64,000 bases of DNA from Ignavibacteriaceae bacterium. GTDB taxonomy: Bacteria > Bacteroidota > Ignavibacteria > Ignavibacteriales > Ignavibacteriaceae. A model generated the notes under the pieces. It did not search any database. It was not told the DNA's origin and was given only the letters and a program-made list of their open reading frames with translations. The DNA lies in contig JABWCL010000013.1 in NCBI GenBank assembly GCA_013360295.1, positions 1 through 64,000 on the forward strand. The letters run 5' to 3'. The translations under genes were made by a program, and so were the position numbers. Shown here piece by piece: positions 1 to 64,000 of the stretch (position 1 is the stretch's first letter; every line of letters begins with the position of its first letter).

Positions 1-336
1 ACTGCAAGCGGAAAGATCTATATGCAGACAGATAACACGACCGGAATTCAGTCTGAATCCAAAGAGATCCCGACTGAGTTTAATCTCAGCCAGAACTATC
101 CGAATCCGTTCAATCCTTCAACGAAGATTGAAGTTAAGATAGCTAAGGCAGGTTACTTCAGGCTGGCAGTATATGATATGACCGGACAGTTGGTGGGAAC
201 ACTTATTGACGAACACCTTGAAGCAGGCGTATACAGCCCGAGGTTTGAAGCAGGCGAACTTCCGTCAGGAATCTACATCTACAAACTGGCTGGCGAGAAC
301 GTCAACTTCAGCAAGAAGATGGTATTGATTAAGTAA
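1..336 (+). CDS. C-terminal part of a type IX-secreted protein
   Basis: The reading frame is already open at base 1 (first codons Thr-Ala-Ser-Gly-Lys), so the N-terminus and catalytic or binding domains lie outside the window. The visible 111 residues are mostly a type IX secretion C-terminal sorting domain. It begins around the motif NYPNPFNPST, continues with a VYDMTG strand and LPSGIY, and ends in KKMVLIK. In this family the domain carries the protein across the outer membrane and is then cleaved or used for anchoring. The same layout ends four other proteins in this window. What the protein does cannot be told from this fragment. A GC-rich hairpin follows 14 bases after the stop. Confidence 0.85.
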   Translation, partial: TASGKIYMQTDNTTGIQSESKEIPTEFNLSQNYPNPFNPSTKIEVKIAKAGYFRLAVYDMTGQLVGTLIDEHLEAGVYSPRFEAGELPSGIYIYKLAGENVNFSKKMVLIK

Positions 337-350
337 TAATTGGATAATGC

Positions 351-375
351 GCGGTGCGGGTTTCACCCGCACCGC
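351..375 (+). terminator. Perfect 11-bp hairpin after the secreted protein gene
   Basis: The arms GCGGTGCGGGT (351-361) and ACCCGCACCGC (365-375) are perfectly complementary around a 3-base loop. No T-run follows, so it may slow or end transcription, or stabilise the 3' end of the upstream message. It lies between two genes, which argues against starting the next gene at the ATG-like codon near 340. Confidence 0.5.
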
Positions 376-420
376 AAACTAAAATTATCAACAACAGATT
401 ATAAAGAAAGCGAGTTTAAA

Positions 421-780
421 ATGGAATTAAATCAGTTATATATGTACTTATTCATCGGCATCGGAATTATGTTCGTAGCCTTTGCTTTTATTTTTCCTTT
501 GATCTTTAAGCATCAGAATAAACGGACACACAGCTATTCGGGTTATCAGTCTCCAAAGCTTGCATTTGCAACCGCGGATAATGGAATACGTCCTGTAGCA
601 AGGCAGGAAGTCTACGCGCAGGCTGTTCAGTATACTCATCCTGTAAAAGCTGTCACTCAGGAAGTTCCCGTCAGCAGCAGGCCGGTAAGGCACACAGATA
701 CGAGAGAGTATACAGTTACTGGAGTTAAAGTTATCCCGTCAAAACCAAGGTATCAGGTTATCAGGACAATGGCAAGCTAA
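421..780 (+). CDS. Small membrane-anchored protein of unknown function
   Basis: A 119-residue protein with one N-terminal membrane helix (about residues 7-30, LYMYLFIGIGIMFVAFAFIF). A hydrophilic tail rich in Tyr, His, Arg and Val follows, with no domain I recognise. The ATG at 421 is preferred over an upstream in-frame start at 340. It follows an AAGAAAGCGAG stretch, the membrane helix then sits at the N-terminus, and the hairpin at 351-375 would otherwise be inside the gene. A terminator follows the stop closely. The tail has no transmembrane character and could face either side of the membrane. Function unknown. Confidence 0.6.
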   Translation: MELNQLYMYLFIGIGIMFVAFAFIFPLIFKHQNKRTHSYSGYQSPKLAFATADNGIRPVARQEVYAQAVQYTHPVKAVTQEVPVSSRPVRHTDTREYTVTGVKVIPSKPRYQVIRTMAS

Positions 781-813
781 AGTTTTTTTAGGGGTAAGGC
801 GATAAACAGGTGG

Positions 814-857
814 GGGCAGTCCATAACGGTTATTCCGGGACGGCCCTCTCTTTTTTT
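814..857 (+). terminator. Intrinsic terminator
   Basis: The stem GGGC-a-GTCC (814-822) pairs with GGAC-g-GCCC (838-846) through one A/G mismatch. The loop contains the smaller inverted repeat ATAACGGTTAT, and a T-run follows at 851-857. It is placed to stop transcription of the small membrane protein gene ending at 780. Confidence 0.65.
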
Positions 858-1146
858 CTCGTTTCTGCATATGAAATCTCTTCCATCGATCTATTCGTTA
901 TATAAATCCCGCAGGGATACAATATTAACTTCAGATTTAGCACATACCACTTGAATCAGGTTGCATAAGTAATCATCCAATTATGGGATAATATTAAAGT
1001 GTTACCGTGGTAACCATGATTTGAACGAATGTTTCTCAGGATTTATATTTAGCAATATCACCCGTCCTCTCCATACACAAGAAAAACGCCATATCCTGCT
1101 TTAGGTATTGCGGTCACCAAATTAAGTATTATTATTACTGCGCATA

Positions 1147-1362
1147 AAGCACGAAGCGGTAAAGGGGTTTTTACGTTATAACATCAATTCCGGAGGCTAA
1201 TCAATCATACGTCTCATTAACACCATCGGGAGGGGCAAGCCCGCTCCCCTACTTTTGAAAAACTGCGGTCATCCGTTTCATCTGCGTAATCTGTGTTCCA
1301 TCACGGCAAATTATTTATGCTATATTTATGGGTCTCTCAAAGTTCTTTGTGATATCCTTTTA
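1147..1362 (+). repeat. Dispersed repeat, copy 1
   Basis: About 215 bp that recur in inverted orientation at about 14850-15062. The most conserved block includes ATAACATCAATTCCGGAGG (about 1179-1197), and similarity continues through a GGGAGGGGCAAGCCCGCTCCC imperfect hairpin (about 1228-1248) and CACGGCAAATTAT (about 1303). Both copies lie in gene-free DNA. Short open frames read from both copies give similar peptides only because the DNA is repeated; I do not call them genes. The rest of 858-1627 holds a 14-bp palindrome at 1001-1014 and nothing else I recognise. Confidence 0.75.
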
Positions 1363-1584
1363 ACTTTTCTTTTTAGCTCTGTGAATGTGCTCAGAACCTC
1401 CCGAAAGCTTTCGATACACTCCGCGGCCTTAAGCTTTCCCGTTATGATTTTCTTGCCAGTTTTAATTAACCCTTAAGTTCAATACTATGAGTAACTTAGT
1501 ACACCTCCGGTCTTAAGGTTGTCCCGGAAGGACAAGTATAAGGTGGGGGATGCTAGGTTACTTTGTCCTACGATAAGGCATAAA

Positions 1585-1610
1585 AAAACCCGCGGGGTGC
1601 CGCGGGTTTT
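1585..1610 (-). terminator. Intrinsic terminator of the OmpA-like gene
   Basis: The stem CCCGCGG (1589-1595) pairs with CCGCGGG (1600-1606) around a GGTG loop. On the minus strand it is followed by a seven-base T-run. It lies just past the stop of the minus-strand OmpA-like gene. Confidence 0.85.
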
Positions 1611-1627
1611 AATTGAAAGTTAAATCT

Positions 1628-2758
1628 TTATTTTGTTTTTAATTCAACTCGCCTGTTGAGCTGCCTTCCGGCATCTGTACTGTTTTCCATAGCAGGTTTA
1701 TCGGGACCGAATGAGGCTGTTGAAATCCTGTCGGCCTTGATTCCTTTTTTAACCAGGTAATCTTTTACAAACTGTGCTCTGTCCGCAGAGAGTTTTTTAT
1801 TGAGTTCCATAGGTCCGCTGGCATCAGTATGGCCTTCGGCAACTACATTAACCGAAGGGTTAGCATTGAGAAGATCGAAGTTCTCGTTTAATACTTTTTC
1901 ACTTCCGGGAACCAGGTTGGTCGTATTTACCATAAAATAAACAGGTTTGAATGTGAAAGCCTTAGGAGCTTCTTTTACAACTTCTTTTACAACAGGATCA
2001 ACTGCCTTAGGCTCTTTTGGCGGTACAGGTTTATCTTTCAGCCGGGCCTGGAGGCTGGCAAGTTCTGTCATTGCTTTGTCAAGTTTTTTCTGCAGGGCGT
2101 CTAACTCAGGTTCAAAGTCTCTCATTTTAGTTCTTACGCCAGAAGGAAGAGCTTTAGCAGCCGCAACATAAGGTGTGCTTTCCCAGAAATATATGACACC
2201 GCCTTCAAACTGAATATAAGAATCAAGTCCGCCTCCGAAAAGTCCGCCATTGCCGGGTATCGAAACGTAATCAAACTTATCGGTAGAAATTGTATGCTGA
2301 CTGAATTCTCCCTTCAGCAGCCAGTTGTCACCGAGCCAGTCAAAGTACGCGCCGAAAAAGATATCAGCGCTTATCTCACCGAAAAGTTTTTGCTCCGTAT
2401 TAAGAGTCTTATTAGTCTTTGCGGCATACATGGTTGAGAAGCCGGCACCGACATAAGGAGTAATATAATCAGAGAAGTAAAACCTGAAAATATAACCAAG
2501 GGAAAGGTTCAGATGGTTTGTCTCTACTTTAAAGTTTGTCCCGGTAAATTTATTATAATCCACTTTCATCCGGAAACCGGCATTGCGGGAAAGGTCCCTC
2601 TGAATGTAAACATTTGCGCCGAAGTTAAGGTCTTCACCAACAACATCGCCCGTATACCGGACAGAGTTGATGCCAAAACCAACTCCCCAGCCGTCCTGGT
2701 GATATTGAGCCAGGGAAAACCCTGAGAAAGCTATAACCAATAATAATAATTTTTTCAT
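1628..2758 (-). CDS. OmpA-family outer-membrane protein
   Basis: A 376-residue protein with four parts. A signal peptide (MKKLLLLVIAFSGFSLA) comes first, then a beta-barrel-like region to about residue 200 rich in alternating aromatic strands (GWGVGFGINSVRYTGD, YITPYVGAGF). A Lys/Pro-rich linker with a coiled-coil stretch follows, and then an OmpA-like peptidoglycan-binding domain (about 268-376) with GHTDASG near 309 and NRRVEL near the end. The family ties the outer membrane to peptidoglycan. The ATG at 2758 is chosen over an in-frame TTG at 2764 because GGAG lies 8 bases upstream of it. It is 14 bases after its paralogue (2773-3501) and probably in the same operon. A strong terminator follows. 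Confidence 0.9.
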   Translation of the reverse strand: MKKLLLLVIAFSGFSLAQYHQDGWGVGFGINSVRYTGDVVGEDLNFGANVYIQRDLSRNAGFRMKVDYNKFTGTNFKVETNHLNLSLGYIFRFYFSDYITPYVGAGFSTMYAAKTNKTLNTEQKLFGEISADIFFGAYFDWLGDNWLLKGEFSQHTISTDKFDYVSIPGNGGLFGGGLDSYIQFEGGVIYFWESTPYVAAAKALPSGVRTKMRDFEPELDALQKKLDKAMTELASLQARLKDKPVPPKEPKAVDPVVKEVVKEAPKAFTFKPVYFMVNTTNLVPGSEKVLNENFDLLNANPSVNVVAEGHTDASGPMELNKKLSADRAQFVKDYLVKKGIKADRISTASFGPDKPAMENSTDAGRQLNRRVELKTK

Positions 2759-2772
2759 TGTCAATTCTCCGC

Positions 2773-3501
2773 TTATTTAATCTTTTCTATTTCAGAAAGA
2801 ACTTTATCAAGTTTCGCGTCAATCGTTTTCAGCTTCGCCTCGATATTTTTTTGTTTGGCTTCTTCATTTGCGTCGCTCAGGCCCGCGGGGAGGGCTTCAG
2901 GAGCCTTCTCTTTGACAGTCCTGTCCCAGAAATAGATAACGCCGGCTTCAAACTGAATGTAGGAATCAAGGCCGCCGCCGAACAGGCCGCCGCCGCCCAT
3001 AGCTGAAACTCCGTCAAACGCGTCTGTACTTATTGTGTGGTTACTGAATTCGCCTTTAAGCATCCAGTTTTCAGGGAGCCAGTCAAAATAGGCGCCGAAA
3101 AAGATATCAGCGCTGATCTCGCCGAAATTGCTCTTGTTATATTTTATGCTTGGCACGTCTTTCTTTGCATACATCATGGAAAAGCCTGTGCCAATATAAG
3201 GTTTGATGTTATCTTCCAGGAAGAACCTGAATATATAGCCAAGGCTTATATTGAAATGTTCGGTAGTTGTTTTGATGCTGTTGCCGGTAAAATGATTATA
3301 ATCAAGTCTGAACCTGAAACCGGAATTTTGGGACAAATCTCTCTGAACATAAAGATTTCCGCCGAAATTAAGATCTTCACCAACTACGTCACCGGTATAC
3401 CTGACCGAATTGAGTCCGAATCCAAGTCCCCAACCCTGATCGTGATACTGAGAGAAGCCTGAAGCCGTCAGTACCAATAAAAGCATAAGAAGTTTTTTCA
3501 T
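2773..3501 (-). CDS. Outer-membrane barrel protein, paralogue lacking the OmpA domain
   Basis: 242 residues with a signal peptide (MKKLLMLLLVLTASGFS) and a barrel region nearly colinear with the downstream OmpA-like protein: WGLGFGLNSVRYTGDVVGED against WGVGFGINSVRYTGDVVGED. Where the neighbour has its peptidoglycan-binding domain, this one ends in a short Lys/Glu-rich coiled coil (KNIEAKLKTIDAKLDKVLSEI). The pair most likely arose by tandem duplication with loss or gain of the OmpA domain. The coiled coil may let the two proteins associate; that is inference. A GGAGAAAACA sequence precedes the ATG. The start faces the divergent lipoprotein gene at 3677. Confidence 0.85.
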   Translation of the reverse strand: MKKLLMLLLVLTASGFSQYHDQGWGLGFGLNSVRYTGDVVGEDLNFGGNLYVQRDLSQNSGFRFRLDYNHFTGNSIKTTTEHFNISLGYIFRFFLEDNIKPYIGTGFSMMYAKKDVPSIKYNKSNFGEISADIFFGAYFDWLPENWMLKGEFSNHTISTDAFDGVSAMGGGGLFGGGLDSYIQFEAGVIYFWDRTVKEKAPEALPAGLSDANEEAKQKNIEAKLKTIDAKLDKVLSEIEKIK

Positions 3502-3676
3502 TGTTTTCTCCGGGTAATTTAAATAATTTATAATTTAAGATACGAAATTTTTCACTGAAAGTGATGAAAATCAAATCTGATTAAATATTATTTTTTATAG
3601 TATTTTAGTATAAAATTCAATAAATGCATATATTTCAACAATAGACTAAACTTATTTATCAATTTCAGGAGCTATG
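3502..3676. promoter_or_regulatory. Divergent promoter region with a small palindrome
   Basis: AT-rich gap between the divergent barrel-protein and lipoprotein genes. It contains the inverted repeat TCACT-GAA-AGTGA (3552-3564) inside a TTTTTCACTGAAAGTGATGAAAA context, which could be a regulator site. No promoter hexamers can be assigned with certainty. Confidence 0.35.
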
Positions 3677-4144
3677 ATGAAGAATAACACATTTGTCCTA
3701 AAAACCACTGTATTGTTCAGTGTTTTTGCATTAGCAGTTATGGTTCTTTTCACAGGTTGTGAGAAGAAAGAAGAACCAAAACAGGAAACAACCCAGGTTC
3801 AGCCTGCACCGGAAGCGCCGCCGCCAGCGCCGGTAGTTAAAGTAGAAGGCACATGGAAAGGCACATTCTGGAATAAGAGTATGACCCTGGTTGTTGCTAA
3901 GCAGACCGAAGGAGCATTCGAAGGAGAAACCACAATTTTATGGCCAAGAAATACCGCGAAATCAAAAGTTACCGGTACGATCGATGGCACAACACTCGCG
4001 ATGAAATTCGAAGATGTTGAAAAACATAAAGATGCAGGAACTTACGAAGGTACTCTTTCAGCGGATATGAAGACATTCACCGGGAAGTTTACGCTTGCAA
4101 GCAACCCCAAATCCACTTTCGACGTAAAATTAAATTTACAATAA
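3677..4144 (+). CDS. Lipoprotein of unknown function
   Basis: 155 residues beginning with a lipoprotein signal peptide; the lipobox LFTGC places the lipidated Cys near residue 28. A Glu/Pro/Ala-rich tether (EAPPPAPVV) follows, then a beta-rich domain of about 105 residues (VEGTWKGTFWNKSMTLVV, GTIDGTTLAMKFEDV, TGKFTLASNPKSTFDVKLNL). The pattern resembles small lipocalin-like or calycin folds that bind hydrophobic ligands or dampen stress, but I cannot name a family. The second of two adjacent ATGs is preferred because AGGAG (3667-3671) is only 2 bases from the first and 5 from the second. Probably co-transcribed with the next lipoprotein gene. Confidence 0.8.
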   Translation: MKNNTFVLKTTVLFSVFALAVMVLFTGCEKKEEPKQETTQVQPAPEAPPPAPVVKVEGTWKGTFWNKSMTLVVAKQTEGAFEGETTILWPRNTAKSKVTGTIDGTTLAMKFEDVEKHKDAGTYEGTLSADMKTFTGKFTLASNPKSTFDVKLNLQ

Positions 4145-4161
4145 TTACTTAAGGAGCTAAA

Positions 4162-4920
4162 ATGAAAAAAATATTATTATCATTAATGGTATTCTCACTC
4201 GCGTTTGTATTTACAGCGTGCGATGAGGATAGCACATCACCCGATCCGGCAACTCAGACCGGCTCAATCGTTCTTTCATCCACACCCGCAGGCGCGGCTA
4301 TTTTTCTAAACGGTGTTGCCCAGAGTAAAGTTACACCGGACAGTCTTACCGCTCTTTCACCAAAAGATTACCAGGTAACCTTAAAACTGGCAGATTACTA
4401 CGATACAACTTTCACAGTGAAAGTCGAAGGCGGAAAGAAGTCAACAGTTGCAGTGACAATGAAAGCTATGCCGCTCGTTATCGATTCTTACAGCAATATT
4501 AGGTTGTATGAAATCGCCGGCACAGGATTCAGCGGGCTTATTTTATCCAGCGGCACAAGAGCCGATTCGAGAGGTGCTACTACTGACCTATTCTATAACG
4601 GAGGTTCTGGCAAGGATTCTATCTACAGTCAGCACTTGCGTCCGCCGACAAGCACATCACGTCTTACGGATTTCACTCCTGGTTCAGCATCAAATCTTGA
4701 TGACGGCGTTGACGCTCCGGCTTACTCATCCACCAGCGGTATCTGGAAATATTCTATGCCAGCAACCGTAGGCAACTACTATTTTATATATGACAACGAT
4801 TTTTATTATTCGAAAATCAAAGTTGTTGCTAAAGGCGGCGGAACCGGCTCAAGCGATCCTTATCTTTGGGTAGACGTATCATATAAATACAACAAGACCT
4901 CGAAAGACAAGAGATTCTAA
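4162..4920 (+). CDS. PEGA-domain lipoprotein
   Basis: 252 residues. A lipoprotein signal peptide ends at the lipobox FTAC (Cys near 20). A PEGA-type domain follows (about 34-100), recognisable by GSIVLSSTPAGAAIFLNG, a proline-containing turn, YQVTLKLADYYD and the closing VAVTMK strand. In the family this small beta domain is found on surface-exposed or periplasmic proteins and probably binds glycans or proteins. The C-terminal 150 residues (Ser/Thr/Tyr-rich, ending in KDKRF) match nothing I know. AAGGAG sits 6-7 bases upstream of the ATG, the gap to the previous gene is 17 bases, and a clear terminator follows. Confidence 0.8.
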   Translation: MKKILLSLMVFSLAFVFTACDEDSTSPDPATQTGSIVLSSTPAGAAIFLNGVAQSKVTPDSLTALSPKDYQVTLKLADYYDTTFTVKVEGGKKSTVAVTMKAMPLVIDSYSNIRLYEIAGTGFSGLILSSGTRADSRGATTDLFYNGGSGKDSIYSQHLRPPTSTSRLTDFTPGSASNLDDGVDAPAYSSTSGIWKYSMPATVGNYYFIYDNDFYYSKIKVVAKGGGTGSSDPYLWVDVSYKYNKTSKDKRF

Positions 4921-4937
4921 AAACTCACTGTTTTAAT

Positions 4938-4970
4938 AAAGGGCCGTTCCTTGAGGGGCGGCCTTTTTTT
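4938..4970 (+). terminator. Intrinsic terminator
   Basis: GGCCG (4942-4946) pairs with CGGCC (4959-4963) and is flanked by AAA on the left and seven T's on the right. It closes the two-gene lipoprotein unit. Confidence 0.85.
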
Positions 4971-5149
4971 ATTCCTCCCGCCGTTTTTTTTACTTTCATT
5001 AAAATTCTGTTTAGGCCTTTTAATGGCATTTAATTCTCCCGGGTTGTGTAAATTGTTTATATGGATCTGAATTTTTTTCCGGGATAGAATTTGCGCGTAT
5101 CCGGGAAAAGCATTCGGGCCGTTCCAACTAACAAGTTAACGGAAATAAA

Positions 5150-6007
5150 GTGTTTTTCGGACCTGCTTGCATCCCTTGTATTGTGAAGCAGGCTTCGGCT
5201 GCATCATTACGTTTCGCCGCTGATGATGAAGCTTTACAATACAAAATAATCCGTGAAACCTGCAGCGCGCTGTCTCTTGCTGATGACAGTATAACCGCAC
5301 CCGGTTTTTCGGTGATACTTCAGGATATCCTGGTTAAAAATACCGGGGTGCCCGACCCCTACTATTATGTCAAACGCAGGAATCTTCAAAACGCGCAAAA
5401 TTATATCCCCCTCCTGCGGGAAATCATCAGGAATTCTTCCGATGAACTTGAAACCGCGGTCAGAGCCGCTATTATCGGTAATGCCATTGATCTCAGCGCC
5501 AATCCCGGATTCGACATTGCCTCTGAAATCAGCCGTATGAATGAAGATAGTATAACGCTGCCGTCGTACAAACGGTTCAGGGAAGAGGTGGCGGATGCGC
5601 GTTTGATACTTTACATCGGGGATAACTTTGAAGAAGCACTGTTTGATAAACTGCTTATTGAGGCTCTCCACCCGCGCCGGGTGGCATTTGCGGTAAGATC
5701 AGCACCGGTGACAAATGATATTACCTTCCGGGACGCGGTTGAGATAAACCTGCCTGATCTTTGTGAAGTCGTCGAAAGCGGCAGCAGGATCGCCGGGACT
5801 TACATTGGCCAGTGTTCTGCGCAGTTTATGGATTTGTACGAAAATGCTGATATAGTAATCGCAAAAGGACAGGGTAATTATGAATCAATGATAAATGAAA
5901 CGCGCCCGGTCTATTTTCTTTTTAGGGTTAAATGCGATGTGATAGCGGCGCGGAGCGGATTCGGGAAGGGAATGGGAGTAATGATCTTAAACCAATCAGA
6001 CAAATAA
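5150..6007 (+). CDS. DUF89 / ARMT1-like phosphatase family protein
   Basis: 285 residues matching the DUF89 (ARMT1-like) metal-dependent phosphatase family. An N-terminal CIPC motif (residues 8-11) heads a helical part. The core motif is GDNFEEALFDKLLIE, where the family usually has a GDNAGE-type sequence; Asp, Asn and the second Glu are kept. KGQGNYE occurs near residue 243. Characterised members hydrolyse damaged or reactive phosphometabolites and need Mn, Co or Ni. Substrate unknown here. The start is GTG at 5150, the only start that keeps the CxxC region. The next gene begins 18 bases on. The 229-base gap upstream carries only the previous terminator. Confidence 0.85.
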   Translation: MFFGPACIPCIVKQASAASLRFAADDEALQYKIIRETCSALSLADDSITAPGFSVILQDILVKNTGVPDPYYYVKRRNLQNAQNYIPLLREIIRNSSDELETAVRAAIIGNAIDLSANPGFDIASEISRMNEDSITLPSYKRFREEVADARLILYIGDNFEEALFDKLLIEALHPRRVAFAVRSAPVTNDITFRDAVEINLPDLCEVVESGSRIAGTYIGQCSAQFMDLYENADIVIAKGQGNYESMINETRPVYFLFRVKCDVIAARSGFGKGMGVMILNQSDK

Positions 6008-6025
6008 ATATCGGAGAGCAAGGTT

Positions 6026-6418
6026 ATGACAAAGAAACTGCAATTGTTCTTATGGCTGGTCTCCATACATTCACTTATTGTAGGTATTGGGCTTATTGTA
6101 GCCCCGGGTGAATTTCTTGAATTTCTTGGTTACCATAAATGCCAGGAACATTTCTTCCGCTCACAGGGCGGGGTTTTTCATATTGGTATGGCGATAGGTT
6201 ACGCGATGGCGGCATACGACCCAAAAAAGTTTGAGTGCCTGGTGATTTTCTCGGTTATTATTAAAACCGTCGCGACGGTATTCCTTTCGCTCTACGCGCT
6301 GCTCGCAGCCCCGATCGCCATCATTATTCTTTCGGCGGTTTCTGATTTTATTATGGGCACTGTGGTATTTGTTCTGTATTATTTTTCCGTTCTTAGCGCG
6401 AAGGAGGAAAGTAAGTGA
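6026..6418 (+). CDS. Small four-helix membrane protein
   Basis: 130 residues with four predicted membrane helices, roughly 8-27, 48-63, 70-92 and 96-122. The loop between helices 1 and 2 carries HKCQEHFFRSQGG, a polar segment that could bind a ligand or metal. I do not recognise a family with confidence; the overall shape resembles small DUF4345-like membrane proteins. GGAGAGCAAGG lies upstream of the ATG. The stop overlaps the next gene start in TGATG, so the two are probably translationally coupled and the three genes from 5150 to 8058 form one unit. Confidence 0.75.
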   Translation: MTKKLQLFLWLVSIHSLIVGIGLIVAPGEFLEFLGYHKCQEHFFRSQGGVFHIGMAIGYAMAAYDPKKFECLVIFSVIIKTVATVFLSLYALLAAPIAIIILSAVSDFIMGTVVFVLYYFSVLSAKEESK

Positions 6419-8058
6419 TGGATAAGCTGACCCGTGTACTGGTAACCGGTGCAAGCGGTTTTATCGGCCGCTCTGTGATCGACGCTCTTAAGGAAGATCA
6501 TATAATTTATGCTGTGGCGAGAAGGTCGAGAAAGGAAGCCGGTATTCCTTACCACAAGAATATCCGGTGGGTTCAGTGCGACCTCTCCAATCCCGATACC
6601 GTGCAGGATATGCTTAATTACCTGCGCGAGGACGAGCCTGTTACCTTCATTATACATCTCGCGGCGTTTTATGATTTTACTTACGAGGATCATCCGGAAT
6701 ACCTGCGCACAAATATCAACGGTACGAAAAATATTCTTGAGGTAGCAAAGGAACTGGAAGTAAAACGGTTTATCTTCTCGAGCTCACTTGCCGCCTGCAA
6801 GTTCCCGGAGAACGGAGATAAAGTGACCGAAACTACTCCTGCTGACGCGGAATTTGCATATGCAAAGAGCAAGAAGGAAGGTGAAATACTCGTGGAAAGT
6901 TATTCGCGGTATTTACCCGGCACGGTGCTCCGCTTTGCCGCTGTATTCAGTGACTGGTGCGAGTACGCTCCGCTTTATAAGTTCCTGCTTACCTGGCTGG
7001 GAAGGCGCCCCGACTCCCGTTTTATAGCGGGCAGGGGAGAATCAGGTATTCCCTACATTCATATCTCTGACGTGGTTTCAATTATTAAAACGGTGCTTAA
7101 AAACTCCGCTTCCCTGGACAGCTACTGTGTCTTTAACGCAAGCCCGGACGGTTGTGTCTCGCACAGGGAACTGTATGAAATAGCAACATCATATCATTTC
7201 GGAGACAAAATGCGGCCGCTGTTTGTGCCAAAACCGATAATCTATCCAGGGATGCTTATTAAAAAACTGTTAGCCGCGATGAAATTGTGGAATGTTGATT
7301 CGTTTGAAAAGTTCTGGATGGTCAAATATATAGATAAACGACTCGAGGTGTCTTCTGAACTTACCAGGCGCACGCTTAACTGGGCGCCGGTGCCCAGAAA
7401 TCATATAACCCGGAAACTTCTATTCCTTATTGAGAAAAGTAAAAGCCACCCGGCTGAATGGCATATAAAAAATGAAGCGGCGCTCACTCGCGTGGGGAAA
7501 CGTACTAACCTGATGATATATGAGACTCTGAGCAAAAACAAAGAGTCAGTTATCTTGCAGATTACGGATACGATCATGTCTCGTTATAATGATCCGCTGT
7601 TCCAGAGATACGCGAAAATGAATGACGAAGATTTCAGGTGCTATGTAAGTACTCTATATCATCTACTTATGGCAACGGTCAGAAGCGGAGACAGAAGCCT
7701 GATGATACAGTATATTGATCAGATCGCGATCCGGCGCTACGCCGAGGGATTTTTGCCTGAAGAGATAAGGGAAACTCTTAATGTCATAAAAGAGATAACA
7801 TTGAATAGAATATCAAATGAGCCCGAACTAAAAGGTCTCAAGCAAACGGTTTATGATTATATCGGGCTTACACTGCAGCTGGCGCAGGATGAAGTGGAAG
7901 AACAATATGAGAGGCTCATCAGCCAGATACCGCGGGACCGGATATCCGATTCTTCATTGCTCCCTGACTGCAAAAAACTTCAGCAGATGATCCGGCAGCT
8001 AAGCGCCTTTTACCAGATATCGCCGGAAAAGGGGGAGTACTATGAGGATATGAGATAG
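6418..8058 (+). CDS. Extended SDR epimerase/dehydratase fused to an RsbRD-like helical domain
   Basis: 546 residues. The N-terminal half (to about 335) is an extended short-chain dehydrogenase with a Rossmann TGASGFIG motif (about 10-17), a Ser triplet near 122, and catalytic YAKSK (Tyr148, Lys152). Such enzymes act on NDP-sugars, sterols or flavonoid-like substrates with NAD(P). The C-terminal part (about 365-500) is all helical: ITDTIMSRYNDPLF, then RSGDRSLMIQYIDQIAIRRY and EGFLPEEIRETLNVI. This resembles the RsbRD N-terminal sensor domain of stress-signalling proteins. I know of no standard family with this fusion. The ATG at 6418 overlaps the upstream stop; GTG at 6415 is an alternative. 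AGGAGG lies at 6402-6407. Confidence 0.8.
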   Translation: MDKLTRVLVTGASGFIGRSVIDALKEDHIIYAVARRSRKEAGIPYHKNIRWVQCDLSNPDTVQDMLNYLREDEPVTFIIHLAAFYDFTYEDHPEYLRTNINGTKNILEVAKELEVKRFIFSSSLAACKFPENGDKVTETTPADAEFAYAKSKKEGEILVESYSRYLPGTVLRFAAVFSDWCEYAPLYKFLLTWLGRRPDSRFIAGRGESGIPYIHISDVVSIIKTVLKNSASLDSYCVFNASPDGCVSHRELYEIATSYHFGDKMRPLFVPKPIIYPGMLIKKLLAAMKLWNVDSFEKFWMVKYIDKRLEVSSELTRRTLNWAPVPRNHITRKLLFLIEKSKSHPAEWHIKNEAALTRVGKRTNLMIYETLSKNKESVILQITDTIMSRYNDPLFQRYAKMNDEDFRCYVSTLYHLLMATVRSGDRSLMIQYIDQIAIRRYAEGFLPEEIRETLNVIKEITLNRISNEPELKGLKQTVYDYIGLTLQLAQDEVEEQYERLISQIPRDRISDSSLLPDCKKLQQMIRQLSAFYQISPEKGEYYEDMR

Positions 8059-8090
8059 CCGCCTGCTTACTGATGCGCGACGGCTTTCTC
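8057..8090. terminator. Weak hairpin between convergent genes
   Basis: AGCCG (8057-8061) and CGGCT (8081-8085) could pair across the short gap between the convergent SDR and aspS genes. The following TTTCTC is a poor T-run, so termination here is only possible. Confidence 0.3.
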
Positions 8091-8111
8091 TGAAAAAAGA
8101 TATGAGGTTAA

Positions 8112-9878
8112 TTACCTTATCTTGATGTGAAGCTCCTTCAGCTGGTGCTCATCCACTTCCGAAGGGGATTCATCCATAAGCGACATTCCGCTCGCTGTTT
8201 TCGGGAATGCAATCACTTCCCGTATAGAGCTTTTACCCGCAAGCAGCATTGCAAGCCTGTCGAATCCGAAGGCTATGCCTCCGTGCGGCGGCGCTCCGTA
8301 TTCAAACGCGTTCATCAGGAAGCCAAACTTCACCTGGGCTTCTTCCGGTGTAAGTCCGAGCGCGTTGAACATTTGCTGCTGTAATTCTTTGTTGTGTATC
8401 CTTATGCTTCCGCCCGCGATCTCGTTGCCGTTTAGTACCAGGTCATAAGCCCTGGCGTATACTCTTCCCGGATCGGATTCCATATACTGAACATCCTCAA
8501 TCCTCGGAGAAGTAAAAGGATGATGCATAGCATAATATCTCTTAGTCTCTTCATCCCACTCGAAGAGAGGGAAATCCAAAACCCACAATAATTTGGGTTC
8601 GGCATCCGGCTTAATCAGTTCAAGCCTACGAGCCATCTCAAGTCGCAGAGAACCCATCTGATTAAGGGTTTTGGTTTTTGGTCCGACAAGGATAAGGATC
8701 AGGTCACCCGGCTTCGCGCCAAGTTTTTCGATCATTCCCGTTTTCTCATTATCCGTAAAAAATTTCATAGTCGGGCTGTCTAACCCTTCTTGTTTAACCC
8801 TTATCCAAATCAAGCCACCCGCGCCAAGCTTCTTCGCGAAATCTGTAAGCACATCTAGCTGATTCCTGGTATACTCACCACAGCCCGGAGCGAGCAGCCC
8901 TGTAATGATCCCTTTCTTATCTAAAGTATCCTTAAATACCCTGAATTCGGAATCACGGAAAAGATCATTAAGTGTGGTCATCTCAAGGTCAAATCTGAGG
9001 TCGGGTTTGTCTGAACCATACCGCTCCATCGCTTCTTCATAGCTGAGCCTTTTCAGAGGGAGATGTATATCTATACCTTTTATGTCCTTATAAATCTTAT
9101 GGATCAGCCCCTCCATAACATTCAGTACATCATCCCTGTCCACGAAAGACATCTCGATATCTATCTGAGTGAATTCAGGCTGACGGTCGGCCCGCAGATC
9201 CTCATCCCTGAAGCACTTCACTATCTGGAAGTACCGGTCTAACCCGGCCACCATAAGCAATTGTTTGTAGGTCTGCGGTGACTGAGGCAGCGCGTAAAAT
9301 CTCCCTTTATGCAACCTGCTGGGAACGAGAAAATCCCTTGCGCCTTCCGGCGTGCTTTTCATCAGAACCGGGGTTTCAACTTCGGTGAATCCGTACTGAT
9401 CCAAATACTGCCTGACGAGCAGATACATTTTATGCCTCAGGAAAAGATTTTCCTGCATCTCAGGACGGCGGAGGTCAAGGTAACGGTATTTCAGGCGCAG
9501 GTCCTCGTGCGCGTCTATTTCGTCTTTTATCGGGAACGGGGGTGTCTTTGCCTGATTGAGTATAACTATAGTGTCCGCGAGTACATCAATAAATCCCGTT
9601 TCAAGTTCCGGATTGTCCATTCCTTCCGGGCGTTTCCTGACGACTCCCTCTATGCTGACCACGAATTCACTCCGTGCGTGCTTGGCGAGGTGGAGCGCAT
9701 TAGCGTCAATATGCGGTTCAAAAACTGCCTGAGTAATTCCGTACCTGTCGCGAACTTCAAGAAACATCACTCCCCCCAGGTCTCTTACCGTGGAAACCCA
9801 TCCGTTAAGTACCACCCTCTCCCCGATGTTCTGTTCACGCAGTTCGCCGCAGTTATGCGTTCTCGTTTTAAATTGCAT
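8112..9878 (-). CDS. aspS: Aspartate--tRNA ligase
   Basis: 588 residues, the usual length for bacterial AspRS. An OB-fold anticodon-binding domain comes first (VVLNGWVSTVRDLGGVMFLEVRD). The class II core carries motif 2 (FRDEDLRADRQPEFTQ) and motif 3 (GIAFGFDRLAMLLAG), with a bacterial GAD insertion between them (GLLAPGCGEYTRNQLD region). It charges tRNA with aspartate in the cytoplasm. Whether it is the discriminating or non-discriminating type, which also charges tRNA-Asn, cannot be settled by eye. The ATG at 9878 is preferred to the overlapping GTG at 9881; AGGAA lies just upstream. Convergent with the SDR fusion gene. Confidence 0.97.
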   Translation of the reverse strand: MQFKTRTHNCGELREQNIGERVVLNGWVSTVRDLGGVMFLEVRDRYGITQAVFEPHIDANALHLAKHARSEFVVSIEGVVRKRPEGMDNPELETGFIDVLADTIVILNQAKTPPFPIKDEIDAHEDLRLKYRYLDLRRPEMQENLFLRHKMYLLVRQYLDQYGFTEVETPVLMKSTPEGARDFLVPSRLHKGRFYALPQSPQTYKQLLMVAGLDRYFQIVKCFRDEDLRADRQPEFTQIDIEMSFVDRDDVLNVMEGLIHKIYKDIKGIDIHLPLKRLSYEEAMERYGSDKPDLRFDLEMTTLNDLFRDSEFRVFKDTLDKKGIITGLLAPGCGEYTRNQLDVLTDFAKKLGAGGLIWIRVKQEGLDSPTMKFFTDNEKTGMIEKLGAKPGDLILILVGPKTKTLNQMGSLRLEMARRLELIKPDAEPKLLWVLDFPLFEWDEETKRYYAMHHPFTSPRIEDVQYMESDPGRVYARAYDLVLNGNEIAGGSIRIHNKELQQQMFNALGLTPEEAQVKFGFLMNAFEYGAPPHGGIAFGFDRLAMLLAGKSSIREVIAFPKTASGMSLMDESPSEVDEHQLKELHIKIR

Positions 9879-9917
9879 CACTTTCCTGTTAGTTCAATTA
9901 TATTAAATGTTCCATAA

Positions 9918-9945
9918 TAAAAAATAAAAACTCACCTGTGGTGAG
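9918..9945 (-). terminator. Hairpin with T-run upstream of aspS
   Basis: CTCACC (9931-9936) and GGTGAG (9940-9945) pair around a 3-base loop, and on the minus strand a T-rich run follows. It either ends read-through from the large secreted-protein gene or acts as an attenuator in the aspS leader, 40 bases before its start. Confidence 0.6.
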
Positions 9946-10094
9946 CTGAATAAGCCGTTTAAGACTCCGTGCGGAGCCATAAAAGCCATAACGAACTGCA
10001 AAGATAATAAAAAAAATGTAGTTTCAGAGAGGACTGATAGGGGGCTAAATCTCAGCGGACAGCCGAAAATTTCGTGTCAAATGCTTCGGCCATC

Positions 10095-10248
10095 CCGCCG
10101 GGACTTTCTCAACTGATTATTGGGAGAAATTATCACTGGTGTACATTCAGACAATCGGAATAATATAAAAGGTGCTATCACTCTTTTTGCCTTATCCGGA
10201 AAGCAAGTCAGTAATTATTTCAATGTCAGATCAATTAAGTCCCGGCGG
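10095..10248. repeat. 12-bp inverted repeat bounding about 154 bp
   Basis: CCGCCGGGACTT (10095-10106) is the exact reverse complement of AAGTCCCGGCGG (10237-10248). The 130 bases between carry no gene. The rest of this 389-base gap holds only the hairpin near 9940. The pair could be a long-range stem or the ends of a small, decayed element; no target-site duplication is evident. Confidence 0.45.
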
Positions 10249-10270
10249 AGCTAACTCATAATATTTGTGT

Positions 10271-13200
10271 TTATCTTAATAATGTCATTTTCTTTACCGC
10301 TTTAAAACTGCCTGCAGTAATTGAATATATGTATGTTCCGGACGCAAGCCCTTCAGGTTCGAATGTGACACTGTATCTGCCCGCAGAACGTTCCTCATCA
10401 ACAAGAACTTCGACCAGAGAGCCTAAAAGATCATAAACAACAATTTTCACCCGGCTATCTTCTGGAAGTGAGAATCTTATTATTGTGGAAGGGTTGAACG
10501 GATTAGGGTAATTCTGATCTAAAGAAAACTGTGTGGGCCCCTGATACTCGGACTCCGCGTAGTCAGAGTAAGAATAACTTCCGTCTGTGTCAATTTGTTT
10601 CAGGCGATATATATATTTGCCGCTTGTGCTGATGCTATTATCGGCGAAAGTATATTTATGCTCAGTATTACTGTTTCCGGATCCTTCAACAAAGCCGATC
10701 TTATTAAACTCTTTTTCGCCCGGAGCCTTGCGCTCGATATCGAACCCATAGTTCTGTACTTCCGTAGCTGTATGCCAGTTCAATATAGCTTTACCGCCTG
10801 TAATTTTTACCGAGAAGGATTTAAGTTCAACCGGAAGAGGGGAGTCTTCATCTCCGACCGTTACCGGTGAGAACGATCCATAATAGTCTAAGGTTTCAAC
10901 ATATTTCAGAGATCCTTCCGTTACTTCAGGACCGGTTGGCAGATCTTCCCAGTAGCTGCCGTTGTAGTGGTATATTTTTGGAGCTCCGGAAAAGGATGCG
11001 GTCAGGGAAGGTTCGTAATACAATCTTATCTTAACCGTGCCTCCGGTAATGTCGCTTATTTCCCAGTATTTACCAATCGTAACGGAGCCGCCCGGGAGGT
11101 TTGGAGGGGTCGAATTAGATTCGGTAAAATTGAAAGTAACAGTACCCGAACCCTGGGTGGCAAAATGAATATTGGAACTCGAGTAAGTCAATGATGAGTT
11201 GGCAGGTATGCCAACGGAAAAAACAGTATTAAAAAACCTTTGCGTAGAGAGAATTGGGTACCCGTCATTATACAGCGGGTCCATTTTCCAGATATCAGAG
11301 CTGCCGTTTGTGCTTTCACCGGTAAAATCCCAGCCGGCGTCAGTGAATGTGGATGTTGTCTTCATTTGAATTGTTGTCGCTCCCGTTCCGCCGCCGCTAT
11401 TCGCGCCCTGATTAGCTGTCTGCGAATCGAAGAACGAATTGTTGATGGTGCCTGAATTGAAACCAAAAAGCGCTCCGGTATTTGTTGTTCCCGTCACTAC
11501 GCCTGTACTGTAACAGTTTGTTGTAGTTGCAACCTCATTACCGGGCGCAAGTCCGCCCACTCTGTTAACTCCGGTTACTGACGCCCTGCTGTATGAATTG
11601 TTCATTACAGAGTTATAAAAGAAGCGCCCGAGGATACCGCCAACCCTGTCGTTTCCCGTTACGCTTCCGATAGTATAACATTTGGAGACGGTTGAATTAA
11701 CAGCCATATGGCCTATCAGTCCGCCGACACTGTTACTTCCGTTGACTGTACCTTTTGAATAACAATTTGTTACGGTTATCGGCTCCCCGTATCCGCAAAG
11801 CGCTCCCGTAAAGTCAAGTCCGGTTACATTTACATTTGTAAGGCCAAGATTTTTTAATGTTCCGCCGATAACATATCCGAATAAACCTATAACTACCGTT
11901 GATGGCCTGTTGATATACAGTGAATCTATAGCGTAACCGTTACCATCATAGACGCCCGTGAAATAGGGGCTGGAAGCGCCGATAGGCTGCCAGCCCGCGC
12001 CACTATTCCAGTAACGTGTAGCTGACGCCCTTATGTTTGCTGTTTGGCGGAATTGTTTATTCCAGGCTGAAGGGTTGTTGGTTAACCAGTATAAATTATC
12101 AATTGAGCTTATAAGATAAGGGTCTTCGGCAGTGCCACTCCCCGAGGGAGCTGCTGAACCGATGGGGGTTGAAAAACTGACAGGATCGCCATATGCAACA
12201 ACACCCCCGTTTATCGCGAATGCCCGGACATAATAAGTTATTCCACCGTCAAGCCCTGAAAAAGTGTATGAAATGCTACCAGATACTGATCGTACTCCGA
12301 GATCAATCTTATTATCAGATATAGTTGGCGTACCCGTAGTATTCCAGCAAAATCCGTGGCTGTAAAGCGGCGCCCCTCCGATTGAAGTTACGTTGGCGTT
12401 TAGAGTCGCCTGCGAAGAAGTTATTGAAGTGACTTCATCCGTTGAAATTGCCGGAGGAGCGATTGTAATACTAAGAGTTGGGTATCCGTCGTTTCTGTCT
12501 GCGAGCAAGATCCAGTGGTCATTATTTCCGTTTGCTGATTCCCCGGCAAAGTCCCACAAGGCTGATGTAAATGTGGATTGAGTTTTCATCTGCTCAGTAG
12601 TTCTTCCGGTACCATAACTATTTGGTAAGATGCCAATAGTATTGCTATCGAAAAATGAATTGTCAACGACAGTCCCGCCCCAGGTACCGCCAATTATACC
12701 TCCCTTGTTACTGCCGGAGCCGATGATGCGCCCGGTACCATAGCAACGAATAATAGTGTTATTATAGCCCACCCCTGCAATTCCTCCCAGATAAGAAGTA
12801 CCTGTAATTGTTGCTCTGTTATATGAATCAGAAACCGTACAAGAGGACATATAACCTGCAAACCCTCCCGCGTTGGATAAACTTACTGTCACACTGCCGG
12901 TGGTATAACAGTTAAGGATATTACCATTCTCTAAAATTCCTGCAATTATTCCGGTAAATTGCCTGCCTGTTACAGAAGCATTCGTAAAACCTAAATTTTT
13001 AACGGTACCGGTTAAATAGGCAATAAAACCGATGTATTCAGTATAAGGCCTGTTGATGGTAAGCGCATTAATTTTAAAGCCCTGTCCGTTATATGTCCCG
13101 GTAAATTCCTGTGATCCGCTTCCGATCGGATCCCAGCCTTCACCCTGGTACCACCCGGCTGTAGCTGAAGCATCAATGTCCGCGGTTTGTTTATAGTGCT

Positions 13201-14530
13201 TGCTGTAATTAGACGCGGACAGGGAAATCCAAAGGATGTTCTCCAGCGAAGAAATGAGGTACGGATCGTTTGATGTACCTGATCCTGCAGGGGGTACGGG
13301 ATTTATCGGATATGTCGTAAAATAATCGTAATTGTTATTAAATGTTCCTTTCTGATTTGTGGCAAAAGCCCTGATCGTATAAGCTTTTTCGGGGATGAGC
13401 CCGGTTAATTTGTGGGAGAATATTCCGGATGTATCCGTGGAGCCAAGATATATAGTTGTATTCATATTATTCACCCCTTCAGTCCAGCTCAGTTCATACC
13501 CGAATTCAGACACCTGTGATGTCCCTATGTAAAGATTCAATAAGAATGAGGCGCTGTCAGCGTAAATAATCATACTGCTAAAGGAAACCGTTGGCAGCTT
13601 ATGCAAACGATCAAGGGCAGGGTATCCCTGCTGCAGAGTGGAATTAATGAACCAGATGTCATCCGTGCCGTTTACTTCTTCATCTGTAAAATCCCAGCCT
13701 TCATTTGTATAGTTGGTTTTCGTTTTCATCTGAACGGTAGTACGGCCGGTGCCGCCTCCGCTGACAGAGCGCGTGGATGCTTCCGTATCATAGAAGCAGG
13801 CTGTAATAGTATTCTGCTGATTAGCAGCAGTAGAAAGGAACCCTCCGGCAAATGTGGTAGTACTCACTGAACCCGCGCTGTAACATTTTTCAATTGCGCA
13901 GTCATCAGCATAACCTATAAATCCGCCCGAATTATTGTTGGTGTGATTGCCGGCGACACTTGCAAGGCTGTAAGAGTTTGAGATAGAAGAGAGATTTGCG
14001 ATGCCAATAAGTCCTCCGCCATAAAAACCTCCCGAAACAAACACTCCGCCAAAAGAAATATTGCCGGTTGAGTAGCAATTACTTATGGTAGAATTATTAA
14101 CACTTCCGGCAAGGGCGCCTGTATAGACACCCGCTGATATAATGCTGCAGTTTTCAATTCCGAGGTTCAACACGGTTCCCTGTAAAACGGCATTAAACAA
14201 ACCAACGGATGTTGATGATGAAACGATAAGAAGATTTTTTATAATGTGATTATCACCGTTATAATAACCCATGAAGACGCTTCCGGACCCGATGGGAATC
14301 CATCCGGATGGCCAGTTATGGGTTTCACTCGCATCTATGTCCGCGGTCTGAATATAGTGTTTGATAAAATTGTCAGAATTGGTGTTTATCCAGTAAAGAT
14401 TTTCCAATGTTTCAATTCTGTACGGATCTTCCGCTGTCCCGGACCCTGCGGGCGCCAGGGCCGTCTGGGCTGTAATGCTGCCTGTTATTAAAACAATAGC
14501 AAACAGAACGAATTTAATTAAGTTGGTCAA
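10271..14530 (-). CDS. Large type IX-secreted protein with three GLUG-like modules
   Basis: 1419 residues. After a signal peptide (LIKFVLFAIVLITGSITA), three homologous modules begin with (P/S)GSGTxxDPY at about residues 27, 413 and 793. Each contains several GLUG-type turns (GGLIG, CYSTGxV) and closes with GxGRTTxQMKT, W-D-F and GYP. Between modules lie fibronectin type III-like segments (LTGLIPEKAYTIRAFA, LDGGITYYVRAFA). The end has another FN3-like stretch (about 1245-1330) and a sorting domain with NYPNPFNPST. GLUG repeats occur in secreted adhesins and IgA-peptidase-like surface proteins, so adhesion is the likely role. The start is TTG with AGGAG 7 bases upstream. It is monocistronic. 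Confidence 0.88.
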   Translation of the reverse strand: MTNLIKFVLFAIVLITGSITAQTALAPAGSGTAEDPYRIETLENLYWINTNSDNFIKHYIQTADIDASETHNWPSGWIPIGSGSVFMGYYNGDNHIIKNLLIVSSSTSVGLFNAVLQGTVLNLGIENCSIISAGVYTGALAGSVNNSTISNCYSTGNISFGGVFVSGGFYGGGLIGIANLSSISNSYSLASVAGNHTNNNSGGFIGYADDCAIEKCYSAGSVSTTTFAGGFLSTAANQQNTITACFYDTEASTRSVSGGGTGRTTVQMKTKTNYTNEGWDFTDEEVNGTDDIWFINSTLQQGYPALDRLHKLPTVSFSSMIIYADSASFLLNLYIGTSQVSEFGYELSWTEGVNNMNTTIYLGSTDTSGIFSHKLTGLIPEKAYTIRAFATNQKGTFNNNYDYFTTYPINPVPPAGSGTSNDPYLISSLENILWISLSASNYSKHYKQTADIDASATAGWYQGEGWDPIGSGSQEFTGTYNGQGFKINALTINRPYTEYIGFIAYLTGTVKNLGFTNASVTGRQFTGIIAGILENGNILNCYTTGSVTVSLSNAGGFAGYMSSCTVSDSYNRATITGTSYLGGIAGVGYNNTIIRCYGTGRIIGSGSNKGGIIGGTWGGTVVDNSFFDSNTIGILPNSYGTGRTTEQMKTQSTFTSALWDFAGESANGNNDHWILLADRNDGYPTLSITIAPPAISTDEVTSITSSQATLNANVTSIGGAPLYSHGFCWNTTGTPTISDNKIDLGVRSVSGSISYTFSGLDGGITYYVRAFAINGGVVAYGDPVSFSTPIGSAAPSGSGTAEDPYLISSIDNLYWLTNNPSAWNKQFRQTANIRASATRYWNSGAGWQPIGASSPYFTGVYDGNGYAIDSLYINRPSTVVIGLFGYVIGGTLKNLGLTNVNVTGLDFTGALCGYGEPITVTNCYSKGTVNGSNSVGGLIGHMAVNSTVSKCYTIGSVTGNDRVGGILGRFFYNSVMNNSYSRASVTGVNRVGGLAPGNEVATTTNCYSTGVVTGTTNTGALFGFNSGTINNSFFDSQTANQGANSGGGTGATTIQMKTTSTFTDAGWDFTGESTNGSSDIWKMDPLYNDGYPILSTQRFFNTVFSVGIPANSSLTYSSSNIHFATQGSGTVTFNFTESNSTPPNLPGGSVTIGKYWEISDITGGTVKIRLYYEPSLTASFSGAPKIYHYNGSYWEDLPTGPEVTEGSLKYVETLDYYGSFSPVTVGDEDSPLPVELKSFSVKITGGKAILNWHTATEVQNYGFDIERKAPGEKEFNKIGFVEGSGNSNTEHKYTFADNSISTSGKYIYRLKQIDTDGSYSYSDYAESEYQGPTQFSLDQNYPNPFNPSTIIRFSLPEDSRVKIVVYDLLGSLVEVLVDEERSAGRYSVTFEPEGLASGTYIYSITAGSFKAVKKMTLLR

Positions 14531-14767
14531 GATTGTTCTCCTTTTGGTTAAAATAATCTAATGTTCTTTACATCGCCGCACGCAAGCCGGATTGAGTTAC
14601 GTATCCGTGCTGAGGGGCATCAGTAACAAACTTTCACGGCGAGATTATTAGCCTGTCATTGCGCACCCGCGGATCATTTACCGAAGTGAGCGTGGTGGAC
14701 AGAATAGTTTTATCATAATTCTTGCCTGAAAAATAGAGGATGAAGACGCTGCATTCAATCCGTGCTT

Positions 14768-14787
14768 CCACTCATTTTTCTGAGTGG
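14768..14787. other. Small perfect hairpin in a gene-free stretch
   Basis: CCACTCA (14768-14774) and TGAGTGG (14781-14787) pair around a 6-base loop. It lies in the 757-base gap 14531-15287, upstream of the large secreted-protein gene and next to repeat copy 2. The remainder of the gap shows no gene. Confidence 0.4.
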
Positions 14788-14849
14788 TACCACTTAGGTG
14801 AATTTCTTGAAGGGGTGGGGTAGGAGGGGAAGCTTTCACGAAAATTGCC

Positions 14850-15062
14850 GTTAGCAGGATGATACTAAGAACTTTGAGCAACCTGAAAATATAGCCCGCA
14901 TAATTTGCCGTGATAGGCCACAGATTACGCGGATGCACCGGATGACCGCGGATTTGCAAAGGGTAGGGGAGCGGGCTTGCCCCTCCCGCCGGTGTTACTG
15001 AAGCGTATGATTGATTAACCTCCGGAATTGATGTTATAACATAAACACCCCTTTCGGGTTTA
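14850..15062 (-). repeat. Dispersed repeat, copy 2 (inverted relative to copy 1)
   Basis: On the minus strand this matches 1147-1362 closely, with the blocks ATAACATCAATTCCGGAGG, GGGAGGGGCAAGCCCGCTCCC and CACGGCAAATTAT in the same order and spacing and scattered substitutions between. The two copies are about 13.5 kb apart in opposite orientation. No transposase or terminal inverted repeats are visible. Confidence 0.75.
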
Positions 15063-15287
15063 ATGCTATATTATCAGTTGATCAGTTAGGAGATAAAAGT
15101 TAATGCAGAAGTTCATCTCCCTTCATAATTACAGGCGATGCACTTTAGACTCAACAGCCTATGTCGCTGGTGCTGCCAGCTTATTCATTTGAGCAATTAT
15201 TGGGCAATGGTTTGTGAAGCATCATTCAAACCGGATTTTTGGGAGACAAGTGAGGCGCGAATATGATCCGCGCCTCGCTTAATTCTG

Positions 15288-17762
15288 TTATGTTTTCTGC
15301 AGATCGGCGCTGAGGATATTGAATACCTGGTCTGTCAGCGTATCATAATTATGGTTTTCAGGATAGATCGGTTTATTAAACTTAACCGTGATACGTTTAA
15401 ATGGGCGGGGGATAAGTTTCCCCTTTGGCAGGGCTTCATACGCGCCTCTTATTGAAACGGGAAGCACCGGAATATTCAACTCCCGGCTGAGGATAGCGAA
15501 TGCTTTCTTAAAGTTGCCAAGTTCGCCGTCTTTGCTCCTTGTCCCTTCGGGGAAGATGATGATATTCTTTCCCTTTTTCAGGACGATCGCGAGCTTTTGG
15601 AGCGATTGTTTTAAGTCTTTATTGATATCCATTATAACCACATTATTACGCTCCGCAAACATCTTAACGAGTTTGTTCCTGACGTGCTTTTCTTTGGCAT
15701 AGAAGTAAGTGTTCTTCATCGTCCTGTTGTTCAGGAAAATGGAAACGAGTAACCCATCGAGAAAACTCTGGTGGTTAGGGGTGATGATTACCGGGCCATC
15801 CGGAATATTTTCTCTTCCTTCAGCCTTCACCCTGAAATACATCTTCATTCCCATGCGTGAAATGTTTTTGATCAGGTTCTGGGTGAACATATTCTTCGGC
15901 AGTTTCAGGTCAACTCTTTCCTTTAATATTTCCGCCCATTTCACCGCCTCAATTGAGATTTTCTTTTTCTTCTCCCGCATATAGTGAGATATTTTTTCAA
16001 CAGTCGGATGGTGCGAGAATGCGTCTTCGTGAAGTTCGATGCCGAAAGTGGATTCAAGGAAGGTTTGGAAACTCACCTTGTCAAGTGAATCAAGCCCGAT
16101 ATCCATTATAAGATGGTCATCAGGGAGCACCTCGATTTTTTTATGTTCTTTCAGATAATCGCGTATCACGAAGTATTCTTCAAAAACAGGTTCATCTTTT
16201 TTCTTTTTGGATGTTGACTGCTGTTCAAGGCTTGCGAGACGGAACCGCTGAATTTTTCCAAGCCGTGTTTTAGGAAGTTCTTCACTAAGAATAAAGAAAC
16301 GTGAAATCTTTTTAGCCGGCGAGGATGCTTCGTTATAAGGATTGATCACATTCCACTTTACCCACTCTTCAATATCTTCAGCATTTATCTCCGCGGACTT
16401 TGCCTGGTCGGGGAATATCGCTGCGTTGAGTTTGTCGTTCTTCATAAATACACCGGCCTCAGCGACTACGGGAGAGACCTCTTTAATCTTCTTCTCAATT
16501 TCTTCCGGGTTAATATTCTTACCGTTTGAAAGGACGATAATCTCTTTTTTTCTGCCGGTTATATGGATATATCCTTCATCGTCGATGTGTCCCAGGTCGC
16601 CTGTATGCAGCCATCCATCCCTGATAACTTCCGCGGTCTCTGCCGGTTTATTATAATAGCCCAGCATCACATTTCTGCCGCGCGCAACAATTTCCCCCTC
16701 AACTGATTTCACTTCCATACCGGGCATCAGCTCTCCCGCTGAACCGATCTTCCATCTGCCGGGACGTGTAAAGGTGATCATAGGGGCGGCTTCAGTCATT
16801 CCGAATCCTTCAAGCATCTCGAATCCGAGAGTCTTATAGTCGGCCGCTACCTCTTCATCAAGTTTCGCGCCGCCGCAGACCATATAAGTAACATTGCCTC
16901 CGAATCGCGCGTGTACCGCTCCGAATATTTTCTTTGAAAAAGAACGTGAGCCGATCTTCTTTGCCAATGCAAATAATTTCTTTGCCGCGGCTTTCTGGTT
17001 TATTTTTGTCATTATCCCGTTTCGGATGGCGGCGTATAACCTCGGCACCCCGATAATAATGGCTATCTTATTTTCCTGCAGGGTTTTGATTATATCATCG
17101 GAAGCGAGAGACGGGGAGAAAGCTATTTTACTTCCTACCGATAACGGCGCCATCATCGTGCCAAGCAAAGGAAATACGTGGTGCAGCGGAAGCAGAACCA
17201 GTACGTTTCGTTCGGGAGTATAAATGGGAATATGCTGGGTGACGGCTTCAATATTGGCAAGTATATTATCATAAGAGAGCATCACTCCCTTCGGGCTGCC
17301 GGTTGTTCCGGATGTGTATATTATCACCGCGGTGCGGGACACTTCCTTAACGGCCAGTCTATCCGGATTAAATTTTTCTGAAGCGGGGTTTAAGGTTTCT
17401 AACTGGAACAGGACAGGTTCATAGACAACTTTTTCCAGTGCCTGCTTAAGAACCTTCTCCGTTTCACCGGAATAAAAGACCACACCCGGTTTGCAATCAT
17501 TTAATATGTAGGATACTTCATCAGCCGAAGCCATAAAGTCAATAGGTACGGGTACTGCTCCTTTCACCCATCCCGAGTAGAATGCATATACCCATTCGGG
17601 GATGTTAGGCCCGAAAACCGCTATCCGTTCCGGACTGTGCTTACCGTAAATATCAGCAGTTGCGTAGATATTTCTCAGTAACTCGTCATAAGTAATTACT
17701 CTGTCTTTATATGTAATCGCCGGCGAAGAGCCGGGTGAAATAAAAGCACGATCAGAAACCAA
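15288..17762 (-). CDS. Acyl-AMP/CoA ligase - acyl carrier - PlsC acyltransferase fusion
   Basis: 824 residues with three domains. The first is an AMP-forming acyl ligase (about 1-510) with the P-loop TSGTTGSPKG (150-159), the GFGMTEAAP loop, the HTGDLG motif, ITGRKKEIIVLSNGKN, and a C-terminal Lys in TRLGKIQ. The second is an acyl carrier-like domain with IGLDSLDKV, the likely phosphopantetheine Ser being near 559. The third is a PlsC-type acyltransferase with NHQSFLD (663-669) and FPEGTRS (about 739). This would let it activate a free fatty acid, hold it on its own carrier and transfer it to a lysophospholipid or other acceptor. E. coli Aas has the acyltransferase first and no carrier. The TTG start is uncertain: the frame stays open about 65 bases upstream, with no ATG. 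Confidence 0.85.
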   Translation of the reverse strand: MVSDRAFISPGSSPAITYKDRVITYDELLRNIYATADIYGKHSPERIAVFGPNIPEWVYAFYSGWVKGAVPVPIDFMASADEVSYILNDCKPGVVFYSGETEKVLKQALEKVVYEPVLFQLETLNPASEKFNPDRLAVKEVSRTAVIIYTSGTTGSPKGVMLSYDNILANIEAVTQHIPIYTPERNVLVLLPLHHVFPLLGTMMAPLSVGSKIAFSPSLASDDIIKTLQENKIAIIIGVPRLYAAIRNGIMTKINQKAAAKKLFALAKKIGSRSFSKKIFGAVHARFGGNVTYMVCGGAKLDEEVAADYKTLGFEMLEGFGMTEAAPMITFTRPGRWKIGSAGELMPGMEVKSVEGEIVARGRNVMLGYYNKPAETAEVIRDGWLHTGDLGHIDDEGYIHITGRKKEIIVLSNGKNINPEEIEKKIKEVSPVVAEAGVFMKNDKLNAAIFPDQAKSAEINAEDIEEWVKWNVINPYNEASSPAKKISRFFILSEELPKTRLGKIQRFRLASLEQQSTSKKKKDEPVFEEYFVIRDYLKEHKKIEVLPDDHLIMDIGLDSLDKVSFQTFLESTFGIELHEDAFSHHPTVEKISHYMREKKKKISIEAVKWAEILKERVDLKLPKNMFTQNLIKNISRMGMKMYFRVKAEGRENIPDGPVIITPNHQSFLDGLLVSIFLNNRTMKNTYFYAKEKHVRNKLVKMFAERNNVVIMDINKDLKQSLQKLAIVLKKGKNIIIFPEGTRSKDGELGNFKKAFAILSRELNIPVLPVSIRGAYEALPKGKLIPRPFKRITVKFNKPIYPENHNYDTLTDQVFNILSADLQKT

Positions 17763-18477
17763 TTTCGTATCCGTTAATAAATTTGTAATTATTTTTAGCC
17801 AAGTAAGATATATATAATTACAAACATACTAAAGTGTTATATTTTATATATGGGAGGGAGTTGAATTGCGTCTACTTGAAAAAATTTTTGCAGAAGGTTC
17901 CCCGGGTCCATACCTGGATTATTTAGTTATCCGGATCTTTTTTTTCTCAGACATCTGCAAGTTCATCCCCCTCCAAATGCAGCAAAATGGTTTCAACCAT
18001 TTGCTGCCTCGCTCCTCCATCAATTGTGTAATCCGACGAAAAATAAACCGGCCATCAAAACATGCCGTTCCTCCGGAACTCTGATTTGCTGGCCGTTTCG
18101 TTGCTGCTGCTGCCGCTGCTACTAACATTTCGTACCTACGGTACTATTACCATTTAATTAGATTACGAGGTTGGTGCTCATATAGTTGGAAAATATCTGC
18201 GTCACAAATTTCATTTCGGTCCGCCGGCCAACTATTTTTCTGACCGTGAAGTAAATACGACCTGATGTGTTTGATGGAAATTGAACGGAAGGATCGGTGA
18301 CTCGTAAACAGTAGTGACTGAAGATTCGGTTTTCATTTCCGCCGTTTAATTTAGTATTATGGCAAGGCTGATAAAAGTGAGGGGGATTTGTGCAATAGAG
18401 CAGTGTTAATTAATTAAAATTTTGTTATATTTAGTTCAAATGTATTATAAGCTATAGTAATATTCTAAATAGAGTAA
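17763..18477. other. Gene-free stretch with inverted repeats
   Basis: 715 bases with no credible gene. It contains a long hairpin GCAGCAAAATGGTT / AACCATTTGCTGC (17979-18007, one bulged A). ATAGTTGG (18182-18189) and CCAACTAT (18238-18245) face each other across 48 bases, with five T's after the second arm. GTACC-TAC-GGTAC lies near 18133. Short open frames on both strands have no coding character. A small RNA gene is possible but not shown. Confidence 0.4.
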
Positions 18478-18873
18478 ATGGCATCCCAAGAGAAAAAATT
18501 ATACGAGACATTGTTCGTCGAGGATAATCAGGAAAACATGGAGGTAATATCGTACTTTGTTAAAAGTATTTGTAATGTTACCCCCGTATCTGATGGACCA
18601 TCCGCAATAGCCGCAGCTAAAGAAAAGCAGTTTGACCTCATCCTTATGGATATTAACCTGGGCCTCGGCATGAACGGAATGGAGGCAACCAGGCAGATCA
18701 GAAAACTTTCCGGTTATGAAAGCATCCCGATTATCGCTGTAACCGCCTATGCGATGGTTGGTGACAGGGAGATTTTTCTTAATGCCGGCTGTTCCCACTA
18801 TATCTCAAAACCCTTTACCAGGGCAGAACTTCTGGCGCTGATTGAATCAGTGTTTGCGGAACAGACTCAATAA
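18478..18873 (+). CDS. Single-domain response regulator (CheY-like receiver)
   Basis: 131 residues consisting only of a receiver domain. The acidic pair is Glu15-Asp16 (FVEDNQEN), the phospho-acceptor is Asp58 (LILMDINLG), the switch Thr is Thr89 (IIAVTAYAM), and the conserved Lys is Lys111 (YISKPF). The sequence around it (MNGMEATRQIR) is typical of receivers detached from hybrid kinases. It has no output domain, so it would act as a phosphate relay or by protein binding. No cognate kinase lies next to it. The ATG at 18478 has no clear Shine-Dalgarno sequence. A terminator follows 32 bases after the stop. Confidence 0.92.
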   Translation: MASQEKKLYETLFVEDNQENMEVISYFVKSICNVTPVSDGPSAIAAAKEKQFDLILMDINLGLGMNGMEATRQIRKLSGYESIPIIAVTAYAMVGDREIFLNAGCSHYISKPFTRAELLALIESVFAEQTQ

Positions 18874-18900
18874 ACTAAGATCATAAAAATTGAAAATACT

Positions 18901-18936
18901 CACAGAGCCGCTATAAAAGCGGCTTTCGTGTTTTTT
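18901..18936 (+). terminator. Intrinsic terminator
   Basis: AGCCGCT (18906-18912) pairs with AGCGGCT (18918-18924) around ATAAA. CAC/GTG can extend it after an internal loop, and six T's follow at about 18931-18936. Confidence 0.8.
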
Positions 18937-18988
18937 GGAAAAAAGGATTACGGGGAAGTAGTATTTCGATGGAAGAATAAACGATAAG

Positions 18989-19043
18989 ACGGGCGCGACC
19001 CGTCCGTATTGAAAATGGATTTTAGGGAGCCGGGCGCGATCCG
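18989..19043. repeat. Two copies of a small CGGGCGCGA hairpin
   Basis: ACGGG-CGCGA-CCCGT (18989-19003) and CGGG-CGCGA-TCCG (19031-19043) share the same loop, lie 42 bases apart and are followed by TC. They sit between the convergent receiver and accA genes and may form the accA 3' end. Confidence 0.5.
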
Positions 19044-19057
19044 TCTCTGCGAAGGGG

Positions 19058-20008
19058 TTATTCTACGTAGGCGCCCATCTTGCCGAATTTTTCGATCCTT
19101 GTTTCTACTAATTTATCCGGCTTAATTTTGATCAGTTGGCTCAGCTCTTCAGTAAGGGCTTTTTTTAACATTATCGCGGCTTCTTCGTGGTTCTTGTGCG
19201 CGCCTCCGAGTGGTTCGGGGATTATCCGGTCAATTATTTTAAGGTCGAGCAGATCTGATGAAGTTAGTTTCAAAGCCTCAGCAGCCTGTTCTTTATAATC
19301 CCAGCTTCGCCATAAGATGCTGGAACAGGACTCAGGACTGATTACCGAATACCAGGTGTTTTCGAGCATTAGTATCCTGTCACCCACGCCCATACCAAGA
19401 GCTCCGCCGCTGGCTCCTTCTCCAATAATAACAACGATGATCGGCACCTTCAGCTGGCTCATCTCCAGCAGGTTGCGAGCAATCGCTTCAGCCTGTCCCC
19501 GTTCTTCAGCTTCAAGTCCCGGATAAGCGCCGGGAGTATCAAGTAATGTGATCACGGGACGGTTGAATTTTTCTGCGAGTTTCATTAACCGCAGCGCTTT
19601 TCTGTAGCCTTCCGGATTGGGCATTCCGAAATTCCGGTAGATATTTGATTTTGTATCCCGCCCTTTCTGCTGCCCGATTATCATCACCTTATAATCATCA
19701 ATCCTCGCAAAACCGCCGACTACCGCCTTGTCATCCTTGAAAAGCCTGTCGCCGTGAAGCTCTATAAAATCCTGCGTCATTAGATAAATATAATCGAGCG
19801 AATAAGGCCTTTCAGGGTGGCGCGCAAGCTGTACGCGCTGCCATCTCGTCAGCCCTTTGTAAATGCTCTCTTTTAATTTTATAACTTTATCTTCGAGCAG
19901 TTTTATTTCATCGGTGAGATCGAAGTTACCTGAAACTTTGCGCATCTCCGCGAGCTTTTCTTCCAGTTCCACGACCGGTTTTTCAAATTCCAATATTGTC
20001 TTTGCCAT
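19058..20008 (-). CDS. accA: Acetyl-CoA carboxylase carboxyltransferase subunit alpha
   Basis: 316 residues, standard length. It carries the family features: N-terminal coiled region ([16 protein letters not shown]), [19 protein letters not shown], the oxyanion and CoA-binding stretch ([31 protein letters not shown]) and [11 protein letters not shown]. With the beta subunit it transfers CO2 from carboxybiotin to acetyl-CoA, the first step of fatty acid synthesis. The start overlaps the end of the upstream glycosyltransferase fusion gene by 26 bases on the same strand, so it is the last gene of the minus-strand polysaccharide operon. accD, accB and accC are not in this window. Confidence 0.97.
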
Positions 20009-21986
20009 AATCTTTAGTTATTATTTTATTTAAACTCTTACTTAAAATCTCGAGATCGAACCATAAGTTCTGGTTCCTCGCGTAAAAAATATCCAGTTTG
20101 GCTGAACCGTTTTCCTGCTGGTTTTCAATCAGCCACAGGCCGGTAATTCCCTTCCTGCCAAGGTAAAGCCCGGGGAACATATCCGGGTCTTTAGGGCCGA
20201 CAAAACTCATCTTCCCTCTGAGCACCGCGGGAGCGCCAAGTATGATATTACGTAGACCGCTTTCCCGCCTGCCGCGGGAGAGGGGCAAATATGCAAAAGG
20301 ATAGATAAATATCAAAATTAACAGAGCAAGCTTCTTGTCAAAGAATGACTTAACGAATCTGTTAAGAGGCAGGGAAATATTATAATGCAGGTCAATTAAC
20401 GGAATGTTATCGATCAGTGAAACTATTGATTTACCAACGATGAAATCAAGATTCTTTCCCGCTAATTTAAATTCGATATTCTCTTCCTGGCAGGAAGAGA
20501 CGAGAGACATCATCCCGTTATAGCTCAGGTATTCCGATGAAATTATCACTTCATCGATTCTGTGTTCCGATATTGTTTTTTTAATTGTCTCAACCGTTCC
20601 GATCACTTTTATACCGGAGATCTCACTGCCTACGTCTTTCATCGAAACGCTGATAAACCCCTCAATAGAATGAAGTGTCGTTACTTTTGAAGATAACTTC
20701 GAAGCGATCTCAAGCGCGGTGCTGTCTGTCCCCACAATGACCGAACGGATACGCCTGTTGGATTCGCTGTAAACCCCGTCCTTAAGCAGCATCTTCGCGA
20801 TGATCCTCCAGAACGTGAGGGAGGTGAATATAAGCGCGTAGGCGAGGAGCAGCACACCGCGGCTGTACGCGAAATCCCTGAAGAAGAATGTTACAAAGGA
20901 AAGAAGTACCAGGCTGATGATAACCGATCCGGTGTTCCTTAATATTGACAAGCTGTCCTTGCGGTAAACCCCAAGCAGGGCTGAGGAAGCAAGGTGCAGG
21001 GCAATAGGAATTGTATATACAATATCCGTGGCGAAATCGGGGAAGCCGCGCCACTCCCGGAAATTGGAATAAATATGACCGGCCGTAAAAAGTGAAAGAT
21101 TATAAAACAATCCATCGAGCAGCGCCGGGAAGATGATCATCCGTTTCTTCCAGGAGAACGCCATTGTCTTCCGCGCGATAATGGCGAACTTCAGGATAAA
21201 ATGTACGAGGAATGATCCGGGGATATTCTTCTCCACGAAAAGGTGCATCGCGTTATAAAATATCTCAGTCTCATTGATTGAACTCTTCTTTGTGCTTTCC
21301 CCTTTATAATGAATGATCTTGGTTGAGTGGACATAAAAAACCTTATAGCCGGCTTTCTGAACCCGGTAACACCAGTCAAGGTCTTCGCCGTACATAAAGA
21401 AGCGTTCATCAAGCCCGCCTACCTTCTCGTAAACTTTTCTCGGCATCATCATAAAAGACCCTGAAACGGCATCCACTTCATATGTTTGGTCTTCGTCGAG
21501 GTATGTAAGGTTGTATTGCGCGAAGAGCCTGCTTTTGGGGAATAGTGTGCTGAGGCCGGTAACTTTACAGAATGAAACCCAGGGGCCGGGGAAACTGCGC
21601 CGGCAGGCAAGCTGAAGCGTACCGTCGGGATTTAGTATCTTACACCCTGCGAGTCCCGCCGCGGGATTAGAACGGAAAAAACCGAGCATTACCCTTAGAG
21701 TATCTTCGCTAAGCAGGGTATCGGGATTCAGGAGAAGAAGGTATTCTCCGGTTGCTTCGCGCAGGCCGATATTGTTTGCCTTGCTGAAACCGAGATTATT
21801 TTCAAGCGGGATTAATTTAATTTCCGGGAAGTCGCGTCTCAAAGATTCCACGCTGCCGTCTGAAGAAGCGTTATCAACTATGATCACTTCGTAGTCTATT
21901 CCTTCGCCGGCTTTTTTCAGCGAAGGAAGCAGATTATAGATAAACTCTCTTACATTGTAGTTTACTATAATTATTGAGAGATCCAT
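19983..21986 (-). CDS. GT2 glycosyltransferase fused to a degenerate phosphoglycosyl transferase-like region
   Basis: 667 residues. The first 270 or so form a GT2 enzyme of the rhamnosyltransferase kind: [29 protein letters not shown] and [16 protein letters not shown]. Several membrane helices follow (about 275-425), then a Rossmann-like segment ([18 protein letters not shown]). The C-terminal part recalls bacterial sugar transferases ([43 protein letters not shown]). However, the KFRSM and DELPQ motifs intact in the neighbour at 22765-24168 are absent. The second half therefore probably has no initiating-transferase activity. The gene overlaps accA by 26 bases and lies 27 bases after the DPM1-like gene. 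Confidence 0.82.
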
Positions 21987-22013
21987 AGTAATTCTGAAGG
22001 ATTCTGAAGCGGA

Positions 22014-22736
22014 TTACAGTTCGCCGAAAGCGGAACTTAATCTGAGTTTCCAGACGAGAATAGCTGCTTCTTTAACGATCTTCTTTGACATTTTTGATGT
22101 GCCCATTGCACGGTCATAGAAGATGATGGGAATTTCCTTTATTCTGTATCCTTTTTTCCAGGTTTTAAAATTCATTTCAATCTGAAAAGCGTATCCGTTC
22201 GAGCGGATATTATCAAGGTCTATGCTTTCAAGTACTTTTCTCCTGAAGCACTTGAACCCTCCGGTAGAATCCGATATCGGCATACCGGTTATGAAACGTG
22301 TATATTTATTCGCGAAAAAGCTAAGGAGTAATCGCTGCATAGGCCAGTTAATAACGTTTACCCCCGTGAGATAGCGGCTGCCTATAACTAGGTCGGCATC
22401 TTTGATCATATTGAGGAAGTTGCCGATCTCTTTCGGGTCGTGTGAAAAGTCGGCATCCATTTCAAAAATAAAATCATAACCCTTTTCGATACAATACTTG
22501 AAGCCGGCGCAATATGCTGTGCCAAGCCCGGATTTTTTTTCTCTTTTCAGAAGATGGATACGATTATCCTTTTCACCCATTTCCTGAACCATCTTCCAGG
22601 TACCGTCGGGAGAATTGTCATCCACGATAAGAATTTCAAGGTTTTCAGGATACATTTGGAGAATCTCGGGAATAAGTTTACCGATATTCTCTGCTTCGTT
22701 GTATGTCGGGATTATTATTATTGCTCTTTCGTTCAT
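22014..22736 (-). CDS. Polyprenol-phosphate glycosyltransferase (DPM1-like GT2)
   Basis: 240 residues of a GT2 family protein of the dolichol/polyprenol-phosphate mannose synthase type. Visible motifs are IIIPTYNEAENI at the start, the VDDNSPDGT nucleotide-binding stretch, EMDADFSHDPKEI with the metal-binding Asp residues, and GGFKCFRRKVLE. The enzyme moves a sugar from an NDP-sugar to a polyprenyl phosphate on the inner membrane face. The lipid-linked sugar could feed the GT39-like protein encoded divergently at 25478. The sugar is not deducible. Gaps of 27-28 bases to both neighbours indicate an operon. Confidence 0.9.
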   Translation of the reverse strand: MNERAIIIIPTYNEAENIGKLIPEILQMYPENLEILIVDDNSPDGTWKMVQEMGEKDNRIHLLKREKKSGLGTAYCAGFKYCIEKGYDFIFEMDADFSHDPKEIGNFLNMIKDADLVIGSRYLTGVNVINWPMQRLLLSFFANKYTRFITGMPISDSTGGFKCFRRKVLESIDLDNIRSNGYAFQIEMNFKTWKKGYRIKEIPIIFYDRAMGTSKMSKKIVKEAAILVWKLRLSSAFGEL

Positions 22737-22764
22737 CGCTTAATTAATAAGGTTATTGATGTTG

Positions 22765-24168
22765 TCAGTCAAAATGGCCTTTTCCAAAAATTACCACAAA
22801 AACAGTTCTTAACAAAATTTTCATATCCATTCGTATAGACATGTTCTCTATATAGAAAAGGTCATATTTTAATTTCATTTTCACGTCTTCGACGCTTTCG
22901 TCATACTTATGTTTTACCTGCGCCCAGCCCGTTACACCGGGTTTAACCCGGAGTCTGCGTTTATAATAAGGAATCTCTTCCGAGAGTTTCTCTACAAAGA
23001 AGGGGCGCTCGGGGCGCGGTCCGATCAGGCTCATCTCTCCCTTTAAGACGTTTATCATCTGGGGAAGTTCATCCACCCTGATCTTCCTGAGAAATCCGCC
23101 TACCGCGGTGACCCTTGGGTCATTTTTCACTGACCACACCGGACCAGTATGTTTTTCAGCGTCAACATACATAGAACGGAATTTGATAATTCTGAATGGC
23201 TTTCCATTCAGGCCGCAGCGCTCCTGCATATAAAACACGGGGCCCGGGCTGTTAATCTTTATCGCGATCGCGGCGAGTAGGATAATCGGAGAAGTGACAA
23301 TAAGTATAAGGAACGAGATCACAATATCCACGACGCGTTTCAGGCTTTTTTCCCATTCGGGCATAATCACCGGGTGTATGTCAATGAGAGGAAATCCGTA
23401 AAGCTGTGCCGTCCGCGCCTGCCCGCTGAGTATCTCGTAGAGATCAGGTACAATTTTTAAGCCCACGTTCACATTCTCGCAATCGGAGATAAGTTTAATC
23501 AGCAGGTCCTCGTCGTGCCTTTCAAGGGCGATTACAACTTCACTGATATCATTCTGCTTTATAATATTAATAAGATCCCTGTGGCTGCCAAGAACGGGGA
23601 TTCCGCTGAATTCTATTTCGCTGCCGCCGTTAATCGCGACAAATCCCTTTACATCTATTCCAAGCGCCCTGTGAGATTTTATGTCTTCGTAAATCTTCCC
23701 CCCTTTTTCGTTAATTCCTATTATCACCGCGTTCTTTCTTCCGTAACCCCTTACAAGAAGGCTTCGCTGAATGCTCCTGATTATCAGCCTTCCGCCTGAA
23801 ACAAAAGAGAAGAAGAGCGCCCAGTACATAACAATGAACATCCGTCCGTCATACTGAACTCCCGCGGAGTAATCGTCAATAAATATCAGGAAGAAGAGGA
23901 TAAATATTCCGACAAAAGACGCCTTGAATATTTTAGATACTTCATCAAACCTGGAGAGGGCAAACCACGACTTATATAAACCGACAAACGTAAAAATCAC
24001 GAACCAGTAAAAGAAGATCACGAGCATCGGCAGGAGAAAATCGGGCATATAAATAATATCGAACCACCCCGTCTCAACCCGCAGAATAAAGAAAACAATA
24101 TACGCAAGGTTTACCGCGAGAAAGTCGGTGAAGAAGAGGAAGTATTTTTGACTGGAAGTGGTTATCAC
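22765..24168 (-). CDS. Undecaprenyl-phosphate sugar phosphotransferase (WcaJ/WbaP-like)
   Basis: 467 residues in the polyprenyl glycosylphosphotransferase family. Four N-terminal membrane helices (about 5-115) precede a CoA-binding-like Rossmann region (AVIIGINEKGGKIYEDI), a membrane re-entrant helix, and the catalytic sugar transferase domain: ERCGLNGKPFRIIKFRSM, RKIRVDELPQMINVLKGEMS, IGPRPERPFF and KPGVTGWAQV. It places the first sugar phosphate on undecaprenyl phosphate and so starts the repeat unit. The GTG at 24168 is chosen because it overlaps the upstream TGA in a GTGA arrangement and a GGGAGG lies a few bases before it; an ATG at 24183 is the alternative. Stop-to-start gap to the next gene is 28 bases. 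Confidence 0.93.
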   Translation of the reverse strand: MITTSSQKYFLFFTDFLAVNLAYIVFFILRVETGWFDIIYMPDFLLPMLVIFFYWFVIFTFVGLYKSWFALSRFDEVSKIFKASFVGIFILFFLIFIDDYSAGVQYDGRMFIVMYWALFFSFVSGGRLIIRSIQRSLLVRGYGRKNAVIIGINEKGGKIYEDIKSHRALGIDVKGFVAINGGSEIEFSGIPVLGSHRDLINIIKQNDISEVVIALERHDEDLLIKLISDCENVNVGLKIVPDLYEILSGQARTAQLYGFPLIDIHPVIMPEWEKSLKRVVDIVISFLILIVTSPIILLAAIAIKINSPGPVFYMQERCGLNGKPFRIIKFRSMYVDAEKHTGPVWSVKNDPRVTAVGGFLRKIRVDELPQMINVLKGEMSLIGPRPERPFFVEKLSEEIPYYKRRLRVKPGVTGWAQVKHKYDESVEDVKMKLKYDLFYIENMSIRMDMKILLRTVFVVIFGKGHFD

Positions 24169-25349
24169 CGCTTTGCCTCCCATAGTTCCTTATATAACCT
24201 GATAGTCTGATCTACCATTGTAGCATCATCAAACATACCACCGATCATTTCTTTACCGGCTTTTCCAAATCTTTTGACTTTATCCCGGTCAGCAACCAGT
24301 TCTCTGATCCTTGAAGCAAGCTGGGCTACATTTTCAGGTTCAATGAGAAATCCGTTTACTCCGTCTTTTACAACTTCCGGAGCGCCGTCAAGGTTAAAAA
24401 CGATTACAGGCTTTTCGAGCACAATAGCCTGTGGCAGCACTCTTGCAAGCCCTTCTAAAAGGGAAGTATGCACAAGTACATCGGATGCATTCAGATAAGA
24501 AGGTATCTTCTCCGGAGAAATTAAACCGGTGAATATTACCGAATCGTGCATTCCGTTTTCATCCACGTACTGTTTAAGCTCAGACTCGATTTCTCCGTTG
24601 CCTATCAATAGGGTTTTTAACTTTAGATTTTCACTCCTAAGAATCGAAAGCGCTTCCAGAAGGTACCGGTGGCCTTTTAACGGGGAGAGGCGTGCTGCTT
24701 TTGCCAGTACCAGCGTATCATCATAAATGCCCAAAGAACTTCTCAGATCTTTGCGTTCACGCTCATCGGGTGTAAAAGATTCAGTATCAAACGCGCTCCT
24801 TATAAGGTGATAATGTTCGCGCTTCCTTATACCGTAACCAAGCATTGTTTCAATTATGGTTGAGGAAACAGCCACAAGGCCGTCACAAAAATGGGATGTG
24901 ATCTTCTCGACAAAAATAAAAAAGTACTTTACAAGGGGTTTTTGATAACGATGAAAAGGGAGACCGTGGACGGTATGCACAACCACCTTCGCTCCGGCGA
25001 GCCGGGCGGCAATTCTGCCAACTACACCGGCTTTGGAACTGTGAGTATGGACGATATCATAATTTCCCTGCCTTATGAACCGGATAAGTTTATAAATGCA
25101 AACCAGGTCCTGGATGATTTTAATCTCCCTCTTTACATAAGGAAGAGTAAAAACATTCAAGCCAAGATTGGCTGCCTCCTCATACATACTTCCTTCGGAA
25201 GCAATATTCGGTCCGGTTGCAATATCCACCCTGAATCCCTCGCTTTTGAGTCCGGCAGCCAGGGAGACGACAGTCTCGGTTGCGCCGCCGATGCTGAAAA
25301 GAGTGATTAATTCAAGGATTTTTAAGTCTTTTATTGATTTTTCGTCCAA
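24165..25349 (-). CDS. GT4-family glycosyltransferase
   Basis: 394 residues in the GT-B fold. The N-terminal half carries the GGATETVVSLAAGL glycine loop and DIVHTHSSKAGVVGRIAA. The C-terminal donor-binding half has AARLSPLKGHRYLLEAL, then SLLEGLARVLPQAIVLEKPV, which holds the Glu of the EX7E-type motif. It is a retaining enzyme that adds a sugar to the growing lipid-linked glycan at the cytoplasmic face. First gene of the minus-strand operon, divergent from 25478. The TTG start lacks a clear Shine-Dalgarno sequence, so the exact N-terminus is uncertain. Confidence 0.9.
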   Translation of the reverse strand: MDEKSIKDLKILELITLFSIGGATETVVSLAAGLKSEGFRVDIATGPNIASEGSMYEEAANLGLNVFTLPYVKREIKIIQDLVCIYKLIRFIRQGNYDIVHTHSSKAGVVGRIAARLAGAKVVVHTVHGLPFHRYQKPLVKYFFIFVEKITSHFCDGLVAVSSTIIETMLGYGIRKREHYHLIRSAFDTESFTPDERERKDLRSSLGIYDDTLVLAKAARLSPLKGHRYLLEALSILRSENLKLKTLLIGNGEIESELKQYVDENGMHDSVIFTGLISPEKIPSYLNASDVLVHTSLLEGLARVLPQAIVLEKPVIVFNLDGAPEVVKDGVNGFLIEPENVAQLASRIRELVADRDKVKRFGKAGKEMIGGMFDDATMVDQTIRLYKELWEAKR

Positions 25350-25477
25350 AATGACCGATTATTATAAATAATGCAATCTTAAAGATATAAAAAAGACCAA
25401 AACTTTTAAGCATAATAAAAAAGTCCGCTTTTTTGTAATGCCTGACGCTAAAATTAATAGGTTTTGTATATTTGGAA

Positions 25478-26680
25478 ATGACTGAATTCAAGCGGATTGT
25501 TATTATTGCGGTTTCTCTGAGAATTATTGCAGGGTTATTTCTTCCGGGAATAGAGATGGATTATTACTGGGAATACGGTGAAATTGCGAAGAATCTCATC
25601 AACGGGAAGGGATACAGTTTATTGTATGTTGAGGGAGACAAAATAGCTCATCACTTCAAATCAGAAGCCTCGCCCTATCCCTCAGCGTATATGCCACCTG
25701 GTTATGTATTGTTTCTTTTCCCTTTTATGTATCTCCCTGACATTTTACTCCGGAATATACTAATCTACTCGGTCCAAATTATTGCTTCGGTATTAGTACT
25801 CTTTATGGTATACCGGATATCAGAGAGATTTTTTGGAATTAGGGCAGCTTTAATTTCCGGGTTAATTTATGCAGTAACACCAGAGTTTATCGTGGGTTCT
25901 CTCTCATTTACTCCGACTGTTTTTTATCAGCTTCTGTCGCTTATGGTGCTGTACCTCCTGTTATTTCCGGGGGAAGTTAAGCTTTTAGAGTTGAAAACCG
26001 CAGGATTGCTTTCTCTTCTCATATTCTTTCGATCAGAAACAATATTGTTTCTCGGTGGTATTTTAAGTGTATTCCTGGTTCGTAAAAAATTTAAACCATT
26101 CTTCATCATTTTATGTACAGTAGTATTATTCCTGTTACCCTGGAGCGTAAGGAATTATCAAAAATTTAATGAAATAATACCGCTGACAACCAGTTACGGA
26201 CTTAATTTATACAGGGGGAATAATTCTGCTGAGATGGGTTATTGGGGAAATCCCTTGTTGTTAAAGGAGATAAGAAGTTATAAGGGGGATGATTTTGAAG
26301 TAAAGATGAGTCGCGTTTATGTCCGTGAGGTCGAGGAATTTTTCAGTCAAAATACTTCCGGTGCAATTCTGAATCTTGGGGCGAAGTTTTTTTATTTCTG
26401 GGTCTATTATCCCAACTACGGAAGGGCTAACAATATTTTTTACCTGGTACCGGGTATGTTAATTCTGTACCTGTTTTTATACGGAATAATCAGCGCGGCA
26501 GACAGAAAAAAATATATCTGGTTTTACCTTTTCTTTGCAGTTTCAACGGCAGTGGCTGTAATTTTCGTTCCTCTCCCCAGGTATCAGACTATGATGAAAA
26601 CAGCCATGTTGCCTTTCTGCGGATTTGCAGCACATTCCATCCTGGTGCTGGTGACGCTCAAATTCAATCGACGTTCCTGA
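25478..26680 (+). CDS. GT39-like membrane glycosyltransferase
   Basis: 400 residues, mostly hydrophobic, with about ten membrane helices. The first periplasmic loop has PGIEMDYYWEYGEIAKNLINGKGY, shown here only by its short motifs DYYWEYGEIA and GKGYS. This is the acidic, aromatic loop typical of PMT_2/ArnT-like enzymes (GT39/GT83 type). Those enzymes use polyprenyl-phosphate sugars on the periplasmic side to modify glycans, lipids or proteins. The DPM1-like neighbour could supply the donor. The ATG at 25478 is preferred to TTG at 25472. Divergent from the minus-strand operon and separated by 376 bases from the next gene. Confidence 0.78.
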   Translation: MTEFKRIVIIAVSLRIIAGLFLPGIEMDYYWEYGEIAKNLINGKGYSLLYVEGDKIAHHFKSEASPYPSAYMPPGYVLFLFPFMYLPDILLRNILIYSVQIIASVLVLFMVYRISERFFGIRAALISGLIYAVTPEFIVGSLSFTPTVFYQLLSLMVLYLLLFPGEVKLLELKTAGLLSLLIFFRSETILFLGGILSVFLVRKKFKPFFIILCTVVLFLLPWSVRNYQKFNEIIPLTTSYGLNLYRGNNSAEMGYWGNPLLLKEIRSYKGDDFEVKMSRVYVREVEEFFSQNTSGAILNLGAKFFYFWVYYPNYGRANNIFYLVPGMLILYLFLYGIISAADRKKYIWFYLFFAVSTAVAVIFVPLPRYQTMMKTAMLPFCGFAAHSILVLVTLKFNRRS

Positions 26681-26720
26681 GACGGGAAAAATCATTTCTG
26701 ACTTCATATTGATCCCATTT

Positions 26721-26745
26721 GGAGTGCCCTTTATAAAGGGACTCC
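26721..26745. terminator. Hairpin after the GT39-like gene
   Basis: GGAGT(g)CCCTTT pairs with AAAGGGACTCC with one bulged G. There is no T-run, so it may be a weak terminator. The remaining gap to 27056 shows an AT-rich leader with AGTTCTG...AGAACAG (about 27005-27028) and no gene. Confidence 0.45.
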
Positions 26746-27056
26746 GCTCAGTCATTTCCTGGCAATGGTTTGATGTGCCTTATATTTCCCAATTTTGTTA
26801 CGAACCTGCTCTTTACAAAATTTTCCTTAAATTAGTAGGTTTAATTGATCGTCTTTCAGCCAGGGCGGGAAAATGTTAAATTAAAAGCTTTTTTACCGAT
26901 TGTACATCCTGCAATATGTCGACTAACTACAGTATGGTTTGACGCAGGTGGAGAGAAATGCTTTTGTGGAACGATTAGTTGCCTGACAGAATATTATATC
27001 ACAGAGTTCTGTTTTTCATAAGAACAGTTACATTTTAACAATTATTAAGGATCAGA

Positions 27057-28244
27057 ATGGAAAAACAATATAATTTCAATTTTTTGGATTTAATTGTTTT
27101 AATTGTCAAAAATAAAGTAAGAATATTAATCATCTGTTTGATTACAGCTGTTGCCTCTTATCTTTTTTTAAGATTTTATGTGGATGAACAATTTGATGCA
27201 TCTGCACTTATTATTCCCGCTGAAGATAACTTTATGGGTGGCTTGGGTGGAATGCTTAAAGGATTGAAAGAATTACCCATCGGTATTGGCGGTATCCCCG
27301 GCGGTGAATCTATCGGAATGTATAACACAATTGTAAGCAGTAGAACTACCCTCCTGGAAATAATCAATAAATTCAATTTAATCCGGGTTTATGATATAGA
27401 TACGACGGAAAAGGATTACATTGAGAGGGCAATGAGAAAACTTGGACAAAATATCAGCACCACAGAAACAACCGATAATGCCTATATAATAATGGTCAGG
27501 GATAAATCGCCAGAACTTGCTGCGGATATTACGAACTATATCGTTGATTTGTTAAACAGAAGAATAAACGAACTCAAAACTCAAAAATCAAGAAATAACA
27601 GAATCTTTTTGGAACAGCGATTGGCGGAAGTAAGGGGAAACCTGAAAAATTCCGAAGATTCTTTAAAGCTGTTTCAGGAAAAATCCGGTATGTTAAATGT
27701 TGAGGATCAGCTGAGGGGTATAATGGACGTTTACACAAAGCTTGAAGCTAATTTAATAAGCAAACAAGTTGAAGTTTCGATCTATGAAAAAATATATGAC
27801 CTTAATTCTCCGCTGGTAGACCGTGCGAAAACAGAACTGCGTGAATATGAGAAACGAATAAAGGAAATTAAAAGTCAGGGGATGCCGCAAAGCATACTTC
27901 TTTCAAAGGCCTCTATTCCCAAGAGTGCTCTTCAGTATTACAGATACTACCGGGATATTGAGATAAATTCATCAATATTAGAGTTCGTGATACCACTTTA
28001 TGAGCAGTCGAAATTTGAGGAACAGAAGGATGTCCCAATTTTACAGGTAATTGATTATGCCGCTGTCCCACAAAAGAGGAGTTATCCCCCTAGACTTTTG
28101 TATACCGCAATGATTACTTTTTTTGTATTTATATCAACCTGTGTAATTTTATTTATTGGCGGTTTAGTAAACAATTCTAAAAATGAAAAACTAAAATTCA
28201 TCGTCTCGAATTTATTTATCGTTCCGAAGAGAATTAAGCAATAA
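27057..28244 (+). CDS. Wzz-type chain-length determinant protein
   Basis: 395 residues with the two-helix layout of polysaccharide co-polymerases. The N-terminal membrane helix is at about 22-40, a long periplasmic region with coiled coil spans about 60-345 (RNNRIFLEQRLAEVRGNL), and a C-terminal helix spans about 355-378, preceded by the family's Pro-rich motif (PQKRSYPPR). A Gly-rich insertion (GGLGGMLKGLKELPIGIGGIPGG) lies near residues 61-85. It has no fused tyrosine kinase. It sets polymer length together with the Wzy-like protein encoded directly after it. AAGGATCAGA precedes the ATG. Confidence 0.88.
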   Translation: MEKQYNFNFLDLIVLIVKNKVRILIICLITAVASYLFLRFYVDEQFDASALIIPAEDNFMGGLGGMLKGLKELPIGIGGIPGGESIGMYNTIVSSRTTLLEIINKFNLIRVYDIDTTEKDYIERAMRKLGQNISTTETTDNAYIIMVRDKSPELAADITNYIVDLLNRRINELKTQKSRNNRIFLEQRLAEVRGNLKNSEDSLKLFQEKSGMLNVEDQLRGIMDVYTKLEANLISKQVEVSIYEKIYDLNSPLVDRAKTELREYEKRIKEIKSQGMPQSILLSKASIPKSALQYYRYYRDIEINSSILEFVIPLYEQSKFEEQKDVPILQVIDYAAVPQKRSYPPRLLYTAMITFFVFISTCVILFIGGLVNNSKNEKLKFIVSNLFIVPKRIKQ

Positions 28245-28247
28245 AGT

Positions 28248-29624
28248 ATGAGCGGTCATACCTCTATGTTCCCCAGAAAGCAAATTGTTTATCCGGCTCT
28301 TCTGGCTGCATTGATCCCGTTTTTGTTATTATTTGTCAAGGCCTCTGAGATAAAGAATTTGCACGTAGCGCTTACGATTCTGCCGCTGCTCTTTTTAGTG
28401 GTGTTTAATTTAAGATATTCTGTTTTCATCCTTGTCCTTTCGCTTTTCATAAATTATCCCATAAATGTCCTGCAGTTATCCTCGCTGTTAATTTACATCG
28501 TTATACTGTCGTATTTCATTTGTTATCATGACACGGACTTTAGAGATTTGAGTAATTCTTTCACCATACCGATAACTATATACTTAACACTCATATTGCC
28601 ATCCTTCCTGAACAACCAACAGCCGGGGTACAGTCTCTTATTCATGAGCAGCCTCATAAGTTCATTTATTCTTGTCCACCTAATATACTCCTCGAACGAT
28701 AAGAGATTGATTCAGTTGTTTCTTATATGGTTTGTGGTTTTTTGTGCTTTAAATGGGATCACCGCAGTGTATGACGGATTGGTGTTTAAGAAAAGGGCAT
28801 TTGGTTTTGCCGGCATCATGTTTGTAGATTACTTGTCCGTGGGCATGGTCATCACTTTTATTTCGATGCTGCTATCGAAGAAGAAAGCTCTTTTTATAAC
28901 TCTGTTCGCGTTTTTTGTAGTTTGCACAATTCTCCATCAGACCAGGGGAGTCTGGATCGCGTTAAGCGGTACTTTGTTGTTAGTAATGTTATACTTTCTT
29001 ATAAGGAGTGAAGAGTACGAAATCAGCAGAAGGAAAATTCTGGCGTTTCTTATTTTTATTTCATTAATGGGAGCAGGCGGGTATTTTCTTATTACGGAAA
29101 TAAACCCCAGAATCGAACAGAGAGCCACTGCCCTGAAAAAAAACGAGATAATTATTGATCAGGAGGGCTACATTGATAACTCAGTGGTGACACGCGCACT
29201 GATCTGGCATACCGCATATAACGCGTTCAAAGCACACCCGTTTATTGGGATTGGTTCTCATTCATTCGCATTTCAGTCTAAATCATATTCGACCATTACT
29301 CCGTTTTTATATAAAAAATATGTTCAAGGAGTGACCCCTCACGGGACGTTATTCGCTATTTTAGCAGAGGTTGGAGTGATCGGACTGCTGGGGTTCCTGA
29401 CCTTGATTATTCTTTCGCTTAAACACTCCTTTAATAATGTCAGGGAGTCATTTAAACCAGAGGATAAAAAAATATCTGTTACACTATATTTTATTCTGGT
29501 ATATATCACCCTTTCGATGGTGATAACTGACGCCTGGCTTTTTGGCTCGGGCGCAATACTTTGGGGGCTGGTATTGGGTATGACCGCTCTTCATAAAAAA
29601 CAAATTCAATTGAATGAAAAGTAG
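28248..29624 (+). CDS. O-antigen polymerase/ligase-like membrane protein (Wzy/WaaL type)
   Basis: 458 residues with about eleven membrane helices and the large periplasmic loop of O-antigen ligase/polymerase proteins. That loop contains RALIWHTAYNAFKAHPFIGIG and VTPHGTLFAILAEVG, the H-G-T-type motif of the family. It would polymerise repeat units or transfer glycan on the periplasmic side. Given the Wzz gene three bases upstream and the Wzx-like gene overlapping downstream, polymerase is the more likely role. The start ATG at 28248 follows the previous stop. The end overlaps the next gene by 11 bases. Confidence 0.85.
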   Translation: MSGHTSMFPRKQIVYPALLAALIPFLLLFVKASEIKNLHVALTILPLLFLVVFNLRYSVFILVLSLFINYPINVLQLSSLLIYIVILSYFICYHDTDFRDLSNSFTIPITIYLTLILPSFLNNQQPGYSLLFMSSLISSFILVHLIYSSNDKRLIQLFLIWFVVFCALNGITAVYDGLVFKKRAFGFAGIMFVDYLSVGMVITFISMLLSKKKALFITLFAFFVVCTILHQTRGVWIALSGTLLLVMLYFLIRSEEYEISRRKILAFLIFISLMGAGGYFLITEINPRIEQRATALKKNEIIIDQEGYIDNSVVTRALIWHTAYNAFKAHPFIGIGSHSFAFQSKSYSTITPFLYKKYVQGVTPHGTLFAILAEVGVIGLLGFLTLIILSLKHSFNNVRESFKPEDKKISVTLYFILVYITLSMVITDAWLFGSGAILWGLVLGMTALHKKQIQLNEK

Positions 29625-31107
29625 GGAAATCCTTTCCGAAAATAAAAACTCGGTTTGGCTAGCATCAAGATATATAATGCTGCTGGTATCGTCATTGTTG
29701 ATTTATAAAATAAATATTGACCAATACGGCAGCGGGATCATAGGGGCATGGTTTTTAGTGTTTTCAATCTGGACTTTCGGGAACGCGATTGACCTGGGAA
29801 TGGGTACTGCGATTGTAAAATATACTGCCGAGTACGTAAATAGCCGGAATAGTGTGATTAAGTACTTTTTAACCTCAAGTTTTTACGCATTTATACTCCT
29901 CGGTTCCGTTCTAACGCTGATAATATATTTTGTCGGGCTACTGTTTATCTTAAACAGCACGAATATTTTTTCAAAAGTTGATGTCAGAGTATTCCGGTAT
30001 GTATTTATTATACTCGGTTTATCCTTCACGGTAAAATATATTACCGTGTTTTTTAGGTCGGTACTTGAAGGGATGAATGAATTTGTTGTTGCAAGTAAAA
30101 TAGAAATTATCTCATCCTTAATATTGCTCATATTTATAACAATAAATTCATTACTGGGTTTATCAATCAGGTATCTGGCCGATATTTACCTGGTTCAATC
30201 GTTTTTAATCCTGTTTACGTATATTTATATCTTTTTGGCCAGATATAAACTTAATGTTTTTAATTTTATAAACTTCCGCTACTCATCGTTAAAAACAATT
30301 TTTTCATACAGCCTCCATATTCAGGCGGTTAACCTGCTGGGCGGTTTAATTGACCCGATAATTAAGTTCTTGTTCGGCGGATATTTGGGGCTGGATTCGG
30401 TCACCTACTACGAGGTTGGCAAAAGGTTTGCCGGATCGGTCACGGGTTTGTTTCTGACCACCTTCAGGACAATACTTCCCAAGGCGAGCATTCTAACCGG
30501 CCTACATGAGCAGAGAATATTTCTTGAGGAAAACGCTGTGAGATATATAAAATTCGGCGTTCTATTCACGATCGTGATATTCGGGGTGCTTTCAGTTATT
30601 ATAGTATTGTTTATAAAGACTTTTTACGGACATATTAATTATGTTTACGTTTACCTTCTTTTATCTTTGACCGAATCACTTACCATATTCGGTTCAACTC
30701 TCTATATTTTTATAATGGGGATAGGTAAAGGGAGATTACTTGCTATGCTCCAGGTTATGAACATAGTCTTAATATCATCTTCTTTATTAATTTGTCTTAT
30801 TCTGTTTAAGGATACAATCGGGTTGATTGGGTACTCCCTGACAGTTCTCATCGGCGATATTGTTTTATTGCTTTATATCAGGAAGAAGTACTCAATTCGT
30901 ATTAAAAAGTTTTTACTTGATGTGAATATTATTAAGTTCGCTGTATTTATGGCTTTGATGTCCTTTGTTATCGGTATAATATATTATTTGGATTGGAATG
31001 TATACCTGACTCTCTCGGCTTTTAGTGTTGTTTCTTTTATTATGATTATTCGTGAAGCAAAGGAATTTGTATTAGCAGTCATTAAGTCAAAGAAGGTAAT
31101 GTTATAA
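29614..31107 (+). CDS. Wzx-like polysaccharide flippase
   Basis: 497 residues with about 12-14 membrane helices, in the MOP/polysaccharide exporter family. Typical features are a charged helix near the N-terminus (DLGMGTAIVKYTAEYV) and FGGYLGLDSVTYYEVGKRF in the second half. It flips lipid-linked repeat units to the periplasmic face of the inner membrane. The ATG lies inside the end of the polymerase gene, so translation is probably coupled. The 85-base gap to the next gene is AT-rich and has no feature I can name. Confidence 0.85.
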   Translation: MKSREILSENKNSVWLASRYIMLLVSSLLIYKINIDQYGSGIIGAWFLVFSIWTFGNAIDLGMGTAIVKYTAEYVNSRNSVIKYFLTSSFYAFILLGSVLTLIIYFVGLLFILNSTNIFSKVDVRVFRYVFIILGLSFTVKYITVFFRSVLEGMNEFVVASKIEIISSLILLIFITINSLLGLSIRYLADIYLVQSFLILFTYIYIFLARYKLNVFNFINFRYSSLKTIFSYSLHIQAVNLLGGLIDPIIKFLFGGYLGLDSVTYYEVGKRFAGSVTGLFLTTFRTILPKASILTGLHEQRIFLEENAVRYIKFGVLFTIVIFGVLSVIIVLFIKTFYGHINYVYVYLLLSLTESLTIFGSTLYIFIMGIGKGRLLAMLQVMNIVLISSSLLICLILFKDTIGLIGYSLTVLIGDIVLLLYIRKKYSIRIKKFLLDVNIIKFAVFMALMSFVIGIIYYLDWNVYLTLSAFSVVSFIMIIREAKEFVLAVIKSKKVML

Positions 31108-31192
31108 TGTTTAGAATCGAAGTATTTCAATCGATATTTATGATGTCAGCGGTTTAGATTATGCAATTTAAAAAAAATAAAATATTATAAAT

Positions 31193-31948
31193 ATGCAAGC
31201 ACAAGCAGCAAATCCGCTATTTACAATTATCACGGTATGTTATAACTCGGGTGAAACCATTGAACGGGCAATTAAATCGGTTCTGGAGCAGGCATATACT
31301 GATTATGAATACATAATTATTGACGGTATGAGTACGGATAACACATTGGAGATTGTAAGAAGTTATCCGACAAAATTTCAAGGGAAGATGAAATATATCA
31401 GTGAAGCCGACAACGGTATCTATGACGCAATTAATAAGGGAATTGCCTTAGCCAAAGGGAGCCTTATCGGAATATTGAACAGCGATGACTGGTATGAGAG
31501 TAATACCCTGGATGTTATCGCGGCCCATCATCAACCCGGGAGAGATGTTATATATTACGGACTGCTCAGGTATTTACGAGAAGGGAAGGAGTATATGGTA
31601 CTGTCATACAATCATGAATTTCTTAATGAAAAAATGATTAACCACCCTACCTGTTTTGTGACAAAAGGGATATACAATGAAGTTGGTAAATATGACTTGA
31701 AATATAAACTCGCAGCCGATTATGATTTCATGCTGAATTGTAAAGAGAAAGGATATAATTTCCGGCACTTACCGTTTATATTGTCAAATATGTCAATGGA
31801 AGGGAGTTCAAAAGATTATCATTTGAGATCCAGAGTTGAAACATATAATATTATGTATAAACATAAATGCCTGTCCAATGCCAATCGCATGTTAAGAATA
31901 ATAGATTTGTACCTGAAGTATTACTTTAAAAAAATATTCGGGCTGTGA
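31193..31948 (+). CDS. GT2 glycosyltransferase (WcaE-like)
   Basis: 251 residues of a GT-A fold enzyme. Visible motifs are FTIITVCYNSGETIERAI, IIIDGMSTDNTLEI, SEADNGIYDAINKGI, and GILNSDDWYE with the DXD-type metal site. The body matches the colanic-acid WcaE-like group (HPTCFVTKGIYNEVGKYD, LAADYDFML). It adds one sugar to the lipid-linked intermediate; the sugar is unknown. Its TGA overlaps the following GTG start in GTGA, so the two genes are coupled. Confidence 0.9.
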   Translation: MQAQAANPLFTIITVCYNSGETIERAIKSVLEQAYTDYEYIIIDGMSTDNTLEIVRSYPTKFQGKMKYISEADNGIYDAINKGIALAKGSLIGILNSDDWYESNTLDVIAAHHQPGRDVIYYGLLRYLREGKEYMVLSYNHEFLNEKMINHPTCFVTKGIYNEVGKYDLKYKLAADYDFMLNCKEKGYNFRHLPFILSNMSMEGSSKDYHLRSRVETYNIMYKHKCLSNANRMLRIIDLYLKYYFKKIFGL

Positions 31949-33045
31949 TCATTGTGAGGAAGCGAAGAATTGTGATTGTCGCCTATGCACTGCATCTTGT
32001 CGGAGGGACAGAAAGATCAATTATAAATCTTGCAAACGGTTTAGCTGACGAGAACTATGAAGTCATTCTGATTTCATTAGTAAATTCCGGGGAAAGCACT
32101 TCTTTTGCTCTACATCAGAATATTAATCTCATCCGTTTAAATATCCTGGGTAAGTTCGTTTCAACTTTCGGCAGGATACTTGCACTGCCGGGTGTATTAT
32201 TAAGCATAAGGCATAATATCTTAAAACATAAATCTGATCGGGTGATATGTTTTGGGGAGAAAATGAATATCCTGATTGTCTTGTCTTTGCTTTTTAATAA
32301 AACGCGTTTAATATTATCCGAGAACTATCCCCCGGGGATTCACTATATTAATCCCCTATGGAGATTACTGAGATCACTGACATACAGAAAAGCCTGGAAC
32401 ATAACGGTGCTTACCCCTGATGATATTGATTATTTCCATAAAGGGGTCAGGAATAAAGTAATCTCGATTCCAAATATTATCAATAATCCGGGGCGACGTA
32501 AGGACCTGAACTTTAAAAGCAAGGTAGTAATTGCCATCGGCAGGCTGGATGTAGTTAAAAGATATGATTTATTAATAAACGCGTTTTCTATTGTCGGGAA
32601 AAAATATCCTGATTGGAAGCTGGAGATTTGGGGTGAAGGACCGATGAAAAATGAATTAAATGAACAAATTAAAAAACTTGATTTGGAATCATCGGTTTTA
32701 TTGAAAGGGGTAACAAAAGATATTTACCCGGAATTGTTAAGGGCAAATTTCCTTGTGCTCTCTTCGCAATATGAGTCATTTGGTTATGTGATCTGTGAAG
32801 CAATGTCTGTAGGGATACCTGTAGTCTCTTTCGATTGCCCTTCCGGCCCTCGTCATATTATCAGGCATAATGTTGACGGGTTGTTGATTCCATTTGGAGA
32901 TACTGAAGAACTGGCGAATGGTATTATTAAATTAATCGAAGAGGAGGGGTTAAGAATTGAAATGGGTAATAAAGCTTTGGATGTTTTAAATAGATTCTCA
33001 ACTAAAAGTATAATCAGCGAGTGGAGTAAACTGCTGTCTGATTAA
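31945..33045 (+). CDS. GT4-family glycosyltransferase
   Basis: 366 residues of GT-B fold. The N-terminal LVGGTERSIINLANGL loop is followed by the donor-site half with AIGRLDVVKRYDLLINAF, WGEGPMKNEL and SQYESFGYVICEAMSVGIPVV, containing the Glu pair of the family. The gene uses a GTG start overlapping the upstream stop by 4 bases. It is the last gene of the plus-strand unit. Its TAA shares bases with the stop of the convergent gene 33042-34184, so the two genes meet with no gap. Confidence 0.9.
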   Translation: MIIVRKRRIVIVAYALHLVGGTERSIINLANGLADENYEVILISLVNSGESTSFALHQNINLIRLNILGKFVSTFGRILALPGVLLSIRHNILKHKSDRVICFGEKMNILIVLSLLFNKTRLILSENYPPGIHYINPLWRLLRSLTYRKAWNITVLTPDDIDYFHKGVRNKVISIPNIINNPGRRKDLNFKSKVVIAIGRLDVVKRYDLLINAFSIVGKKYPDWKLEIWGEGPMKNELNEQIKKLDLESSVLLKGVTKDIYPELLRANFLVLSSQYESFGYVICEAMSVGIPVVSFDCPSGPRHIIRHNVDGLLIPFGDTEELANGIIKLIEEEGLRIEMGNKALDVLNRFSTKSIISEWSKLLSD

Positions 33046-34184
33046 CTTAAATGATCATAGTAATTGCTGAGTCTCAATACCATTTTCTCCAGCGTATAAA
33101 ATGATTCAAATCTTAACCTGCCATTTTCCCCAATTAGTTTTCTCTCAATAGAATTGAAAGCCAATCTCACAATTTCTTGTTTTATTTGCCCGGGATCTTT
33201 AGGATCAACTAAAATGCCGTTTTGATTATTTGATATTAATTCGGGTAATGCTCCTGCAGTGGTGGCGATTACCGGAGTTGACTGGATAAAAGCTTCAAGC
33301 ACAACCAGCCCGAATGAATCCGCTAGGGTTGGATGAACCATTACATCCAAAGCAGCAATTATCTTATGGATATCATTTCTTTGTCCCAGAAAAATAACCT
33401 CATTCTCCAACCCCAGTTCGTTCCGGAGCAAAATCAAATTTTCTTTTTCCCGTCCCTCTCCTGCAACAAGCCATTTAAATGCAATTTTCATTTCCTTAAG
33501 TTTTTTTGCGGCTTGTAACGCGTAATTGATACCTTTTATTTTTATTAACCTTGAGACACTTCCGATTAAAAGTTCGTCTTTAATTCCTAGTTCACTATTT
33601 ATTTTTATTCTCGCCTCTGCTTTATTTACCTTCGCATCTGAATAACCAAGCGGGATAGTAGTTATTTTGGCTTTCGGGAAATTCTCGTGTTCCTCGGACA
33701 ATTCGGCGATCTTATTCGAAACGCAAATTATTCTATCCTGAAAACGATTTACGATTGTGTAATATGCTTTAGCTTTAATTATCTCGGTAGTAGAAAACGA
33801 ATAGTCATAATGACGGGTGGACACAACTGTTCGGACCCCGGCTTTTTTAGCAGCGATAGAGCCGAATAAATCCCCATAGATCATATGCGTATGAACAATA
33901 TCCGGCTTTATATCATAAATTAACTTAGCGATGCCGTTTATACTGAAGAAATCAAATCTGTTCCTTAAGGAATAATGTAAGATATTTACTCCTTTTTCTT
34001 CGCATTCGTTTAACTTTCTTTTGAATTCATCGGAAATATTTTTCTTGTTTTTTCTGGAGAGATTTAACAAACTTACATTATACCCAAATTTTACTAACTC
34101 CGGTAAGATCATAAAGACATGCTGTTCAGCCCCCGCTAGCCTTTCTCCAAGCAGGATCATTAAAATTTTCTTCTTGGGTTTCAT
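33042..34184 (-). CDS. GT4-family glycosyltransferase
   Basis: 380 residues of GT-B fold: RLAGAEQHVFMILPELV at the start, DIVHTHMIYGDLFGSIAA, then SVSRLIKIKGINYALQAA, AGEGREKENL and TLADSFGLVVLEAFIQSTPVI with the Glu pair. It is convergent with and overlaps the stop of the neighbouring GT4 gene by 4 bases. The ATG at 34184 follows an AT-rich leader without a clear Shine-Dalgarno sequence. Its donor and acceptor are unknown. The 193-base gap upstream holds no gene. Confidence 0.9.
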   Translation of the reverse strand: MKPKKKILMILLGERLAGAEQHVFMILPELVKFGYNVSLLNLSRKNKKNISDEFKRKLNECEEKGVNILHYSLRNRFDFFSINGIAKLIYDIKPDIVHTHMIYGDLFGSIAAKKAGVRTVVSTRHYDYSFSTTEIIKAKAYYTIVNRFQDRIICVSNKIAELSEEHENFPKAKITTIPLGYSDAKVNKAEARIKINSELGIKDELLIGSVSRLIKIKGINYALQAAKKLKEMKIAFKWLVAGEGREKENLILLRNELGLENEVIFLGQRNDIHKIIAALDVMVHPTLADSFGLVVLEAFIQSTPVIATTAGALPELISNNQNGILVDPKDPGQIKQEIVRLAFNSIERKLIGENGRLRFESFYTLEKMVLRLSNYYDHLS

Positions 34185-34377
34185 CTTATTTTTAATTTCG
34201 GCAACTTAAATGATCTGAATTATTAATTGACAGCGCTCAAATCATAAAGAATAATGTCGTAGGATACCGCAGGGGGCAGAGAATTGATAGGGCTGTTGAG
34301 AAAAGATTATTTCGGGAAGAAGTACAATTTTCTCCTTAATATCCAATCTTCCGACTCCAGCCATTAGGTTTAAATAA

Positions 34378-35526
34378 TTACCGGAGAATTAATTTCAACG
34401 CACCCACAACATCTTTAGCGTCCTCATCCGTAAGATTCGCGGAAAACGGAATTGAGAAAGTTCTCTCAGATATAAACTCCGCGTTCGGGAAGTCTCCGCT
34501 GCCGTAACCATAAGCCTGCTGGTAATATGGATGCAGGTGCAGCGCGATATAATGAACACCGGTACCGATTTTCATATTGTGAAGTTTGTTTATCACCTGA
34601 TCTCTCGTCAGAGAGGTTTTATTTATATCAAGCAGCAGAATAAAGAGATGGAACCCGTGGCGCGTATCCGGTTCAGGATCAGGCGGAAGCAGGAGCGGCA
34701 GGTCTTTCAATTCATTTTTGTAATATTGCCACAATTCCGCCCGACGGGAATAGAATTTTTCAATTTTCCTGAACTGCGACAGCCCGAGTGAAGCCTGTAT
34801 GTCGGTCATATTGTACTTGAAGCCGGGGTAAACAATCTGGTAATGTTTATATCCGTCATCAGAGAATCTTTTCCAGGCATCTTTGGTCAGACCGTGTAAA
34901 GCGTACATCTTAATTTTAGCGGCGATTTCCTGGTTGTTTGTAGTTACCATACCGCCCTCAGCCGTAGTGAGGTTTTTGGTTACGTAGAAGCTATATGCGG
35001 CTATATCACGCGAGGTGCCAAGCCTCATTCCTTTATACTCACTTTCAATTGCGTGAGCGTTATCGTGAATGATGTAAAGGTTGTGCTCGTCAGCTATCTT
35101 ATTAATCTCGTCAATATTACAGGGACGGCCCGCGAAGTGAACGGGGATGATCGCTTTTGTTCTCTTTGTTATTTTTCTGCGGATATCGTCGGGATCAATC
35201 AGCATTGTGAGGGGGTCCACATCCACGAAAACGGGACGCGCCCCGGCGTGAATGACCGCGTTGGCAGTCGCGGCGAATGTCATTGTGGGTACTATCACTT
35301 CGCTGTCTTTATCTATACCTAATGCCAGTACACATAGGTGTAGTCCTGCAGTGCAGGAAGAAACTGCGGCGGCATATTTCGCCCCGACGTATTCAGCGAA
35401 TTCTTTTTCGAACTCGTTCACTTTAGGCCCCGTTCCTATCCATCCGGATCTGAGAGTCTGTACTACTCCTTCTATATCTTCCTCTTCAATCTTTGGGCTT
35501 CCAAAAATCAGATAAGATTTTCTCAT
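34378..35526 (-). CDS. DegT/DnrJ/EryC1/StrS-family sugar aminotransferase
   Basis: 382 residues, a PLP-dependent enzyme that aminates keto-sugar nucleotides. Conserved parts are GWIGTGPKVNEFEKEFAEY, the SSCTAGLHL cofactor loop, VPTMTFAATANAV, IIHDNAHAI, and SFYVTKNLTTAEGG in which Lys184 is the likely PLP-binding residue. The tail has FKYNMTDIQASLGL. It probably makes a UDP- or dTDP-4-amino sugar for the polysaccharide encoded alongside. The partner dehydratase is not in the window, although the SDR at 6418 is a distant candidate. ATG start preceded by GGGG. Confidence 0.93.
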   Translation of the reverse strand: MRKSYLIFGSPKIEEEDIEGVVQTLRSGWIGTGPKVNEFEKEFAEYVGAKYAAAVSSCTAGLHLCVLALGIDKDSEVIVPTMTFAATANAVIHAGARPVFVDVDPLTMLIDPDDIRRKITKRTKAIIPVHFAGRPCNIDEINKIADEHNLYIIHDNAHAIESEYKGMRLGTSRDIAAYSFYVTKNLTTAEGGMVTTNNQEIAAKIKMYALHGLTKDAWKRFSDDGYKHYQIVYPGFKYNMTDIQASLGLSQFRKIEKFYSRRAELWQYYKNELKDLPLLLPPDPEPDTRHGFHLFILLLDINKTSLTRDQVINKLHNMKIGTGVHYIALHLHPYYQQAYGYGSGDFPNAEFISERTFSIPFSANLTDEDAKDVVGALKLILR

Positions 35527-35619
35527 ATTTTTATTCCCCTAAAATGATTTGACGGATAACAGAGTGAAGTTAATATTTTTTCCATTAAGTTGCTTGTATA
35601 TTGAGTTCGTAAACATCAA

Positions 35620-35646
35620 ACTCCCGGGCACTTTTCTTCCGGGGGT
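35620..35646. other. Hairpin in the gap before the aminotransferase gene
   Basis: ACTCCCGG (35620-35627) can pair with CCGGGGGT (35639-35646), one pair being G-T. No T-run follows. It could be the end of the metallo-hydrolase transcript from 35774, read on the minus strand, or leader structure of the aminotransferase gene. Confidence 0.35.
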
Positions 35647-35773
35647 CTATGTGAAAATGTTAATCAGATCAATTGCCGGGCTAAAATATTTATAAATTTG
35701 ACAATCAATTGATTCAAACCCTTAACTTAATAAACGAAGTGCCTATCATACAAGGGAAAATTATATCAAAATT

Positions 35774-36667
35774 TTACTCTCCGGCAACCTCCTTATAAGC
35801 GGTTTCGATGTTCAGTTTCAACGCTCCGGCGCGCATTTCTTTACGTTCGGCGGCACCCGGGATGTACAACACGGCGGACGCATCCGCGAGGACTCTCCCC
35901 TGTTTATGAATCATTTTCGCGTAATCCAGAAGCGCGGAAAGGTATCCTCTCATTTCTTTGACAGATTGGATATCGCCGGTCAGGTCTGCCGGTGAAGCCG
36001 CGTGGCCAAACACAAAACGGGTGCTTTTCCCGAACTTCTTTTCAATTCTCTCCAGCGTCTCTATCCACTCTTTAATACTACCGCCGCCTTTAGGGTCAAT
36101 AAAAGGATAGACTTTATTGAACACAAGGTCTCCGAGGTGTGCTGTATCAATGTCCGTATAGTGGATAATGCTGTCTCCGCCTGTATGGGCTTTACCTAAA
36201 TAGTATATATGAATGTTCTCTTTTACCCATTCTTTTGAGTACGTCTCATCAGCAGTGACAAGTTTTACGCCCCCATCCGGATTAAAAGTTTCCTTCTGCA
36301 TTCTGGCGCAGTTTTCGTGAGACAGGATTACTTTCACGTGCGGACGCAGGACTTCATTTCCGGACACGTGATCGCGATGATGATGAGTGTTAAACAGGTA
36401 GTCAATTTCCTTATCGCTTTTTTTTCTGAATCCGTTCAGGAAGTTCTGCGCGGTATCGGGGAATTGCGAGTCGATAACAGTTATCATTTCGTCGCGAATC
36501 TGCCACATTATTGTGCCTCCGCGCTCAGCGTACATTCCGGTTCCGGGTGCTATCTCCGTCAATCCGGGTATTTCATCAGGGAATATGTTTGAATTAATTC
36601 GGCGAAAGGGGATGATAGTTCCTCCCAGGATCAATGCTGACGCTCTTAAGAATTCACTTCTTTTCAC
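35774..36667 (-). CDS. Exported metallo-beta-lactamase-fold hydrolase
   Basis: 297 residues. The N-terminus KRSEFLRASALILGG resembles a Tat-type signal with one Lys replacing an Arg, so export is likely but the route is uncertain. The MBL fold shows THHHRDH (His95, His97, Asp99, His100), GKAHTGGD, LGDLVFN and FGHA, the usual dinuclear zinc ligands. The family includes hydrolases of many esters, thioesters and lactams; this sequence resembles the general environmental group and not proven resistance enzymes. The GTG start at 36667 has AGGAG 7 bases upstream. Divergent from the M14 peptidase gene. Confidence 0.88.
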   Translation of the reverse strand: MKRSEFLRASALILGGTIIPFRRINSNIFPDEIPGLTEIAPGTGMYAERGGTIMWQIRDEMITVIDSQFPDTAQNFLNGFRKKSDKEIDYLFNTHHHRDHVSGNEVLRPHVKVILSHENCARMQKETFNPDGGVKLVTADETYSKEWVKENIHIYYLGKAHTGGDSIIHYTDIDTAHLGDLVFNKVYPFIDPKGGGSIKEWIETLERIEKKFGKSTRFVFGHAASPADLTGDIQSVKEMRGYLSALLDYAKMIHKQGRVLADASAVLYIPGAAERKEMRAGALKLNIETAYKEVAGE

Positions 36668-36768
36668 AGGTGCTCCTTTTTATCATCGAAATTTCTAATG
36701 TTTCAGAAGAAGAAAATATTTGGATAATACGTATTTTTACTGAACCAAATTATATAAAGAAAAAGCAA

Positions 36769-38760
36769 ATGAAAAAAATTGTTCTGAACCTGGTATTTTT
36801 TGCAGCACTGATCCTTCCGCAGGAACTTCCGCCGGGATACTTTTTAAAAGAACACGAACTATATTTTTCATTCGCTAATCCTGGCAAGACGGTTCTTGAA
36901 AAACTGAACAGAATGATTTCTCTTGATAAAGTAACGGCAGATTCGGTTTATGCCTATTGCGTGGAAGATGAGTTTGATGAATTTATCAGTATGGGAATAC
37001 CCTGGCAGAAACTGCCCCGCCCCAGCACACTTTATGAAGCCAGGATGAGCAGCAGCGTTGAGGGGATAATGGATTGGGATACATATCCCACTTATGACGC
37101 GTACGTGCAGCTTATGCTTCAGTTCGCTGAACAATACCCGTCACTTTGTAAGTTATATGAAGCAGGTACCACGGTTCAGAACAGGAAAATATATTTTGTT
37201 AAAATTTCTGATAATGCGGCAGTGGCTGAACCAGAACCGGATGTTATGTATTCGTCTTCCATTCACGGGGACGAAACAACGGGTTATGTGCTGATGCTCA
37301 GGCTTATCAATTATCTCCTAACGAATTACGGTACCAACGCGGAAGTGACTGAACTGGTGAACGGACTGGAAATATGGATCAATCCGCTTGCTAACCCGGA
37401 TGGGACATACCGGTCAGGTAATACAACAGTTAACGGCGCGACAAGGTCAAACGCAAACAATGTTGACCTTAACAGAAATTTCCCTGACCCTGCTGCGGGG
37501 CCACATCCCGACGGGAAAGCGTGGCAGCCTGAAACTCTGACTATGACAAGCTTTATGCCGAATATCAATTTTGTTATTTCCGGAAATTTTCACGGCGGAG
37601 TTGAGGTTCTAAATTACCCCTGGGATACCTGGGTAAGAAGGCACCCGGACGATGCGTGGCTGATTTATATTTCCAGAAGGTATGCTGATACTGTCCACCG
37701 TTACGCTCCGTCAAACTATTTAACTTATCTTAATAACGGTATCACAAATGGGTACGACTGGTACCGGATAACAGGCGGCAGGCAGGACTATTTCACCTAC
37801 TTCAGGAGAGGGAGGGAAATAACATTTGAAATATCCAATACAAAACTACTTCCGGCTTCGCAGCTTCCTGCCCACTGGGATTATAATTACCGTTCACTTC
37901 TTCAATATCTGAAGAACGCCCTGTATGGCCTGAGGGGGATAGTAACGGATATTTACGGTAATCCGATAAAGGCGAAAATTACCGTGCTATCACACGACGC
38001 CGATAACTCAGAGGTTTTCAGTGATTCACTGTTGGGCAATTACCACAGGCTGTTAGCCGCGGGTACTTACACGGTGACGGTGAGCGCGGATAGCCACATA
38101 ACCCAAACGTTTAATAATGTTGTTATTGCAAATCAGGCGGCGACGTACCTTGATTTACAGCTGATTCCCAATAATTACGTACCTGTCCAGCTGATCTCAT
38201 TTACTGCCGAGAAACAAGCCGGCGGAGTATTGCTTAAATGGCTGACAGTGTGCGAGGTTAACAATAAGGGCTTTGTTATTGAACGGTCATTTGACGGTGA
38301 AAATTTTGAGAGTATCGGATTTCTTGAAGGGAGCGGAACCAGTACAACCGCCTGTGAATATTCATTCATAGATGAGAAGGAGTTTCAATTTACGGTTTAT
38401 TACCGGCTGAAACAGACCGACTTTGACGGAGGGTTCAAATATTCGGAGGTGGTTCCAGTGAGCGCTGCGGAGGGTAACGCTGAGTTTGTTCTGCTGCAGA
38501 ATTATCCCAATCCTTTTGTTGAGTTCACAAACATCATATTTTCCATACCTTCAAAAGGTTTGGTCAGTATAAGTATGTTCAATTCGCTGGGCGAGGAGGT
38601 TAGGAGGATCTTTGAGGGCGAAAAGGAACAGGGAAAACATTATCTGAAATTTGGAGGCGAGGAACTTGCAGGTGGTTTATATTTCTGCCGATTGGAGTTC
38701 AGGGCTTCCGGCAGCAGTGAGAAAAATGCATCGGCGGTTAAAATGATAGTTGTCAGGTAA
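36769..38760 (+). CDS. Type IX-secreted M14 zinc carboxypeptidase
   Basis: 663 residues. A signal peptide (MKKIVLNLVFFAALILP) precedes an M14 peptidase domain (about 105-420). Zinc ligands are HGDE (His166, Glu169) and the later His in NFHGG. VDLNRNFPDP supplies the substrate-binding Asn-Arg, and the catalytic Glu is likely in EITFEISN. Next come a carboxypeptidase regulatory-like beta domain (GIVTDIYGNPIKAKI), an FN3-like segment (PVQLISFTAEKQAGGVLLKW) and a sorting domain with NYPNPF. It removes C-terminal residues from peptides outside the cell. The frame is open to 36634, but the ATG at 36769 begins the signal peptide and does not overlap the divergent gene. Confidence 0.93.
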   Translation: MKKIVLNLVFFAALILPQELPPGYFLKEHELYFSFANPGKTVLEKLNRMISLDKVTADSVYAYCVEDEFDEFISMGIPWQKLPRPSTLYEARMSSSVEGIMDWDTYPTYDAYVQLMLQFAEQYPSLCKLYEAGTTVQNRKIYFVKISDNAAVAEPEPDVMYSSSIHGDETTGYVLMLRLINYLLTNYGTNAEVTELVNGLEIWINPLANPDGTYRSGNTTVNGATRSNANNVDLNRNFPDPAAGPHPDGKAWQPETLTMTSFMPNINFVISGNFHGGVEVLNYPWDTWVRRHPDDAWLIYISRRYADTVHRYAPSNYLTYLNNGITNGYDWYRITGGRQDYFTYFRRGREITFEISNTKLLPASQLPAHWDYNYRSLLQYLKNALYGLRGIVTDIYGNPIKAKITVLSHDADNSEVFSDSLLGNYHRLLAAGTYTVTVSADSHITQTFNNVVIANQAATYLDLQLIPNNYVPVQLISFTAEKQAGGVLLKWLTVCEVNNKGFVIERSFDGENFESIGFLEGSGTSTTACEYSFIDEKEFQFTVYYRLKQTDFDGGFKYSEVVPVSAAEGNAEFVLLQNYPNPFVEFTNIIFSIPSKGLVSISMFNSLGEEVRRIFEGEKEQGKHYLKFGGEELAGGLYFCRLEFRASGSSEKNASAVKMIVVR

Positions 38761-38789
38761 TCTTCTATTCAGATTTGAAGGAGACGGGT

Positions 38790-39536
38790 ATGAGAAAACT
38801 CGCGTTTTTTAGTGTTCTTCTTTTATTTATAACGCAAGGCTGCGTTACAACAGTTGTATTTGATAATGTTTTACCTCCGGTTAATTTATCCCGGGAAGGC
38901 GATAAGGCGTATTTCACCGGAGCGTACGGAACGAACGGTATGACCCTGACCGGCGGGGTTACGATATTATCTCCTTTGCAGTTCGCTTTCAGTGTGCACC
39001 GTAATGTGGAGAAGGGCGCCAAAACTCTTCCCGCAGTCAGCGCGGCCGGAAACGTACCGGAGAATTCTATGGAACTTGAATCCTTTGAGTACCTTGCAGG
39101 AACTTATTTTGAATTACGGGAGAACGGTGTGCTCGAAATTTTTGCCGGTATGGGGAGGGGGAGAGGCGAGGAGTATGCATTCAGCCAGGAAACCTGGGAC
39201 TGGAAACCGAGGACTATTTTAAGAACCGCGAAGGGAGATTTTGAAAAAATGTTCCTTCAGATCAATGTAGGGAAACGGATACCATCAAGCGCGTATGGTT
39301 TTGCGCTCAGATGGAACAGGGTCACATTTGCGGATTATGAAAAATGGCACTCTGAAAGAGGAACTCAATTCAAGGGAGAAACTCACGGCGATCTTTGGGA
39401 GCTTACATTCTTCGCTAGAATTGGGGGGGATGTGATGAAATTTGGAGGTTACGGTACATTTTCTTTTACTCCCCATAAAATTGAATTTCAGCATCCACAG
39501 TTAACTCTCGGGGTAATGGCAATGTTGACTTTTTAA
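38790..39536 (+). CDS. Lipoprotein of unknown function
   Basis: 248 residues. The signal peptide ends at ITQGC, with the lipidated Cys near 19. The mature part has alternating strands (MTLTGGVTILSPLQFAFSV, TYFELRENGVLEIFAGMGRG, FGGYGTFSFTPHKIEF) that look like a small outer-membrane-associated barrel or sheet. I know no matching family. The ATG at 38790 is chosen because AAGGAG (about 38778-38783) lies 6-7 bases upstream. The in-frame TTG at 38775 would put that site inside the gene. Only 29 bases after the peptidase gene, so probably co-transcribed. Confidence 0.75.
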   Translation: MRKLAFFSVLLLFITQGCVTTVVFDNVLPPVNLSREGDKAYFTGAYGTNGMTLTGGVTILSPLQFAFSVHRNVEKGAKTLPAVSAAGNVPENSMELESFEYLAGTYFELRENGVLEIFAGMGRGRGEEYAFSQETWDWKPRTILRTAKGDFEKMFLQINVGKRIPSSAYGFALRWNRVTFADYEKWHSERGTQFKGETHGDLWELTFFARIGGDVMKFGGYGTFSFTPHKIEFQHPQLTLGVMAMLTF

Positions 39537-39567
39537 GGAAACAGCCTGACGTCACTGACCGCGAGGC

Positions 39568-39597
39568 TGAGTGCGAAGCTTTCCGGCCCCGCACTCA
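39568..39597. terminator. Hairpin between convergent genes
   Basis: TGAGTGCG (39568-39575) and CGCACTCA (39590-39597) form an 8-bp stem with a 14-base loop in the 70-base gap between two convergent lipoprotein genes. Without a T-run it may still act as a two-way stop. Confidence 0.45.
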
Positions 39598-39606
39598 ACA
39601 GGTAAA

Positions 39607-40326
39607 TCATAAATTTTTAAGCGCTACAGCGTTTTCAAGAAGGACGGGATAGGAGTAACCATAACCAAAATCCTGATCCAGGGCAACTTTACCTTTTAAT
39701 GTCACCACATCACCTTCATGAAATTCCTGGTCGGTGGTTACAGTGAGATCGAAGTTAGCTCCGGCTGATGTTCCATCCTGAATGTGCAGCCAGTTACGTT
39801 TCATAATCCCGTTATTCACGCGGAGGATCTTTCCTTTAATAGTAATTTCTTTGCCGCTGTACTTCTTTAAGTCAGAGTATAATTCGGCGATAGTTATCCC
39901 GCCCGCGGCTTTCTCAATTTTTATTTCAGCTTTATAAAGGTCCGGTTTCATTGGCTGATTCTTCCCCATTGGAGTACTTTGCTGAGGAGCCACCGGTGAC
40001 TGCTCTGAGAGGTCTTCAACGAACAGAATAGTTTCAAATGTTTTTTTCAGCTCCGGGCTGGTAAAGTTTTTCATTTCCATCGCGCCGCGGTAGTAGAAGG
40101 TCTGCCCCTCTTTAACTTCCCTTCTGGTTACCGCCATCCAGTAGTCTTTTTCACCTTCCTCAACTCTTAAGTAAGTATACTGACTAACCTGCTGTACTTC
40201 TTTAACAGTGACCTTATGAACACCCGATGCCGCCAGTTGTTCGGCTTCTTTTTTTTCTTCCTCGTTTTTGCCGCAGCCCGCAAAAATGAGCAGTACCGCA
40301 GAGAATAATAACAGTTTTTTAAGCAT
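39607..40326 (-). CDS. Lipoprotein with a C-terminal OB-fold-like domain
   Basis: 239 residues. The signal peptide MLKKLLLFSAVLLIFAGC gives a lipidated Cys near 18. The first domain (VKEVQQVSQYTYLRVEEGEKDYWMAV) resembles the NrfJ-like or GW-dipeptide small domain often annotated near redox proteins. The second (KKYSGKEITIKGKILRVNNGIM, NWLHIQDGTS, GDVVTLKGKVALDQDFGYGY) looks like an OB fold, as in tOB-type periplasmic proteins. Binding partner unknown. The ATG at 40326 begins directly at the signal peptide; another ATG at 40338 is four codons upstream. Confidence 0.75.
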   Translation of the reverse strand: MLKKLLLFSAVLLIFAGCGKNEEEKKEAEQLAASGVHKVTVKEVQQVSQYTYLRVEEGEKDYWMAVTRREVKEGQTFYYRGAMEMKNFTSPELKKTFETILFVEDLSEQSPVAPQQSTPMGKNQPMKPDLYKAEIKIEKAAGGITIAELYSDLKKYSGKEITIKGKILRVNNGIMKRNWLHIQDGTSAGANFDLTVTTDQEFHEGDVVTLKGKVALDQDFGYGYSYPVLLENAVALKNL

Positions 40327-40461
40327 TGAATTTTCCATATTTTATGTTGAAATTTGAGGTGTCAATATAGTTTAATTAAGGCGTATTAATCAACGGGGAA
40401 ATTATTAGTGTATAAGGCATTTTCTTGCCAGGCACCGCATTCGAACCAATTTTTCAGTGGA

Positions 40462-40537
40462 GGCCGGGTTGGGCAGGAATAAACATTATCTGCCCTGTTA
40501 ACGGCTTCGCGCATCAACGCAGGGTTAACTTCCGGCC
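40462..40537 (+). promoter_or_regulatory. Candidate structured RNA leader (three-way junction) upstream of the antiporter gene
   Basis: GGCCGG (40462-40467) pairs with CCGGCC (40532-40537). Inside lie GGGCAG (40471-40476) with CTGCCC (40490-40495), and GTTAAC (40497-40502) with GTTAAC (40524-40529), enclosing a GCG/CGC stem. GTT 40468-40470 could instead pair with AAC 40527-40529, giving two competing folds. The element ends 66 bases before the TTG start of the antiporter gene. I do not recognise a known riboswitch class. Confidence 0.4.
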
Positions 40538-40603
40538 GGACTCATAACTGATAAAATTTCTGACAGAAGTTTTTAATCATCAAATAACCGTTTACAGGAC
40601 TAC

Positions 40604-42082
40604 TTGATTACGATCGATTTTTTGCTTTTAATAGGCGCGGTTCTCTTACTGCTCAGCATACTGTTCGCGAAGGCGTTCCAGAACCTCGGTATTCCCACAA
40701 TGCTGATATTTATTGGCGTGGGAATGCTTGCGGGATCGGAAGGAATCGGGGGGATATATTTTGATGACGCGAAGCTTACCCAGTCCATCGGAATTGTAGC
40801 CCTGCTGTTTATTCTTTTTTCGGGCGGGCTGGATACTGACTGGCCTTCTTCAAAAGCGGTAATGACTCCTGCCTTTGTTCTTGCAACTCTTGGGGTCTTC
40901 CTGACCGCTGTTATTGTGGGTATCGCAGTTATGCTCTTATTTGACACCTCGTTCCTTTGGGGTTTCCTGGTAGGTTCAATCGTATCATCCACAGACGCGG
41001 CAGCAGTCTTTTCTGTAATGCGGGCAGGTAACATCCGCTTAAAAGGGAGAATGAAACCGCTTTTAGAACTTGAATCAGGCAGTAACGACCCGATGGCGAT
41101 CTTCCTTACGATAGGTTCTATAGAGCTTTTGCTTTTCCCCGAAAAACCCGCGCTGAATATTCTCTGGCTGCTTATCGCGCAGATGGGATTAGGCGGAACC
41201 CTTGGTTTATTGGGGGGGAAGCTAATGACTCACCTGGTTAACAGATTGAAATTTTCCTACGAAGGTATCTATCCGGTCTTCGCTCTTGCTCTTGCAATAC
41301 TTGTTTATTCATTCACGGCGAATGTTGGAGGAAGCGGGTTCCTTGCAATTTATATTGCCGGCATAGTTATGGGGAACAAACAATTTATCCAGAAACGTTC
41401 GTTGATCCGCTTTTTCGACGGGCTCGCGGTACTAAGCCAGATCACAATGTTTCTCACTCTGGGATTACTTGTTTTTCCGTCAGAGATCGGAGATATCTGG
41501 TGGGTGGGATTATTAATAAGCGCGATTCTGATCTTCATCGCCCGCCCATTAAGCGTGTTTCTAACTATGATACCATTCAGATTCTCATTCCGTGAAAACC
41601 TGTTTGCTTCCTGGGTGGGGCTGAGGGGCGCCGTGCCTATTATTCTAGCAACGTTCCCTCTCATAATGGGGATCGAAAACTCTGATCTAATTTTTAACAT
41701 AGTATTTTTCATCGTTCTTACATCGGCTTTGCTCCAGGGGTGGTCTATCAATCCCGCCGCACGACTGCTTGGACTGGCGGAACAGGAGGAGAAAAAGAAA
41801 AGCATTCCGCTGGAATTTATCTCAGATAAAGATGATGAGACTGTGCTTGAAGAAGTTATCATTCCTTTCAACTCAGGAGTTATCGGGAAGCAGTTGGCTG
41901 AACTTGAGTTTCCCGATACCAGCAGGGTTGTGCTTATTGTACGTTCTGAAAGCAATATCATTCCCAACGGTAAAACGGAACTGATGGAGGGGGATGTGCT
42001 GCTTGTGCTTATTAAGAGAAGCGACGCTGAGGGAATCAGAAATATAATTCAGATGCCATCGCGTGATTCCGAAGATACTTGA
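40604..42082 (+). CDS. nhaP2: Cation/proton antiporter, CvrA/NhaP2 type
   Basis: 492 residues of the CPA1 family. About 12 membrane helices span residues 5-390, with STDAAAVF (129-136) and ESGSNDP (157-163) at the ion-binding core, SGGLDTDW, and GLRGAVPIILA. A C-terminal TrkA-C/RCK-like domain (about 405-485: EVIIPFNSGVIGKQLAELEF, GDVLLVLIKRSD) is typical of NhaP2/CvrA K+/H+ exchangers and not of NhaP1. It exports K+ or Na+ in exchange for H+ across the inner membrane. The TTG start at 40604 is preceded by AGGAC. The leader region carries a possible structured RNA. Confidence 0.9.
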   Translation: MITIDFLLLIGAVLLLLSILFAKAFQNLGIPTMLIFIGVGMLAGSEGIGGIYFDDAKLTQSIGIVALLFILFSGGLDTDWPSSKAVMTPAFVLATLGVFLTAVIVGIAVMLLFDTSFLWGFLVGSIVSSTDAAAVFSVMRAGNIRLKGRMKPLLELESGSNDPMAIFLTIGSIELLLFPEKPALNILWLLIAQMGLGGTLGLLGGKLMTHLVNRLKFSYEGIYPVFALALAILVYSFTANVGGSGFLAIYIAGIVMGNKQFIQKRSLIRFFDGLAVLSQITMFLTLGLLVFPSEIGDIWWVGLLISAILIFIARPLSVFLTMIPFRFSFRENLFASWVGLRGAVPIILATFPLIMGIENSDLIFNIVFFIVLTSALLQGWSINPAARLLGLAEQEEKKKSIPLEFISDKDDETVLEEVIIPFNSGVIGKQLAELEFPDTSRVVLIVRSESNIIPNGKTELMEGDVLLVLIKRSDAEGIRNIIQMPSRDSEDT

Positions 42083-42174
42083 TCCGGTCCGCCGGACTAT
42101 CCACGTATTATTATTTTGTTAAACATTCCGGATCTTATTATCTTATAAGTTCATAATTTTTAATACTTTATAGG

Positions 42175-43155
42175 ATGCGAGCAATTATTCCTGTTGCCGG
42201 TGTCGGCAGCAGACTCAAACCACATACTCATACCATTCCAAAGGTGCTGCTTAATGTAGGCGGTAAGCCAATGCTTGGCCATATCCTGGATAAACTAATC
42301 GCCTCGGGGATTGACAAAGCGACATTTATATACGGTTACCTCGGCGATATGGTGATGAAGTACGTGCAAACCCAATACCCCGCGCTTGAGGCTGATTTTG
42401 TTGAACAGGCTTCGCTTGAGGGGCTTGGACACGCCATCTATCTTGCCGCGCCGACATTCGACGATGATGAACTCTTTATCATACTTGGCGACACAGTCTT
42501 TGATGTGGATCTCGAAGCAGTTTTCTCAAGGAAATGTTCATCCCTCGGGGTTAAAACAGTAGAAGACCCAAGCAGGTTTGGTGTGGCACTTCTTCACCCT
42601 GACAACAAAATCAAGCAACTCATCGAAAAACCAAAAGAGCCTGTGTCAAACCTGGCGCTGGTTGGGTTATATTATATTAAAAATCCCCCGCTTCTTGCCG
42701 AGTGCCTGAATAAATTAGTCAAGGAGGATATCCGTACGCGCGGTGAGTACCAGTTAACCGACGCACTTCAGATGATGATTGATAAGGGGGAGCCAATGAC
42801 TGTGTTTTCGGTGGATGGCTGGTATGATTGCGGTAAGCCGGAAACCCTGCTTGCGACTAATCAGTATCTCCTGACCACCGGGAATAATCATTACGAAATA
42901 CCGGGGGTTGTAGTTATGTCTCCGGTGTTCGTGGCAAAGTCGGCAGTATTGACCAATTGTGTTATAGGCCCTTATACAACAATCGGAGAAAATGTTAAAT
43001 TATCCGACTCGATAATCAGAAATTCGATTATTGGCGATAATGCTGAAATTGAAAAGACAATGCTTGAGAACTCAATAATAGGGAACAACTCAGTCATTAA
43101 AGGAGCATTCAAACGCCTTAATTCGGGCGACTCCACGGAAATTGAATTTTATTAA
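42175..43155 (+). CDS. NDP-sugar pyrophosphorylase (sugar-1-phosphate nucleotidyltransferase)
   Basis: 326 residues. The N-terminal nucleotidyltransferase domain has the signature PVAGVGSRLKPHTHTIPK (6-23), LGDTVFDVD for the metal site, EKPKEP and WYDCGKPETLL. The C-terminal 70 residues are a left-handed beta-helix of hexapeptide repeats (NCVIGPYTTIGENV, IIRNSIIGDNAEI). The layout matches glucose-1-phosphate thymidylyl- and uridylyltransferase-like enzymes of the long type. It would supply activated sugars for the polysaccharide genes. The exact nucleotide and sugar cannot be told. It starts 92 bases after the antiporter gene and 31 bases before metK. Confidence 0.88.
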   Translation: MRAIIPVAGVGSRLKPHTHTIPKVLLNVGGKPMLGHILDKLIASGIDKATFIYGYLGDMVMKYVQTQYPALEADFVEQASLEGLGHAIYLAAPTFDDDELFIILGDTVFDVDLEAVFSRKCSSLGVKTVEDPSRFGVALLHPDNKIKQLIEKPKEPVSNLALVGLYYIKNPPLLAECLNKLVKEDIRTRGEYQLTDALQMMIDKGEPMTVFSVDGWYDCGKPETLLATNQYLLTTGNNHYEIPGVVVMSPVFVAKSAVLTNCVIGPYTTIGENVKLSDSIIRNSIIGDNAEIEKTMLENSIIGNNSVIKGAFKRLNSGDSTEIEFY

Positions 43156-43186
43156 ATTTATTATTTATAAATAAAAGGACAGAACA

Positions 43187-44326
43187 ATGTCATACCTCTT
43201 TACTTCGGAATCAGTATCCGAAGGACATCCGGATAAAGTATGTGATGCGATATCCGATTCAGTACTAGATGCAATATTTGAGCAGGATCCAAACGCGAGG
43301 GTGGCCTGTGAAACGTTCGTAACAACCGGGCTCGTAGTAGTTGGCGGTGAAGTTACAACGAAAGCGTATGTGGAAGTTCCCGATATCGTTCGCGCGGCTG
43401 TAAAAAAGATTGGTTATACCAGCGCGGATTATAAATTCGATTCCGAATCGTGCGCGGTTCTCAACGCCATCCATTCACAGTCACCCGACATCGCGATGGG
43501 TGTTGATACAGGCGGCGCGGGCGACCAGGGACTAATGTTTGGTTATGCGTGCGATCAGACTCCGGAATTTATGCCAATGCCGATTATGTACGCGCATAAA
43601 CTGGTTAAGAAACTTGCTGATATCCGCAAAAAACAGCTTCATCTTATGCCTTACCTCAGGCCGGATGCAAAGTCCCAGGTTACCATTGAGTATGACGAAA
43701 ACCATAATCCTCTTCGTGTTGATACAGTTGTTATCTCAACACAGCACAACCCCGATGCAAAGCAGAAGAAGATCAGGGAAGATGTTATTGAACACGTGAT
43801 AAAGAAAGTTATCCCGGAGAAGTTCCTCGATAAAAAAACAAAGTATTACGTAAACCCCACCGGGCGTTTTGAAATCGGCGGCCCGCACGGAGACAGCGGC
43901 CTTACCGGAAGAAAGATCATCGTTGATACATACGGTGGCTGGGCTCCTCACGGCGGCGGCGCGTTTTCCGGAAAGGATCCCTCCAAAGTTGACAGAAGCG
44001 CTACATACGCGGCGCGTCATCTCGCGAAGAATGTCGTAGCGGCAAAACTGGCGAAGGAATGCCTTGTGCAGGTTGCTTACGCTATCGGCGTTGCTGACCC
44101 GGTTTCAATTCACGTTGATACCAGGGGCACCGGAATTATGCCTGATTCAGAGATCGCGAAGATTGTTCGTAAGGTGGATATGACCCCGCGCGGTATCATC
44201 GAGAGGCTCAAGTTAAGGCGCCCGATTTACGCGCAAACTGCGGCTTACGGCCACTTTGGCAGAAAAGAAAAAGATTTTACCTGGGAACAACTTGACCTTG
44301 TTCCTTTGTTTAAGAATCATATGTGA
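43187..44326 (+). CDS. metK: S-adenosylmethionine synthase
   Basis: 379 residues with the expected three-domain tandem fold. Motifs are [14 protein letters not shown] near the start, [29 protein letters not shown] and [17 protein letters not shown]. It joins methionine and ATP to make SAM. AGGACAGAACA precedes the ATG. It is followed 53 bases later by ahcY, so synthesis of the methyl donor and recycling of its product are encoded together. The 31-base gap upstream is too short for a SAM riboswitch. Confidence 0.98.
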
Positions 44327-44379
44327 GAACATAGAAACGTTAACCATAGATAAAGATTTTATAATTATTCAGGAAAACA

Positions 44380-45702
44380 ATGAGTATAGCAACAGAAAAA
44401 GAAGTAAAAAAACTGCCGTTCAAAGTTAAGGATATCTCTCTCGCAGAGTGGGGAAGAAAAGAAATAACACTGGCTGAAGCGGAAATGCCCGGCCTTATGA
44501 TGATCAGGAAAATGTATGGGAAAGAGAAGCCCCTCAAAGGTGCACGTATTGGCGGATGCCTACATATGACTATCCAGACAGCGGTGCTTATCGAGACATT
44601 AAAAGAGCTCGGCGCTGAAGTTCAGTGGTCTTCATGTAACATTTTCTCAACACAGGATCACGCCGCGTCCGCAATCGCTGCCGCCGGTATTCCCGTCTAC
44701 GCCTGGAAGGGTGAAACACTGGAAGAGTATGACTGGTGTATTGAGCAGACCATCTTCTTCAATGATGGACAGCCGCTTAATATGATCCTTGATGACGGCG
44801 GCGACCTTACTAACCTTATCCTCGACAAATACCCTGAACTGGTTTCCGGTATTAAGGGTATTACCGAAGAAACCACGACAGGTGTTCACAGGTTATATGA
44901 AAGAATGAAAAATGGTACTCTTCCGGTGCCAGCAATCAACGTTAACGACTCAGTTACCAAATCCAAGTTCGATAATAAATACGGATGCCGCGAGTCGCTG
45001 GTGGATGCTATCCGCCGCGCGACTGATATTATGCTCGCCGGTAAAGTTGCTGTTGTTGCCGGATTTGGTGATGTCGGAAAAGGCTCGGCTGAATCTCTTA
45101 GCAGTGCTGGTGTAAGAGTGATTGTTTCTGAAATTGATCCGATCTGCGCTCTGCAGGCTCTGATGGAAGGTTATGAAGTTAAAAAACTTACTACAGCTCT
45201 TCCGGAGGCTGATATTGTGGTTACCGCGACTGGTAACACCGATGTCATTACCGAGCAGCATTTCAGGATGATGAAGGATAAGACGATCGTCTGCAATATC
45301 GGACATTTTGATAATGAAATAGATGTTGCGTGGCTGAATAACAATTATGGCCATACAAAAAATACTATTAAGCCGCAGGTTGACCTTTACAACGTTGAGG
45401 GTAAAGATGTGATTCTTCTCGCTGAGGGAAGGCTTGTGAATCTTGGCTGTGCCACAGGGCATCCTTCATTCGTAATGTCGAACTCATTTTCAAATCAGAC
45501 ACTTGCTCAGATCGAATTGTGGAAATACCACGATAAATATGAGAATAAAGTGTATGTACTACCGAAGCATCTTGATGAAATGGTCGCCCGTTTCCATCTT
45601 GAAAAACTCGGAGCTGAACTTGAAGTGCTGAATGAAAAACAGGCGAAATATATCGGTGTGCCGGTAGAAGGTCCCTATAAGCCTGATTATTACAGGTATT
45701 AA
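44380..45702 (+). CDS. ahcY: Adenosylhomocysteinase
   Basis: 440 residues. Conserved features are [29 protein letters not shown], the NAD-binding [50 protein letters not shown] and the C-terminal KPDYYRY that reaches into the neighbouring subunit. It splits S-adenosylhomocysteine into adenosine and homocysteine, relieving product inhibition of methyltransferases. The pair with metK indicates a methyl-cycle operon. A strong two-way terminator follows. Confidence 0.98.
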
Positions 45703-45720
45703 TAACACCCGTAAATAAAT

Positions 45721-45737
45721 TTTGTATCAGATACAAA
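45721..45737. promoter_or_regulatory. 17-bp palindrome
   Basis: TTTGTATC-A-GATACAAA is a perfect dyad lying between the ahcY stop and the terminator. The one-base centre makes it a poor RNA hairpin, so it reads more like a DNA-binding site or chance. Confidence 0.35.
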
Positions 45738-45739
45738 AA

Positions 45740-45765
45740 ACAACCCCCTCGCTTGAGGGGGTTGT
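45740..45765. terminator. Bidirectional intrinsic terminator
   Basis: ACAACCCCCTC (45740-45750) and GAGGGGGTTGT (45755-45765) form an 11-bp stem around GCTT. T-rich sequence follows on both strands: CATTTT on the plus and TTTTTTGTATC on the minus. It serves ahcY and the convergent Spy-like gene. Confidence 0.9.
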
Positions 45766-45804
45766 CATTTTAAAGGGTGCTTTCACAATGTATCTCAGAA
45801 CCGT

Positions 45805-46308
45805 TTAATCGGGGCGCTTCATCTTCATCATTTCTTTTTTATCCGGCCGCAAGCCTCTTTCCATAGGTGGATTTTTATCAAAGATGATCTTCTGCTCATC
45901 GTTAAGGAGCTTCCTTACTTCGAGGTGAGTGCGGATATTATTTTTCATCAACTTGCCGCGAAGCGCGGTTATCTCGTCAATAAGTTTTGAGGCCTGATCG
46001 AACGAGGCATTATCACCGGTAGTTACCGAACGGAGTTTAGCTTCAAGTTCGTTTATGCTATTTTCAACCGGAAGGTTCGCTTTTTCATTGTCAAGATTCA
46101 GTTTTTTAATGCTCTCCATTTGTTCTTTTGTGAGATCGGGCAGGTGCAGCCTCGGGGGTTCAGGCGGCTGTGGCTTGTCCTTCATCATCATTTCGTGCGG
46201 AGCTTCACCTTTCGGAGCTCTTTCCCTTTCCTGCTGCGCTGAAGCCGGTACTACAGCGATCAGCAATAACAGTGCTAAAACGGCGGACAAATATTTCGTG
46301 GTTTTCAT
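45805..46308 (-). CDS. Spy/CpxP-like periplasmic protein
   Basis: 167 residues. A signal peptide (YLSAVLALLLLIAVVPASA) leads to a charged, Pro-rich N-terminal segment. A helical core follows with LPDLTKEQMESIKKLNLD, the LTxxQ-type motif of the Spy/CpxP family, and later LLNDEQKIIFDKNPP. The tail is Met/Lys-rich (KKEMMKMKRPD). Family members are ATP-independent chaperones or metal- and stress-sensing proteins of the periplasm. It is last in a minus-strand run with an ECF sigma gene, probably part of that regulon. Confidence 0.82.
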   Translation of the reverse strand: MKTTKYLSAVLALLLLIAVVPASAQQERERAPKGEAPHEMMMKDKPQPPEPPRLHLPDLTKEQMESIKKLNLDNEKANLPVENSINELEAKLRSVTTGDNASFDQASKLIDEITALRGKLMKNNIRTHLEVRKLLNDEQKIIFDKNPPMERGLRPDKKEMMKMKRPD

Positions 46309-46358
46309 ATCAGGTATCCTTTCAATAATGAATTAATAATAAGTGTTTCTGTTCGTAA

Positions 46359-46841
46359 TCATCGTATCAGTAATGGGTGTTTATTCCTTCTATGCCATTT
46401 TTCACTCATATCCTGAGTAAAATTCCTTAGCATCTCGAGCTGATGCGGTTCGCAAAACGATGCAAGCTCAGAAAAGTGCTTGTATGTTATAAGTTCAAGT
46501 TCACCCTGCATACGGGAAATACCTGCAATCAGGGAATCAGCGGTTTTGCTCTTATCTTTTTTGCCGGAAAAAACAAGCTGCATCAGATCATTCTTCCTCC
46601 GGAAAATCTCCGAGATTAGTTTTTCGCTCTCGAATTTATGCTTTTCCTTGGACTCTTTGAATTTCATCACCTGCTCCGGCGAGAGGTTAAGTTCTTCGGC
46701 CATCACAAGTTCCGGACGGTCCGGCGGAGGCGGGGGAGGCCCGGCAGGGCGGTCAAACGCGCGAAACCAGAAAGTTCCGACGGAGAAGATATTCAGCAGT
46801 ACCAGAACGCCGATTATTATATATAAGTTACGGTTTTGCAT
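46359..46841 (-). CDS. Membrane-anchored Spy/CnrX-like periplasmic protein
   Basis: 160 residues. One N-terminal membrane helix (about 7-26) is followed by a Pro-run (PAGPPPPPPDRPE) and a helical periplasmic domain (LNLSPEQVMKFKESKEKHKFESEKL) resembling CnrX/ZraP-type heavy-metal or stress sensors. ITYKHFSELASFCEPHQLEML contains one Cys and His residues that might bind metal. In CnrX systems such a protein passes the signal to an anti-sigma factor. Here it follows the probable anti-sigma gene by only 9 bases. A role as sensor is inference. Confidence 0.78.
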   Translation of the reverse strand: MQNRNLYIIIGVLVLLNIFSVGTFWFRAFDRPAGPPPPPPDRPELVMAEELNLSPEQVMKFKESKEKHKFESEKLISEIFRRKNDLMQLVFSGKKDKSKTADSLIAGISRMQGELELITYKHFSELASFCEPHQLEMLRNFTQDMSEKWHRRNKHPLLIR

Positions 46842-46850
46842 CGCGGTTGT

Positions 46851-47171
46851 TCAATAATTGTAAATGGAATAATTGATTGTCTCATAGCTTTCGGCAACCG
46901 AAGAGATGCGTGTGTCTCTTGTTTTGCCGGACTCTTCATCGCTTCCGAAATAATTAAAAGCGGTTATGGCATTTATGGTAAAAAGCAGCGCGAGGGTTAA
47001 TGAAAGCGCGGGCCTGAGCCACAAGAGCGGACGATTCTTTGCGGCAATTCTTTCGGCAAGCCGTGCGTTCAGCCTCGTCCGGAAATACGCGTCTGTTTTC
47101 ACAGGATCTTCCCGGTCAAGCAGGTCAAGCGTCTTTTTTATTTCCTGGTCTATTTTGATGTTGTTTTTCAT
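46851..47171 (-). CDS. Probable anti-sigma factor (small membrane protein)
   Basis: 106 residues. The N-terminal half is charged and cytoplasmic-like (IKKTLDLLDREDPVKTDAYF, LNARLAERIA). One membrane helix at about 52-70 (LRPALSLTLALLFTINAITAF) and a short polar tail follow. It lacks the HxxxCxxC zinc motif of ZAS anti-sigma factors. Placement between the sigma gene (38 bases upstream) and a periplasmic sensor gene is the main support for the call. It could instead be a membrane adaptor. Confidence 0.6.
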   Translation of the reverse strand: MKNNIKIDQEIKKTLDLLDREDPVKTDAYFRTRLNARLAERIAAKNRPLLWLRPALSLTLALLFTINAITAFNYFGSDEESGKTRDTRISSVAESYETINYSIYNY

Positions 47172-47209
47172 TTTCTTTCTCTCAGAAGTATTAGACGATT
47201 AAACATTGT

Positions 47210-47791
47210 TTATCCTTCGGTCTCACCGAGTGTGGAAACATAATAGTCGCGAAGCAGATCCTGTAGATTTTTTTTAGCTCTTGAAAGAAGCGATTCAACC
47301 GCACCCTCAGAAAGCCTCATAATATCAGCGATCTCTTTTTGCGGCATTCCCTCGATTTTAGAAAGGAGAATCGCTGTACGCTGTTTCTCCGGTATAGAGT
47401 TTAGCGCTTCTTCAAGGACTTCCTTCCGTTCCTTGTCCTCGACTCGCCTTGACGGGGAAGAAGTATAAGCGGCTTTAAGCCTCATTACTGGTTTATTATC
47501 GCCGAAGATACTGAGGAAGATGCCCGCACGTTTTTTAGCGGACTTACTCTTTCTGATATCAAGCGCCTTATTGAGAGCTATCCGGTAAAGCCAGGTTCTT
47601 ATATCAGCCTCTCCCCGGAAATTATCTATGGATTTATAAACAGAGATAAAAACCTCCTGCGAGGCATCTTCCGCATCTTCAGTGTTTCGCAGTATCCTGT
47701 AGCATAAATTATATACCAGGTCTTTATTCTCCTCAACCAGCCTGTCAAAAAGCCGGCCGGGTTCTGTCTCAGTCAATCTCTCATCTTTCAA
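47210..47791 (-). CDS. ECF-family RNA polymerase sigma factor
   Basis: 193 residues with region 2 (DLVYNLCYRILRNTEDAEDASQ, shown by its motifs NTEDAEDASQEVF and IRTWLYRIALN) and region 4 (PEKQRTAILLSKIEGM, MPQKEIADIMRLSEGAVESL, SRAKKNL). It directs RNA polymerase to a stress-type promoter set. It heads a four-gene minus-strand cluster with a probable anti-sigma and two Spy-like proteins. The TTG start at 47791 has no nearby ATG in frame, so the N-terminus is slightly uncertain. Divergent from the repeat protein gene at 47953. Confidence 0.93.
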   Translation of the reverse strand: MKDERLTETEPGRLFDRLVEENKDLVYNLCYRILRNTEDAEDASQEVFISVYKSIDNFRGEADIRTWLYRIALNKALDIRKSKSAKKRAGIFLSIFGDNKPVMRLKAAYTSSPSRRVEDKERKEVLEEALNSIPEKQRTAILLSKIEGMPQKEIADIMRLSEGAVESLLSRAKKNLQDLLRDYYVSTLGETEG

Positions 47792-47952
47792 AAATAAATG
47801 CTTTCACTACATCCGGTTAGACGCCGCGGGCGGGTGATTTCCTTCGCGGATGGTGAAAATATATTATTTGCGGTAAAATAAATTCGTGAACGGGTTCTGT
47901 ATAATATTAATAATAACTAATTTTGAGTTATGATTAACATAAGGATTTTACG

Positions 47953-49248
47953 ATGAAAAAGTTAAATGTATTTTTATTGTTATTTGGCGCGTTGAGCTTT
48001 TCCGCTTTCGCGCAGGAAGAAGAAAAACCGGTAAAAGAGCCGGTTGAAGAATGCTCGTATGCATCTTTTGGCATCCCTACATCAGCGGCGGGAATATCAT
48101 TCGGTAACTCAAAAAGATTCAGCGGCATCAGAATTAATGTGGTTGATTGCGGAGTTGAAAGAGTTGACGGAATCAATCTCACACTCTGGAGAGCGAATAA
48201 AAATTCAGCTCCCGAAGTAAATGGTTTCTCGATAGGAGTATTTCCTTCAACCGGCGACCTGACGGGATATGGTTTTGGCCTGGCGGGAATGGTTGCTAAG
48301 GGTAACGTACTCGGCATAACAAATGTAGGATTAGCCAGTGTGGCAGGTGGCAGTATGAAGGGAATTCACAACGCCGGACTCGCGATTGTGGCAGAAGACG
48401 ATATCTACGGTTTAGGACAGGCAGGACTTGCTATTGTATCCGGTGGTGAGATGAAAGGTATTTTCCTTTCCGGACTCGCTAACGTATCCGAAGGTGAAAC
48501 TTTTGGTATAAACGCCGCAGGACTTGCTGTGGTTTCGCAGGGGGGAATGAAAGGAATAAATTTTGGCGGGCTGGCAGCTGTTTCGCAGGAGGCAATCTAC
48601 GGAATTAATTTCGGAGGCCTGGCGCTGATATCTCAGGGTGGGCTGAAAGGAATAAATGTAAGCACGCTCGCGGCGATCGGGCAGGATGGAATAACCGGAC
48701 TGAATCTGAGCGGTCTTGCTTTAGTGGCTCAGGAAGAAATAACCGGACTGAACTTAAGCGGAGTAGCGCTTGTCGCTCAGGAGGGTATCACCGGCCTGAA
48801 TTTTGGCGGTGCAGCGGTAGTTTCGCAGGAGAGGATATTAGGACTTAATATCAGCGGCGGCGCTCTCGTCTCCCAGGAAAATATTCTAGGATTGAACGTC
48901 GGTGGTTTAGCGATTGTTTCCGATAAGGCAAATATTACCGGCATCAACGCGTCTCTCGGAAAGATCTTCGCCGATAATGCAATCACAGGATTGAACGTGG
49001 CGGGATATAATACGGAGACGGAGTTAGTTAAAGGAGTGAATGTAAACGCCATCTGGTCGGATATCGATATGCTGAAGGGATTGTCCGTCGCGGGGTTTAA
49101 CCAAATAAACGAAAAACAATACGGACTGACAATTGGTTTGTTTAATTACGCAGAGGACCTTCAGGGTGTGCAGATTGGTTTGCTGAATATGGTGAAGTCG
49201 AATCCGGTGTATGCGAGGATATTGCCGGGGGTTAACGCACGGTTTTAG
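47953..49248 (+). CDS. Surface protein with 16-residue repeats
   Basis: 431 residues. A signal peptide (VFLLLFGALSFSAFA) and a short non-repeat region (about 20-110) precede some 15 repeats with a period of 16 residues, consensus (I)xGLNxxGLAxVSQEx; examples are TGLNLSGLALVAQEEI and TGLNLSGVALVAQEGI. The last units turn into YGLTIGLFNYAEDLQGVQIGLLN. This matches the LA_2272-type surface repeat proteins and predicts a solenoid or beta-helix. Function unknown; adhesion or scaffolding is a guess. AAGGATTTTACG precedes the ATG. The 48-bp DNA repeats can recombine and change length. Confidence 0.82.
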   Translation: MKKLNVFLLLFGALSFSAFAQEEEKPVKEPVEECSYASFGIPTSAAGISFGNSKRFSGIRINVVDCGVERVDGINLTLWRANKNSAPEVNGFSIGVFPSTGDLTGYGFGLAGMVAKGNVLGITNVGLASVAGGSMKGIHNAGLAIVAEDDIYGLGQAGLAIVSGGEMKGIFLSGLANVSEGETFGINAAGLAVVSQGGMKGINFGGLAAVSQEAIYGINFGGLALISQGGLKGINVSTLAAIGQDGITGLNLSGLALVAQEEITGLNLSGVALVAQEGITGLNFGGAAVVSQERILGLNISGGALVSQENILGLNVGGLAIVSDKANITGINASLGKIFADNAITGLNVAGYNTETELVKGVNVNAIWSDIDMLKGLSVAGFNQINEKQYGLTIGLFNYAEDLQGVQIGLLNMVKSNPVYARILPGVNARF

Positions 49249-49310
49249 GGGCTTGTGACTTAGAAACAATCAGATATAAAAAAATCCATCCAAGAAGAGA
49301 TTCATTCTTT

Positions 49311-49393
49311 GGGCGGCCGCTTTTAGCCTGTTATTATGGTTTAAAGCGGCCCCCATAATTGTAGGCCCGCCTCGCAGGCGGCTAAAAACGTGA
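49311..49393. other. Inverted-repeat region after the repeat protein gene
   Basis: CGCTTTTAGCC (about 49318-49328) faces GGCTAAAAACG (about 49380-49390), enclosing a second hairpin CCGCCT-CGC-AGGCGG. It probably acts as a two-way transcription stop between convergent genes. Confidence 0.45.
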
Positions 49394-49458
49394 TGATGCG
49401 AGAGGACACATACAAAAACACGTGCGATGCGTCTCTATGGCCTATCTCTTATCCTGTT

Positions 49459-49899
49459 TTATCCTAACCGATTCCCCAGTTCCTCCAGTTCCTCCTCACT
49501 CAACTCCTCCTGCAGCAACTGAAAATATTCTCTCTCTTCCAGTCTTATATGCTGCTCAAGCATATAGCCGGTTTCATCCATTATATGGACATAGTTTTCA
49601 TTCTCCAGTTCGATCAGTTTAAAGTTAGCGGCAAGGTTCTGGTGCTGGAAGATCAGTTCGCCGGTGAGTGTTGCCAGACGGCTGCTTTTTCCTTTACCAA
49701 ATGAGAATAGGATTTCTTCTTCAGCCTTAAAATGGCCGATAAGGTGAGTCTTAAAAAAGTTTAAAGCATAGGTACGTTTCTCATGAGGAGTGTGGGGCAT
49801 ACCTTTGTACTGCGGAGCATCCTGTTTAAGGAGCTGCGCGAGAATAAGCCCGTCGTGGTGCTCGCGGGAAAGCTTAAATAAACTTTTGTGGCGTTTCAT
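49459..49899 (-). CDS. Hemerythrin HHE-domain protein
   Basis: 146 residues forming one hemerythrin-like four-helix bundle. Iron-ligand candidates are REHHDG (near 12-17), HLIGHFKAEEE, FQHQNL and EQHIRLEERE. The set is close to the HHE cation-binding family seen in oxygen, NO or iron-sensing proteins. There is no fused signalling domain. ATG at 49899 after an AT-rich leader. It is 47 bases downstream of a GIY-YIG gene on the same strand; a functional link is not evident. Confidence 0.9.
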   Translation of the reverse strand: MKRHKSLFKLSREHHDGLILAQLLKQDAPQYKGMPHTPHEKRTYALNFFKTHLIGHFKAEEEILFSFGKGKSSRLATLTGELIFQHQNLAANFKLIELENENYVHIMDETGYMLEQHIRLEEREYFQLLQEELSEEELEELGNRLG

Positions 49900-49946
49900 A
49901 TCCGAAATATAATAAAAATGAAGAATAGAATATTCGTCTCATTACA

Positions 49947-50318
49947 TTACCGGGAGGGAGGCGCGGCCTTTATCGGGTTATACCCCTCCTCCCCGAACGG
50001 CTGAAGTTCTTCCGTGAACATCGCCTCGAGGATATCCAGCTCCTTTTTCATATCAAAAGACGGACTGTCTTTTGGTTTTTGCGTTGCCAGGATTTCGAAG
50101 GAGAAATTTGCGGTGCCGTAATCCGTCCAGTCCTTCTGCAGTTCTTTATTGGGGTGCAGCCCGGCATCAAGCTGAAAGCGGTGACGGTTCCATATAGCGT
50201 CCAGATTGACGCTGCTCCCGATAAATATTTTACCGTTCGCATTGTTTTTAATCTGAAAAACACCCGCCGGTTTTGGCGCGAGTTTGTATTGGTCTTTAAT
50301 TTGTTTGCGTGATAACAT
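49947..50318 (-). CDS. GIY-YIG nuclease family protein
   Basis: 123 residues. The family's first strand pair reads GVFQI and IFIGSS (GIY and YIG replaced by GVF and FIG). Downstream come the catalytic-region Arg in NRHRF, the KELQKDWTDYGTANFSFEIL stretch seen in stand-alone Bacteroidota members, a Glu in ILEAMFTEEL, and Asn in GYNP. With the metal-binding Glu and Arg apparently present it may cut DNA, but the substrate is unknown. The upstream gap contains ATAATA-TCTGG-TATTAT (50331-50347), a small dyad. Confidence 0.8.
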   Translation of the reverse strand: MLSRKQIKDQYKLAPKPAGVFQIKNNANGKIFIGSSVNLDAIWNRHRFQLDAGLHPNKELQKDWTDYGTANFSFEILATQKPKDSPSFDMKKELDILEAMFTEELQPFGEEGYNPIKAAPPSR

Positions 50319-50375
50319 TTTTCTAAAACCAATAATATCTGGTATTATAAATAGAAAAATAGCGAATAATATTGA

Positions 50376-51698
50376 TTATGAAATCTTCCTAATTGATTCA
50401 ACGGCATAAAGAGGTATCGTTTCCACCGCGCCATATCGCGAGAAATTCTCAGCGGAGAAACGGATACCTCTTTCACACTTCTTTTCCTTCATAAAAATGT
50501 GCAGGCTTTTCATTGAACCTTTACCTCCGGATTTGACTTCAACAGGCACAATTTTTCCGCCCGCCCGGATAACGAAGTCCACTTCCGCGTTACTGCTTTT
50601 TGCTTCACGGTGCCAGTAAAAAAGCTCAGGAGGTTCATAACAGGACGCTGTTTTTATTAATTCCAGTCCCACAAATTGTTCGGCAAGGTTTCCCTTATTG
50701 ATTACTTCAAAATCAGTTGTGGTTAAAAATTCACTAAGGTCAAGCCCCATAGCCCGCTGAAAAAGCCCGGTATCCAGCAAAAGCATTTTTTGGCGTTTGG
50801 GATTTGCCTCCGCCCCGAGAGGTAACCCGTTTGCGGCGGTATGAGTGACAGGGATAACCAAACCCGCTGTTATCAGGAGGGACAGAGCGGTTTTAATCTG
50901 CGAATGATTGGCATTCGCGCTTCCCGCTGAATAGACGAACTTGCCGCCAGCCTGGGCTATTACCGACTGAAATACTTCCTGCAGCAATGAGACATTGAAC
51001 CGTTTTTTGTATTTCGCGAAGTCAGTCCTGAAGGCAACAGTCAGGTCGGTCAGAAGCGCCTGACATTTATTTATATCCCCGCTCTCTATATACTCCGCTG
51101 CCGCCTGAGGCATTCCCCCGACGAGCATAAATTTTCTTACAAGCCCAAGTAATTTTTGGTGAACGGCATCCGGCAACGGAGCCTCTGAACTAGCCTTTTC
51201 CAGAATTCCAAGCAGGTTTTCTTCCCCCATACCGATCAGGAACTCACTGAAGCCGAGGGGATAGAGAAAAAGCGAACGTATCCTTCCTACCCCGAAAGTC
51301 GGAATCTCCGAGAGAGCAAACTCCAGCAATGATCCTGCGGAGATTAAATGCAACCCGGGCATTTTCTCGTAAAAATAGCGGAGCGATGCTATAGCGTTTT
51401 GACAGGATTGGATCTCGTCAAAGAACAGAAGAGTCTTGCCGGGAATGATAGCTGTTCTATAAATCGCGCTGAGATTTTCACAGATGCCTGCAGGCGAGAG
51501 ATCACCTTCAAACAGTGATCTGACTGAAGGGCTCTCTTCGAAATTTACTTCGATAAAGTTTTCGAAAGTTTTGCCAAACTCGCGAATGGTTTTTGTCTTA
51601 CCAACCTGTCGCGCTCCCCGGATTAAAAGCGGTTTATGATCATTCTCTTCTTTCCACTTCAGGAGTTCACTATCTATTTTTCGGGGTATATATTTCAT
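50376..51698 (-). CDS. AAA-type ATPase with DUF4143 domain
   Basis: 440 residues. The N-terminal ATPase has Walker A GARQVGKT (28-35, Lys34) and Walker B LLFFDEIQ, with a sensor-like ISAGSLLEFAL. The C-terminal DUF4143 part includes VGGMPQAAAEYI, SLLQEVFQSV and a PD-(D/E)XK-like segment (AEVDFVIRAGGKIVPVEVKSG) with Asp, Glu and Lys in order. Such proteins are common in Bacteroidota and archaea, often variable between strains. Their role is unsettled; DNA-related or toxin-antitoxin-like functions have been proposed. The ATG at 51698 lacks a Shine-Dalgarno sequence and lies directly beside an array of palindromic sites. Confidence 0.88.
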   Translation of the reverse strand: MKYIPRKIDSELLKWKEENDHKPLLIRGARQVGKTKTIREFGKTFENFIEVNFEESPSVRSLFEGDLSPAGICENLSAIYRTAIIPGKTLLFFDEIQSCQNAIASLRYFYEKMPGLHLISAGSLLEFALSEIPTFGVGRIRSLFLYPLGFSEFLIGMGEENLLGILEKASSEAPLPDAVHQKLLGLVRKFMLVGGMPQAAAEYIESGDINKCQALLTDLTVAFRTDFAKYKKRFNVSLLQEVFQSVIAQAGGKFVYSAGSANANHSQIKTALSLLITAGLVIPVTHTAANGLPLGAEANPKRQKMLLLDTGLFQRAMGLDLSEFLTTTDFEVINKGNLAEQFVGLELIKTASCYEPPELFYWHREAKSSNAEVDFVIRAGGKIVPVEVKSGGKGSMKSLHIFMKEKKCERGIRFSAENFSRYGAVETIPLYAVESIRKIS

Positions 51699-51700
51699 TT

Positions 51701-51812
51701 TTATAAAAATACAAGGTTAAAAATAAGGAAAATGTGAAAAATACAAGGATAAAATAAGAAGATATTGTAAAAATACAAGGATAAAAACGGTAAGAATTGT
51801 AAAAATACAAGG
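51701..51812 (-). promoter_or_regulatory. Four operator-like repeats at exact 32-bp spacing
   Basis: ATACAAGG begins at 51709, 51741, 51773 and 51805, each 32 bases apart. It is part of TTGTA-N4-TACAA, a palindrome that is perfect at 51765-51778 and 51797-51810 and changed in one half at 51701-51714 and 51733-51746. The array lies immediately upstream of the DUF4143 ATPase start. Spacing of 32 bp is three DNA turns, so proteins on the sites would line up on one face. Confidence 0.7.
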
Positions 51813-51833
51813 ATGGGTGTTTTTTAATTAACT

Positions 51834-51854
51834 TTGCTAACCACTTGTTAGCAA
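51834..51854. promoter_or_regulatory. Perfect inverted repeat between the tRNA and the ATPase array
   Basis: TTGCTAAC (51834-51841) and GTTAGCAA (51847-51854) are perfect arms around CACTT. No T-run follows on the minus strand. It may be an operator or a weak tRNA terminator. Confidence 0.4.
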
Positions 51855-51949
51855 CAATCTTTACCCATTAACTTAGGTGCTGAAAAAAATGCCAGGGTTG
51901 ATTAAGGAGATGCGAGGATATTTTTAATTCATCATTCTGAATTAATTTG

Positions 51950-52021
51950 TACCCCCGACAGGAGTCGAACCTGTGCGCATGGCTCCGGAGGCCACTGCTC
52001 TATCCACTGAGCTACGGGGGC
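51950..52021 (-). tRNA. tRNA-Arg, anticodon CCG
   Basis: The minus strand folds into a full cloverleaf: acceptor GCCCCCG/CGGGGGT with a G-T end pair, D arm GCTC-AGTGGATA-GAGC, anticodon arm GTGGC-CTCCGGA-GCCAT with anticodon CCG, variable GCGC, T arm ACAGG-TTCGACT-CCTGT and discriminator A. CCA is not encoded. Total 72 bases. It reads the Arg codon CGG. A 40-bp tandem repeat array lies just upstream. Confidence 0.96.
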
Positions 52022-52044
52022 AAAATTAAAATTAAGAATTAAAA

Positions 52045-52230
52045 ATTAAGAATTTCATTTATTCAACTCAAAATCCCACAGGGGATTAAGAATTTCATTT
52101 ATTCAACTCAAAATCCTACAGGGGATTAAGAATTTCATTTATTCAACTCAAAATCCCAAGGGGGATTAAGAATTTCACCCATTCAACTCAAAACCCCAAG
52201 GGGGATTAAGAATTTACTTTATTCGGGTTG
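52045..52230. repeat. 40-bp tandem repeat array
   Basis: Four full units at 52045, 52085, 52125 and 52165 with an exact 40-base period, and a degenerate fifth from 52205. The unit begins ATTAAGAATTTCATTTATTC and ends AACTCAAAATCCCACAGGGG with small changes. Across each junction AATCCC and GGGATT form a 6-bp hairpin. There are no unique spacers, so it is not a CRISPR array. It sits upstream of tRNA-Arg. Confidence 0.85.
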
Positions 52231-52255
52231 TGGCTTCTTAAATTTTAATTGTTGG

Positions 52256-52313
52256 CAAATTTAAGGAAAATTTGGGAACTGTGTAAGGGAATTGTAAACG
52301 GGGAGACAATTCC
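52256..52313 (+). promoter_or_regulatory. Two inverted repeats upstream of the histidine kinase gene
   Basis: CAAATTT-AAGGA-AAATTTG (52256-52274) and GGAATTGT...ACAATTCC (52288-52295 with 52306-52313) are perfect arms. The second ends 83 bases before the kinase ATG. They could be operator sites or leader hairpins. Nothing else is seen in the gap 52231-52396. Confidence 0.4.
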
Positions 52314-52396
52314 GGCTTATTAATCCAAATTCTTCACGTGCCGCCTTTCCGCTTTTTTACTGCATCTCTTTTTTGCTTATATTTATTTCAGAAACA

Positions 52397-55300
52397 ATGT
52401 GTGCTATTTTTTTGACGTCCTTACGTTTAATCCCTCTTTTTTTAATGTTTTTCTCTTTCCCGCTTTCCGGGACGGAGTTCGTCCATTACGGCCTGAAAAA
52501 CGGGCTGCCTGATAATAAGGTTAACTGCTATTATCAGGACCGGTATGGTATGCTCTGGATGGGCACCGCTTCCGGATTAACCCGCTTCGATGGCATACAT
52601 TTCTATACTTTCACCGCCGGTGAGTCTGACTCAATGGGGCTGGCTGAAGATTATATTATGAATATTTTCCCTTTCAGTGATGATGTGCTTCTGTTTACTA
52701 CCGCTTCCGGGTATCTTATCGCCTATCGCTATAGCACCGGAAAATTCGAAAACCTCTCGATTAAGAAGGAGATCGGCTCCATAGGCTGGCGGCGGGGATT
52801 CAGGATGAAAAACGGCGAGGTGTGGTATTCAACAGATAATGGTATCGCGCTGCTTTATCCCAGCCTGATTAGCGCAAAGGAAATCCCCGTCAGCTTAGCC
52901 GGAAAGAAAAAAACTCAGTCATATGCCGTACACGATATCATTGAAGATGTAAACGGTGATTTCTGGTTGGGCACTTTTACTCAGCAGATTATCCTTTTTG
53001 AGAGAAAAAGTAAAACATTTTCGCAGCCGTTTTATCCCCTGCTTCCGCTTTGCCAGGTTCACACTCTGATAATGTCGGAAGACGGGGGTATCGCGTTCGG
53101 CGCCTCGGCGGGGGAAGGATTGCTTATCATTGATACAAAAACGAAAACCGTAAGAGCAGTAATTCCAAAAGAGGGGAATAACGTCTGGGATAATATTACC
53201 GCTCTGGTTGAAGTTAAACGCGGGGAACTTCTGCTTGGAACGACAAATGGAATGTTGAAATACAATCTTTCTTCCGGCAGATTCAGGTCATTTACCGCGG
53301 ATGAGGAAAGTAAAGCCTCTCTGCTGGACAATAATATTTCTCAGCTTTATAAGACCCGTGACGGTTCAGTCTGGATCTCAACATCATTGGGGGTGCAAAG
53401 AACTAATTTCCGGGATCGTCTTTTCCATAAGTTTTCTCAAGTGCCATTTTCCGTATCGCCTAAAGAGATAACCTTTTCACAATTTGTAATACAATACTCG
53501 GAAGACCTGCTGATATTCGGACACGGTAAGGGGCTTTCATTTTATGACCGGAATCAGCGGACTTCTGTTACAGTGCAGTTGAAAAATCAAAGAGCGAACA
53601 TCGAAACGATAACTCCTTTCTGCGGTTTGCTTGACGGAGATGTGCTATGGATAGGTACCTGGGGGGGAGGATTATACAGATTAAAGTTGAAAGAGATTAA
53701 CCGGAAAGTCACTGTCGTTTCACAGGAGCAGTTTAGTGATAATATGCCGGGGAAGTACAGGCTGCCAAACAACTATGTAAAGCATTTATCTGAAGATAAA
53801 TCCGGCAATCTGATAATCAGCACCTGGGGAGGAGGGGTTGCTCTGATAAGGGAGAAAGATATCCGCGGGAGCGCTCCGCGTTTTGAAAATCTTAAATTGA
53901 TTGTTGATGGTAAAGAAGAGAGCAGGTTTATTAACTTTTGTATTGTTGACGGGTTTAATAATTATTGGATAAACGCGGGGACTGCCCTGCTTAAGAGCAG
54001 TCCGGGCAAGAAAGTATTTTCGAAATTAACTCCTCCGCCTTCGAGAGGCAAAAGAGAATTCTTTCCGCTTGGTTTTCATAAAAACGGGGGGAGTGGGATA
54101 CTTATCGGAAGCAGCGACGGGCTTTATGAGTTGCAGATACAAAGTGAAGAAAAATACCTGTTCCGTGAGTTGTTCTACGCCAAAGAGACGCCCGTGCTCC
54201 AGATCGCTGTAACGCAAAAAGGGGATATATGGTTTCTCTCTGAAAAGGGGAGGGTTAGCCGGTATAAGATAAATACAGGTGCAATAATCACCTATGATCT
54301 GAACGAGGAACTCGACGGATTCCAGGCAAGTTACGGAATAGCTTCTGCCGACAGGGACGGACGAATCTACTTTAGCGGAATGACCGGTTTTGCTGCTTTT
54401 CACCCGGACTCGATTATCTCCTCGGGAAAGAATAATAAATGCGTAATTACCGGAGTTGTACCAGGAGGGGACAAGAAGGGGATTTCATTCCCCGACGCGC
54501 TTGTGCTGAGGGAGATCAGTATGGATCATAATAACTCCGGGGTTAAAATTCTTTTTTCATCAATGAGTTTTGCTAATCCCGGCAGGCACAAATACCGGTA
54601 TCGTTTACTGGGTTCAGACAGCGCCTGGAATTCTCCCGGCCAATCTCCCGAAGTAACCTATCCGAGATTAGCTCCCGGCGAATACAAGTTTGAGGCGCAG
54701 GCATCATCCGAGGACGGGGAGTGGGCAACTGCCCCGGCTGTCTTGTCTATTTCAGTTTCGCCACCGTTTTACAACAGGGTATGGTTTCGCATAATTTTGT
54801 TTGTCGCGCTAGTCGGCGGAATTACAATATATTCGCGCCGCAAATTGGCAGTACTCCGGAGAGAAAAAGACCGGCAGGAAGAATTTTCACGGAAGCTTAT
54901 AGAAACACAGGAAGCAGAGAGGACTAAAGTCGCGAGGGAGCTTCACGACAGCCTTGGGCAAAATTTGCTTGTGCTTCAGAACCTTCTCGGGCTTTACAGG
55001 AAAAAGACAAACAGTAATGATGAAGACCTGATTTCCCTGAACAGTATAATTGGGCAGTCCATAGAAGAGGTTCGAACGATTTCATCATCGCTGCATCCGC
55101 ATCAGCTTTCAAGGTTCGGAATTGTTCCCGCGTCAAGAACAATGATTGAAAAAGTTGCTGCGTCCTCAGGGGTAAGAATTTCATTTGAAGCGTCCGAAGA
55201 GAAAATTATACTTGGAGAAAAATCTTCGATAACAATTTACAGGCTGATACAGGAGGGGCTGAACAACATTATTAAGCACTCAGGCGCGTCTGAAGCTAGG

Positions 55301-55507
55301 GTTACACTCTTGCGGGAAGAGTCAAGGTTAGTATTGCAAATTACCGACAACGGAAAAGGAATTAACGGAGACTCCGGAGCAGGTTCCGGATTATTTAATA
55401 TGAAGGAACGCATTGCACTGCTTGGAGGGACAATGGAAATAAAATCCGCCCCGGGCGAAGGGACGAAATTAATATTCACTATACCGGAGAAAAATTTTGA
55501 AAGTTAA
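52397..55507 (+). CDS. Reg_prop / Y_Y_Y sensor histidine kinase
   Basis: 1036 residues. A signal-like N-terminus (FLTSLRLIPLFLMFFSFPLSG) leads to a large periplasmic sensor of two-component regulator propeller repeats (DRYGMLWMGTASGLTRFDG, DGSVWISTSLGVQR, SGNLIISTWGGGV) and a Y_Y_Y domain (NPGRHKYRYRLLGSDSAWNS). One membrane helix follows near 795-812, then HisKA_3 with the phosphorylated His in ARELHDSLGQ (about His850) and a HATPase with GLNNIIKH and NGKGI. This architecture pairs with NarL/LuxR-type regulators, as here. It overlaps the regulator gene by 11 bases. The ATG at 52397 is preferred to TTG at 52373. Confidence 0.92.
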   Translation: MCAIFLTSLRLIPLFLMFFSFPLSGTEFVHYGLKNGLPDNKVNCYYQDRYGMLWMGTASGLTRFDGIHFYTFTAGESDSMGLAEDYIMNIFPFSDDVLLFTTASGYLIAYRYSTGKFENLSIKKEIGSIGWRRGFRMKNGEVWYSTDNGIALLYPSLISAKEIPVSLAGKKKTQSYAVHDIIEDVNGDFWLGTFTQQIILFERKSKTFSQPFYPLLPLCQVHTLIMSEDGGIAFGASAGEGLLIIDTKTKTVRAVIPKEGNNVWDNITALVEVKRGELLLGTTNGMLKYNLSSGRFRSFTADEESKASLLDNNISQLYKTRDGSVWISTSLGVQRTNFRDRLFHKFSQVPFSVSPKEITFSQFVIQYSEDLLIFGHGKGLSFYDRNQRTSVTVQLKNQRANIETITPFCGLLDGDVLWIGTWGGGLYRLKLKEINRKVTVVSQEQFSDNMPGKYRLPNNYVKHLSEDKSGNLIISTWGGGVALIREKDIRGSAPRFENLKLIVDGKEESRFINFCIVDGFNNYWINAGTALLKSSPGKKVFSKLTPPPSRGKREFFPLGFHKNGGSGILIGSSDGLYELQIQSEEKYLFRELFYAKETPVLQIAVTQKGDIWFLSEKGRVSRYKINTGAIITYDLNEELDGFQASYGIASADRDGRIYFSGMTGFAAFHPDSIISSGKNNKCVITGVVPGGDKKGISFPDALVLREISMDHNNSGVKILFSSMSFANPGRHKYRYRLLGSDSAWNSPGQSPEVTYPRLAPGEYKFEAQASSEDGEWATAPAVLSISVSPPFYNRVWFRIILFVALVGGITIYSRRKLAVLRREKDRQEEFSRKLIETQEAERTKVARELHDSLGQNLLVLQNLLGLYRKKTNSNDEDLISLNSIIGQSIEEVRTISSSLHPHQLSRFGIVPASRTMIEKVAASSGVRISFEASEEKIILGEKSSITIYRLIQEGLNNIIKHSGASEARVTLLREESRLVLQITDNGKGINGDSGAGSGLFNMKERIALLGGTMEIKSAPGEGTKLIFTIPEKNFES

Positions 55508-56159
55508 TAAAACAATTATTGTGGCTGATGACCACACGCTCTTCAGGGAAGGGCTCATAAGAATATTGAGCCAGTTCGAAGATTATTCGGTAATTGATGT
55601 GGCCGTTAACGGCAGGGATGCTGAGGAAAAGATACTCAGTCAAAAACCTGATATTGCCATTCTGGATAATTCAATGCCGGTGAAGAGCGGTATTGAAGTT
55701 ATTGCTTCGCTAAAAGAATTAAACTCCAAAACATTATGCGTAATATTAACAATGTACACAGAGGAAGCATACCTCGAAGACGCGATGCAGAGCGGCGCTA
55801 AAGGTTACCTGCTTAAAGACAGTACAATTGACGAAATCTCTGAATGCCTTCAGGAGATCACGGAAGGGAGGTATTTTGTCAGTTCAAAACTAACGAACTA
55901 CCTTATACGGAGAATGAGCTATCCCAGGTCGGAATCGCATATACACGGCCTTGTTAATTCCCTTACTCCCGCCGAACTGCAGGTGCTCAAATTACTTTCT
56001 CAAAAAAAGACTTCGACACAAATTGCCGAAGAGCTTTTTATAAGTTACAGGACAGTGCAAAAACACCGTCAGAATATTTCCGCTAAACTTGGATTGCAGG
56101 GGTATAACCAGTTATTGTTCTTCGCCACGGAAAATGAAAAGAAACTAAAGAACCTTTAA
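55497..56159 (+). CDS. NarL/LuxR-type response regulator
   Basis: 220 residues. The receiver domain has the acidic pair in VADDHTLFREGL, phospho-Asp57 in AILDNSMP, the switch region ILTMYTEEA, and Lys in KGYLLKDS. The C-terminal GerE-type helix-turn-helix reads LTPAELQVLKLL, STQIAEELFISYRTVQKHRQNI. It would bind DNA after phosphorylation by the kinase encoded just upstream. The TTG start overlaps the kinase end by 11 bases and has GGAG 7 bases upstream. The gene ends 142 bases before a receiver-like gene and two secreted-protein genes that may be its targets. Confidence 0.93.
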   Translation: MKVNKTIIVADDHTLFREGLIRILSQFEDYSVIDVAVNGRDAEEKILSQKPDIAILDNSMPVKSGIEVIASLKELNSKTLCVILTMYTEEAYLEDAMQSGAKGYLLKDSTIDEISECLQEITEGRYFVSSKLTNYLIRRMSYPRSESHIHGLVNSLTPAELQVLKLLSQKKTSTQIAEELFISYRTVQKHRQNISAKLGLQGYNQLLFFATENEKKLKNL

Positions 56160-56188
56160 ATCCTCCGGGTACATTATACTGTGTGCCC

Positions 56189-56222
56189 GTGCCCCGCGGC
56201 ACAACTACGCACTTGTGCGTAG
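56189..56222. other. Two adjacent hairpins after the regulator gene
   Basis: GTGCC-CCGC-GGCAC (56189-56202) and CTACGCAC-TT-GTGCGTAG (56205-56222). No T-run follows. They may end the kinase-regulator message or form a leader for the next unit. Confidence 0.4.
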
Positions 56223-56301
56223 AAAAATACTGACATCTGCGTATTTCCTTCCTCCTAACCTGCATCTATATTGACATTCAAATTATGACAAGCTGCATTA
56301 A

Positions 56302-56667
56302 ATGAAAATATTAATTGCTGACGAAAGCCGGCTTATCAGGCTGGTAATTGCGCGAATACTCGCGGACGAAAATATCTCTGCCGAAATAATTGAGGCGGAA
56401 AGGACGGAGGAAGTGCTAAAAATGCTCGAATCAGTCTTGCCGGACCTGTTGATTATTGATGCGGGCGGACTGAAGATATCTCTTGAGGAAATTACGTTAA
56501 GGCTGCAGTCGGAAACCAGTTCCCCGGCTATGATACTGATTTCCCAGTTTCCGTTGAGCGAAGTTACTCTTCCTCCGGGATTGAGGGATTACACATTTTT
56601 GCGAAAAGAATACCTTAACGAACTCCCGGCACTGATTCACGAATTAACAGGGAATCTGAAAATATGA
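56302..56667 (+). CDS. Atypical receiver-like single-domain protein
   Basis: 121 residues with the length and pattern of a receiver domain: ILIADESRLIRLVI (acidic pair Asp7-Glu8), LLIIDAGG (Asp53), a Ser in ILISQF and a Lys in FLRKEYL near 104. The strands are shorter and the loops after Asp53 unusual, so phosphorylation is uncertain. It has no output domain. The ATG has no clear Shine-Dalgarno sequence. Its stop overlaps the next gene in ATGA (56664-56667), tying its translation to that of a secreted beta-propeller-like protein. It may modulate the LuxR-type pair upstream. Confidence 0.72.
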   Translation: MKILIADESRLIRLVIARILADENISAEIIEAERTEEVLKMLESVLPDLLIIDAGGLKISLEEITLRLQSETSSPAMILISQFPLSEVTLPPGLRDYTFLRKEYLNELPALIHELTGNLKI

Positions 56668-58859
56668 ATTTTCTCGACCTTTTATCTAAACGAAATAAAA
56701 CTCCCGGTTTATTTCTAATTCTTTTCCTTGCGATGATTACCGGAGAGTTGAATGCCCAGTTCAGGTGGGCGAGAAGCGGAGGAGGAGAGAATATTTTTGA
56801 CTATGGTAACGCAGCAGCAACGGACATTCACGGCAATGTTTACTTCACAGGTTTCTTTACCGGCGAAAATATTAACTTCGGAAACGGAAAAATTGTATCA
56901 AGCCAGGCCTCGTTCTATGGCAACACCGATATTTTTGTGGTCAAATATGACCGGACAGGCGAGTGTAAGTGGGTGCGTAATATAAGAGGCGCGCACACTT
57001 ACGGAGGAATTTTCGGCGGAACCGGGATAACAGCGGATGATTTTGGAAATGTTTATATAACCGGAGAGTATGACGGCGCGGAGCAGAGTTTTGGCGACGG
57101 AGTTTATGTTGATAGAAATTCCGGCGGTTTTGTCGCTTGTTTTGACAGCAACGGCACGACAAGATGGGTGAGTACCGGTATTGATACAAACAGGGTAGGA
57201 GCGCATAACGCGGTCGCCCCAAGAGCTATCACCAATGATAGGGCAGGAAATCTTTATGTGACGGGTTTCTTCAAAGGATCGGTGATCATTGGCGGCGTGC
57301 CGGTTCTCGGCGATCCCAATAATACCAATGTTTATATTGCCAAATACAACTCATCCGGTTCAGTCGTATGGCTCCGGACTAATATCGTAAAGAATGAACC
57401 AGTCGTTTATGGCGCTTTCGCATCATCCATCCATTACGCTCCCGACAACAAACTATATGTGTCAGGTATTTATGGGGGGATAAAACTGGATTTCGGCAAT
57501 GGCTATTTCGCTCCGAAGGACAGCCTGTACCTGCACAGCTTTACGGTGAGAGTTTCAGCGGATAACGAGGTTGACCTTGTGAATTACACGTCAGGATTCG
57601 GCGCGTTTAATACTTCATCGTCAGCCGCCTCATACGTTGATCCGGAGGACCTTTCTTATTACACGGCAACTTATGGCGGGGTCAGCAATTCAGACCCGAT
57701 CAATTTTGGTAATGGAATAACGGTAACTGCCGACCCTCAGTACCAGGGGCAGTACGCGTTTCTGATAAAAAGAGACTACTTTGGAAATACGAAATGGGTG
57801 AGGGTAATGAAAACCACGTTTAACGTGAAACTTTCAAACACTTATGTTGATGATGCAGGTTACCCTTATGTGTGTGGTTCTTTCACCAGCGGACTGCCGG
57901 TAAATTTTGGTTCAACCGCTTATACTCCCCAGGCGGCTGATTTGCTTGTAGTACGATTTAACCCTGAGGGTGAAGGTACGATCCTTCAATCTTCAACCGG
58001 GCCAAACTTTATTCAGCCACTCGGGTTTGCTCTTGATGACTCCTCCCGCGCAGTCGTCACGGGGATATTCAGGGACGTGCACACATTTCCCCCATTGCCT
58101 CCTTTGAACGCTCCAAACACCGATTTCTTTTTTGTCAAAGGAAATAACAGCTACCTTTTGCCGCAAGACTCACTCATTCTTTTAGTTGAGGACCGTGACG
58201 TAAGAAAAGCTGATACCGCGAATGTCGCGGTTTATCTTAAACCCGCGCGCAGGACTGACCTCTACTCATTCGAAATAAATATAAGGTTTGATTCCACAAG
58301 AATGGCGGTTGAGGGTATTGATACCGCAGGGTCGCTGTCAGGCAGGTACAGATGGGGAAGCGAATACCATATCAGCGGCGATACGCTGAAGGTGGCGATT
58401 TACGGTTCTTTCCCGATAAAATTGAATGGATTGCTTTTCAGAATTAAATCTTTTATAAAAGCGTCCGCATCCGGTACTATTCCCGTTACATTTGATACTG
58501 TGACTGTAAATACCGGTATCCCAAAGCCATATTTATTCAATGGAACTTTAATGGTTGGAACCGTTGGCCTGAGGGCTGAGGCAAAAAGTGAGGGCAGTGA
58601 TATCCGGCTTGGGCAGAACTATCCTAACCCGTTTGCATCGGCCACATCCATAACCTATGACCTCCCCGCGGAGAGTGATGTTGTTTTTTCGCTACATAAC
58701 ATTACCGGTGAATTAGTGAAGGTAATCCACGCCGGGTATAGGGGGGCAGGTACGCATACGATAACCCTGAGCGCCGGTGAACTGCCAAGCGGCGCATATT
58801 ACTATGCTCTGAAAGCAGGCGGCCGCAGAATTGTAAAAAAATTACTAATTATTAAATAA
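56664..58859 (+). CDS. Type IX-secreted protein with SBBP-like propeller and cohesin-like domain
   Basis: 731 residues. The signal peptide is internal after a short polar start (LFLILFLAMITGELNA). Repeats of the SBBP/propeller kind follow (about 35-495), e.g. DIHGNVYFTGFFTG, DDFGNVYITGEYDG, DRAGNLYVTGFFKG, YVAKYNSSGSVVW-type strands. A cohesin-like beta domain lies at about 505-635 (FEINIRFDSTRMAVEGIDT, LLFRIKSFIKASASGTIPVTF). A sorting domain with NYPNPF and LPSGAYYYALK ends the protein. Function is likely surface binding. It is coupled to the receiver-like gene upstream and is 12 bases before the next secreted-protein gene. Confidence 0.85.
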   Translation: MNFLDLLSKRNKTPGLFLILFLAMITGELNAQFRWARSGGGENIFDYGNAAATDIHGNVYFTGFFTGENINFGNGKIVSSQASFYGNTDIFVVKYDRTGECKWVRNIRGAHTYGGIFGGTGITADDFGNVYITGEYDGAEQSFGDGVYVDRNSGGFVACFDSNGTTRWVSTGIDTNRVGAHNAVAPRAITNDRAGNLYVTGFFKGSVIIGGVPVLGDPNNTNVYIAKYNSSGSVVWLRTNIVKNEPVVYGAFASSIHYAPDNKLYVSGIYGGIKLDFGNGYFAPKDSLYLHSFTVRVSADNEVDLVNYTSGFGAFNTSSSAASYVDPEDLSYYTATYGGVSNSDPINFGNGITVTADPQYQGQYAFLIKRDYFGNTKWVRVMKTTFNVKLSNTYVDDAGYPYVCGSFTSGLPVNFGSTAYTPQAADLLVVRFNPEGEGTILQSSTGPNFIQPLGFALDDSSRAVVTGIFRDVHTFPPLPPLNAPNTDFFFVKGNNSYLLPQDSLILLVEDRDVRKADTANVAVYLKPARRTDLYSFEINIRFDSTRMAVEGIDTAGSLSGRYRWGSEYHISGDTLKVAIYGSFPIKLNGLLFRIKSFIKASASGTIPVTFDTVTVNTGIPKPYLFNGTLMVGTVGLRAEAKSEGSDIRLGQNYPNPFASATSITYDLPAESDVVFSLHNITGELVKVIHAGYRGAGTHTITLSAGELPSGAYYYALKAGGRRIVKKLLIIK

Positions 58860-58871
58860 AGGAGTCCCTTA

Positions 58872-61800
58872 ATGAAAACATTCACTGCGTTAGTTGCGCT
58901 GATGACCTGTCTCGTGTTTACAACATTTGCTCAAACACAGAGGGGAATATCATTTAATTTGCCAAATGTCGCGCCCGAAATTTTTACTGATGCGCAAATC
59001 ATTGTTAACGAGAAATTTTTTGTAAGTGGTTTTTCCCATATCTACTTTACCTCGGATAATGGAACGACCTGGAAAATGTGCCTGCCCGTACCGCGCAGGC
59101 AGTTAAATGATTTTCACGTTGTTGAAACCGCCGGAGGCGATTATAATATATTCGCGGCTACCGATTCCGGGGTTTACAGGACAAGCAACTTCGGGCAAAA
59201 CTGGTTGTTCGTTGGCGCAGGGAATCTGTATGTGGAACAATTCCGCCCGGGAAATGATTACATTTACGCTGTTGGTTCAGCCTGGAATGGCGCAATAATG
59301 GAAGCTAAACAAATACTTTGGATTAATCCGAGCGGAAGCGGCATTGCTTCAGGTTTTATACCAACCGGTTATCGATTAAAAGAGCTCCAGGTAACCGATG
59401 GCATCATCTACTTGTTCGTGCAAAACTCAAATGATGTGAAATTGCTGAGGTCAACTGATTATGGCTCTATATGGAAAACCGTTTCCGGAATAACAAACCC
59501 TCTCAGTTTTCCCTTCGTGGACGCGATCGCTCACGATAAAAATGTTTTTATGATTCTGAATAGTGCGGGAACATACCGATATTCGGTTCTCTTCTCATCC
59601 GATACGGGAAATACTTTCCAGTTATATCCGGCGCTCAGCAGCGATACGGTATATTATGGAGCTACGTGGAATAAATCAAGAGCGGAGGGCGTCTTTTACG
59701 GGTTTGACGGAAAGATTCAGTTTTTAGACTATGATACTCTCACCGGCAGTTTTATTTTGGAATCTATTACTCTTCCGACCTCCATCGGGCAAGGTGACAG
59801 ATATAGAAGCAAACTGGTTGGTGGAGACGCGAATCAGTTTTATCCTAATTTATACACCGCTTATAATTACGGGGGTGGGAGTGTAGGGTTTGGCGACCTG
59901 AACACCCTTAATTACCAGGATTTTCAAAACGTGAAGGTTCTTAACAATGGTGAGCCTTTACTTCTGGGTAAGATGGGTAAGTTTTATAAATTCAACAGAT
60001 CGTCAGAAACATCATTTTCAGCATATGAATTATTTCCTCCAGTTGATTTGATCGATGCCTCCTCCCTGGATGACTCTACACTTTTCATAATCGGTAAAGG
60101 CAGGTATTTATTCAGGTCCTATGACGGCGGTGCGGCCTTCGAAGCAAAGCGGCTTACTCTCCCCGCGGAATTCGGAGCCGTTCACTTTATTGATCAGTAT
60201 GAAGGTTTGCTGGCGGATGTAACGGGTACAGTATATAAGACAACCAGCGGCGGAGATAAATGGGATCCGGTTCCCTCGGTTAGTGGATCCGGTTTTCATT
60301 TTGTTTCATCGGATACCGGTTATGTGTTAGGTAAAGCATTAATGCGTACTACTGACAGAGGAAACAGTTGGGCATCGGTTGCGACAGTCAGCAACCCCGC
60401 GTACGAAATTTTTGGTTCGATCGGCTTCGATGAAACAGGGCAGTATGGCTATCTGGGTTCCGATGCGGGAACGTGGAAAACCACAAACTACGGAACTTCG
60501 TGGACGCTCCTTTCCACAGCGCCGATAGGGAAAGCCATATTTGTGAAAGACCAGAACAATGCCGAAATATTCGGCGGCGGATTTGGTGAAGGTTTTAACC
60601 ATTATGTAACTACAAACGGAGGGCAGGTATGGGCATCAAAAAAGATATACAATCATTCGGTTAATCGAATGGCAGGGAAGAACCCGGATAATATCTGGGG
60701 TTTGGTCGGAGACTATGGTTTGTTAAGCAGTGATAATGATTATAACATTGTTGGGCTTGGTACATCGGTAGGTTACACTTCCGATACGGTCACGGCAGAA
60801 ATTTACGCGGATTTAGACAGGTACGGTAAACAGCATTCGTTACAGTTTGTTCTTTCTGTAGATACAACCAAGGTCCGGTTTCTGGGGTTGGATGACAACG
60901 TAGACTATCTTACCCGTTTCTGGGAAAAGACTCACAATTTTTCACAGCCCGGCAAACTGTCCGTGGCTGCATTCGGTTGGGAATCGCTCTCAGGTGCGGG
61001 TAAACTTCTCGGCCTGAAATTTCAACTTAAGCCAGGAACTTATTCCTCCGTTCCTCTCAAATTTGATTCGTTCATTTTCAATACCGGAAGCATAAGAACG
61101 GTAACCTCTGACGGAAAGATACTCAGGGACTCTATCCTCTATGGGGACGTTGACATTAACAGGCTTGTGCAGGCTTATGATGCATCTTACATAGTCCGCT
61201 ATCTTGCCGGGAATATAGGTTTGCCCGGCAGAAAGTCGTTTCAGCAGGCAGACGTTACGTCCGACAACACTATATCAGCGCTTGATGCCTCAACAATCGC
61301 GAGATATGTTGTCGGGCTGATCCCCGGTTTGCCGATCCTTCCTCTTATGGATAACTCGGGAGAAGTAAAATTTGCTGGTACAATTCCGGCTGCTGACGGC
61401 AGGTTCACAATACCGCTTGAAATTAAAGACGCTAAAAATGTATTCGGAATAGAAGGAAAAATCAATTACGATGCTTCGGTTCTTTCTTTGGTCAACGCTT
61501 CCTGGGGGAGCGCTTTTTCCTCGATGATAAAGGAGAGCAAAACAGGGAGCGGTGAGTTTGTTTTCGCGGGTGCTTCAATTCAGGGAATAAACACCGAGGA
61601 GACGGATATACTATATCTTACATTCGAGTTTAAAAATGCGAACTTCGACCGGAAAACCGAGATCGTGTTAAGCAGCTTCCGGTTAAACGAAAATGATATC
61701 CTTTCCAATTCCGATAAAGCCGTAATTTCACCGGCGACAGGAACTGAATCTGAATACTCATTGCCTGAAGAATATGCGTTGCACCTGAATTATCCTAATC

Positions 61801-62042
61801 CGTTCAACCCGTCAACAACAATCAGTTATGATTTGCCGGAACAGGAGTTCGTAAACCTTACAGTCTATGATATGCTCGGCGCGGAGGTGGCAGTACTGGT
61901 TAATGAGATACGTCCCGCCGGAAAGTATGAAGTCAGATTTGATGCTGTAAGAGAAGGAAAACAGCTGCAGGCAGGCGTGTATTTCTACAGGATACAAGCC
62001 GGCGATTTCAGTGTGAGCCGGAAAATGGTTCTGCTTAAGTAG
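58872..62042 (+). CDS. Type IX-secreted protein with BNR-like propeller, cohesin and dockerin-like modules
   Basis: 1056 residues. A signal peptide (FTALVALMTCLVFTTFA) precedes a long BNR/Ycf48-like propeller region (about 20-625) with repeats such as FTSDNGTTWKM, RSTDYGSIWKTV, RTTDRGNSWASV and KTTNYGTSW. A cohesin-like domain (about 635-745) follows, then a dockerin-like pair of calcium-binding repeats (GDVDINRLVQAYDASYIVRY, SDNTISALDASTIARYVVG; about 757-815), a second cohesin-like domain (about 830-955) and a sorting domain with NYPNPFNPST. AAGGAG sits upstream of the ATG. The modules suggest assembly with other surface proteins. A terminator follows. Confidence 0.87.
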   Translation: MKTFTALVALMTCLVFTTFAQTQRGISFNLPNVAPEIFTDAQIIVNEKFFVSGFSHIYFTSDNGTTWKMCLPVPRRQLNDFHVVETAGGDYNIFAATDSGVYRTSNFGQNWLFVGAGNLYVEQFRPGNDYIYAVGSAWNGAIMEAKQILWINPSGSGIASGFIPTGYRLKELQVTDGIIYLFVQNSNDVKLLRSTDYGSIWKTVSGITNPLSFPFVDAIAHDKNVFMILNSAGTYRYSVLFSSDTGNTFQLYPALSSDTVYYGATWNKSRAEGVFYGFDGKIQFLDYDTLTGSFILESITLPTSIGQGDRYRSKLVGGDANQFYPNLYTAYNYGGGSVGFGDLNTLNYQDFQNVKVLNNGEPLLLGKMGKFYKFNRSSETSFSAYELFPPVDLIDASSLDDSTLFIIGKGRYLFRSYDGGAAFEAKRLTLPAEFGAVHFIDQYEGLLADVTGTVYKTTSGGDKWDPVPSVSGSGFHFVSSDTGYVLGKALMRTTDRGNSWASVATVSNPAYEIFGSIGFDETGQYGYLGSDAGTWKTTNYGTSWTLLSTAPIGKAIFVKDQNNAEIFGGGFGEGFNHYVTTNGGQVWASKKIYNHSVNRMAGKNPDNIWGLVGDYGLLSSDNDYNIVGLGTSVGYTSDTVTAEIYADLDRYGKQHSLQFVLSVDTTKVRFLGLDDNVDYLTRFWEKTHNFSQPGKLSVAAFGWESLSGAGKLLGLKFQLKPGTYSSVPLKFDSFIFNTGSIRTVTSDGKILRDSILYGDVDINRLVQAYDASYIVRYLAGNIGLPGRKSFQQADVTSDNTISALDASTIARYVVGLIPGLPILPLMDNSGEVKFAGTIPAADGRFTIPLEIKDAKNVFGIEGKINYDASVLSLVNASWGSAFSSMIKESKTGSGEFVFAGASIQGINTEETDILYLTFEFKNANFDRKTEIVLSSFRLNENDILSNSDKAVISPATGTESEYSLPEEYALHLNYPNPFNPSTTISYDLPEQEFVNLTVYDMLGAEVAVLVNEIRPAGKYEVRFDAVREGKQLQAGVYFYRIQAGDFSVSRKMVLLK

Positions 62043-62059
62043 TTTTGGTCGAAAATAAA

Positions 62060-62090
62060 ACGGACTTCTTCGGGTGCCGGAGAAGTCCGT
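62060..62090 (+). terminator. Intrinsic terminator used as the intron target
   Basis: ACGGACTTCT (62060-62069) pairs with AGAAGTCCGT (62081-62090). The stem ends eight bases before the intron begins. It ends the two-gene secreted-protein unit, and its T-rich tail is split by the intron. Confidence 0.85.
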
Positions 62091-62681
62091 TCATTAATGT
62101 GCGCCCGGCACATTCATTAACTCGGAGGTGAAAGTCCTCTGCGAGCATGGTAGTGGGAATCGCAAGTCAAAGGCAAGGGTGTCCACCGCGAGGTGGAATC
62201 TGAAGGAAGCCGGAGACAAACTCCCGGTCTGACGAACAGGAACTGCATAAGAGGCAGATGTATGTGGGCGAGTTTGCATTACAAAACGAAGCCCAACACT
62301 ACCCGAAACATACACAGGTAAATGCAGCAGATATATGGGAAGAAGGTTAATGAATTTACCCGGGGAGATCTGAAACCAAGCCACACGCCATGGAACACGG
62401 TTCGGCACACGGGCAACCTTATCAGTGATGATAAGCTGAGGTTTCAGAAGTCAGCAGAAGCCATAGTAAACTGCGGGGAGCAGTAGAAGGGCTGAACGAT
62501 AAACGGTTGCAAAATGGCCAGTTTGCCGGAGAGTGAGGATGGCAGAAAAAGAAAAAAAAATGAACTGTCGTACAGAGGATAAGTTGGAAACTGAAAGTAT
62601 AGGTACGAAGAAGCCGAACAAACCGACTCAACCCCAAAGAAACAACCAACCACCCAAACCAAGAAGCACGAAAGGAAAGAA

Positions 62682-63977
62682 ATGCTGGAAGAGATACTCA
62701 GCAAAGAGAACATGACCAGAGCGTACAAGCGCGTAATTGAAAATAAAGGCGCAGGCGGCATAGATGGGATGAAAGTTGAAGAACTAACATCACATATGCA
62801 GAAGAACTGGGAATCAATCAAAGCAGAGTTGATAGCAGGCAGATATATCCCGAGTGCAATCAGAGAAGTTGAGATACCCAAACCGAATGGAGGGGTAAGG
62901 AAGTTGGGCATCCCGACAGTAACCGACCGGCTAATACAGCAAGCCATATCCCAAGAACTAACGAAGCTATATGACACAACATTCTCGGAGAGCAGTTACG
63001 GATTCCGACCGGGAAAATCCGCACACGATGCGGTAAAACGGGCAGAGGAACTGATCAATGAGGGGAAAGAGTATGTGGTAGAATTAGACCTTGAAAACTT
63101 TTTCGATAAAGTAAACCACGACCGACTGATGTATCAACTGAGTCAGCGGATAAGCGACAAGCGACTGCTGAAGTTGATTCGTAAATATCTGACCAGAGGG
63201 ATAATGAAGGATGGAGTGATAACCAGAAGAGATGAAGGCACACCGCAGGGAAGTCCTCTCAGTCCAATACTATCAAACATAGTCCTGGATGAACTTGACA
63301 AAGAGTTAGAGAAGCGCGGGCATAGTTTTGTGAGATACGCTGATGACTGCAATATTTATGTAAAGAGCAGGAAAGCGGCGGAGCGGGTATTAGCGGGGAT
63401 AACGGAGTATATAGAAGGGAAAATGAAATTGAAAGTAAATCGGGAGAAAAGCAAAGTAAGCAATGCGAAAGAAAGCAGCATACTTGGCTTCTCATTTTAC
63501 TGACTGAAGGAGAGATACCGGATAAGACTGGGAAAGAAAACAATGGGGAGGATAAAAGAGAAGCTCAGAAATCTAACGAAGAGAAGAACGGGAATCAGCA
63601 TATCCAGAAGAGTGGAAAGTCTGAGGAAGCTAATAATCGGATGGGTGCAATACTTTGCCATCGCGGATTGTAAGAGACGTCTTGAAGAGTTAGATGGAAT
63701 GACAAGAGTCCGGTTGCGAATGTGTATATGGAAGAGTTGGAAGAAACCGGGGAACCGGAAGAAACAACTTATAAAACTGGGAATGGAGGAATGGAAAGCC
63801 CATCGAAACGCCAACACACGCAAAAGCTACTGCCGAACAGCACACTCAGGGATACTGACGCACACTCTGACGAATGACTACTTCAAGAAAATGGGTTACA
63901 CATCATTTATTGAAACCTATGAGAGGTGGCAAGTTAATCGAACCGCCGTATACGGATCCGTACGTACGGTGGTGTGA
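62682..63977 (+). pseudogene. ltrA: Group II intron reverse transcriptase/maturase, interrupted by a stop codon
   Basis: Reads as one 431-codon frame except for a TGA at 63501-63503 after GFSFY. The first 273 residues hold the reverse transcriptase blocks (GAGGIDGMKVEEL, VEIPKPNGGVRKLGIPT, SSYGFRPGKSAHDA, ELDLENFFDKVNHDRL, GTPQGSPLSPILSNI, and the catalytic VRYADD near 214-219). The part after the stop is the maturase/DNA-binding region (ISRRVESLRKLIIGWVQYF, RVRLRMCIWKSWKKPG, ANTRKSYCRTA), with no HNH endonuclease, as usual for group IIC. A single base change is enough to explain the stop; a TGA is used normally as stop by many genes here. Splicing could still be helped by another copy. Confidence 0.88.
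63942..63973 (+). ncRNA. Group II intron domain V
   Basis: ACCGCCGTA (63942-63950) pairs with TACGGTGGT (63965-63973), with one G-T pair. An inner TACG/CGTA stem (63951-63962) has a GATC loop, and a two-base CG bulge (63963-63964) separates the stems. The CGC catalytic triad lies in the first arm. The maturase stop lies just after it. Confidence 0.85.
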
Positions 63978-64000
63978 GAGGACGGCGGCAGAATTAATCT

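Follow-up and report, generated by a model that had tools for sequence, protein, structure and literature searches.

The window (the whole 64-kb stretch of DNA analysed) contained a gene for a DUF4143 ATPase and, directly before its start codon, an array of four phased repeat copies (Table 1). ATACAAGG was found on the plus strand at 51709, 51741, 51773, and 51805, with steps of exactly 32 bp as the earlier note had reported; read toward the gene, the array unit was the 16-bp CCTTGTATTTTTACAA, present in four copies at 32-bp steps. The dyad TTGTA-N4-TACAA was perfect at 51765 and 51797 (gene-distal), while 51701 had one mismatch and 51733 more than two, and these counts bore out the further observation that the dyad was perfect in the two distal copies and altered in the two gene-proximal ones. 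The nearest copy had been said to abut the start codon, and only 2 bp indeed lay between it and the ATG at 51698. TRF called the array at 51704-51814, with a period of 32 and 3.5 copies.

Table 1. The ATPase gene, its predicted winged-helix codons, and the repeat copies before it (positions in the window)
Feature	Positions	Strand	Remarks
DUF4143 ATPase gene, 440 aa	50376..51698	-	ATG at 51698; intact; AAA_14 + winged helix + PD-(D/E)XK
Predicted winged-helix codons, residues 232-310	50769..51005	-	Domain model and PDB fold matches
Repeat copy 1, CCTTGTATTTTTACAA	51797..51812	-	Farthest from gene; dyad perfect
Repeat copy 2, CCTTGTATTTTTACAA	51765..51780	-	Dyad perfect
Repeat copy 3, CCTTGTATTTTTCACA	51733..51748	-	Right half altered
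Repeat copy 4, CCTTGTATTTTTATAA	51701..51716	-	One right-half mismatch; 2 bp before ATG

The 64-kb window had six ATACAAGG sites, namely the four in the array plus two unrelated single sites; shuffled sequences averaged 1.8 such sites and never contained more than 5. Across the whole 4.46-Mb genome, pairs of ATACAAGG lying 20-30 bp apart were found only at the window array, and TTGTAN4TACAAGG with at most one mismatch was found three times in the array and at four single sites elsewhere; the window array was unique in its 4.46-Mb genome.

Three other features of the window were recorded: (i) an interspersed minisatellite family, with a 40-bp unit (ATTAAGAATTTCATTTATTCAACTCAAAATCCCAAAGGGG) repeated in tandem 4.5 times at 52045-52224, adjoining tRNA-Arg(CCG), and related copies at up to nine further sites spread over several contigs of the genome; (ii) 48-bp in-frame tandem repeats at 48532-48800 in the ORF 47953-49248, encoding a repeated peptide of the GLNxSGLALVxQ type; and (iii) a small ORF downstream of the ATPase gene at 49947-50318, with a GIY-YIG nuclease match slightly below the Pfam cut-off.

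The window ATPase matched AAA_14 at residues 21-154 (Pfam E 2.7e-24) and DUF4143 (Pfam E 3.3e-28), both above cut-off, and the PADLOC PDC-S01 profile covered residues 4-438 (E 5.7e-143). Among 54 homologues, the Walker A residues G28..G33-K34, the Walker B residues D94-E95, and the PD-(D/E)XK residues D374, E387, and K389 were invariant, and E340 was near-invariant. The protein is by profile a member of the PDC-S01 / AAA_14-DUF4143 group and a putative phage-defence nuclease, and the predicted catalytic residues of both its ATPase and its nuclease are intact. PDC-S01, in which an ATPase and a PD-(D/E)XK domain are joined in one protein, is ranked in PMC12988326 as fourth in frequency among defence candidates across prokaryotes (about 29,500 copies in bacteria and 10,000 in archaea), and candidates of this type are there said to be awaiting experimental validation in most cases.

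The AlphaFold2 model of the window ATPase had a pLDDT of 92.5, and a winged helix (about residues 232-310) was placed after the AAA+ module; residues 207-330 modelled alone reached a pLDDT of 90.8. This winged-helix model matched mostly winged helices in the PDB (MarR, SmtB/ArsR, Fur, and CodY) and aligned to Cdc6/Orc1 2qby_A with Z 8.2 (3.2 A over 94 residues). For the AAA+ plus winged-helix part, the nearest solved folds were the archaeal ATPases 2qen (Z 17.0) and 2fna (Z 15.6); Orc1/Cdc6 2qby and DNA-bound Cdc6/Orc1 were also among the best fold matches of the window ATPase, and the NLRs, CED-4, and Avs5, which are oligomerising relatives by fold, ranked high in the comparison. A sequence search gave no convincing homologue among solved structures. 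By these models, the ATPase carries a predicted DNA-binding domain, the winged helix.

Most upstream regions of 38 homologues from many phyla contained tandem repeats of about 33 bp, and the repeat sequence differed from one homologue to another. A period test was applied to the family: each 150-bp upstream region was scored for self-similarity at all shifts of 15-60 bp, against dinucleotide-preserving shuffles, with an array called significant at p ≤ 0.01 and no period presupposed. Start codons were set by rule as the nearest plausible start before Walker A; the sampled loci were all bacterial, and many came from metagenome-assembled genomes, related loci being non-independent. In the first set, 39/62 upstream regions were significant, every one at 32, 33, or 34 bp, and 4/58 downstream regions were significant, with scattered values. 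The second set, composed of the first plus plasmid loci and paralogues, comprised 78 non-redundant loci of the window clade: 47 upstream regions were significant (14 at 32, 32 at 33, and 1 at 34), and the best period was 31-34 in 62/78 upstream regions versus 7/78 coding controls and 8/67 downstream regions, with 5/67 downstream regions significant, one of them at 33 bp. A held-out set of 60 loci, taken from two more phylum-wide searches together with the paralogues of three of those genomes, gave 40/60 significant arrays (39 at 32-34) and a best period of 31-34 in 49/60 versus 4/60 controls.

The combined 138 non-redundant loci contained 87 significant arrays, 86/87 with a period of 32-34; the binomial value for 86/87 was vanishingly small but overstates independence, the loci being related. 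The best period was 31-34 in 111/138 upstream regions versus about 8% of coding controls and 11% of the upstream regions of neighbouring genes, and no significant array preceded neighbouring ORFs in the same loci (0/101 upstream regions). About one third of the loci gave no significant array, and the best shift lay outside 31-34 in about one fifth; L058 and L112 escaped the 15-60 bp test with copies two units, or 66 bp, apart. According to record labels, significant arrays were found in Bacteroidota, Ignavibacteriales, Alpha- and Gammaproteobacteria, Oligoflexia, Chlamydiota, candidate division TM6, Lentisphaerae, Actinomycetota (Collinsella), and Bacillota (Agathobacter). The repeats had diverged beyond recognition with the period unchanged, which argues for selection on the spacing. 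On this comparative evidence, the array is a trait of the ATPase family, of which the window case is one instance, and it precedes most genes of the clade in at least seven bacterial phyla. The three-turn phasing and the tie to DUF4143 ATPases, both proposed from the window alone, were supported by the comparison of homologue upstream regions; as for the findings that the earlier note had named as telling against it (a motif absent or unphased before orthologues, or scattered at random in the genome), the outcome clearly favoured the earlier note.

Copy-to-copy spacing in the relatives was 32 or 33 bp nearly throughout, with two to five copies per array and the last copy close to the start codon. 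The palindrome emphasised in the earlier note did not hold as the general unit: dyad symmetry was significant in only 13/47 arrays and borderline in the window array itself (p = 0.05), being strong in some clades, e.g., ACACTTTTTCG-NN-GGAAAAANTGT and AAAACAG-GGGG-CTGTTTT. The palindrome was rejected as a family-wide unit and is a local variant, the conserved features being the direct repeat and the 32/33-bp phase. In relatives it is mostly the direct repeat, rather than the dyad, that is kept, so the window unit is better described as an asymmetric 16-mer, CCTTG-N6-TACAA, pointing toward the gene. Orientation was kept as well: the oriented core C[CT]TTG-N6-[AGT]AC[AC]A was forward at 10 loci and reversed at 1, and CCTTGTRTTTT was forward at 16 and reversed at 1. 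L026 had a second 33-bp array of the same repeat, GCCCCGACTTTACGACA, directly past the ATPase stop (after 4314) and before the next ORF; the ATPase may control a second gene there; alternatively, arrays may flank its own gene.

The more distant DUF4143 subfamilies had 24/92 significant upstream regions, 14 at 31-33 and several others near 22-23 or 52-53, periods that are also near whole numbers of helical turns; phased arrays thus seem to extend beyond the window clade in a less uniform form. Some arrays of these subfamilies (e.g., L201, L137, L076, L144, L086, and L163) had periods of 22-23, 38, or 52-53 bp, and the other periods could reflect different oligomer geometry. Very large expansions of DUF4143 ATPases were observed in the genomes that contain L043 (G207; 33 copies in 1.9 Mb), L045 (G208; 23 in 1.3 Mb), and L036 (G205; 22 in 2.1 Mb). 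Distant relatives were present on phage-labelled gut contigs, and no relatives were confirmed on viral contigs.

The repeats of paralogues and orthologues were then set against each other. Paralogues within one genome had unrelated repeats with the same period, their mean repeat similarity being 5.64 versus 5.66 for the reverse-complement control (28 pairs in four genomes), while orthologues more than 65% identical in different genomes shared the repeat (15.1 versus 7.4). This comparison made a single shared host regulator for all arrays unlikely; no recurring regulator gene was seen beside the ATPase among the neighbours in annotated plasmid loci. The repeat sequence appears specific to the gene's own product rather than to the host, and since a repeat private to each ATPase has that ATPase as its simplest reader, the pattern suggests that every ATPase binds the array before its own gene. 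The earlier proposal of the ATPase as binder gained comparative support in this way, with the protein standing as a candidate binder. An initial correlation of motif with protein was weak, as repeats become unrecognisable below about 60% protein identity. The winged helix was no better than the ATPase domain as a predictor of the repeat (partial Mantel test, 117/300 permutations equally good), so recognition by the winged helix is proposed from the fold alone.

Recognisable promoters tended to overlap or abut the arrays in a subset of loci: L048 had TTGACA-N17-TAAAAT within the array (p<0.01), L107, L035, and L030 each had a promoter inside the array or at its edge, and L104 had one nearby; in L104 and L109, the whole array was upstream of the promoter that scored best. 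The Bacteroidota -7 box TAnnTTTG was found in 15/39 upstream regions versus 5.1 expected (three times commoner), often inside the last repeat or just after it, and many arrays extended as far as the start codon or the -10/-7 region. On the coding strand of the window gene, the promoter search gave nothing of the sigma-70 type. Across the family, the gene's own promoter is thus accompanied by several sites in fixed helical phase, and because a protein bound at a promoter would most simply block transcription, the regulation is likely repression.

Taken together, the array is probably a dedicated operator of the ATPase gene, bound cooperatively by the winged helix of the gene's own product and autorepressing. 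Under this model, the array would be a dedicated cis-regulatory site of the ATPase gene, and the ATPase would bind it through the winged helix with one subunit or dimer per repeat; repeats three turns (32-33 bp) apart would lie on one helix face, and AAA+ modules on adjacent sites would touch, giving cooperative binding over and beside the promoter. The bound protein would keep synthesis of the potentially harmful ATPase-nuclease low, and its loss or titration, e.g., in phage infection, would lift the repression. What the sequences show is the array with its fixed period, its confinement to the gene family, its divergence alongside the ATPase, and the independent repeats of paralogues sharing a genome; that the ATPase binds, that it does so cooperatively, whether it represses, and what triggers release are the parts that we infer.

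The array evidence fits any role that requires ATPase binding, and the protein might instead bind mainly to activate the promoter, or for storage or assembly as an oligomer on DNA. The high rank of the oligomerising NLRs, CED-4, and Avs5 in the fold comparison and the arrays wholly upstream of the best promoter in L104 and L109 would suit such roles, and activation would also agree with the varying promoter placement and with the window gene, whose coding strand gave no sigma-70-type promoter; many arrays, however, run into the -10/-7 region or up to the start codon, where a bound protein would usually block RNA polymerase, and a mainly activating or storing role is considered unlikely. A more far-reaching and likewise unlikely proposal is that the array is a docking platform on which a phased oligomer of the ATPase-nuclease is stored, the promoter array then being both off-switch and sensor; if this were true, a phage that degrades or remodels host DNA or seizes transcription would free both expression and active protein, and one gene would be a complete self-contained defence sensor, regulator, and effector.

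Autorepression by the ATPase was further weighed against readings in which the ATPase is not the regulator of its own gene. Defence islands offer a precedent for a separate repressor that acts on repeats, namely RptR and its three direct repeats (PMC12255303), and a separate host transcription factor with the ATPase as one member of its regulon is conceivable on that basis; it is nonetheless very improbable given the unrelated repeats of paralogues in one genome, the uniqueness of the array in the window genome, the persistence of period and orientation over phyla with different regulators, and the inspected plasmid loci, where no regulator gene recurred next to the ATPase. If the array marked an element end, a cleavage site, or an immunity site that the ATPase-nuclease recognises in DNA processing or mobility, and its promoter position were incidental, this would be in keeping with the intact PD-(D/E)XK site, the patchy and multi-copy distribution, and the arrays on both sides of the L026 gene, but confinement of the arrays to the promoter region, with the downstream figures of 5/67 and a single one at 33 bp, makes this highly improbable. 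There is hardly any likelihood that the array is a neutral tandem duplication, promoter-like sequence present in several copies, or a structured RNA leader: single repeats do resemble promoter boxes in some genomes, and the window transcript folded slightly better than shuffles (z -2.2), but slippage would not fix one period over unrelated sequences, the sequence between repeats has diverged with the spacing retained, neighbouring genes had no arrays, and the five other leaders tested gave z -1.8 to +0.5. An RNA leader structure was unsupported by the folding z-scores of these six leaders and by Rfam, which had no matches in the window but tRNA.

Period-locked, sequence-diverged arrays would predict the DNA target of each ATPase from genome sequence alone, and the many natural protein-site pairs would allow the recognition code of the PDC-S01 ATPase class to be learned. 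The arrays would also imply that a potentially toxic nuclease keeps its own level under tight control, and they would constrain the geometry of the bound oligomer to one unit per 32-33 bp. The available text of PMC12988326 gives no mechanism for PDC-S01 and does not mention its regulation, an operator, or repeats, and the arrays offer a concrete handle. The open-access literature gave no description of the regulation of PDC-S01/DUF4143 ATPases; DUF4143 was met in open-access full text in connection with Argonaute in Thermus.

The closest described case was RptR, a separate small repressor of a defence-island locus that acts at three direct repeats overlapping the promoter; these are 9 bp long, lie 58-31 bp upstream of the start, and contain a short palindrome (PMC12255303). 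RptR and the PDC-S01 arrays shared direct repeats at the promoter of a defence or candidate defence locus, but they differed in that RptR is a separate repressor with 9-bp repeats, whereas the PDC-S01 repeats are 32-33 bp apart and their likely binder is the effector ATPase itself; the PDC-S01 arrays would thus be distinguished by effector specificity, three-helical-turn spacing, and family-wide occurrence. The archaeal ATPases 2qen/2fna and Orc1/Cdc6 resembled the window ATPase in having an AAA+ module followed by a winged helix. Orc1/Cdc6 binds origin DNA; it has no nuclease domain, however, and the window array lies at a promoter and at no known origin. For 2qen/2fna, we know of no phased promoter array. 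MalT-type STAND activators are oligomerising ATPases with repeated promoter boxes, but MalT activates other genes, whereas each PDC-S01 gene has its own array. Cooperative autoregulatory operator arrays are a known kind of regulation, and what appears to be new is the PDC-S01 case, in a very common and uncharacterised family of defence candidates.
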